Below, piece by piece: positions 1-33,972 of a stretch of DNA of 33,972 nucleotides. The notes under the pieces are model-generated. The model saw only the letters and a program-made list of their open reading frames with translations. It did no database searches and had not been told where the DNA came from. Within the stretch, counting starts at the first letter, position 1, and each line of letters opens with the position of its first letter. The position numbers and the translations under genes were made by a program. The DNA is taken from IMG/VR virus record IMGVR_UViG_3300035190_001909, positions 1-33,972 of that record, one strand, 5' to 3'. This DNA is from a virus.

Positions 1-708
1 TTAATTATAGCCAACAACATTTAAATTTATTTTTTTATTCCTTAGCATATCAAATAAATTTGTTTTGATTAAACTATCAGATCCTAAATAAACTCTTGTT
101 GGTAAATTGATATTCTTAATTCTAAATCTAAATTCGTTATAACTATCATCAACGTTACCAGCTAAAATAACAGCACCTTCTCCATATGTAGATAAAAAAC
201 CATTATTAATTGCTGATAAAGAATAAAGTGCAGGATATGCATACCTATACTCACCAGTAACTGTTGCAGATCTAGAATCAATTACAATATCATTTCCATT
301 TTTATCTCTAGCAATTAATTCTACCGTATAAGCATTACTATTTTGGTAATTCCTACAGCCATAACAATCAAAAAGATGATTTCTAAAAGGAAACGAAGCA
401 GTAACATGTTTGTATCTAAAAGCCCCTCCCATTGAGTTTATATTTATTGATGGACTAGTAATTGATTTAATTGGAGCCCCGTAAAAACTTAACGATGCAT
501 AATACCCATGATCACTATATCCTGAAGAAGAGTCAAGCTCATATAATCTCGATCTGCTGATATTATCAAAATCAAATTCAACAGAAATTTGATCCGCATC
601 GCAAGTGAAAGATCCCTTTGTTGGATCACCACAAGTTGAATTTGCATGGGCATTTAATCCGCAAGAAGCAACTAAAAATCCTAAAATACCTAAAACTATT
701 TTTTTCAT
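1..708 (-). CDS. Secreted or lipoprotein-like protein at the end of the tail operon
   Basis: The 235-residue product starts with a clear export signal: two lysines, then a hydrophobic stretch ending in VASC (residues 13-16), which fits a lipobox. A few residues later AHA-N could serve as an ordinary signal peptidase I site, so lipoprotein versus soluble secreted protein is not settled. The mature part is rich in beta-forming residues and has further cysteines, including a CYGC motif, which suggests disulfides in the periplasm. The ATG lies six bases after the fiber gene stop, so it is probably co-transcribed with the late tail genes. I do not recognise the family. Candidate roles are superinfection exclusion at the cell surface or lysogenic conversion; both are inference. 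The stop codon is the first three bases of the window. Confidence 0.75.
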   Translation of the reverse strand: MKKIVLGILGFLVASCGLNAHANSTCGDPTKGSFTCDADQISVEFDFDNISRSRLYELDSSSGYSDHGYYASLSFYGAPIKSITSPSININSMGGAFRYKHVTASFPFRNHLFDCYGCRNYQNSNAYTVELIARDKNGNDIVIDSRSATVTGEYRYAYPALYSLSAINNGFLSTYGEGAVILAGNVDDSYNEFRFRIKNINLPTRVYLGSDSLIKTNLFDMLRNKKINLNVVGYN

Positions 709-714
709 ATAAAA

Positions 715-1515
715 TTATTTAATCCTTATTATATATACTGTTGTTACGTTTTGCGGTTCGATATTTAAATCAGATTTACCGCTTATATTTGATGTTTCTG
801 CCTTATCAAGCACACCATTAATTGCATCGCCTAAAACACCACTTGTATAAAAATTTCTGTAATCATGGCTTGAATTTACTAATTGCAATCCACTGCCTTT
901 AGCAGATGTATTTGCCGCTGGATTAAAAGAGAGAACATAATCAGGCTCATTTTCTCCCTTTCTTGCGTTCTCATAAAATAATTGTATTAATCTTCCTGTA
1001 TCAGCGTTATCTATTTTTAATCTTGTTACTTCATGTGTATGGGCATAATTATGTGTGTGGTTAAAATTAACATTATTATTTTTATTACCACCTAAGACAT
1101 TATCTTTGTTAGAACCTTTTAAAAAATTATTATTATTTAAATTAGGTATTGTTTTTCCATTAAATGGAGACTCTTGATCATTAATTATTTGGCCATTGCA
1201 AAGAACAAAACCAAATTCGTCTGCTTTTTCCAAGGCAATACATTTGTAGCCCCCAAGGCTTGGAAATGTCGCAACGGCAACGCCAATAGGAACGCCCACG
1301 GTAGAAACTTTTTGTAATTGTTCATCAAGATATCTAAGCCATTGGCCTACTAAATTATTCTTATAATTTTCCCATTCCCTTGGGGGAATTTCGTCAACAT
1401 CCCATCCGTCGTCAATTTTTGATTGTGGATATTCTGCTTTTGTATATGTATTATTTAATCCATTTTTGTTGTTTTTTATACACCAATCGGCATATTTTTC
1501 AGGTTTATTTATCAT
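715..1515 (-). CDS. Short tail fiber / collar-domain receptor-binding protein
   Basis: This 266-residue protein probably binds the host receptor at the baseplate periphery. Around residues 100-135 it has the phage tail-collar signature: GFVLCNGQ followed by an NGKTIPNL-like loop and FLKG. Around residues 153-162 it has HTHNYAHTHE, resembling the HxH metal-binding motif that holds trimeric short fibers such as T4 gp12 together. The C-terminus ends in VTTVYIIRIK, typical of collar-domain proteins. It overlaps the upstream DUF2612-like gene by four bases. At 266 residues it is short for a main receptor-binding fiber and no separate long fiber is present, so it may be the only adhesin here. Family known; receptor specificity cannot be read. 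Confidence 0.85.
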   Translation of the reverse strand: MINKPEKYADWCIKNNKNGLNNTYTKAEYPQSKIDDGWDVDEIPPREWENYKNNLVGQWLRYLDEQLQKVSTVGVPIGVAVATFPSLGGYKCIALEKADEFGFVLCNGQIINDQESPFNGKTIPNLNNNNFLKGSNKDNVLGGNKNNNVNFNHTHNYAHTHEVTRLKIDNADTGRLIQLFYENARKGENEPDYVLSFNPAANTSAKGSGLQLVNSSHDYRNFYTSGVLGDAINGVLDKAETSNISGKSDLNIEPQNVTTVYIIRIK

Positions 1516-2087
1516 TCTTCATCCCTAATTATAGAAGCATAACCAGCTCCTTTGTTTGAATTATTGCCAAATATTGTTTTTAATCCTGTATATAATTTTT
1601 TGTTATATCCAAATGGATTTTCAGATTTTGAATATCTTAAACCAAAGGTAACACCAAGTGAAACTGTATTTTTTAACATTAAATATTCATTTTTATTACA
1701 ATTATTACATGCTATTATTTCACAACGTGCGGGATAAGATTCGCCATATAAATATTTTTTTCCATTTAGTATCAATTCTGCCGCTAATATTACATCATTG
1801 CATAGCCCCCGAGAACAATCTATTGCTATTTTATTTTTAATTTCCTGCCTATATATTTCATCATTATCTATATTTCTAGGAATATTTTTATTTATTCCAA
1901 TAACATCTAATTGTTTACCTATCGCATTGTTTAACCCCCGTTTTGTTGTCATATTTTCTAATGTTTCTTCAATATCATTTAACTGAATCCCTATTGCATC
2001 ATTTACAATATTAATTATTTCTTTATCTTGAAATTGAAATAACAGTTTATTATTTAATTCTTTTTTATGTTCAATTTTATTGTACAT
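1512..2087 (-). CDS. DUF2612-like baseplate wedge protein
   Basis: The 191-residue protein sits between baseplate J and the fiber gene, the usual place for a gpI/DUF2612-type protein that links the wedge to the fiber. The N-terminal half is helical and includes GKQLDVIG (about residues 57-64), a pattern common in this family. The C-terminal half carries NPFGYNKKLYTGL (about residues 157-169), as expected for a DUF2612 tail. A cluster of cysteines (CEIIACNNCN) near residues 122-131 is unusual for the family. The start overlaps the baseplate J stop by 11 bases, indicating translational coupling. Assignment rests on position plus weak motifs. Confidence 0.75.
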   Translation of the reverse strand: MYNKIEHKKELNNKLLFQFQDKEIINIVNDAIGIQLNDIEETLENMTTKRGLNNAIGKQLDVIGINKNIPRNIDNDEIYRQEIKNKIAIDCSRGLCNDVILAAELILNGKKYLYGESYPARCEIIACNNCNKNEYLMLKNTVSLGVTFGLRYSKSENPFGYNKKLYTGLKTIFGNNSNKGAGYASIIRDEE

Positions 2088-3498
2088 TTTTAATAACCAT
2101 TATTTCATTTAATGAAAATGTAGCGTATTCGGTTCTTGATATTTTTATTTCTTTTTTGTAAATACCGTCTGATTTTTTAGCTAATGATAAATTTATATTT
2201 ATAATTCCAATACAACTTGCAAATATAGAACCATAAAATTTCTGATCAATTATATTATTATTAATCCCTAAACTATTACCATATTTTGAAACAGATTCTC
2301 GCACAATAATATCTCCATTTTCTGGAAAATTATTTGTTACGATTAATTCAATTTTTACTAAAATAGGAACGTCGCTAGGACGGGAAAAATAAATATCAAA
2401 ATATTGATCTGTTTTTGGGATATAATACGGAACCCTAACACTACCTACACATGGAATACCCGACGGCTTGTTATTAAATATAACCGCCGCAATCTCCTGA
2501 TCATCGCCACCCTCAACAATCGCTTGATACGAATGTGGCGGGAGACCCTCGCTCGATACCTTATCGCTATCGTTATTAATAACATCAGCGCTAGAAACCC
2601 CGCGCACATCAGCAAGTTTTGCTTTAAGAGCCTGCCAAACGTTTTGACCGATAATCGCACTTGCTCCTGACCTTCGCGCTCTGTATTCGATATCTGATTC
2701 GCGAAGCCTACCGAGAGATCGCGCTTGCTCATTATTTGTAGCACGCGAGAGACCGAGGGCAGGAGAAACAACAATGTTTAACGTTTCAGGAGGGCATATA
2801 ATCGCGCCGTCATTTTTAGCGCTAAACATTGTTTTATTTGTCACTTTATCTAGTGTCTGATTCTCACTAATGTAAGGTAAAAATACACTAAAATCATTTG
2901 ATGATATTGTGTAGAAATTATCGCTTTGTATTATTTTATAGTTATCAATATTAAATAAGCTTACTAAATTTCTGCAAACATCAACAGGTTTATCATTTGC
3001 TTTTGATGTGTAAGATATTTTTTTTCCATTAATATTTATAAAATATTCTTTACTTGGTAGTATGCCGTCATTTATTTTTGCTGAAAATTCTATACAATTA
3101 TTTACATTTAAAATAATTTCATTTTCATTAAAAAATAGTTCATTATTTGCAACGCATTTTAATAAAAATTCTTTAGGTATTTTTGTGCCTATTTTTCCTG
3201 TAAGCGCAGCTTCAACTTTTGTTTTTGCAGCTTCCAATCTGATAATATTACTATTTAAGCCGCAATCATCAAGGTTTTTTTCTTCCGCACTATCAGGATT
3301 TGAAGCGTCGTATGCGCTTTGCACACCCTCCCAAACTTCGCTTAATTGAAAAGAAACAGATTCTAAATAGTTACCGATCAGAGTATCTTCTAATACAATT
3401 TTTACTTTAGCTTTACTCTCAATATATTTAACCATCTCAGACAATATTTGAGGTTGTCTTTTAATATTTAAGCCTTCTCTTGTCATGTATGATGTCAT
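2077..3498 (-). CDS. Baseplate J-like wedge protein
   Basis: The 473-residue protein is the main baseplate wedge component (baseplate J / Mu gp47 / T4 gp6 type) that forms the ring around the hub. The central region, about residues 245-345, holds the conserved core: the RATNNEQAR and RLRESDIEYRARR stretch, then VRGVSSADVINNDSD and PPHSYQAIVEGGDDQEIA, a recognisable baseplate J pattern. Its first base overlaps the last base of the gp25-like gene stop (TAATG junction). The core is encoded by DNA visibly richer in G+C (about 2440-2780) than the two ends of the same gene, which may reflect recombination or strong constraint. Confidence 0.88.
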   Translation of the reverse strand: MTSYMTREGLNIKRQPQILSEMVKYIESKAKVKIVLEDTLIGNYLESVSFQLSEVWEGVQSAYDASNPDSAEEKNLDDCGLNSNIIRLEAAKTKVEAALTGKIGTKIPKEFLLKCVANNELFFNENEIILNVNNCIEFSAKINDGILPSKEYFININGKKISYTSKANDKPVDVCRNLVSLFNIDNYKIIQSDNFYTISSNDFSVFLPYISENQTLDKVTNKTMFSAKNDGAIICPPETLNIVVSPALGLSRATNNEQARSLGRLRESDIEYRARRSGASAIIGQNVWQALKAKLADVRGVSSADVINNDSDKVSSEGLPPHSYQAIVEGGDDQEIAAVIFNNKPSGIPCVGSVRVPYYIPKTDQYFDIYFSRPSDVPILVKIELIVTNNFPENGDIIVRESVSKYGNSLGINNNIIDQKFYGSIFASCIGIININLSLAKKSDGIYKKEIKISRTEYATFSLNEIMVIKNVQ

Positions 3499-3839
3499 TA
3501 AATATTGTCCTTAATTGTAAACACTTCAGAGTTTTTAGTTTTAATTTCTGCGTTATAGAAATATGTTTTATTATTAGTATAAGAATTAAACTTAATTATT
3601 TTTTCAACATTTTTAACGCTTAATATTTCTTTCTTAAAAAGAATATCAATGTTTTGTTTTGTTGTTTTTTTTCCTAAAATCTTTTGATAGTAGGGAACTC
3701 CTCGAGTTTCATCTAAAAAATACTCGCCTTTAAATGTTCTGAGTCTTATTTTTATAGCTTGCGCAATGTTTGATGTAGATAATATTTTACCACTTTTAAT
3801 ATCTATTTCGCCATCATTATCTAGTAAAATATCAACCAT
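3498..3839 (-). CDS. gp25-like baseplate wedge protein
   Basis: This 113-residue protein fits the T4 gp25 / GpW lysozyme-like wedge family in size and location directly upstream of baseplate J. It has the typical N-terminal IAQAIKIRLRTFKGEYFLD stretch (about residues 25-43), followed by RGVPYYQKILGK. In known contractile tails this subunit ties the wedge to the sheath start. It overlaps baseplate J by one base and follows the spike gene after a short gap. Confidence is good from context and moderate from sequence alone. Confidence 0.82.
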   Translation of the reverse strand: MVDILLDNDGEIDIKSGKILSTSNIAQAIKIRLRTFKGEYFLDETRGVPYYQKILGKKTTKQNIDILFKKEILSVKNVEKIIKFNSYTNNKTYFYNAEIKTKNSEVFTIKDNI

Positions 3840-3847
3840 AATTAATT

Positions 3848-4627
3848 CTATCCCTTTGGTAAATCTGTTACAGACCCTCCAGACAATACACCCGCGTGAG
3901 TGTGTTTACTTAAAGAGACCAAACCTTTTGCCGCTGTTACTTCAACATCTGCTTTTACGTTTAACGCTTCAATATTTGAGGATGACTTTAATGCTGTGCA
4001 AGAAATTTTCTTACATTCAATATCACCACTGAAAGAAACTTTATCCGCTTTGATGATTGCATTATTACAAGTGATATTTAAATTACTATCGCTTTTAATC
4101 TCGATTGATTTTGCGGAAACAATGCAAACATCATCATCGCTATTTATATTTAGTTTAGATTGTGCATGAATGTCTAGAGTATTATTGTCGTTAATTACAA
4201 TTTGGCAATTTGCATTTTTTAACACAATGGCGTTTTGTGCAAATTGTATTTTTTTACTTGTTGGTCTTAAACAGGGAATAGCTAAAGCGTCACTTAAATT
4301 AAATTTACGTGTGTCGTCAGGGTCAATTGGCGCACCGTCTGAATTAATCCACGCGTCGATTGAACGCTCGCAAATCAGAACTAAAACCGTGTCATTTTCT
4401 TTTATCGGTAGTCCTATAATTGAATTAGAAACAGACAAAAAACAAATCGGAACGTTATGTAAAATCGGCAAATCTAAAACTTGCCCGTCCTTGAATCTTT
4501 TTTTAATTGTCGGCTGCAAATCGGCACATTGATTTTCATGGTTATATCTCACAACCTGAGCAGGAAAAACAGTGTGAAACTCAGTTAAAAAATTTTCTAG
4601 ATGCGCTTGTATTACTTCTGATATCAT
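3848..4627 (-). CDS. Gp138-like membrane-puncturing spike
   Basis: The 259-residue protein matches the Gp138 type of tail spike that caps the central hub and pierces the outer membrane. Residues 1-120 form the N-terminal OB-like domain, with the VVRYNHENQCADLQPTIK segment and DTVLVLICERSIDAW. The remainder is repetitive and beta-rich (alternating short strands such as LNINSDDDVCIVSAKSIEI), as expected for a triple-stranded beta-helix needle. Near the C-terminus, HTHAGV at about residues 242-247 offers an HxH pair that in related spikes binds an iron ion at the tip. It overlaps the hub gene by four bases. Confidence 0.85.
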   Translation of the reverse strand: MISEVIQAHLENFLTEFHTVFPAQVVRYNHENQCADLQPTIKKRFKDGQVLDLPILHNVPICFLSVSNSIIGLPIKENDTVLVLICERSIDAWINSDGAPIDPDDTRKFNLSDALAIPCLRPTSKKIQFAQNAIVLKNANCQIVINDNNTLDIHAQSKLNINSDDDVCIVSAKSIEIKSDSNLNITCNNAIIKADKVSFSGDIECKKISCTALKSSSNIEALNVKADVEVTAAKGLVSLSKHTHAGVLSGGSVTDLPKG

Positions 4628-5493
4628 CGAACCTCCACAGCAAAGCCTTTACTTATCCAGTCGCCGCCTAAATATGTTCCCTTATGTTCAATGCTAATTA
4701 TTTTGTAATTACTATTAACACTATCATCATTATTAATTTTAATCATCGAAAGAGGTTGCAGCGCACCATTAAGAAATGCTTCAAAATTTACACCGTCTAC
4801 AGGCTTTTTTTCTTTTTCTGTAGCCTGTGGATCATTTTTTGTTTTTTCTGCGATGATTAAACCAGAGCTATAATCTAATAAAAAACCCTGTTGTTGCGTT
4901 ATTTTATCTCTAGCTGCAATATAAATAATATTATTTTGTATTGAAAAATTCATATTTAGAGGTTGTAATATTTTTGATATTTCTGCTTTAGTAAATCCAC
5001 AGATTGAATAACCATTTCTATATATTTTATTTGAAAGCAACTCTGAATTGTAAATTGTTCCTAATGCTAAATCATTTTCTTTTTCCATTAAATCACTACA
5101 TAGCGCATTTATTATTGTCAGCGCGTTTGTTCCTGCTGGAAATGATTTTGATGTTTTTGCTTCTCGTAATGCAATATAACCTTCGGCCGCTTCAATATTT
5201 GTTTCATAATCAGTTGCATTTTTTTTGCTTGAAGCTTTTGTAATTTTCCCTTGAAATATAACGGTTTTATTTTGATAACCTGCACTAAATATAATGGCCA
5301 TATTATTTTTAGCTGTTAAGGCATCTCTGTATTCCTTATCTAAACCTATTATCTTTAGAGTTAGTTTATTAATTGATTTATCGTTTTCTTGTCCTTTTTT
5401 TACAGAAAAATCTATTTCATGATCATCTAAAACAAATCCAATGGAGTTAGGTTGCCCTATAGTTAATTCATATGACCTTATATATTGTTCCAT
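4624..5493 (-). CDS. Baseplate hub protein
   Basis: The 289-residue protein is predicted to form the central hub (gp27 / late control D-like) under the tail tube. It begins with a beta-rich domain (RSYELTIGQPNSIGFVLDD), continues with FSAGYQNKTVIFQGKITKA, a common hub motif, and contains a domain around residues 180-235 (ILQPLNMNFSIQNNIIYI) typical of this fold. The final section, with IEHKGTYLGGDWISKGFAV, resembles the C-terminus of Pam3-type hub proteins. It lies between the plug and the spike, as in other simple contractile tails. The 3' end overlaps the spike start by four bases. Confidence 0.82.
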   Translation of the reverse strand: MEQYIRSYELTIGQPNSIGFVLDDHEIDFSVKKGQENDKSINKLTLKIIGLDKEYRDALTAKNNMAIIFSAGYQNKTVIFQGKITKASSKKNATDYETNIEAAEGYIALREAKTSKSFPAGTNALTIINALCSDLMEKENDLALGTIYNSELLSNKIYRNGYSICGFTKAEISKILQPLNMNFSIQNNIIYIAARDKITQQQGFLLDYSSGLIIAEKTKNDPQATEKEKKPVDGVNFEAFLNGALQPLSMIKINNDDSVNSNYKIISIEHKGTYLGGDWISKGFAVEVR

Positions 5494-5837
5494 AGTTCAC
5501 CTTGTTTTATTTTATCAATTGCTTCTGTAGAAAAATAATATATTTTAAATTCATTCCCTAAATTTTCAAAATTTGGATATTCATAAATATTTTTGTTATT
5601 AAATCCTACAATTTCACCAGCAAATAAATTTTCTATTTTGTATCTTTTAAACATCCCTACAAAAGGCAATATTTTAATATTTCTAATTAAATAATTGTCT
5701 TTCATATCCAGAACAGACAAGCGCCATCTTTCGTCTCGTGAATTAAAAGAAAATTCAAATTGATATGCTTGATTATCAATGATATTTGTTTGCACAAAGT
5801 AATGAGATTTATTTGTAATTACTATTTCATATATCAT
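5478..5837 (-). CDS. Baseplate plug protein (Pam3 gp18-like)
   Basis: The 119-residue protein lies between the Dit-like gene and the hub and has the size and layout of small baseplate plug proteins in simple myoviruses. The pattern FEFSFNSRDERWRLSVLD (about residues 27-44) is characteristic: beta strands around a W-x-L-S-V-x-D core. It is probably part of the seal at the base of the tail tube. The start codon shares its first base with the stop of the Dit-like gene, and the 3' end overlaps the hub by 16 bases. Family assignment is from memory of the motif and gene order. Confidence 0.72.
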   Translation of the reverse strand: MIYEIVITNKSHYFVQTNIIDNQAYQFEFSFNSRDERWRLSVLDMKDNYLIRNIKILPFVGMFKRYKIENLFAGEIVGFNNKNIYEYPNFENLGNEFKIYYFSTEAIDKIKQGELWNNI

Positions 5838-6511
5838 TATTTAAACCCCAAAAATGAAGATACGTTTGAAGATACGTTTTTTAAACCATCAAAAACTTTC
5901 ACACCATATGTATCATTAGGATCTATTTTTTTTGTTTCATTTTTTCCGTTATTCTTTTTTTCAACAACTTTAGGCTTAACTTTTTCTTTTGGTACTGATG
6001 TAGTTTTTGTTTTGACTTTAATAATTTTTTGTATTTCAAGAGTAAATTTTAAACTATCCCCGTTATCGGCATTAAATTTTGGTGTGTAATTTAACAAAAC
6101 AAGGTTGTCTATTTCATCAAATCCCCTAATAAATAAAGAGAATGTTTTTTGCGATTCATAAAGATTTTCAAAATATTTATGTGCATCTAAAACTCTATTC
6201 TCTTCTACATTTTCTTTTATTTTAATACTTGAATTTGATGTTGTTTTTCCAAACAATAAACTTATTTTATTAATAATTCCGTTATCTGCTTTTACTTCAA
6301 CATCTTCATCGCTTGTTTCAATTGTTGGTATATTTGATATTGTTCCATCAATTGAAAACTTAGGATTTTCTAACACTCTTGAGTCAGAAACAGAAATGCC
6401 ACTACCGATAGGTTTTGATGTTACTTTAGAAGAATAATTTCTAGAATCTTCATTTGTGCAATCAATATCAATAGAATTACCATCACCATCTAAAATAACT
6501 ATTGCGCCCAT
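5837..6511 (-). CDS. Dit-like tail/baseplate protein
   Basis: This 224-residue protein follows the tape measure gene and resembles Dit-like proteins of contractile phages, which join tail tube and hub. Residues 1-150 are predicted beta-rich, with VSDSRVLENPKFSIDGTIS and the KTFSLFIRGFDEIDNLVL strand pair seen in this group. From about residue 165 a lysine-rich, low-complexity linker appears (KEKVKPKVVEKKNNGKNETK), followed by a short C-terminal segment. It shares one base with both neighbours' stop/start codons, so translation is tightly coupled. Function is assigned mainly by gene order. Confidence 0.68.
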   Translation of the reverse strand: MGAIVILDGDGNSIDIDCTNEDSRNYSSKVTSKPIGSGISVSDSRVLENPKFSIDGTISNIPTIETSDEDVEVKADNGIINKISLLFGKTTSNSSIKIKENVEENRVLDAHKYFENLYESQKTFSLFIRGFDEIDNLVLLNYTPKFNADNGDSLKFTLEIQKIIKVKTKTTSVPKEKVKPKVVEKKNNGKNETKKIDPNDTYGVKVFDGLKNVSSNVSSFLGFK

Positions 6512-8355
6512 TATTCCCTGCTTGTAGCGTCTGCCATTGCTAATGAGTAGTGAGATGTAAACGTATCATCAACATAATCACGAATTTTATTTGCTAGAAA
6601 TTTTTCGTCTGTTTGATGATGATTATTTGATACAATATCAAAACTCAATTTAGGTGAAAATGTATTAGTTACGTTATTAATTGGTTTTTGTGTTGGATAA
6701 ATAAGCGGCTGTTGGCTCCTATATTCTGTAAAATGTTCCACTTTTGGGATAATAGTACCCATAATGTTATTAACATCATCTAAAGATATTTTAGGTTTAA
6801 ATCTTCTAAATTTATCACTTACACCACTAAATATCTTGCTAAATACTCCTGAAATTTTTGATGACATCGCTAGGATAGGCTCAACAACATATTGAAAATA
6901 TTTATCCTTAATATAAATAAATATACCCAATAAAAAATCTTTAACTCTATTAAACGCACTATAAATTTCTAAAGATATTTTTGTACCAAATTCACCAAAT
7001 TTTTTAACCCATGATTTTGTTTTTTCGCTTATCCATTTTGAAAACTTTGTACCGAATGCTTCAAATTTTTTAATCCAGCCTATTGTATGATCATAAATCC
7101 AGTTTGAAATTTTTACGCCAATTTCTTCAATCCAAGTTCCAAATTCAGAAAATAATTCTCTTAATTTTGCAACAACTTTTCCAGTAACAGAGTTTTTTCC
7201 ATGAAAATATCCGTAAATATCCTCAGCAAGTAAACCAATAACAGCAATTACCGCGAGCACACCCGCAACAATCAACCACAGAGGTAGGGTCATTAAAATT
7301 TCTGCAATTGTCGCTGTTCCTGCGGCGATTGCTAACGCGCCATCTGCTATTATTAAAGCATTTGTTACAACAATATTTGCAAGTAGTGCTATTTTATTTG
7401 CGTTGAGCGCTAACGTTAAAGCCCCTATAGCACCCACGACCGACCACATTACCACTGGTACTTTATCAAAAGCTTCTGCAATACCATGAATAAAATCCGA
7501 TGTAATTCTTATTAGAGGATTTAGTTTACTCAACGCACTAGAGAACATATCAAGCGCTTGTACTGCTAATTTTGTAAAGCCCGCCTCTCCAATAGTTTTT
7601 TGGATCATATAAATTTGGTTTTTAAAATTTTGAAGTGCAGCGGTAGGACTTTTATAATAAGCTTCTACCCCGTCCTTATATAGTGAATATCCTGAGTCAC
7701 TTATAAGTTCTGCTCGTTGTTCTGCGGTCATTGCTTTTAATTTTGCATCTGCTACTTTTTTGCCACCTAATCTTTTTTCAATTTCCTGCAAAATAATTGT
7801 GTCATCACCGAGCTCTCTTTGTTTTAATTCGGCCATTGAAGCAGTGCCAGCAATAAAATCTGTTACGCCTTTCTGCACTCGCTGCAAAGTTTCTTTGTTT
7901 TTTATATTTGCGCCAGCATAAGCAATTTGTAGTTTTGTATATATATCATAGGACTTATCAACGCTAATATCAGAGAATGACATTTGCTGTTGAAATTTTC
8001 CATACTCTTCCGTTAATGCTGCAATCGACATTTTCGACTTTAAAGCAAATTGAGTGACTTTCTCCAGTTGTTTTGTAGAAATATCTTCTGATTTTGTCGC
8101 ATTTATCAACTGATTTTTAGCATTTTCATATTCAGCATTTACTTTAAATGTGCTTTTAATTCCTTCAAAACCTAAATAACCAGCTAATACAAATTTTAAT
8201 TTTTGCAAAACTCCAGAAAGTTTTTCAACAGATTGAGCATATTTGTCAACATTTTCTCGACCTTTGCTCATACTATTTTCAAAAGCTGAAAGCGTTGACT
8301 TGTCAAATTGAATTGTAAATCTTGCGAAAAAATCCGCTAGTAAATTAGCCGCCAT
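6511..8355 (-). CDS. Tape measure protein
   Basis: The 614-residue protein sets tail length and is the longest in the tail module. The N-terminal third is helical (FTIQFDKSTLSAFENSMSKG, VEKLSGVLQKLKFVLAGYLG) and resembles the start of tape measure proteins. Residues about 300-385 are strongly hydrophobic, with several potential membrane-spanning helices, consistent with the inner-membrane channel role proposed for such proteins. Residues about 407-462 contain a tandem repeat of about 22 residues in which KWISEKTKSWVKKF echoes NWIYDHTIGWIKKF. At this length the tail should be rather short. The start overlaps the frameshifted chaperone stop by 11 bases. Confidence 0.9.
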   Translation of the reverse strand: MAANLLADFFARFTIQFDKSTLSAFENSMSKGRENVDKYAQSVEKLSGVLQKLKFVLAGYLGFEGIKSTFKVNAEYENAKNQLINATKSEDISTKQLEKVTQFALKSKMSIAALTEEYGKFQQQMSFSDISVDKSYDIYTKLQIAYAGANIKNKETLQRVQKGVTDFIAGTASMAELKQRELGDDTIILQEIEKRLGGKKVADAKLKAMTAEQRAELISDSGYSLYKDGVEAYYKSPTAALQNFKNQIYMIQKTIGEAGFTKLAVQALDMFSSALSKLNPLIRITSDFIHGIAEAFDKVPVVMWSVVGAIGALTLALNANKIALLANIVVTNALIIADGALAIAAGTATIAEILMTLPLWLIVAGVLAVIAVIGLLAEDIYGYFHGKNSVTGKVVAKLRELFSEFGTWIEEIGVKISNWIYDHTIGWIKKFEAFGTKFSKWISEKTKSWVKKFGEFGTKISLEIYSAFNRVKDFLLGIFIYIKDKYFQYVVEPILAMSSKISGVFSKIFSGVSDKFRRFKPKISLDDVNNIMGTIIPKVEHFTEYRSQQPLIYPTQKPINNVTNTFSPKLSFDIVSNNHHQTDEKFLANKIRDYVDDTFTSHYSLAMADATSRE

Positions 8356-8982
8356 TTTTGTTATACTTTCTTTGCATTTCTAAGCTTTGCCTGTATTCAA
8401 TTTCATGTTGCTGTTCCATGTATTCGATTTCATCAAAAATATCATCAAGAGTAAAATTCTTAAATAATTGTGATTTTGAGATTTTAAATTGATGACATAT
8501 TCTCATAATTTTAAAATCTAACTTAGTTTGATTTTTAATGCGTCGAGAAACTTCGAGGAGCCAATGATCCGCTGGAACATTGCCCCTAAATCTTTTTTTA
8601 ACAATTGTTCCATACAATTCATTTTAATCACATGAATAAATAATTCGATAATCGTTAAAGCATCTGTTTTATTTATAACATCTCTAGTAAATGCAATATT
8701 ATTTTTTGTAATATTTTTTAGCTTAGAAACTACATAATCAAAATTTAATTTTTTAATCAATTCACTAATAATTTCTTCAATATTTAATTTTTCAATATCT
8801 GGCCTGTAAACTATCTTTTCTTTGCCATCATCATCTTTAATAGTTTCTTTTTTAAAATTCTTTACACTTATTGCTAACATTGATAGACATTGCATATATA
8901 AATCGTATGAATCGCATGTTTCTAATTTTTCAATTACAAAATCATCGCCATCAATATTTACTTTAATTTTTTCTTCAGTCAT
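8345..8982 (-). CDS. Tail assembly chaperone, -1 frameshift fusion (GT-like)
   Basis: A -1 ribosomal slip at 8599-8593 joins the first 130 residues of the chaperone to 82 residues encoded in the other frame (8593 down to 8345), giving a product of about 212 residues. The junction reads QLLKK then RFRGNVPADHW. The extension includes KISKSQLFKNFTLDDIFDE and ends close to the tape measure start, as the T part of lambda G/GT does. The shifted frame also has an apparent ATG at 8617, but it lies inside the zero-frame coding sequence and needs no separate start if the slip is used. Confidence 0.8.
8518..8982 (-). CDS. Tail assembly chaperone, unshifted product (G-like)
   Basis: The zero-frame product is 154 residues from the ATG at 8982. 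I prefer this over an upstream GTG (8991) because AGGTGG sits five bases before it. In tailed phages the gene between tail tube and tape measure encodes two related chaperones that bind the tape measure protein during tail assembly, and this protein has the right position, size and mostly helical make-up. It overlaps the tail tube stop by eight bases. The zero-frame sequence continues past the slippery site for about 25 codons before its stop. See the frameshift entry for the longer product. Confidence 0.82.
   Translation of the reverse strand: MTEEKIKVNIDGDDFVIEKLETCDSYDLYMQCLSMLAISVKNFKKETIKDDDGKEKIVYRPDIEKLNIEEIISELIKKLNFDYVVSKLKNITKNNIAFTRDVINKTDALTIIELFIHVIKMNCMEQLLKKDLGAMFQRIIGSSKFLDALKIKLS
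8557..8599 (-). promoter_or_regulatory. Programmed -1 frameshift signal
   Basis: On the minus strand a slippery heptamer A_AAA_AAA lies in the zero frame at 8599-8593, followed by G. After a six-base spacer (GATTTA) comes a stem: GGGGCAATG at 8586-8578 pairs with CATT at 8566-8563 and GCTCC at 8561-8557, with one bulged G and one G-U pair, around an 11-base loop. Heptamer, spacer and stem all match the standard layout for -1 frameshifting, and the shifted reading frame is exactly the open one. Confidence 0.85.
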
Positions 8983-9400
8983 CTGTACCACCTATAAATA
9001 TTTTTAAATTTTTAACTAAAAAAGTCCATTCAATTGGCTTTTCTTCCACGTTACGATCTAATTCTGGCCAGCCTTTTAATCGTCCTAATCCTGTACAAAG
9101 CGTTAAACCGTTTGTATCTTTAACTATAATTGGAATTTCTTTTGTGCCGTTTGGTGCTAACTCATCCGCTAATAATAAAGCCGATAGTTTATCATTTGTT
9201 TTAAATGTTGAAATAATTGTTACCGAAATTGTTCCCGTTCTATCTGGATTTTTTACAAAAATGGAATCGCCGTGCGCTCCTGATTTTAATGTATATAAAT
9301 CCTTTGTTCTTTTTACTTTAATAAAAGAACCATCAGCAAAACCAGTTACTTCTACACCGCCAATATTTACAATTGTTGATTCTGGATTATAAAGCGTCAT
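8975..9400 (-). CDS. Tail tube protein (DUF3277-like)
   Basis: The 141-residue protein directly follows the sheath gene and matches the inner tube family of simple myoviruses. It begins TLYNPESTIVNIGGVEVTGF, a typical tube start, and contains GAHGDSIFVKNPDRTGTISV (about residues 42-61), the conserved tube hairpin region. The protein would stack in hexamers inside the sheath to form the DNA channel. Its 3' end overlaps the chaperone start by eight bases. Family and position agree well. Confidence 0.86.
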   Translation of the reverse strand: MTLYNPESTIVNIGGVEVTGFADGSFIKVKRTKDLYTLKSGAHGDSIFVKNPDRTGTISVTIISTFKTNDKLSALLLADELAPNGTKEIPIIVKDTNGLTLCTGLGRLKGWPELDRNVEEKPIEWTFLVKNLKIFIGGTDD

Positions 9401-9408
9401 GTTTCCTC

Positions 9409-10452
9409 TTATAATTGGTAATTAATTTGAGCTTTAACTTTGTGAATTGCACCCGTTAAAATCAAATCTATTTTAATGTCATCAAGTATTCGTTTAGCTT
9501 TAATATTTTTTGATATTTTAGCAGGCTTTGGCATTTCAACTTTATATTCACTTACGATTTCATTTGCATTTTCTAAAACTTCATGAATACAATTTTGAAT
9601 AGTTACAATTCCGCTTTCCGTGAATAAAACTTTTTTACTATTTTTTAAAACAAAAAATATATTCTCTTGGACTCTTGCCTTAATAAAATCTAACCCAATT
9701 TTTATATCAATTGGCGTTCCGTCGCAAAGTGTCCCGTATCTAGTTACGTTAACGCCTGCTATCATTTGATAGGTGTTGCCATTTTTTGCAAATATATTTT
9801 CTGATTGAGTTCTGCTTAAACTGTCTGATTTAATCCCTGATAGCGTTTTATATGCAATTGTTGCTGTTCCTGCTTTATATGCTAAACATTGTCCAAGCTT
9901 TGCACATTCAGCAAATTTACTTGCTTCCTCCGAGTACATCCAAGCAGTATTTTTAAAGCCTGATTTTTTTAAAACGCTTCCTAAATCTTTTCCTGTTTCT
10001 TTAAACGGATTATCACGAGAAGCGGGATCAGATGTAGCGACAGCATAAATTTTTGCAGTTGTATCAATATATTTTGCAATAGAAATAATTTCGTCATCTT
10101 TTTTTGTGTATGTGGCCAAACCATACCAATCATCATTTACATTACTAATTTTGCTTAATGCTGTTGGCCAGTCATCAATTTTACCGTCTTCTTTTTTAGT
10201 AATTGGTGCAATAATTAACTGTGATGGTCTAGGCTCTTGTGCAAAAAAAGCACTAGCTGCAATGTATGCGCTATCGGTCGCAAGAAAACCGTCGTCTAAT
10301 ATTGCTTTTGATTCCGAATAAATTCTAAGAACATCATTAAATGAACTAGGAACGTTATCAGTAACAAATAGCCCAGTTCCAAACCCTTTTTGTGATATAC
10401 TTTGAGCGGAATTAACCGCCGTCACTTCTATAATTTCTTCAATTTGTGCCAT
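9409..10452 (-). CDS. Tail sheath protein (DUF3383-like)
   Basis: The 347-residue protein is predicted to form the contractile sheath. It has a DUF3383-type pattern: an N-terminal EIIEVTAVNSAQSISQKGFG segment, then FLATDSAYIAASAFFAQEPRP (quoted here in part as its core) around residues 55-75, and a C-terminal half with KIGLDFIKARVQENIFFVL at about residues 245-265. At this length it is close to other DUF3383 sheaths. Its presence together with baseplate J and gp25 establishes a contractile tail. The start overlaps the neck gene stop by 14 bases. Confidence 0.88.
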   Translation of the reverse strand: MAQIEEIIEVTAVNSAQSISQKGFGTGLFVTDNVPSSFNDVLRIYSESKAILDDGFLATDSAYIAASAFFAQEPRPSQLIIAPITKKEDGKIDDWPTALSKISNVNDDWYGLATYTKKDDEIISIAKYIDTTAKIYAVATSDPASRDNPFKETGKDLGSVLKKSGFKNTAWMYSEEASKFAECAKLGQCLAYKAGTATIAYKTLSGIKSDSLSRTQSENIFAKNGNTYQMIAGVNVTRYGTLCDGTPIDIKIGLDFIKARVQENIFFVLKNSKKVLFTESGIVTIQNCIHEVLENANEIVSEYKVEMPKPAKISKNIKAKRILDDIKIDLILTGAIHKVKAQINYQL

Positions 10453-10906
10453 AATTTAATTTAACCTTTTCTATATTTTCATGCGTTTCTATTTCTTCGT
10501 TTTTAAAATAAAAATAAGATTCAAAAGTCATTCGCGGTAAATAACTTTCACTAAATAAATATGATGTGTTTTTAATTTGGTTATTTTTTTTCCAAGATAT
10601 GTCAATATCTGCAAGCTTATTTTGTATTTCTTCTAGTGGCCACATGTTAGAAATTTTTATTGCATTTTTTGCAGCATCTGAGCCAATACAGTCAAAACAA
10701 ATTTCTAGCTCTAACAATTGGATATATTTTAATTGATTATCAATTATTTCTGTTTTTTTCCGACCAATAGGACTAATTCCTATAATATATACAGTAATAT
10801 AATTTTGTTTTTTTGTTTCACAATCTTGTTCTGCAATATAAACAGGTAAATTTAAATATTCAGAAACTAATTTACATATTTTTCTTATTTCATTTGTAAC
10901 TATCAT
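10439..10906 (-). CDS. Neck / tail terminator-like protein
   Basis: The 155-residue protein sits between the head-closure candidate and the sheath gene, the normal place for the tail terminator that ends the tube and sheath and joins the neck. It contains an N-terminal helix (EIRKICKLVSEYLNLPVYIA) followed by beta strands with YITVYIIGISPIGRKKTE and YIQLLELEICFDCIG, resembling the phage neck terminator group. No catalytic motif is seen. Overlaps at both ends with its neighbours support coupling. Assignment rests chiefly on gene order. Confidence 0.65.
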   Translation of the reverse strand: MIVTNEIRKICKLVSEYLNLPVYIAEQDCETKKQNYITVYIIGISPIGRKKTEIIDNQLKYIQLLELEICFDCIGSDAAKNAIKISNMWPLEEIQNKLADIDISWKKNNQIKNTSYLFSESYLPRMTFESYFYFKNEEIETHENIEKVKLNYGTN

Positions 10907-11222
10907 ACGAAAAAGCTATTGCCTCGTAGCGTGCAGAATTTCCTAGATAGTATTGGTCAATATATTTAATTTTATATACAATATTATTATATATAAATTC
11001 GTCATTTAATTTTATTTCTTTGTCTGCAAAGACAAGAACTGATGACTTTATTTTAGATAAATCTTTGTCGTTTATTAAGCGCATGCCGTTATATGGCTGT
11101 ATTCCTAAATATAATTCAATATTTTCTTTAACTATTTCTTCAAAAACACCGTCAATTAAGTCACCTTCTTTTCTAGTAATATTTATTTTTAGTCTCGGAA
11201 TTGCCCGCGGTTTTTGCTTCAT
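10890..11222 (-). CDS. Head closure / stopper-like protein
   Basis: About 110 residues from the ATG at 11222. The frame stays open to a TTG at 11237, but the ATG overlaps the preceding stop as ATGA and has GGA five bases upstream, so I use it. The protein is beta-rich with a KLNDEFIYNNIVYKIKYID hairpin near residues 70-90, a pattern seen in small head-closure proteins. Gene order (connector, this gene, terminator, sheath) suggests it plugs the portal-tail junction. Sequence support is weak. Confidence 0.6.
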   Translation of the reverse strand: MKQKPRAIPRLKINITRKEGDLIDGVFEEIVKENIELYLGIQPYNGMRLINDKDLSKIKSSVLVFADKEIKLNDEFIYNNIVYKIKYIDQYYLGNSARYEAIAFSYDSYK

Positions 11223-11671
11223 TTTTCCACTCTCCAAGAAACATTTCTTCTTAAATGGCCTTTATCAATCAATGGTTTTGATGATTTTTTCTTCTTTTTA
11301 GTATACTCGCTATTTTCTTTAAAACTTCCATTTGTTATTTCTAATTGCATTTCCTGCATCGCCTTAACACCAACTTTTCTAAATGCAGATTTAAAAGAAG
11401 CTTTAAAATTAATAGTATCCCTAACTGCATCTTCAATATCTTTTTTAAAATCTTTATTTTTATTTAGAGTTTGACGCATAAATGGGCGCGGTGGAATATT
11501 TTTACCATCTCCGTACTCATTTATTTTTGCAATAGTTGCTAATGTTAATTCAGAATCTTTTTCTTTTTTACCATCAAAAAATCCGACTTTTAATTTTGCG
11601 CCCGCCAAGTCTTCAAGGACACGTTTTAGTTTTTGATAGTTTTCAGTATTCGCTTGTATTTTAGTTGTCAT
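11219..11671 (-). CDS. HK97 gp10-like virion assembly protein
   Basis: About 150 residues if translation starts at the ATG at 11671, which overlaps the upstream gene stop by 11 bases. An in-frame GTG at 11710 would add 13 residues and a larger overlap and has no better ribosome site. The sequence KLKVGFFDGKKEKDS, then ATIAKINEYGDGKNIPPRPFM near residues 40-70 is the hallmark of this head-tail group (the NEYG...IPPRPF motif). The C-terminal part, with KPLIDKGHLRRNVSWRV, also fits. It would act in neck or tail completion. Confidence 0.82.
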   Translation of the reverse strand: MTTKIQANTENYQKLKRVLEDLAGAKLKVGFFDGKKEKDSELTLATIAKINEYGDGKNIPPRPFMRQTLNKNKDFKKDIEDAVRDTINFKASFKSAFRKVGVKAMQEMQLEITNGSFKENSEYTKKKKKSSKPLIDKGHLRRNVSWRVEK

Positions 11672-12089
11672 TACCGCGCCATGCTCTAGGATTGTCACCA
11701 TTCCTATCACTGAATTGAGTTTTATTTATTTCTTTATTATTTATATTTTTCTCATACTCATTTGCAGAAATTCCACCAATAAATATTGTACAACCCGAGA
11801 TATATTTATTTTCTAATTCTTTAGCTAATGTTTTATAATTGGATTGAATTTGAGACGCTTTTATACTCAATTTACCCTCTGTTTCATCAACATAACGGGA
11901 GTATTTTGCTATTAAAATGTAACAAGCTTCGATTGCCGCGGACTCAACATCTCCAAATGCGTCAATCAGAAATAAAATTTCGTTATCTAAAAGCAACGGA
12001 TCGTTTGCGTCCGTGTCTTGAATTAAAAAACGAAGTTTGTCTAATTTTGAAGCGTTCGGATTTCCAGAGTAACTAAAATTCATTGGCAC
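11661..12089 (-). CDS. Head-tail adaptor (DUF4054/gp6-like)
   Basis: The 142-residue protein has the adaptor signature LDKLRFLIQDTDANDPLLLD followed by EILFLIDAFGD (about residues 17-46), then a helical IEACYILIAKYSRYVDE segment. Such proteins form the ring below the portal. The C-terminus is polar and low in complexity (NINNKEINKTQF). It follows an uncharacterised small gene after a gap of about 26 bases and is coupled to the next gene by overlap. Good family resemblance, though the exact family name is uncertain. Confidence 0.75.
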   Translation of the reverse strand: MPMNFSYSGNPNASKLDKLRFLIQDTDANDPLLLDNEILFLIDAFGDVESAAIEACYILIAKYSRYVDETEGKLSIKASQIQSNYKTLAKELENKYISGCTIFIGGISANEYEKNINNKEINKTQFSDRNGDNPRAWRGNDN

Positions 12090-12115
12090 TTTCCTAAAAC
12101 ATTTAAATTAGTGTT

Positions 12116-12385
12116 TTAAATTGATTTACAGCGTTCATTTTTTTTAATGACCTGAGCATCATTTTTTTTATTTTCTACATTAAAAACTAGACCGTATTTA
12201 TTAGCGGAAGCCTGCACTTGCTCATGGGAGCCAATTAATTTTCTGACGTACAACTGGTTTGCTGCAAAATCAGTCAAACAATCTATTGGCTCGCCAAATT
12301 CCAAAACGCGCCCATGATAGTAAAGCCCCGCGCGTGCTTGGACGTAAAATTTTTCAATTTCATAAAATGGCGGTTGTCTTAACAT
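12116..12385 (-). CDS. Hypothetical protein between capsid and connector
   Basis: An 89-residue protein I do not recognise. Its first 60 residues look folded (EKFYVQARAGLYYHGRVLEF, then EPIDCLTDFAANQLYVRKLI) and the end is lysine-rich and polar. It lies between the major capsid and adaptor genes, where many phages have a small structural or assembly gene. The pattern of a short SH3-like strand pair followed by a helix would suit a head-associated protein, but that is inference. Twelve bases separate it from the capsid stop. Confidence 0.65.
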   Translation of the reverse strand: MLRQPPFYEIEKFYVQARAGLYYHGRVLEFGEPIDCLTDFAANQLYVRKLIGSHEQVQASANKYGLVFNVENKKNDAQVIKKNERCKSI

Positions 12386-12397
12386 ATTGTTACCTTA

Positions 12398-13405
12398 TTA
12401 TGATACGATGTTATCAATAAATACGCCTAATTCTTTCCCAACTAAACGCTGATCTCGTGCGTCCGATGTTCTGACGATGTGCGATTTACAATTGATATCC
12501 CACCACATTTCGGTACAAAAAGAACCATTCCCAATGCGATCAAATTCTCGATTACCGTTTAGTTGTTTTTGTAAACCTGTCCACGCAAATGTATATCCGC
12601 TTGCTGGAGTCTTTAAACCTGGGCTTTCAGGAACGTAACAAAGCAATGCTGATTTTCCTGATATATATTCGTTTGGTGTTGTTGTATCACCTTCTTTACC
12701 TTGGTTATAAATCGCATCCATAATATAAATATTATCTAATTCAAAAATAGCCGCGATTGTTTGCCGTGTGACAATTGCAGGGTCATCACCGCCTTTGTAC
12801 AATATCCTTGATAAAAGCTCGGTATTTTTCTTTAATTTTCTCCATGCAGGTTTTGATAATACTAATGTATTTGGCTCAAATCCTGTTTTTAAATAGACAA
12901 GCTCTTTCCAATCATCAATATTATCTATTGGCGCTGCGGTGCGTTGATCCCATTGGATAATATTATCTTCTTTATTTTCCTTACCGCCTTTAAAATTTGT
13001 TTCCCAGCAACCAGTTCTCATAAATGTTCTCGCGAAATTAATTTCACGATTTATCAAAGATTTTCTTGTTAGTAATTCGGTAGTATCTATCTGAATGTTT
13101 AACGGTTCGTCAGCATTAACTTGATGAGCAATTGGAATTTTTGTTTGTAATTCCCATGACTCACAAATATAAGCATCTTTGCTTTTAACAGTTAATTCGA
13201 TTGACGGAGCATTCCCACCTGGTGCAACTTTTTTTACATCATCCCTTAAATACTGCTTTGAATCATAAATAAAATAAGAAGCTGATTCTTTTTCAACTGG
13301 GATTTCAGGAAATATTTTATTTGCTACAAATTTATCTGCATCTTGTATATATGCAACAGATATATTTGTCATCGGTCTATTTATATGAATTTTATTATCG
13401 CTCAT
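12398..13405 (-). CDS. Major capsid protein
   Basis: The 335-residue protein has the layout of a major capsid protein of the E-like group. Its N-terminus (NRPMTNISVAYIQDADKFVA) and the NKIFPEIPVEKESASYFIYD segment are typical, the central part has FEPNTLVLSKPAWRKLK (around residues 177-195), and the end contains GYTFAWTGLQKQLNG. It follows the decoration and protease genes in the usual order. It overlaps the decoration gene stop by four bases. No long N-terminal delta domain is apparent, in keeping with a separate scaffold upstream. Confidence 0.88.
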   Translation of the reverse strand: MSDNKIHINRPMTNISVAYIQDADKFVANKIFPEIPVEKESASYFIYDSKQYLRDDVKKVAPGGNAPSIELTVKSKDAYICESWELQTKIPIAHQVNADEPLNIQIDTTELLTRKSLINREINFARTFMRTGCWETNFKGGKENKEDNIIQWDQRTAAPIDNIDDWKELVYLKTGFEPNTLVLSKPAWRKLKKNTELLSRILYKGGDDPAIVTRQTIAAIFELDNIYIMDAIYNQGKEGDTTTPNEYISGKSALLCYVPESPGLKTPASGYTFAWTGLQKQLNGNREFDRIGNGSFCTEMWWDINCKSHIVRTSDARDQRLVGKELGVFIDNIVS

Positions 13406-13770
13406 GCTGTTCCTTTATTATAAAACTTATGAAGTATAACTTCAATTATTTGCCCTTTTGTTCCTTTTTCCAAAGCCTTTGCTAAGATTAATTGGTTTTC
13501 TTTTGTTTTTACTGCGCATCCTTCCGCATCCGATGAAATAAAATCACCGTCTGCAATTACGTCTCCACAAATTATTTTTGCAAAACCGATTGTCCTTAAA
13601 AGTACAGTCTGGTCTTTGTAAAATTCATTTAATGAAACACCATCCGAATACTCGTTAAGTTTTGAAGTAAAAACCTTGCCGTCTCTTATTGTGCAAAATT
13701 TATATTGTTTTATCTCATTATCCCCTACTGGAAATGATGTTAAATCAATCCCTGCTCCTAATGTAGCCAT
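13402..13770 (-). CDS. Head decoration / DUF2190-like protein
   Basis: The 122-residue protein lies between scaffold/protease and major capsid, the usual position for a capsid cement protein. It is beta-rich and glycine-containing throughout, with GVSLNEFYKDQTVLLRTIGF (about residues 44-63) and IEVILHKF near the end, resembling DUF2190-type small head proteins. It would stabilise the capsid lattice from the outside. Start ATG at 13770 is four bases after the preceding stop. Family assignment is moderate. Confidence 0.7.
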   Translation of the reverse strand: MATLGAGIDLTSFPVGDNEIKQYKFCTIRDGKVFTSKLNEYSDGVSLNEFYKDQTVLLRTIGFAKIICGDVIADGDFISSDAEGCAVKTKENQLILAKALEKGTKGQIIEVILHKFYNKGTA

Positions 13771-13774
13771 TTAA

Positions 13775-14833
13775 TTATCTCCTAGCATTTTGTTTTATTG
13801 CTTTAGCGACTGCTTTTTCTTTTGTTAAATTTGAATCTTTATCCATATAGCTTTTTGCTATTATTTCAGTTTTTGATTGAGGAGTATTTGTTGTTTTGTC
13901 CTCTGGATTATCTTCCCCAAATGGAACAAAATTTGCGGATTTTTTAATTGTGTCTACTGCGCTATTTAACGTTTGTTCAATAATTTTAAATTGCTCTGGA
14001 TTATTTTTTGAAACAGCCATTAAAGCGTCAATTAAATTATCTTCGGCTGGTGTATATTTTTTTAAGTCAGAAACTTTTGTTTGAAATTCTTTCCTGATTG
14101 TTTCTGTTTTTTCTTTTTCATACTTAGCTAACATATCCTCATTTTGTTTTATAATAAAAGCTAATTCTGGAGAAGCTGATTTAATTATGTCTTCTTTTGT
14201 CTGCTCTTTTTTCTCTCCAAACTCTTTTTTTATTTCTTCTAATAAAGTTAAATTTGTTGCAACTTCTTTTTTAATATCTTCAATTTTTATTGTCATTTTT
14301 TTATTTTCTCCATCTAAACTTTTATTAAATTCAATTATTTGTACATTATTGGCAGGCTGATCAACGATAGATATTTCAAAAACATCAACGTCAGAAAGTC
14401 TTCTTTTTGGATTATTTATATATGGATTTTCTTTTGATTTTTGAATATTTTCTTGCTGTAATAACTCTGTTAAAGCGGTACCTTTTACGGAAAAACCTTT
14501 AAATTTTTCTTGTTCTATTTCCTCCTTTATTTTGTCATTTAAAGGCTCGAACTCGCCAAACCATGAACCTTCTTTAATTACTTGATCACCAATATTTATA
14601 TCACTTTTAGAGATATAACATTCAACTAATGCAATATCATCACTAATAACATGCTGTTTACCTGTTTGTAGCTGCTTCTTTTTCATGTAATTGTAGCAAG
14701 CTTTTTTTACTTCTTCTTTGCTTAATATATCGCCGTGTAAATCTGGTAAATCAGGCTGTAAAATTAAACCTGTTATTGTTTTATAATCTTTATTAAATTT
14801 GTATGATTTAGATATAATTTCAAACTTATTCAT
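13775..14833 (-). CDS. XkdF-like prohead protease fused to scaffold
   Basis: The 352-residue protein combines a protease-like N-terminal domain with a coiled-coil scaffold. The first 120 residues resemble XkdF: TGLILQPDLPDLHGDILS (residues 21-38), a conserved H61 in the KQHVI segment, and FSVKGTAL (114-121) holding a candidate serine, consistent with the His/Ser pair of such proteases. From about residue 180 the sequence is charged and helical, with EEIKKEFGEKKEQTKEDIIK, and probably serves as the internal scaffold later removed. A good ribosome site (GAGGTAGAGA before ATG) supports the start. Confidence 0.82.
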   Translation of the reverse strand: MNKFEIISKSYKFNKDYKTITGLILQPDLPDLHGDILSKEEVKKACYNYMKKKQLQTGKQHVISDDIALVECYISKSDINIGDQVIKEGSWFGEFEPLNDKIKEEIEQEKFKGFSVKGTALTELLQQENIQKSKENPYINNPKRRLSDVDVFEISIVDQPANNVQIIEFNKSLDGENKKMTIKIEDIKKEVATNLTLLEEIKKEFGEKKEQTKEDIIKSASPELAFIIKQNEDMLAKYEKEKTETIRKEFQTKVSDLKKYTPAEDNLIDALMAVSKNNPEQFKIIEQTLNSAVDTIKKSANFVPFGEDNPEDKTTNTPQSKTEIIAKSYMDKDSNLTKEKAVAKAIKQNARR

Positions 14834-14841
14834 TCTCTACC

Positions 14842-15660
14842 TCAAAATTTTATTACGACGAAACAACGACAACGCGCATGTAAGATTGGACGCTCAACTT
14901 TTGCACCAAAACCCGTTGTAAATAATTCTTCCATTTGGATTATTTGACCATTCATAGGCGCGCAGTTTGCACATTGTCTTTCATCGCTCGCTGTAACCCA
15001 TTCTTTTTTTGTATTTGTTGGAATATCCCCATCAGAAAACATTTGTTTTTGCATTAAATCCCTGCCTGCACTTACCGCATTTGCTGACTCTGTTAATGCG
15101 ATAGTTTCAGCTCTGAGCTTCAACATTTGCTTTGCTTTTTCTTCAACTATTTTTTTAATAACTTCTTTATTTGTATTTTTACTTAATAAATTGTCTTCAA
15201 TTGATTTTAACGTTTTAGATTGTGGAGCATTTAAATTTATATTTAGTTTTATTTTATCAGCAATTGTTTTAACTGATAACTGTCTGTCAATGCCTTCATA
15301 AACAATATCTTTTATAATTTTATCTTGTTGTTCTGTGAGTCCTGTAATTAATTTATTTGTTACAGTTTTTACTTGACTTAAGTTAACTTCCCTATCTAAA
15401 TCTAGCAAAATATGTTTTGTTTTTTCCATTTCATTTGCGGCTGTATTTATAGTACTTAAAATTACAGGAGAAAATTGTTTTAAATTTTGCTGAAATTTTT
15501 CAAAATTAATAGCTCTTTTAACTCGTGATAAATTTCTTTCTTCTATTGCCTTAATTAAATCGTCAATTTCAATTTCTTCATTAACGCTGTTTACAATATC
15601 TAAAAACACGTTTTTAAATTCACGCGATAGTTTTTTTATCAGAAATTCTACTTCAAACAT
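14842..15660 (-). CDS. Mu F-like minor head protein
   Basis: The 272-residue protein has the phage Mu F domain at its C-terminus: ETIALTESANAVSAGRDLM, then WVTASDERQCANCAPMNGQ (about residues 220-238) and finally HARCRCFVV. The two cysteine pairs could bind a metal ion. In Mu-like phages this minor head protein sits at the portal vertex and is needed for assembly and possibly injection. The N-terminal two thirds are helical. It overlaps the portal stop by eight bases. Confidence 0.88.
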   Translation of the reverse strand: MFEVEFLIKKLSREFKNVFLDIVNSVNEEIEIDDLIKAIEERNLSRVKRAINFEKFQQNLKQFSPVILSTINTAANEMEKTKHILLDLDREVNLSQVKTVTNKLITGLTEQQDKIIKDIVYEGIDRQLSVKTIADKIKLNINLNAPQSKTLKSIEDNLLSKNTNKEVIKKIVEEKAKQMLKLRAETIALTESANAVSAGRDLMQKQMFSDGDIPTNTKKEWVTASDERQCANCAPMNGQIIQMEELFTTGFGAKVERPILHARCRCFVVIKF

Positions 15661-16960
15661 TGCTTATATCCTCACCAATTTGCGGAATATTACCACGTTC
15701 GCGTATTTCTTTTTCGAGTGTATGATCAGGAGTTAAAGCCCCACATTGCACGAGTTCCATTATCGATTTTGCAAATATTTCAAAATCGATTGTATCAATA
15801 TTTCCATGTTTTATTTTGACCATATTTTCCAACGGCCAGTTGTTCATAATATATATTTGTCTGATCAGACTATCGTTAATAACATCTTGTACAACATCTA
15901 AATAATAATTTAATGATTGAGCAAATAGTTTGATTTTAACTTCGGCTAGGTTATAAGTACCACCTGCTTTTTTAGCTCCCATATACATAAAATCAGCTAA
16001 TAATTGAATTGCAATATTTGCTTCGTATCGTTCTATAATTGTATTTGTATCAATTTGTTTTTGTCCTGCCGCTTTAACCAGATCAAATTGAAATTGGCGA
16101 TGATTTGTTCCTTCATATATATTAGAAGGTAACAAAATACCCGCTTGCGTGTTGTTTCTTATATTTACTATTTGGCTTGCTAAATTATCGTATTGTCTTT
16201 TATTTTCATCTGTTTTTTTACTCATAATGCTAGCGGGAGCGTAAACAACAGGAATACCAGCAAGATCTCGCTCAATCGAAATGGCTTCAATTCGTCTTAT
16301 TTTTTTTACGGTTTCGTAACTCTCGTAACAGCCCCGAAGAATAGAAATGCCTTCAGGTAAATCACATTCTGTTGTTGTTCTAAAATGTAATAATCTTTCG
16401 ATGGGAATAAAAACCTCACGCCCACTTGATGGGATCCGCTGGAAAGCGCCAATTGGTGTCCCCGTAGGATCAAACGCCCATTTGATTATTGTTTTTTGTG
16501 ACCTTAAAGGAATTTTACGCGGCGCCCAAAGGCCATCTCGATAATTATGTTTAGAATAAAACCTACGATCAGTATGTAGCCCTAGTCTTTGCTTCCAAAC
16601 AATTTCTAACAAACTGTAACCATGCGGTAAAAATGTAAGCGCATCATTCATTGTCTGAGTAAAAGTTTTTTCCATATCATTGAGCATTTGTTCAACGATT
16701 ATTCCTCTTTTTTCTAAATCATTATCAACGCAATCAGTCGAATATTTCCAAGAAACATTGTAAAATAATTGATTCATGAGAGTCAAAACGCCGTTAATTG
16801 TTGCGTCGTTTTTTCTCATTTCATCAAATATTTCAGCGCCATTTCTGCTACGTAACTCAGGTACAAATTCCTCAAATGTATATCCAGAATTACGTAACGA
16901 ACCAGTGTCTCCAATCTCAATCATTTCATTACTTGTATTACTTAATTTCTTTACGCCCAT
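15653..16960 (-). CDS. Portal protein (DUF935-like)
   Basis: The 435-residue protein matches the Mu-type portal family. Early features are the RNGAEIFDEMRKNDATINGV stretch (about residues 38-57) and FTQTMNDALTFLPHGYSLLE; later come GSSGREVFIPIERLLHFR-like sequence and the conserved DLPEGISILRGCYESYETVK segment (about residues 200-219). Twelve copies would form the DNA channel and bind the terminase. It overlaps the large terminase by 10 bases upstream and the F-like gene by eight bases downstream. Confidence 0.9.
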   Translation of the reverse strand: MGVKKLSNTSNEMIEIGDTGSLRNSGYTFEEFVPELRSRNGAEIFDEMRKNDATINGVLTLMNQLFYNVSWKYSTDCVDNDLEKRGIIVEQMLNDMEKTFTQTMNDALTFLPHGYSLLEIVWKQRLGLHTDRRFYSKHNYRDGLWAPRKIPLRSQKTIIKWAFDPTGTPIGAFQRIPSSGREVFIPIERLLHFRTTTECDLPEGISILRGCYESYETVKKIRRIEAISIERDLAGIPVVYAPASIMSKKTDENKRQYDNLASQIVNIRNNTQAGILLPSNIYEGTNHRQFQFDLVKAAGQKQIDTNTIIERYEANIAIQLLADFMYMGAKKAGGTYNLAEVKIKLFAQSLNYYLDVVQDVINDSLIRQIYIMNNWPLENMVKIKHGNIDTIDFEIFAKSIMELVQCGALTPDHTLEKEIRERGNIPQIGEDISNV

Positions 16961-18408
16961 AGTCTAAATTCACTCTTATAAAGCATATGATCAGCGTTAA
17001 AATCAACATCATTGATATCCTGATCTTCAAAACTTTTTTCTATTAAATACGAAACACCTTGCGTAAATGCGTCCACAATATCATCATTAGGAGCACGAGG
17101 AAAACCTAGTAATTGATTGTTAAACTCACTCCAAAAACTAGCATTTTCTTCTATTGGAAAAAATATTTTATTAGATTCTAAAACTGGAGTTATTGCATTC
17201 GCTCGTGTTATTTTATCTTCACAGGGATGTACTAATTTATACGCCATAACAATATCTTTGATACAATCAGCCACAGCCTCGCCATTTGCTCTTGCTTCAA
17301 TAACAACTGTATTCACTTTATATTTATTATAATTATCTAAAACTGCTTGGACTGTTTCTTTAAAGCCTAACCTTTTATTTATTACATCAATTAAATAAAT
17401 TACTTTTTCTTTGATTCCTAAAACTACGCCAGCAACAAAATCTGAATCTGATTTTTTTGAAAATGGAAAATCCCATGATGATATTATTAAATCAAATTTT
17501 TGCGGCAATTCTGCTGGATAATATTTGTTTTTAAAATGTTCTAATTTAAATAAATTACCCTGTTTTACTCTCGGCTCTTGCTCGTATAACGCTGCCCAAA
17601 TGTGAGGTAATTTTCTTGATTTTGTTTTAAGCATTCTTTCGAGCGAATATCGTTGCGGGTGTAGAACTTCTCCCGCTTTTCTGAAAGGTTCGTCTTTATC
17701 CGCAATAGCTTTAAATTTGATAACTTTCCAATCGTCAGGAAATTTTGCAATTAATCTACCCGCAAGATCATCTTCTGCCCAGCGGGTTAACACAATAATA
17801 ATTCCACTTTCAGGAGACAAACGAGTATCTGCTACTGCATCGAACCATTCGTATTGATCGTCCTTTAATTTTTTTGAATTTGCGTCTTTGGGTGAGCGGA
17901 TAGGGTCATCAATTATTAATAAGTCAGCACCAAAACCCGTTGTTGTCCCATCCATTCCTACGGCTTTGTAATTTGCTTTATTTGTTAGTCCCCAATGTTC
18001 AATTGATTTATTATTATTTGCAATGCCTATATTATATGTATCTTGTATATATTTCTCAAGCACAACATCACGAGCAGCACGCGAAAATTTATTCGCAAGC
18101 TCTTGATTGGCGGAAGCCGCGATCACTTCAAATAGAGGGTTGTTTAATGCACAAAACAAACCAAAACGAACTGTTATGGATTCACTTTTAAGATGACGTG
18201 GTGGCATATTCACGATTAAACGCGGGGATTTTCCAGCTAACAAATCATAATAAAATAAAGTCAATTCTTTAAATAAATAATTTAAATAAGGAGCATCTTT
18301 ATATTTTGGGACAGTATTTTTCACCATTGCCGCAAAATCTTTTCGCTTATGCATTAATTGCAGGCTATCTATTTCTTTTTGAATATCGCTAAAATTATAC
18401 AAAAACAT
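16951..18408 (-). CDS. terL: Large terminase subunit
   Basis: The 485-residue protein is the packaging ATPase and nuclease. Walker A appears as MPPRHLKSE at residues 68-76, with leucine where many relatives have glycine. Walker B is LLIIDD at 163-168. The C-terminal nuclease has the SSWDFPFSKKSDSDF segment (about residues 310-325) with its acidic residues, then VVIEARANG and the late NDDIVDA motif. The GGAGGT ribosome site touches the ATG at 18408, so a TTG two codons later (18402), seven bases from GGAGG, may be the actual start. The small subunit gene lies about 2.4 kb away, an unusual separation. Confidence 0.93.
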   Translation of the reverse strand: MFLYNFSDIQKEIDSLQLMHKRKDFAAMVKNTVPKYKDAPYLNYLFKELTLFYYDLLAGKSPRLIVNMPPRHLKSESITVRFGLFCALNNPLFEVIAASANQELANKFSRAARDVVLEKYIQDTYNIGIANNNKSIEHWGLTNKANYKAVGMDGTTTGFGADLLIIDDPIRSPKDANSKKLKDDQYEWFDAVADTRLSPESGIIIVLTRWAEDDLAGRLIAKFPDDWKVIKFKAIADKDEPFRKAGEVLHPQRYSLERMLKTKSRKLPHIWAALYEQEPRVKQGNLFKLEHFKNKYYPAELPQKFDLIISSWDFPFSKKSDSDFVAGVVLGIKEKVIYLIDVINKRLGFKETVQAVLDNYNKYKVNTVVIEARANGEAVADCIKDIVMAYKLVHPCEDKITRANAITPVLESNKIFFPIEENASFWSEFNNQLLGFPRAPNDDIVDAFTQGVSYLIEKSFEDQDINDVDFNADHMLYKSEFRLWA

Positions 18409-18526
18409 ACCTCCAGCTTTATTTTCAGCATGTTTTCGCAGTAAATAGCAATAGATAATATTTAAAATAATTAATAACTATATTAAAAATACAAATTGCA
18501 TTTATTATTTTTTTTACAATTGGGAG

Positions 18527-18546
18527 TTATCCACAGGTTATCCACA
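18527..18546 (+). promoter_or_regulatory. Two tandem perfect DnaA boxes
   Basis: TTATCCACA occurs at 18527-18535 and again at 18538-18546, both perfect matches to the bacterial DnaA-binding consensus, 11 bases apart from start to start so that both face the same side of the helix. An almost pure A/T stretch (about 18440-18520) lies next to them. This is consistent with a host-DnaA-dependent replication site or a regulatory site. Confidence 0.65.
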
Positions 18547-18608
18547 TCTTTTATTCATGGCTAAGTTAAAGTAACCATGATTTGATTAAAATTACAGCAA
18601 AGTAACAT

Positions 18609-18637
18609 TTGACTTTAGGGGAGAGAAATTTTAAAAT
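18609..18637 (+). promoter_or_regulatory. Sigma70-type promoter for a short RNA
   Basis: TTGACT at 18609-18614 and TAAAAT at 18632-18637, separated by 17 bases, each match five of six consensus positions. Transcription would start near 18644, only about 20 bases ahead of a terminator hairpin. Confidence 0.5.
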
Positions 18638-18643
18638 TTGAAA

Positions 18644-18688
18644 ACTACTAAGCAAGATCACGGGGAGGCAATAGTGCCTCCTTTTTTT
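18644..18688 (+). ncRNA. Candidate short RNA of about 45 nt
   Basis: A promoter-like sequence just upstream and an intrinsic terminator at its 3' end bracket about 45 bases with no room for a meaningful reading frame. The RNA would lie beside the DnaA boxes and upstream of genes on the opposite strand. It could be a replication-related or regulatory RNA, or a leader whose transcription is attenuated before reading antisense into the 18797-19366 gene. Existence and role are inferred from these signals only. Confidence 0.35.
18664..18688 (+). terminator. Rho-independent terminator
   Basis: GGAGGCA (18664-18670) and TGCCTCC (18675-18681) form a perfect seven-base-pair stem with a four-base loop, followed directly by seven T residues. 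The T run is on the plus strand only, so it ends rightward transcription. Confidence 0.8.
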
Positions 18689-18796
18689 ATTTGGGCGTGA
18701 TTATTTCCAGCTTTCGGTCTGTATCAAAAATCAAAAAATAATCACCTTAAATTTTTATTAGCATTAAACTACTCTTAAAACAACTTCATAAATTCA

Positions 18797-19366
18797 TTAT
18801 TTAAATATACTTTTCATATCAAATTCGTAATCATTAAGTTTAAATTTTTTCTTACTTTCATGTATTATTTTAATGCAATTTTCAAACTTGAATTCAACCC
18901 GCTCATTTGCTTTTATTTTAAAAACTAACTTTGCAGAATAATCAATAAGGATATAATAAAATTGACTTCTTATTTCACTTAATTTTTCTAGTATTTTTAG
19001 ATAAAATTCTCGTTCTTTATTGCTCATTGCAACAACAAAATAAGCGTGTGGTAGTGTAAATATTTCAAAATCTCTTTTTTCATCAAAATTAACAGCTATA
19101 TCAAAAGTAATTTTATTAAATTCATCTTGATAAATTTCTGAAAATTTTTCGACTTGGTTCTTGCCGTCTTCACTTAAAACATTATATAAATAATTAACTA
19201 TTTTATTTTTAGCATCTGAATATATCGGCATTTCTATAATTTTATTATCAACTAAACTATATAATTTTTTACTTTCTTCGTTAATATTTTTCAACATTTT
19301 AATTTTACTAGTGTTATTAAGGTAAGGAAACTTTTTATCTAAAAACGATATTTGTTCTTTAAGCAT
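18797..19366 (-). CDS. Hypothetical protein in the terminase-splitting island
   Basis: A 189-residue protein with no family I recognise. It is largely helical and charged (MLKNINEESKKLYSLVDNKI) with a central KRDFEIFTLPHAYFVVAM segment that may be the core of a domain and a basic C-terminus. It has no signal peptide or membrane helix. A ribosome site (AGGAGAGAAG) precedes the ATG. It lies 34 bases after the small upstream gene on the same strand and ends in the DnaA-box region. The island position suggests an accessory role. Confidence 0.75.
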   Translation of the reverse strand: MLKEQISFLDKKFPYLNNTSKIKMLKNINEESKKLYSLVDNKIIEMPIYSDAKNKIVNYLYNVLSEDGKNQVEKFSEIYQDEFNKITFDIAVNFDEKRDFEIFTLPHAYFVVAMSNKEREFYLKILEKLSEIRSQFYYILIDYSAKLVFKIKANERVEFKFENCIKIIHESKKKFKLNDYEFDMKSIFK

Positions 19367-19400
19367 TCTTCTCTCCTAAGAATTATTATTAAAATCTGCA

Positions 19401-19613
19401 TTAAGGAAGCATTCTTTTTTCCATTTCTCGATTAATTATCTTTTTAATTTCTTCAAAGATATCTAAATTTGTAGATTTAATTTGAACATTACCATTTGCA
19501 TGTAGCACGAGTACCTCTAATTTATCTTTGTTAAATTGAAAAGAAATAGTTTTATCTAAATTTATATATGTGAAACATTCATCATTAGCTGGCAATTTAA
19601 TAAAATCAGTCAT
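19401..19613 (-). CDS. Small hypothetical protein, predicted beta-beta-beta-alpha fold
   Basis: A 70-residue protein whose sequence alternates hydrophobic residues in three strands (ECFTYINLDKTISFQF, KLEVLVLHANGNVQIK) and ends in a helix (IFEEIKKIINREMEKRM). Small proteins of this layout are common phage accessory products of unknown role. The ATG is preceded by AGGGGTATTAAA, a good ribosome site. It probably forms a two-gene unit with the 18797-19366 gene. A protein encoded at 25172-25441 has a similar strand-strand-helix pattern. Confidence 0.7.
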   Translation of the reverse strand: MTDFIKLPANDECFTYINLDKTISFQFNKDKLEVLVLHANGNVQIKSTNLDIFEEIKKIINREMEKRMLP

Positions 19614-19789
19614 TTTAATACCCCTATTTAAAAATAATTCTTTGTTACCTTAACTCATGTATATTAAATTGTAAATAGTTGTATGGGATTATTTGATAAG
19701 TATTTTTATATTACTCAAAAATTTGTCGTAATATATTATACACGAATACAGTTCGCACACTATTACAGCAATCTAACTAATTACTTATT

Positions 19790-19817
19790 TTGACAAATAT
19801 TTTTAATTGTTTATATT
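19790..19817 (+). promoter_or_regulatory. Strong plus-strand promoter
   Basis: TTGACA at 19790-19795 is a perfect -35 box; TATATT at 19812-19817, after 16 bases, matches five of six -10 positions. It lies about 50 bases before the ATG at 19869 and would drive that gene alone. Confidence 0.6.
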
Positions 19818-19868
19818 TCAAATGGTAACAATCCAGTTATCAAAACAATTTTTTCTATGAGGTTTTGT

Positions 19869-20543
19869 ATGATTGTATGTCCATGCAAGAAAAAAAAATT
19901 ATTTATACCTAACTCAATTGAACGAGTACGAGAGTTTTTTATATTTTGTTCTAATCTTGAAAAACATCCATTTATTATAGCCCATAAAAATGGTGGAACT
20001 TTAAATTTAAATATCATTGAAAATGGAAAGTTCAAATTAACTTTCAACTTTGATGAATATCATCTTGAAAGTTTATTAACACGAGTTAGACAATTTTTAG
20101 CAAAAAATGAACTCTTTTATTTTAAAGATTTAAAAAAAGATGTAATTAAAGTATTTGGCGATGATAAAGAATTTGAAAAATTTTATATTGAGCTTGTAAA
20201 TAAAATAAATAAAAATTTTACTGATCAAAGGGACAAAATCGAAATCAATGGAAAAAATTTAATCGAGAAAAATAATTTTACTCAACTAATGAAATATCGA
20301 TTGTATACAGGCGCAATTCATTCTAGCGAGCGCATTAGTTCACCGCCAGATAGTGTTCAAAAAGGACTCGTTAATGATCATTGCTTGGCTTCTAAATATT
20401 TAACAATCTTTCTTGCGTCAAAAATAAATATAATTGTTCAACATATTTTTAACTTTCGATTACGTATATTAGAGATAGCTAAAGATAAAGATAAAATTAA
20501 TTTATTTTCTGAGCTTTCAAATTTTAGTGATCGTAAACTGTAA
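19869..20543 (+). CDS. Orphan plus-strand accessory protein
   Basis: About 224 residues from the ATG at 19869, which has GAGG six bases upstream; an in-frame ATG at 19857 would overlap that ribosome site. No known family is apparent. The protein begins CPCKKKKLFIPN, has a predicted beta segment (GGTLNLNIIENGKFKLTFNF), then a long helical part, and ends with an ASKYLTIFLASKINIIVQHI stretch. It has its own promoter, is opposite to all neighbours and sits between the two terminase genes. These are features of a phage 'moron', independently expressed cargo, possibly acting in host protection. That role is inference. Confidence 0.75.
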   Translation: MIVCPCKKKKLFIPNSIERVREFFIFCSNLEKHPFIIAHKNGGTLNLNIIENGKFKLTFNFDEYHLESLLTRVRQFLAKNELFYFKDLKKDVIKVFGDDKEFEKFYIELVNKINKNFTDQRDKIEINGKNLIEKNNFTQLMKYRLYTGAIHSSERISSPPDSVQKGLVNDHCLASKYLTIFLASKINIIVQHIFNFRLRILEIAKDKDKINLFSELSNFSDRKL

Positions 20544-20590
20544 TATAATTATTCAAGTAATCATTAAATATATACGATTTGCATTTATTG

Positions 20591-20750
20591 TGGCGGGGGT
20601 AGGCAGTTTTGGAAGTCGACCCCCCGCTCATGAAATTGACGGGGTACCCCTATATACTAAGCTTTGCGTATTAGTTCACACCTTAAGCTCCTCTCGAACT
20701 GCTATACAACTAGGCGAAATTGTTACCCAAACTCACCCACCATAATGCTA
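20591..20750. other. GC-rich intergenic island with palindrome; candidate packaging (cos) region
   Basis: By hand count this stretch is about 48% G+C (77 of 160 bases), far above its surroundings. It contains the perfect 10-base palindrome GGGGTACCCC (20641-20650) and a seven-base-pair GC stem, GCGGGGG (20593-20599) with CCCCCGC (20621-20627), around a 21-base loop. It lies right downstream of the small terminase gene. Conserved GC-rich sequence at this spot would suit a cohesive-end or terminase-binding site, but no such site can be confirmed from sequence alone. The only open frame across it (20527-20745) has no ribosome site and looks spurious. Confidence 0.4.
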
Positions 20751-20794
20751 GTTATCATAACTGAGTTTTTACGCCCGAAAATATGGCAATAAAA

Positions 20795-21307
20795 TCACTC
20801 ATTATCTACCGTTGAACTAGTACAAATTGTTAGTGTATCAGTCCCTTGCTCTCTCGATTTAAGCTCTAATAAGTGCGCTCTCATAGCCTCGATTTGGGCT
20901 AGTTGTTGGTCAAGCGTTAAATTATTGCTCTTATTTTCATCATCTTTTTTAAGGTCAATTTCTTTGCGATCTCGCCACTCATTTGGGAACCTGTTCTTTA
21001 AAAAAAAGATTAACGGAATAGGATTTGCTTTAGCATCGCCTTGCACTTGTAACTTTAGTTGAGTTTCAGCCCAAAGCCTAGATAATCCGTCCGCTACTTC
21101 TTTCGCTTCCTTAAACTCTGGATATAAAACAAGCCAATTGTAAATCGTGGACTTATTCACTCTCAATAGTCCTGCAAAGCTTTCAAAGCTATAGCCAGCC
21201 CCCAAGTGTTCAATGAGAGTTTCGCAATATTCAGGCTGGTACTTTGTTGGATGTCCGCCCGATCTTTTCGGTGCTGGTTTTGTTGTTTCGTTATTACCTA
21301 CATTCAT
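20795..21307 (-). CDS. terS: Small terminase subunit
   Basis: The 170-residue protein has the features of a DNA-recognising terminase subunit. A basic start (KRSGGHPTKYQPEYCETLIE) is followed by a helix-turn-helix near residues 40-60 (FESFAGLLRVNKSTIYNWLV). The central FKEAKEVADGLSRLWAETQL and the NPIPLIFFLKNRFPNEWRDR segment (about residues 97-116) match the TerS oligomerisation core. A helical tail with MRAHLLELKSREQG follows. It overlaps the upstream membrane protein gene by 14 bases. The large subunit lies well downstream, with three unrelated genes between. Confidence 0.87.
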   Translation of the reverse strand: MNVGNNETTKPAPKRSGGHPTKYQPEYCETLIEHLGAGYSFESFAGLLRVNKSTIYNWLVLYPEFKEAKEVADGLSRLWAETQLKLQVQGDAKANPIPLIFFLKNRFPNEWRDRKEIDLKKDDENKSNNLTLDQQLAQIEAMRAHLLELKSREQGTDTLTICTSSTVDNE

Positions 21308-21947
21308 TTAATTTTACCCTTTTCATATTATTACTATCTAATAATTTTTTATTTTCTGGTTCTAATAATTCTAATAATTTATAATAAAATCCTAAAGATA
21401 TATAAAAATCAAATTTATCAGTATATTTTTCATATTCATAAACTAGAAGTTTATAATCTCTAAATTTTATAAATGTTTTTCTATCGTAAAATTGGAGTTT
21501 TGAATCTTGAAGGATCTTTAATTCTGCACATAATAATTTATATATTTGATTTATGTTATCAATATACTCAAGATGAAATTCTCGAAATTCTGGATCTTGG
21601 AGATTGTGATAATTCCATTCATCAAGATTTTCATCATCTAATATTAAAAATTCTCCATCAGAGTATTTAAATAAGTTTTCATTAATATTTATAGAGTTTT
21701 CATATATTGATTCATCAATAATTTTCTTAAAATCTTCATTCTGTTTTTCTTCTTTATGTTTATTAAATTTCATGATTAGGAATGGAACAAAAAAAGCTAT
21801 TGAAGGAGCTATAAGGAATTTTAAATCATGCTTAGATATTAAGATTGCAATACTTAGAATAGCAATCCATAAAAACATAATAATAAGAATATGATTAGCT
21901 ATAAAGTTAATTGTTATATTACTTAATCTATTATATATATTTTTCAT
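21294..21947 (-). CDS. Two-TM membrane protein of unknown function
   Basis: The 217-residue protein begins with two hydrophobic helices, about residues 18-37 (ILIIMFLWIAILSIAILI) and 42-60 (FLIAPSIAFFVPFLIM), followed by a basic loop (KFNKHKEEKQN) that would lie in the cytoplasm. The remaining 150 residues are acidic and helical (LDEWNYHNLQDPEFREFHLE) with no recognised motif. It follows the neighbouring membrane protein gene after 18 bases. The two probably work together in the inner membrane. Superinfection exclusion or defence is possible but unproven. Confidence 0.72.
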   Translation of the reverse strand: MKNIYNRLSNITINFIANHILIIMFLWIAILSIAILISKHDLKFLIAPSIAFFVPFLIMKFNKHKEEKQNEDFKKIIDESIYENSININENLFKYSDGEFLILDDENLDEWNYHNLQDPEFREFHLEYIDNINQIYKLLCAELKILQDSKLQFYDRKTFIKFRDYKLLVYEYEKYTDKFDFYISLGFYYKLLELLEPENKKLLDSNNMKRVKLNECR

Positions 21948-21965
21948 ATAATGCTACCTTTTAAT

Positions 21966-22742
21966 TTACTTCTTAACTAAAAAAGCTGTTTTTATTCCGT
22001 TAAATTCATCATAAAAAATGTGTATTATTTCGCAATTTTTACCACCCCAATTAATATTAGATCCAACTTTTGGTTGATTTGTTCCTAGATTATCTATTGG
22101 TACTAAATAATAATCATCATCTCTTTTCTTTCCTAAATACTTTAAATATTCAGTATTTGCATTATCATGAGTTCTCCAATGAGAATCTAATAACTGCCTT
22201 TCTTTGTCTCTTTCTCTTATAACATCATCTTTTGACTTAATAATATTATTTTTTTCAATCTCAAGTTGTTTTATTTTATCTTGAATTAATTTTATTTTTT
22301 TCTTTGCCGATTTCAATGATAATTCATTATTGTTTGTATATATCTCAACTACAATTGGTTTAATATATTTAAGATAAACAAATATAAATAACATGGAATA
22401 ACAGAAAGGAATAAACCAATAAGCTTGACCTAATAATGTATAATTTGATTGTTCAAACATATTAAAATATTTGAATATTTCTACTGTTAAATCAGGTATT
22501 TTATTTTCATGAAAATAGGCTAAAATCTTTTCTATTCTATCACTTGGATTTTCAATATCACCTAATATAAAAGCGGCGAAAGCTTTCCAGTTATAAATTA
22601 TAAAGAAAAACGCAAACGATCTCCAAAGTGGATCACTGGCTCTGTCTTCTAGGAACTTTAGGATAAACCCGCCAAGTGTTTTAGAAATTTTATCATTCTT
22701 TTTTGTTGTTTCTTCTTTTTCTGTTTTAACTGGTTTATTCAT
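21966..22742 (-). CDS. Membrane protein with coiled coil and C-terminal domain
   Basis: The 258-residue protein has a charged N-terminus, a first hydrophobic helix near residues 42-60 (RSFAFFFIIYNWKAFAAFIL), a second near 107-125 (FIPFCYSMLFIFVYLKYI), then a long coiled coil (KIKLIQDKIKQLEIEKNN) and a compact C-terminal domain ending VGSNINWGGKNCEI ... AFLVKK. The layout, membrane anchor plus coil plus small soluble sensor-like domain, resembles membrane-linked defence or exclusion proteins in general form only. It starts just downstream of the candidate iteron origin and 18 bases precede the next gene. Confidence 0.74.
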   Translation of the reverse strand: MNKPVKTEKEETTKKNDKISKTLGGFILKFLEDRASDPLWRSFAFFFIIYNWKAFAAFILGDIENPSDRIEKILAYFHENKIPDLTVEIFKYFNMFEQSNYTLLGQAYWFIPFCYSMLFIFVYLKYIKPIVVEIYTNNNELSLKSAKKKIKLIQDKIKQLEIEKNNIIKSKDDVIRERDKERQLLDSHWRTHDNANTEYLKYLGKKRDDDYYLVPIDNLGTNQPKVGSNINWGGKNCEIIHIFYDEFNGIKTAFLVKK

Positions 22743-23071
22743 TTTTTGCCCTCATTTTAATCAAAACCCATTAAAAAATCATTCCTTCTGTATATTCTGT
22801 GCTAGATCTGTGCTTCTTCTGTGCTAAAACTTTTCTTACTCTCTGTTATACAATTCTCATTTAGCACATATTATACAGAATATATCATCAAAATTAATAT
22901 AAAAAAAAATTAGCATATGAACACGCCCGAAAACGTGTAAATGCGTGTGTTGTAAATTCTCCGTAGGTATTTTGTCGATTTCTTCTGTTCTTCTGTTCTA
23001 ATGGGTATTTGTTCAACTGAGAGTAATAAATCTTTAGCACAGTTCTTCTGTGCTTCTTCTGTGCTTCTGTG
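22743..23071. repeat. Iteron and dyad region, candidate replication origin
   Basis: Five exact copies of TTCTGTGCT lie at 22795-22803, 22817-22825, 23046-23054, 23057-23065 and 23065-23073, with a near copy at 22806-22814 that gives an 11-base spacing. Two TTCTGTTCT copies lie at 22983-22999. Inverted pairs include TGTGCTAAA/TTTAGCACA (22820-22828 and 22860-22868), nested inside ATATTCTGT/ACAGAATAT (22792-22800 and 22875-22883), and a 10-base pair TTTAGCACAG/CTGTGCTAAA at 23033-23042 and 23067-23076. An A/T-rich block follows at about 22890-22915. The location right behind the helicase gene fits an origin. An 85-codon frame across it is spurious in my view. Confidence 0.6.
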
Positions 23072-24598
23072 CTAAACATAGGCCATCGCTTTGTCTGAAA
23101 TTTCGATATTGAAATTATAGTAACGCTTGCCAGAATACGGATAAGAAGCAACTTTTAATTTGGACTTAAGCTTTATACCGAACACACGTTTTGAATCGCT
23201 GTAAAGGCCGTTTAATCTGCAAAAATGGCAATAGTCAGCGTAAACATTATTGACCTCAGATTTTTTATCTCCGACAACAAGATTTTTTTCTTCGATCCAT
23301 TGTTCGACCGAGTTTTTATCTCTGTTGGATTCTTGTTGTTCCTTTATTTCTTTTCTGCAAGTCGCAATAAAAGGTTTGTCCAAGGCTTCGTCCACATCTC
23401 GCCAGATAGCTAGATAATCAATTTTATTAATCGTGTCCCAATCGCAATTGCCATGTATTTCTATCTCGTAAAATCGGCGCATCCCAGTTTCGTCTCTGAT
23501 TAATAAAGAAACGGGCTTATTGGACGTTCCGATAAACGTACAATTATTTTGTACACGCATCATATTGTGAGAATAAAGTAACCGAAACTTAATAAAATCG
23601 GCTGTAATGCGTTCTTTAATTTCCTCGATATCTGCTTTTGTTGCGCCTTTCATCTCGTCAAAAAACATGATGTAATTTGACTCAAAAAATTTCGAGTTTC
23701 TGTCATCAATTAAATCCGTGAACTTACCCTCGATCCATAGGCCGTCTAGTGGGCTGAGAAGTTTTTTAATAGCTTCCGATTTCCCAATGCCTTGAGAGCC
23801 GTAAATAATGGGCATGAGATGATCATAAACTTTAAGACCAAATATTTTGCGCTTTGTCTGCCAAATAAAATGCCTAAAAATCATGTCAGCAATAAAGTCA
23901 TATTTACCAAGTAAAGCCGTGATAAATTTCTCCATATTACCGTTTAAATCTTGGGTGTAAGTAAGTTTTTCAATTATCATAATACGAATCTTTCTTTGTT
24001 CCGAGGAAATTTTTAAATCTAGTGCATTGCGTAAAACTTGAAGATTAATTCGGGTTTTTTCTGGTTTGTTTGAAATAAAGTCACAATTCAGGGTTGCAAC
24101 TAAATCATCAAAGGGAATTTTTTCGCCTTCCATGTGAAATTCATTGCAAGATTTCATTTGAATTTTTCTCGAATTAAACCATACATCTAGCCATCGTCTT
24201 GGGTCGTTTTCGATAATAATATTATTAATTTCTGACTTAGCTTCTAATTGCCACGAATCATCATCTGTTTCTTCACGATGTAGCGACGGTTCCGAAATAA
24301 AATTGCATTCGGATTTCCACGCAATAATTGCTTCGTTAGCGGTTTTAGAGTCTGTTTTTTGCGGCTTTCTTATATTAATACAAGCGTTTTTTAAGTTTGT
24401 ATATTTAATAAGTTTACAAATTTTATTGCGGTAATCAATTATTTTATAATATCTCTCACCATCGCATAAGTATTCTTTTTCTAACATCGCTATTATTTCA
24501 AGAAAAATATCGTTATCTCTTAATGCGTTTATTTGTCTTTTTTTAATATTTTGTTTCTGAGATTCTTTCAAAATATTAATAAGATTATTATCGCTCAT
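23072..24598 (-). CDS. VirE-like replication helicase/primase-type ATPase
   Basis: The 508-residue protein carries a P-loop ATPase of the VirE/D5 type. Walker A, IYGSQGIGKSEA, lies near residues 263-274, Walker B is NYIMFFDEM (about 304-312), and a sensor-like IGTSNKPVSLLIRDETGMRR segment follows (about 356-375), a hallmark of the family. The N-terminal 200 residues may be a linker or primase-like domain but show no clear motif. Such proteins act in phage genome replication. The start overlaps the preceding small gene as ATGA. Its stop lies inside the iteron block, so origin and gene adjoin. Confidence 0.88.
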   Translation of the reverse strand: MSDNNLINILKESQKQNIKKRQINALRDNDIFLEIIAMLEKEYLCDGERYYKIIDYRNKICKLIKYTNLKNACINIRKPQKTDSKTANEAIIAWKSECNFISEPSLHREETDDDSWQLEAKSEINNIIIENDPRRWLDVWFNSRKIQMKSCNEFHMEGEKIPFDDLVATLNCDFISNKPEKTRINLQVLRNALDLKISSEQRKIRIMIIEKLTYTQDLNGNMEKFITALLGKYDFIADMIFRHFIWQTKRKIFGLKVYDHLMPIIYGSQGIGKSEAIKKLLSPLDGLWIEGKFTDLIDDRNSKFFESNYIMFFDEMKGATKADIEEIKERITADFIKFRLLYSHNMMRVQNNCTFIGTSNKPVSLLIRDETGMRRFYEIEIHGNCDWDTINKIDYLAIWRDVDEALDKPFIATCRKEIKEQQESNRDKNSVEQWIEEKNLVVGDKKSEVNNVYADYCHFCRLNGLYSDSKRVFGIKLKSKLKVASYPYSGKRYYNFNIEISDKAMAYV

Positions 24599-24786
24599 TT
24601 ATTGGCCTCAAGAGGCAAATTATCAAGCTCTTTAATTAATTTATCAATCTCCATATTTATACATTTAATAAGATACCCCCAATCACTTAACCAACCACCT
24701 AAATCTAATTCTCTATTTGCATTTGCAATGCAAAATTCTTTATCTAACAAAAGATTTTTAAGTTTATATTCTCGAACATCTGTCAT
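24595..24786 (-). CDS. Small hypothetical protein upstream of the VirE-like gene
   Basis: A 63-residue acidic, mostly helical protein (INMEIDKLIKELDNLPLEAN) with no recognised domain. It overlaps the VirE-like start by ATGA and the upstream gene stop by four bases, so it is translated in a chain and probably real. Role unknown. Confidence 0.65.
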   Translation of the reverse strand: MTDVREYKLKNLLLDKEFCIANANRELDLGGWLSDWGYLIKCINMEIDKLIKELDNLPLEANK

Positions 24787-24980
24787 GATTTTTTAGATCC
24801 TATTGAAATAATTTTTTTAAATAAATTTTTAAACCTACTCCAAAAGCTTGGTTTAAGATGCTTTAAAGATAATCTTGAAGCGTCAACAATGTCGTCATTT
24901 GCTGGTCTTTGAAATGAACTTAATTCTTTTTTTAAACTTCTTACCCATAAATAAGAACGTATTATTTTTATTACATTCAT
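24783..24980 (-). CDS. Small basic hypothetical protein
   Basis: About 65 residues from the ATG at 24980, chosen because AGAGG lies nine bases upstream; an in-frame TTG at 25004 would extend it over the previous gene. The protein is basic (KHLKPSFWSRFKNLFKKIIS) and includes PANDDIVDASRLS. It may bind nucleic acid or membrane, but nothing is recognisable. Overlaps the next gene by four bases. Confidence 0.6.
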   Translation of the reverse strand: MNVIKIIRSYLWVRSLKKELSSFQRPANDDIVDASRLSLKHLKPSFWSRFKNLFKKIISIGSKKS

Positions 24981-24993
24981 GATTAAAAACCTC

Positions 24994-25179
24994 TTAGTTT
25001 TCAAATTTTTTGACCAAATTTTTACAATAAGCTTCTAAATTTTTGTCTTCAAACACTGGCTTGTTTTCTTCGCTAATTTTATCAACGTGATTTTTAAAAA
25101 TTTCTTCAACTTTACCAAAAGGCAGATAGTCTCTATTTAAAATAAAAAAGAATGCTTCTAATTTTTCCTTATTAATCAT
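24994..25179 (-). CDS. Small hypothetical protein
   Basis: A 61-residue charged protein (FKNHVDKISEENKPVFEDKN) without known motifs. A strong ribosome site, AGGAGGTTTTAA, precedes the ATG, and it overlaps the upstream gene stop by eight bases. Likely an expressed early gene of unknown role. Confidence 0.65.
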   Translation of the reverse strand: MINKEKLEAFFFILNRDYLPFGKVEEIFKNHVDKISEENKPVFEDKNLEAYCKNLVKKFEN

Positions 25180-25441
25180 TTAAAACCTCCTGTTTATTTT
25201 TCGATTTTATAATATTGCAACGAAATGAATTTTTTTCCATATAAGTAAACAAAATGTTATATATTTCTTCATAATTTAAAACATAGTTTTGATCTAAAAT
25301 TATTTCTTCTAAAGAGTCTGCAATACCTTCAAATGATAAATGTATTTTATTTTTTTCATTGTTAAAGTAAATATCTTTAATACTTACTAATTTAATAAAC
25401 CTTATATTAGAGTCTTTAAAAACAATCTTAAAATATTCCAT
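25172..25441 (-). CDS. Small hypothetical protein, predicted beta-beta-alpha
   Basis: An 89-residue protein whose first half alternates hydrophobic strands (RFIKLVSIKDIYFN, KIHLSFEGIADSLEEIIL) and ends in a helix (YEEIYNILFTYMEKNS). The pattern resembles the 19401-19613 product in layout. A GGAGATAATTAAA ribosome site precedes the ATG. No function can be assigned. Confidence 0.65.
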   Translation of the reverse strand: MEYFKIVFKDSNIRFIKLVSIKDIYFNNEKNKIHLSFEGIADSLEEIILDQNYVLNYEEIYNILFTYMEKNSFRCNIIKSKNKQEVLND

Positions 25442-25446
25442 TTTAA

Positions 25447-25686
25447 TTATCTCCTATTTTTTAATTTAGATATAGTTTTGTAGAAACGTCTGACTTTTCT
25501 TCGTTTATAGTACTCGTTAAGGCTTTTATAAATAATTTTATAATCTTTATAATTAAAAACTATTGAAGTGATAAATAAACTTATAATTGCTATAAAAATA
25601 GCTTTATATATCGTAAGTTCAAAGTGAAATAACGATATACACATACTCAAACTTAGAAGTAAAATTGATTTTAAAATTCTTACCAT
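25447..25686 (-). CDS. Small membrane protein
   Basis: A 79-residue protein with two hydrophobic segments, about residues 5-21 (LKSILLLSLSMCISLFHF) and 27-45 (AIFIAIISLFITSIVF), followed by a strongly basic tail (NEYYKRRKVRRFYKT). The basic tail would stay in the cytoplasm. It shares one base with the RNA ligase stop (TAATG), so it is coupled to that gene. Role unknown. Confidence 0.65.
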   Translation of the reverse strand: MVRILKSILLLSLSMCISLFHFELTIYKAIFIAIISLFITSIVFNYKDYKIIYKSLNEYYKRRKVRRFYKTISKLKNRR

Positions 25687-26498
25687 TAGATATTTCCATT
25701 ATAATTGACGGCTATAAATTCCTTTAAAAAAATACAAACATCTTTTTTTATTTTGAATTTATTATCTTCAAATTTTTCTTTAGATATTTGATTTTCTTCT
25801 ATTAAGTCATTTATATAATCATGTGCAATATCTGGAATAGTTCGAGGAAAGTTTTTTAAATATCTTTCATCTTTTGATAGCAATTTTTCAAGCCTTATTG
25901 GCTGTAATAGATCTTCGTACACATCGCTTATTGTCTTGGGTTTTTTATCAGTACCCGAACGCCATCTTGTTTCTTCTGGATCAAAAACTTTTTTATATCT
26001 GGTGCCATCAATATCTACGACAACGCCTTCAACACGCATAAAACCATTAACTAATTTTGATCCATTTTCTTTTAAGTCATTCATTGTTTCATATATTTTA
26101 TCAAAATTTAAATCACCATTATATAAAACTGGAACAATAGAAGTCCTTGGCGGTAAAGGTCTTTCTGTTGGGAATTGCCACCAATTAAATAATACAAACA
26201 TGCGTTCGTTAATTCCTTCGCTCGAATTAATTCCATGCCCTATCCACTCGCCAAAATGATGTCCCTCTCCTAATTTTTCAATGAATTCTTGTTTATTTTC
26301 ATACACAAATTTAGCAAATCCATAGTTGTCATCAATTGGGGTTATCCAACGAGTACGAGAGCCACATTTTAAATCTAGCTTTCCTGTATTTTTATCTAAA
26401 TAAATATAAACTTGTGCATTTGTACCGTGTAGTTTTTGCGTAATCGACATTTTAGCTTTATGTAAAGCCTGTATTTTAGGGAATGATTTAAAATCCAT
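25686..26498 (-). CDS. RNA ligase (Rnl2-like)
   Basis: The 270-residue protein has all the core nucleotidyltransferase motifs of phage RNA ligases: motif I as KLHGTN with the AMP-accepting lysine K22, a FGEWIGHGI motif III (residues 81-89), EGVVV motif IV (156-160) and the YKKVF motif V (167-171). It would rejoin broken RNA, most likely tRNA or rRNA cut by host defence nucleases. The ligase domain takes nearly the whole length, with a helical C-terminal tail. It lies in the early leftward block. Reaction is established for the family; the actual substrate is inferred. Confidence 0.86.
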   Translation of the reverse strand: MDFKSFPKIQALHKAKMSITQKLHGTNAQVYIYLDKNTGKLDLKCGSRTRWITPIDDNYGFAKFVYENKQEFIEKLGEGHHFGEWIGHGINSSEGINERMFVLFNWWQFPTERPLPPRTSIVPVLYNGDLNFDKIYETMNDLKENGSKLVNGFMRVEGVVVDIDGTRYKKVFDPEETRWRSGTDKKPKTISDVYEDLLQPIRLEKLLSKDERYLKNFPRTIPDIAHDYINDLIEENQISKEKFEDNKFKIKKDVCIFLKEFIAVNYNGNI

Positions 26499-26539
26499 TT
26501 TAAAACCTCATGTTTAATATATTAACGATTAAATACTCA

Positions 26540-26713
26540 TCATTCATTAGTATCATTTTCTGAAATAATTTTATCCTTTGTTTCATTACTTAAACTATAT
26601 AAATCATCAATAAAATCGTTAAATAAATTATTAATATTTTGATTTAATCTACATACAAGTGATTCAACATCTCTTAGGTTTTCATTTAAAATATTTTGGA
26701 TTCTGTAACTCAT
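26540..26713 (-). CDS. Small hypothetical protein coupled to the Xre-type regulator
   Basis: A 57-residue acidic helical protein (NLRDVESLVCRLNQNINNLF) whose ATG at 26713 overlaps the upstream regulator stop as ATGA, a strong sign of translational coupling. It is too short to be listed by many gene finders. It may be a partner or antirepressor of the regulator; no motif supports a definite role. Confidence 0.55.
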   Translation of the reverse strand: MSYRIQNILNENLRDVESLVCRLNQNINNLFNDFIDDLYSLSNETKDKIISENDTNE

Positions 26714-26997
26714 ATCAAATCCTTTTTAAGAACTTCAATAAGTTTTAAAACAACATTTTTATCACTCTCTTTTAATGATTTAAAAATGTCATTATTTTCT
26801 GTTTTAATACCTAACAAATAATCACAACTAATATTTAATGAATTAGATATTTTTACTAAAATATCTAGATTTGGTAAACGACTACCACTTTCATAAAGTG
26901 ATATTGCAGACTCGGATATGCCTATAATATTTGCTAATTGAAATTGTTTTAATCCTTTTGTTTTTCTTATTTCTTTTAATGTTTTTGCAAATGACAT
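26710..26997 (-). CDS. Xre-family helix-turn-helix regulator
   Basis: The 95-residue protein has a classical Xre/Cro-C1 DNA-binding domain at residues 5-64: LKEIRKTKGLKQFQLANIIG, then ISESAISLYESGSRLPNLD and SCDYLLGI. The C-terminal part is short and charged. It could be a phage repressor or Cro-like switch and would need an operator in the early control regions. AAGGA eight bases before the ATG is a good ribosome site. It shares its stop with the next small gene. Confidence 0.85.
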   Translation of the reverse strand: MSFAKTLKEIRKTKGLKQFQLANIIGISESAISLYESGSRLPNLDILVKISNSLNISCDYLLGIKTENNDIFKSLKESDKNVVLKLIEVLKKDLI

Positions 26998-27036
26998 AGT
27001 AAAGATCCTTATTATTTTAATTTCATAACAACTTCT

Positions 27037-27384
27037 TTATTTCGCAAATTCTTTTTTAACAAAAGAACTAATACCAGCTAAATAAGCGCCACAATCGCCT
27101 ATTTCTTCAATAATTCTTTCAATATTACGATTTTCTTTATTACGTATTTCTTTTTCTAGTTCATCCACTTCTACACGCAATAATTTAATTTGATCTAATG
27201 GGTTGATTAATGACAATGAGCATTTTCTTTTATTTTTTTCTGAGTTTAATTGAGTAATTGTTGCCAAGTATAATATTTTAACATCCATATAATGCCTATT
27301 ATACATACTATTAATATTTTTTTCTTGTTTAATAATTACATCTTTACTAAAATTTGCTTCAATAATTTTATTTAATGCTGTCAT
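27037..27384 (-). CDS. MazG-like nucleotide pyrophosphohydrolase candidate
   Basis: The 115-residue protein has the spacing of acidic residues typical of all-alpha NTP pyrophosphatases: VDELEKEI (residues 73-80) and EEIGDCGAYLAGI (93-105), which may bind magnesium. In phages such proteins adjust nucleotide or alarmone pools. It overlaps the VRR-NUC stop by ATGA. The match is to a partial motif set, so the enzyme class is probable and the exact substrate unknown. Confidence 0.6.
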   Translation of the reverse strand: MTALNKIIEANFSKDVIIKQEKNINSMYNRHYMDVKILYLATITQLNSEKNKRKCSLSLINPLDQIKLLRVEVDELEKEIRNKENRNIERIIEEIGDCGAYLAGISSFVKKEFAK

Positions 27385-27773
27385 TTCTTTTTCTCCTCAG
27401 TGTGAAAATAGGCTATACCACCAAATAAATTAACAATTCTTATAAAATTTTCTTGTTCTTTTGTTGCTTTACCTTTTAACGTTTTCATTTCTACTGCTTT
27501 AAAAATCGCAATCCTTTTTCCAACCATATTAGGCGTAATAATTATTGATTCCCAACCAATACAATCACTTGATCCTTTAAATAATCCCGCTCTAATTGGT
27601 CTAATTGGTGTAATTAATTTTTTGTTTTTAAAATCATACGCCACCCCTATTGCTGTGTTGTTTCTGAAAAGCCTTGTATAAATTGCATTACTATTTTCTA
27701 AATTCGTAAATTTTTCTTTATCTTTCGATTGCTCTATCATGTTTTCTTTCATGATAGTCATTTCATTTTTCAT
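27381..27773 (-). CDS. VRR-NUC endonuclease
   Basis: The 130-residue protein has the VRR-NUC catalytic pattern: GLFKGSSDCIG with D70, then FKAVEMKTLKG with E95 and K97, and KEQENF with Q107. These metal-dependent nucleases of the PD-(D/E)xK group cleave branched or structured DNA, and phages use them in recombination or replication intermediates. AAGG six bases before the ATG supports the start, which overlaps the upstream stop as ATGA. Length is normal for stand-alone phage VRR-NUC proteins. Confidence 0.85.
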   Translation of the reverse strand: MKNEMTIMKENMIEQSKDKEKFTNLENSNAIYTRLFRNNTAIGVAYDFKNKKLITPIRPIRAGLFKGSSDCIGWESIIITPNMVGKRIAIFKAVEMKTLKGKATKEQENFIRIVNLFGGIAYFHTEEKKK

Positions 27774-28138
27774 CCGTAACCTTCATAAATATTAAATTTT
27801 TCAATATGATTTTGACAAATTAAACATCGATACCTTCCCACCGTGTAAATTTTTTTATTACAACGTAAACATTTTACTAATTTAATTTTTAATAAACTTA
27901 AGCCTGCGGCTGCGCGCCCTTTATTTATTTTTTCAATTTCTTTTAATTCAGTATTAAAATTTTTTGATTCGTATTTGTCGCCTTCATAAATAATAATTCT
28001 TTGTTTTGTTTTCTTTCCAATATTGGTTTTTGTACTTTTCTCGAGCTTTTCTTTTACCCTCAAAGACTCTTTCAGCCCATCCATTTGAATACTTCCGTTG
28101 TTGTTGTATTTGTAATAATTTATCGAGAGTGTTTGCAT
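27770..28138 (-). CDS. Zinc-finger protein overlapping the helicase 3' end
   Basis: The C-terminal 70 residues carry a zinc-ribbon-like pattern, KCLRCNKKIYTVGRYRC with a second CxxC pair (CLIC), after RAAAGLSLLKIKLV, similar to small phage zinc-finger proteins. The open frame reaches back 155 bases into the helicase gene and no start is seen after the helicase stop in this frame, so the true start is unclear (ATG at 28138 or 28084). A different frame has an ATGA overlap at the helicase stop but soon hits a stop; see findings. Function unknown. Confidence 0.6.
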   Translation of the reverse strand: MQTLSINYYKYNNNGSIQMDGLKESLRVKEKLEKSTKTNIGKKTKQRIIIYEGDKYESKNFNTELKEIEKINKGRAAAGLSLLKIKLVKCLRCNKKIYTVGRYRCLICQNHIEKFNIYEGYG

Positions 28139-29411
28139 TTTGAACCTCTTTTTTTAATTTAATTTGAATTAATGCGCGTTCTTGTTTCGTTAATTCCGTT
28201 AACTCGCCATGTTCTGTTTTTAATTTTCTAATTTCTGATTTATATGTATGCCCACATGTTGGACAAGTTGGCGCTGGTTTGTGAGCACAATAACAAATTG
28301 GGCACTGTTTTATTTGTGGTGTGGGTTCTGATTTTTTTCTTGACTTTTTGTTGCCTTCCAACGACCATTTTATAGGTGTATCTGCAAAACCATTTCTTAA
28401 AACGTTTCCAACATGGTCAAAGAAAAAAGCAAATATTTTATTTTTTGCATTGCGTGTTATTCTGCCCATTTTTTGCTTGTGTTTTACTAGCGAACGTGTG
28501 GGACAAAGATCAATAGCAGCTACAACATGGGGGACGTCGGTACCCTCTGATATAACGTCTACAGAAGTTAAGACGTGAATTTCACCAGAAGCTAACGCTT
28601 TTAATAATAGCTTTCTAGTTACTTTATTAAGTCCGCCATGAATTACCTCGGAGGCAAAACCATTAGCGGAAAATTCAGCGGCCACACTTTGCGCGTGGCG
28701 TATTGAGGCACAGAAAGCAATTGCAGGAGAGCGAGGGCAAATACGGGCATAGTGTTTTATTGCGTCGCCCGTAATGATTGATTTATCTAGGCGCTCCTCA
28801 AGCTCAGAAGCTACATAGTCGCCACCAACCGTGCGCAAGCCGCTAAGATCAACAATTTGAGGAGGAACAAAGTAACGAATAGGACACAAAAATTTATTAT
28901 CTGTTAACCACTCTACCGACGGGGCTTCAATCAACAGATCATAAAACCTACCTAAACCCTCGCCGCTAGATTTTATCGGTGTTGCTGTAAAACCTAACGA
29001 AACACTCTCTGAATAATAATTTAAAACCTTTCCCCATTTATTATCTGCGACGTGGTGGCATTCGTCGATTATAATTAAATCGGGTTTTTTGTATTTATTA
29101 AAGCGTTTTATTAGAGAATCAACAGAACAAACTTGTACATTAATATCATCCTGACTTGGATAATCTGGAGATATCATTGCGTGATTAATATTAAAATTTG
29201 TTAGTGTATCAGATAATTGATCTAAAAGTTCTTTTCTATGCGCAACTAAAAAAACTCGTTTTAAATTACTGACAAACATCTGAACTATTTTAGCAATGAT
29301 GACAGATTTTCCCGCACCCGTTGGAGCCATAACACAAATTCTATGTACATTATTATTAATTTTATTAAATATATTTTCTATTAATTCGTCTTGATATGGC
29401 CTTAATTGCAT
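27984..29411 (-). CDS. DEAD/DECH-box superfamily 2 helicase
   Basis: The 475-residue protein starts at the ATG at 29411, preceded by GGAGGTAAAA, an excellent ribosome site; the longer open frame back to 29549 crosses a regulatory repeat and is rejected. Motif I is APTGAGKS (residues 29-36), motif II DECH (116-119), motif III FTATP (about 134-138), with DQLSDTL-type and helicase C-terminal motifs (SEGTDVPHV, QKMGRITRN). A zinc-ribbon (CPIC ... CPTC) follows near residue 405. It opens the leftward early operon and probably assists replication or recombination. Confidence 0.88.
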   Translation of the reverse strand: MQLRPYQDELIENIFNKINNNVHRICVMAPTGAGKSVIIAKIVQMFVSNLKRVFLVAHRKELLDQLSDTLTNFNINHAMISPDYPSQDDINVQVCSVDSLIKRFNKYKKPDLIIIDECHHVADNKWGKVLNYYSESVSLGFTATPIKSSGEGLGRFYDLLIEAPSVEWLTDNKFLCPIRYFVPPQIVDLSGLRTVGGDYVASELEERLDKSIITGDAIKHYARICPRSPAIAFCASIRHAQSVAAEFSANGFASEVIHGGLNKVTRKLLLKALASGEIHVLTSVDVISEGTDVPHVVAAIDLCPTRSLVKHKQKMGRITRNAKNKIFAFFFDHVGNVLRNGFADTPIKWSLEGNKKSRKKSEPTPQIKQCPICYCAHKPAPTCPTCGHTYKSEIRKLKTEHGELTELTKQERALIQIKLKKEVQNANTLDKLLQIQQQRKYSNGWAERVFEGKRKAREKYKNQYWKENKTKNYYL

Positions 29412-29451
29412 TTTTACCTCCGCGGTAATCATGCAATATTTTTTTTTTTTG

Positions 29452-29543
29452 TTGCAAATACGATTTGGCAGAATGGCGAAAGTGGCAAAATGGCAAAATG
29501 TACAAATAGGATAAAACGCCCAATTGCCAAAACGTATTTGCAA
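29452..29543. promoter_or_regulatory. Divergent early operator: 19-bp inverted repeat with internal repeats
   Basis: TTGCAAATACGATTTGGCA at 29452-29470 and its reverse complement at 29525-29543 match at 18 of 19 positions. The 54-base interior holds several TGGCAAAA-like units (about 29466-29499). The element lies between the divergent helicase and ribbon-helix-helix genes. It is a likely operator for an early regulator. Confidence 0.65.
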
Positions 29544-29585
29544 ATACAAATAGAAATAAAATAAAAAAATGTTGGAGGTAAAAAC

Positions 29586-29768
29586 ATGAAATCAGTTACG
29601 CTAGATCCAGAAACTCATAAAATTATAAAATTAAACTCAATAAACGAAAACAAAACAATTCGTGAATATATACGCGAATTAGTTCTACAAGCAGGAATAA
29701 AAAAGATAGATGTTACAAAAATTGAAGCAAACAGAAACACAGAACCAAGAAATCAAAACATTAAATAA
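29586..29768 (+). CDS. Ribbon-helix-helix regulator candidate
   Basis: A 60-residue protein with a strand (KSVTLDPETHKIIKLN) followed by helices (ENKTIREYIRELVLQAG), the compact RHH DNA-binding layout used by phage Arc-type repressors. It is the first gene of the rightward operon, with GGAGGTAAAAAC before the ATG, and faces the 19-bp inverted repeat. It may bind that repeat and control both operons. Its 3' end overlaps the exonuclease gene by 59 bases. Confidence 0.65.
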   Translation: MKSVTLDPETHKIIKLNSINENKTIREYIRELVLQAGIKKIDVTKIEANRNTEPRNQNIK

Positions 29769-30612
29769 CAGGCATGAATATATAGGAAGTACAGAAGTTG
29801 CAGCTATAATAGGACTAAGCCCCTATCAAACGGCATATGATGTTTGGTGTCATAAAAAATTAAAACAGGAAAAAGAATTTAATGATGGAACCCTAGAGCG
29901 CATGTATTGGGGTTTGTTACTTGAGCCAATTTTACTTGAAGAATCTGCAAAAAGATTAAATTTAAATTACACGGGTACACAAGTACACATTAGACATTCT
30001 GAATACAATTTTCTAGGATCAACCGCTGACGCTCTAACAGAGAATGATGTTATTGAAGCAAAAACAACTGGTTTATTTAATAAAAGTTTCACTGAAGAAA
30101 TACCTATTGAATATTATGTTCAAGGAAATTTCCATTGCGGCATGCACAAAAAAGAAAAATGTATTTATCCCGTTTTGATGGGAGGGCAAAAGTTCCGAAC
30201 ATATTTAATTGAATTTGATGAAAATTTTTATCAGTTTTGTGTAGATGAGTGTGTCAAATTTTGGAAAAAATATGTTGAAGGAAACGACGAATACCCAGCA
30301 CCAGCAGATAAGATAAATGCCGTCAAAGATTCTCAATGTGTTGCCAATGAAAATATTATTAAATCACTTGAAAATATTTCTAAATTAAAAAGCAAAATTA
30401 AATTACTAGAAACTGAAAAAGAAAAAAATGAAATAGAAGTAAAAAATTTCATGGCAGAAAATGAAATACTTCTGGATGAGTTTAATAAAAAGCTATGCAC
30501 ATGGAAGCAAGCGGAAAGAATATCTATTGATAATAAAAAACTTGAGGAATATTTAGGCGATAAATTCAATGAATTTAAAAAAACAACCACATACAGAACA
30601 TTTAGGATGTGA
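29710..30612 (+). CDS. YqaJ-type recombination exonuclease
   Basis: The 300-residue protein matches the YqaJ viral recombinase family, the nuclease partner of RecT. Visible motifs: GSTEVAAIIGLSPY (residues 26-39), the GLLLE motif (68-72), and the catalytic ADALTENDVIEAKT segment with D107, E116 and K118. It would resect double-stranded DNA ends to give single strands for annealing. The C-terminal 80 residues are helical and charged. The start codon ATG lies within the upstream small gene and has only a weak ribosome site, so coupling is likely. It is followed directly by recT. Confidence 0.88.
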   Translation: MLQKLKQTETQNQEIKTLNNRHEYIGSTEVAAIIGLSPYQTAYDVWCHKKLKQEKEFNDGTLERMYWGLLLEPILLEESAKRLNLNYTGTQVHIRHSEYNFLGSTADALTENDVIEAKTTGLFNKSFTEEIPIEYYVQGNFHCGMHKKEKCIYPVLMGGQKFRTYLIEFDENFYQFCVDECVKFWKKYVEGNDEYPAPADKINAVKDSQCVANENIIKSLENISKLKSKIKLLETEKEKNEIEVKNFMAENEILLDEFNKKLCTWKQAERISIDNKKLEEYLGDKFNEFKKTTTYRTFRM

Positions 30613-30614
30613 TA

Positions 30615-31409
30615 ATGAGTAAAACAGAAGATATAAAGAAACAATTAATGCAACAATCAAATGCACAAGTTCCAAAAATAGAAGAGAAAAAAACAAATTT
30701 GTTAACATATTTTACAGAAAATACATTGTCACAATTTGGTAAAAATTGGAATGATAAAGAAAGAAAATATGCTTCAAATTTAGTACAACATTTATATACA
30801 AAAGCCAAAGACAATCAAACCCTAATGGCTGCTATTAATTCGGATAAAATAGGATTTTTAAGCTGTATTTCTAAAGCTATTACATTAAATTTACCTATAG
30901 TTGCTCATGATATGTTTTACTTAATTCCATACTCAAATACAGTGACATTTCAAATGTCATATCAAGGTTATTTAGAACTAGCATGGCGTGCAGGTTTGAA
31001 ACAAATTTGCGTTAGAGAAGTATACGAATGTGACGAGTTTATTTGTGAATATGGCTCAGCTCCGAAATTAACTCACAATCCAAATTTTAAAGAACGCTCA
31101 AAAGATAAAAAAATTATTTATTTTTACGCAAGTGTTAGATCTGAATTTTCAGAACCAATTTTTGAGGTCATGAGTTACGACGAAGTGAGAGAACACGCTT
31201 CAAAGTATTCAAAATCTTATAATACGAATACAAGCCCTTGGAAGACAGATTTTAATGAAATGGCAAAAAAAACTGTGCTTAAAAAAGCTCTAAAATATCT
31301 ACCAAAAACAGAGGACTTATCTAAATATTTAGTACATGAAAATGAAATAGAAAAAGATTTATCAATTACAGAAGAAAATCTTTTAATAGAAGAATCTATT
31401 AACTCGTAA
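30615..31409 (+). CDS. recT: RecT-family single-strand annealing protein
   Basis: About 264 residues from the ATG at 30615, with AGGA seven bases before it; an in-frame GTG at 30609 would add two residues. The core has the RecT pattern: LPIVAHDMFYLIPYSNTVTF (about residues 94-113), then MSYQGYLELAWRAGLKQI, and later KKTVLKKALKYLPKTEDL. RecT proteins anneal complementary strands, working with the adjacent exonuclease and SSB. The start overlaps the exonuclease stop region closely, indicating one operon. Confidence 0.9.
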   Translation: MSKTEDIKKQLMQQSNAQVPKIEEKKTNLLTYFTENTLSQFGKNWNDKERKYASNLVQHLYTKAKDNQTLMAAINSDKIGFLSCISKAITLNLPIVAHDMFYLIPYSNTVTFQMSYQGYLELAWRAGLKQICVREVYECDEFICEYGSAPKLTHNPNFKERSKDKKIIYFYASVRSEFSEPIFEVMSYDEVREHASKYSKSYNTNTSPWKTDFNEMAKKTVLKKALKYLPKTEDLSKYLVHENEIEKDLSITEENLLIEESINS

Positions 31410-31419
31410 AAGGAAAAAA

Positions 31420-31830
31420 ATGTCAGGACTTAACAAAGTTATTTTAATCGGCAGACTTGGCAGAAACCCAGATATTCACGCTACGCAATCAGGTAAAAAA
31501 TGCGCTTCTTTTTCAATCGCAACAAGTGAAACTTGGGTACAAAATGGAAATAAAGAAGAGAAAACAGAATGGCATAGAATAGTTGCATGGGATAAACTAG
31601 CAGATTTATCAGAAAAGTACCTTAAAAAAGGCATTAATATATATATTGAAGGTAAGCTTCAAACTAAAAAATATAAAGACAAAAATGGAAATGATTGTAG
31701 CGTTACAGAAACAATTGCTAATCAATTTTGCTTTATAGAATCTCTAAAAAAGGAAGATTCCCAACAACAAATAGAAACAGAACAATATACATCACCAGAT
31801 CGTCCAATGAATGACGATATTCCATTTTGA
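31420..31830 (+). CDS. ssb: Single-stranded DNA-binding protein
   Basis: The 136-residue protein has a standard SSB OB fold: MSGLNKVILIGRLGRNPDI, then KKCASFSIATSETWV, EKTEWHRIVAWDKLADLSEK and GKLQTKKYKDKNGND. The acidic C-terminus DDIPF matches the SSB tail that recruits host replication and repair proteins. It lies right behind recT with AAAAGGAAAAAA before the ATG, as is common in phage recombination sets. Confidence 0.94.
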   Translation: MSGLNKVILIGRLGRNPDIHATQSGKKCASFSIATSETWVQNGNKEEKTEWHRIVAWDKLADLSEKYLKKGINIYIEGKLQTKKYKDKNGNDCSVTETIANQFCFIESLKKEDSQQQIETEQYTSPDRPMNDDIPF

Positions 31831-31838
31831 GGGAATTA

Positions 31839-32111
31839 ATGAGCGAAGTTGATCCTATATTACGAGGGTTAAATACTCCAGCAGCTTATTTAATTTATTC
31901 ACTAATTGTTTTATATGGTGTATATAGATTTATCATGAATATTTCAGAAAAATTTATTGAAAAAGTGACAGCTCAACTTGCAAGCATTAATACGGCAATT
32001 AACAACACAAATTCTGAATTATCTAAAACAAGAGAGAGCCTTGTAGGACTTCAACACCAACACTTAAATTTAGAAGATAGAGTGGAGAAAATTGAGGATA
32101 AAATCAAATGA
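31839..32111 (+). CDS. One-TM membrane protein with coiled coil, holin candidate
   Basis: About 90 residues from the ATG at 31839, with GAGG seven bases upstream; a TTG at 31827 is the only earlier choice. A single hydrophobic helix (PAAYLIYSLIVLYGVYRFIM, about residues 13-32) is followed by a coiled coil (TAQLASINTAINNTNSELSK). It lies immediately before the endolysin gene. Position and topology suggest a holin or antiholin, but sequence gives no family match. Confidence 0.6.
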   Translation: MSEVDPILRGLNTPAAYLIYSLIVLYGVYRFIMNISEKFIEKVTAQLASINTAINNTNSELSKTRESLVGLQHQHLNLEDRVEKIEDKIK

Positions 32112-32518
32112 ACTTGACTCAGAATTTTACACTTGAAGAGTTTGAATATTCAAATACAGCAATTGAAAATAATATAATTAATAAAGCAAATAATGAAGTA
32201 GTATATAATTTAAAAGAGTTATGCAACAACTTATTAGAACCTTTAAGAGATAAATTAAACAAACCCATTATAGTAACATCTGGTTATAGATGTTTTGAAT
32301 TAAATAAAATTGTTGGTGGTGTTAGTAAATCACAACATCTTGAAGGCAAAGCTGCTGATATAATTGTTAAAGATTTATCTACAGAAGATTTATTTCATTT
32401 TATTAAAAACAATTTTAAATTTGACCAACTTATCATTGAACATATTAAGGGTAAAAATTGGGTGCATGTTTCTTGGGATGGCGCAAATAATAGAAATAAT
32501 TCTTTAAGGATTGGATAG
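32108..32518 (+). CDS. M15-family peptidase, endolysin
   Basis: The 136-residue protein is a small zinc peptidase of the M15 type that cleaves peptide bridges in the cell wall. The zinc ligands appear as SGYRC then SQHLEGKAADI (H77, D84) and WVHVS (H120), and the whole domain is 136 residues, the normal size. No signal peptide is present, so release needs a holin. It overlaps the upstream gene by four bases and is followed by the spanin-like gene. Confidence 0.9.
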   Translation: MNLTQNFTLEEFEYSNTAIENNIINKANNEVVYNLKELCNNLLEPLRDKLNKPIIVTSGYRCFELNKIVGGVSKSQHLEGKAADIIVKDLSTEDLFHFIKNNFKFDQLIIEHIKGKNWVHVSWDGANNRNNSLRIG

Positions 32519-32523
32519 ATTTA

Positions 32524-33081
32524 ATGCTCCTTAAATATAAAATCATTATATGTTTAGTTGTTTTGGTTTCAGTTTTTTTTATTGGCAGGTTTTCAGTCAA
32601 AGAAAAAATTGTGACAGAGACTAAAACAATTAAAGTAACAGATTTTGAAGAAGTAGCCCATCTTGTAAAAGAAGAGCTTAAAAAAATTTCTTCTCAAAAA
32701 AAACAGGTTAAAACTATAGACAAAATTAAATTGCCAGACGGAACAATCAAAACGCACGAAACAATAGCAACCGAAAGTAAAAGAGAAGAAACGGGAAACA
32801 TTGCAAATTTCGTTTCTGTAGATACTAAGGCTAGGGCTATGCAAGAAACTGAGCTTAAAACGCCTAGAAATGATTTTGCTTTAGAAATGCAGGCAGGTAT
32901 TGAAAATAGTTTCACAAATTTTTCAGACCTTCCAAGAACATTCGAATTTTCGCCCAATGTTTCAGCAAAACTTAATTATAGGGTAACGGGCGACTTGTGG
33001 GCTTTTTCAAGAATCAAACACGAAATTTTTAACAACAATAATTTTTACGAGATCGGGATCTCGCACAGACTCGAATTTTAA
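32524..33081 (+). CDS. Spanin-like membrane-anchored protein with outer-membrane-type C-terminus
   Basis: The 185-residue protein starts with a transmembrane helix (KIIICLVVLVSVFFIGRF, residues 6-22 approx.), then a charged coil and linker (EEVAHLVKEELKKISSQKKQ) and a C-terminal third made of short beta-like strands ending in ISHRLEF, with the terminal Phe seen in outer membrane proteins. A single protein anchored in the inner membrane and perhaps inserted in the outer one would act like a spanin to fuse the membranes. It lies behind the endolysin, six bases after its stop. Family not recognised. Confidence 0.65.
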   Translation: MLLKYKIIICLVVLVSVFFIGRFSVKEKIVTETKTIKVTDFEEVAHLVKEELKKISSQKKQVKTIDKIKLPDGTIKTHETIATESKREETGNIANFVSVDTKARAMQETELKTPRNDFALEMQAGIENSFTNFSDLPRTFEFSPNVSAKLNYRVTGDLWAFSRIKHEIFNNNNFYEIGISHRLEF

Positions 33082-33135
33082 ATAGGGGTGTCCCTAGTAG
33101 ACGGTCTAAAAACAACGTTAAGGAAAAATATTTTA

Positions 33136-33741
33136 ATGGAACAAATTTTAAATTACCAAGTAGAACAAGTAAATAATGAACAATATTGGAACACTTACTA
33201 TAAAGAATTTATGCAGGACTACCCTGATGAATTGACTTTTATTAGAGAAGGACTTTTGACACAAGACCAATTAAATAAAAGAAAAGAGTTACTAAATAAA
33301 ACTTCAAATATTTCACACTATTTAATTTTAAAAAATGGCGACAAAGCTATTGCGTTATTCCGTGGTGAACAGAGAGACATAGATGTTTATTATTTACGAC
33401 ACGGAGTAGTTAAAAAAGAATATAGAAAACATGGGATTTTATCCGAGTGTTTAAACAAAGCGATAGAATATTGTAAAGAGGCTGGCTTTGTGCAGATTAT
33501 ATGCTGTTTTGTTCTTTCAAATAACAATATTTTGTCGCAAATGATCAAAAAAGATTTTTACCTTACAGGAGTAGAAACACATGCAGAATATGGGCAAATT
33601 GGATGGTTAACACATTTTTTAAATGAAGACCTAAAAAAAGCTTATATATTTAGGTGCGGAGAACTCAAATTAAGCAAAAAACTTTATGATAATTCAGAGA
33701 AAAACTTAGAAAAATTAAAAGAAGTTTTTTCAAGCTTCTAA
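33136..33741 (+). CDS. GNAT-family acetyltransferase
   Basis: About 201 residues from the ATG at 33136; the frame stays open to a GTG at 33088, but that codon has no proper ribosome site. The GNAT fold shows in motif A, VVKKEYRKHGIL, with the R/Q-x-x-G-x-A-like acetyl-CoA loop, followed by IEYCKEAGFVQII, and motif B around NNNILSQMIKKDFYLTG. It would acetylate a small molecule or protein, unknown which. It follows the lysis genes and converges with the last gene, overlapping it by 12 bases. Phage GNATs sometimes modify host functions. Confidence 0.82.
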   Translation: MEQILNYQVEQVNNEQYWNTYYKEFMQDYPDELTFIREGLLTQDQLNKRKELLNKTSNISHYLILKNGDKAIALFRGEQRDIDVYYLRHGVVKKEYRKHGILSECLNKAIEYCKEAGFVQIICCFVLSNNNILSQMIKKDFYLTGVETHAEYGQIGWLTHFLNEDLKKAYIFRCGELKLSKKLYDNSEKNLEKLKEVFSSF

Positions 33742-33972
33742 TGTTTCCCTATATTTTTCAATCACCAAAGTTGAAATAAATTTATGAACGTCCATGTTTA
33801 TTTCAGCTCCTAACTTAACAGCAGACCAGTAAATATCATCATCTAGTGAAACTCTTTTTATTTGTTTTTTCTCAGATTTTCTCGAATGGATGATATGATT
33901 TTTACAAAAATAATTACCGTTACAATCTCTTTTTGTAGCAATCTCACTACACATTTCGCACATTTTTTCCAT
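33730..33972 (-). CDS. Zinc-finger / ribbon-helix-helix protein at the window edge
   Basis: The 80-residue protein starts at the last base of the window. It has a CEMCSEIATKRDCNGNYFCK zinc-binding pattern (C-x2-C, C, C-x2-H) in the first 26 residues and an RHH-like part (KRVSLDDDIYWSAVKLG). It could be a DNA-binding regulator. The gene converges with the GNAT gene and overlaps its 3' end by 12 bases. It may belong to a neighbouring transcription unit beyond the window. Confidence 0.65.
   Translation of the reverse strand: MEKMCEMCSEIATKRDCNGNYFCKNHIIHSRKSEKKQIKRVSLDDDIYWSAVKLGAEINMDVHKFISTLVIEKYRETLEA

Follow-up and report, generated by a model that had tools for sequence, protein, structure and literature searches.

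The stretch of DNA analysed here (the window), a virus record of 33,972 bp, has a GC content of about 30%, and in it a noncoding gap of 329 bp (22743-23071) separates two minus-strand genes, one at 21966-22742 and the other, at 23072-24598, encoding a VapE/SF3 (AAA+) helicase of 508 aa. We propose the gap as a whole as a replication origin and the helicase as its initiator. The window also encodes the large and small terminase, portal, head protease, major head protein, tail sheath, tape measure and endolysin of a contractile-tailed phage, together with RecE- and RecT-like recombination proteins and a single-stranded DNA-binding protein that was recognised by eye. Since the large terminase, portal, major head protein, sheath, tape measure and endolysin are all present, the window is a phage and not a PICI satellite. 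The small (20795-21307) and large (16951-18408) terminase genes, which are usually adjacent, are separated here by 2.4 kb holding three small ORFs and noncoding stretches, and a phage RNA ligase gene (25686-26498; PF09414, phrog_548) is found beside the replication genes.

The gap carries a repeat array whose parts agree with the sequence-only reading of this locus: five exact repeats, a single near copy, two copies of a related word and 11-base spacing of the first three repeats. The exact word, TTCTGTGCT, occurs on the plus strand at 22795, 22817, 23046, 23057 and 23065. Together with the near copy, ATCTGTGCT at 22806, the copies at 22795 and 22817 form a distal plus-strand set (22795-22825) with a period of 11, and the remaining three form a plus-strand set at the helicase stop codon (23046-23073), the outermost repeat (23065-23073) overlapping the stop codon itself (23072-23074). 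Two variant iterons, TTCTGTTCT, start at 22983 and 22991 (22983-22999, plus strand). Read along the helicase strand, the array begins with three copies of AGCACAGAA from the stop codon on, at spacings of 8 and 11. Next come an inverted partial copy and the two variants, then a CG-containing spacer and the AT-only tract. A second inverted partial copy follows, and the array closes with three further iteron copies (one imperfect) at a period of 11. The 7-, 8- and 9-mer counts observed in the gap were reached by none of 300 dinucleotide shuffles (non-overlapping, both strands), and five copies of any 9-mer appeared in one of 2000 gap shuffles when overlapping copies were counted on one strand. 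No exact TTCTGTGCT lies outside the gap in the whole 34-kb window, and the one-mismatch copies elsewhere in it are scattered, with no second cluster.

Several smaller elements are embedded in a large imperfect dyad that the sequence-only reading had missed. Its arms of about 75 bp (left, 22819-22894; right, 22969-23042, including an inverted AGCACAG at 23036-23042) lie around the AT-rich tract and align with a score of 47, compared with a maximum of 27 in 1000 shuffles. The inverted pairs reported earlier are parts of this dyad. Two of them are nested and exact (22791-22800 with 22875-22884, and 22820-22828 with 22860-22868); the inverted repeat around the helicase stop codon is a pair (23030-23042 with 23067-23079) complementary at 12 of 13 positions. 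For the dyad, the fold as single-stranded DNA has a z of -3.3. The A/T-rich tract noted beside the repeats corresponds to an A/T-only stretch at 22890-22912, a candidate melting site, and the 50 bp from 22868 rank at the 99.5th percentile of low duplex stability within the window. The spacer holds a CG-containing inverted repeat, ACACGC-N16-GCGTGT (22921-22948), which is not significant alone, as about seven of 57 helicase-side gaps are expected to contain such a stem by chance. The motif GAGAGTAA, present in both dyad arms, is found in five of the 57 gaps where 0.6 would be expected, a number too small to support a conclusion. A second element shared between loci consists of alternating CG/TA words such as TATACGCG, often palindromic, which occur in 13 of the 57 gaps against 0.5 expected and sit 150-290 bp past the helicase stop codon in loci L137, L149, L163, L073 and others; their counterpart in the window is weak and consists of the ACACGC-N16-GCGTGT repeat.

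The helicase protein matches the Pfam VapE-like domain (PF05272, 5.5e-25), of which we take "VirE-like", the name used in the sequence-only reading, to be the older form. By sequence, one protein of known structure was found, 7pds (phmmer 6.9e-13, residues 184-383), entitled 'The structure of PriRep1 with dsDNA', a Rep helicase of a staphylococcal pathogenicity island. The same entry also ranks first by fold (VIA Z 19.4 over 214 aligned residues, with an rmsd of 2.9; Foldseek E 1e-9), ahead of the NrS-1 and papillomavirus E1 helicases and then the SaPI5 primase-helicase (7ola, Z 13.9); these fold matches cover the AAA+ core only, the one part in which the model is confident. The C-terminal part is modelled at low confidence (pLDDT 40-60) and aligns poorly with other helicases, and folding the C-terminal domain alone gave an unusable model (mean pLDDT 39.5). 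Residues 1-200 match no primase family, and the match of the protein to TIGR01613 (P4-family) falls far under the cut-off of that model.

To place the array in its family, we examined the DNA that follows related helicase genes. Ten gaps 3' of the helicase gene, from related phage and satellite loci, were tested individually, and seven contain a clear array. The repeated word differs from one to the next: TGCTACA in Javan257, TGCAACA in phiSP15-1, TGGGACA in JB1P3, GGAACAAC in StAB, GTAACAACC in APSE-7, CTGCAACA in FutureBee and TGATGTAACA in Javan399. An eighth, AB1, is weak, and the gaps of BX788P2 and NatCom_27009 gave no array by the same test; P2559Y has no gap after its helicase gene. 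These seven phages and satellites resemble the window in having a VapE helicase domain followed by an iteron array, but differ in their iteron words, and their helicases are only about 20-25% identical to that of the window. In the APSE-7 record, a putative origin is annotated at another place, ahead of the helicase gene.

A wider survey covered the loci returned by two scans, reduced to helicases of less than 60% identity (45 non-redundant loci). The most frequent 7-mer on either strand, counted without overlap, was compared with 100 dinucleotide shuffles, and an array was called significant when no shuffle reached its count. By this measure, 27 of the 45 loci have a significant array within the first 400 bp past the stop codon (11 of 21 viral and 16 of 24 genome loci), whereas five control stretches of the same loci have 0 or 1 array each. 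Because stretches inside genes could be unfair controls, we also compared noncoding gaps of at least 120 bp only; arrays were present in 17 of the 32 gaps beside the helicase gene and in none of the 50 others. Applied to P4 as a positive control, the same statistic picks out the iterons annotated as 'ori type 1' that directly follow alpha. The genome scan used a subfamily alignment (A2) that did not include the window protein, so its result applies to the family as a whole and not to close relatives of the window. The survey shows that repeat arrays directly 3' of the gene are a feature of the VapE-type helicase family.

The iteron words differ between loci and yet appear to share a core. Repeated 7-mers with ACA (or TGT on the other strand) are found in 21 of 34 significant arrays, the window included, against 18% expected from shuffles, and the next trinucleotide, AAC, is far weaker. 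The binomial p of 2e-8 for this enrichment is optimistic, because words of related helicases were treated as independent and the best of 32 trinucleotides was picked. Both GGTGAACA of P4 and AGCACAG of the window agree with the ACA pattern. The words themselves thus give a lead, though not a proof, that family iterons may consist of a variable part and a common ACA.

We found no close relative covering the region in a DNA search of phages, in searches of IMG/VR and GTDB genomes with helicase peptides, or with a degenerate Walker A motif. One contig, G001, is identical to the window over their overlap and ends at window position 21,612, short of the array region. A circular genome was considered and set aside: there is no terminal repeat, and 115 bases of G001 beyond the window start are absent from the window. 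The tandem iteron word was found in three unrelated IMG/VR contigs. In L004 the match encodes part of a small-terminase-like protein and was taken as chance. In L103 (9990-10040), the word lies together with more copies, among them several of GCACAGAA, inside a gene that by eye resembles a phage replication-initiator gene. L102, an otherwise unrelated phage contig, carries a noncoding array of TTCTGTGCTGT with a period of 11 (7980-8060), nearly the iteron of the window, and no initiator gene was recognised near it on the stretch examined. No link of L102 or L103 to the window was established.

Comparable arrangements have been described for SaPI/PICI and SCCmec elements. The SaPI Rep protein recognises iterons directly downstream of its own gene through its C-terminal domain, and SCCmec Cch2 likewise uses its C-terminal domain to bind direct repeats, which follow its gene directly and form a putative origin (PMC7581432). 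PICI origins lie directly 3' of rep and have an iteron set on each side of an AT-rich region, and plasmids carrying rep and ori are able to replicate (PMC6092414). The window resembles the SaPI/PICI rep-ori module in its initiator, an AAA+/SF3 helicase related to 7pds, in the position of its array directly 3' of the helicase gene with the first repeat on the stop codon, and in the two sets (22795-22825 and 23046-23073) that flank the A/T tract (22890-22912), although variant and inverted copies also lie between them. It differs in that the module belongs to a phage that has head, tail and terminase genes of its own, in its iteron, as AGCACAGAA is not among the SaPI/PICI iterons that we met, in the large dyad between the iteron sets, and in the divergent C-terminal part of the helicase. 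Cch2 has a different iteron, AAGTG, in three copies and in a chromosomal cassette. P4 also carries iterons directly 3' of its helicase gene (alpha) in both orientations, the crr site, and its iteron GGTGAACA also ends in ACA. However, a further iteron cluster lies at a distant origin in P4, whereas one cluster only was found in the window, and alpha carries a primase part, whereas no primase family was matched in residues 1-200 of the window helicase. Lambda-type origins have their iterons inside the initiator gene; the array of the window is 3' of the gene and overlaps its stop codon only.

Given these likenesses, we consider it very probable that the gap at 22743-23071 is a SaPI/PICI-type origin for a self-loading helicase in a contractile-tailed phage. 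In this model, the helicase encoded by the minus-strand gene just upstream would recognise the AGCACAGAA iterons, of which the first overlaps the stop codon of that gene, and would form hexamers on the sets that flank the AT-rich tract. It would then open the tract and load itself, with forks leaving in both directions. We infer that the helicase binds the iterons, as the C-terminal domain does in studied relatives, that melting starts in the A/T tract and that replication starts in the gap. An iteron origin, as the sequence-only reading had proposed, served by the neighbouring helicase, is the best-supported reading because arrays recur at the same position across the helicase family and studied members recognise iterons directly 3' of their own gene, as P4 does in its crr. 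The layout is of the SaPI/PICI type rather than the generic iteron layout first suggested. Several points count against an origin here. The searches gave no relative in which conservation of the iteron word would show, the C-terminal part of the helicase aligns poorly with its counterparts, and the GC skew changes sign near 29.5 kb, where gene direction changes, and not at the gap.

A serious alternative is suggested by P4, in which the iterons that directly follow alpha make up crr, a required cis site, and the annotated origin lies 4.5 kb away. By analogy, the array of the window could be bound by the helicase and be required in cis or regulate initiation while the strands open elsewhere, possibly in the AT-rich stretch at 18442-18546. 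Two perfect tandem DnaA boxes, TTATCCACA, lie there at 18527-18535 and 18538-18546, 11 bp apart and 4.3 kb from the array, in a 388-bp noncoding gap (18409-18796) next to the large terminase gene, and adjoin a 50-bp stretch that is among the least stable in the window (99.96th percentile); the candidate origin has no match to TTWTNCACA within 22743-23080. However, the distant origin of P4 carries the same iterons, whereas the window has no second cluster of TTCTGTGCT, the array gap, like SaPI/PICI origins, includes an AT-rich tract flanked by the iteron sets, and nothing links the DnaA-box region to the phage helicase. We therefore regard an accessory role for the array as rather unlikely, while the DnaA-box site at 18409-18796 may be an alternative start, a second origin or an accessory site. 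The DnaA boxes are also present in contig G001. In the same gap, on the plus strand, 18609-18691 holds a promoter-like site and a strong terminator-like stem with a T-run and no gene between them, possibly a short RNA, for which Rfam gave no match.

Two further explanations would give the array no part in replication, and we think both very improbable. Terminase binding sites can be short repeats, and the small terminase gene (20795-21307) lies about 1.5 kb downstream, so the array could be a packaging site (pac or cosB) bound by that subunit; yet arrays follow the helicase gene in phages and satellites whose downstream genes differ, and none of 50 other intergenic gaps of those loci holds a significant one. 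Alternatively, the gap, which separates two genes and has a terminator-like stem on the plus strand (23036-23054), could be an operator or terminator region controlling the flanking genes. That stem points against the direction of both genes, an array of mixed orientation with a dyad is a poor fit to a terminator, and no Rfam or other RNA family was found in the gap.

On the best reading, then, this is a known kind of origin, and the window adds another member to the SaPI/PICI type. A phage without known close relatives thereby gains a concrete candidate pair of origin and initiator, and the survey indicates that, in many phages with VapE helicases, the place to find the origin is immediately downstream of the helicase gene. 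The arrays of full-length phages (phiSP15-1, FutureBee, StAB, APSE-7 and Javan399) suggest, from their sequences, that the PICI-type layout is more widespread than satellites, and such a spread is relevant to the source of satellite replicons and to how the initiators of phages and satellites are kept from mixing. It is conceivable, and to us about evenly balanced, that this type of origin is not special to satellites and that VapE-type helicases of tailed phages generally carry their own origin directly 3', with iterons in which a variable part sets specificity and a shared ACA is recognised through a common contact. If this is true, the DNA specificity of the whole initiator family could be read from sequence.
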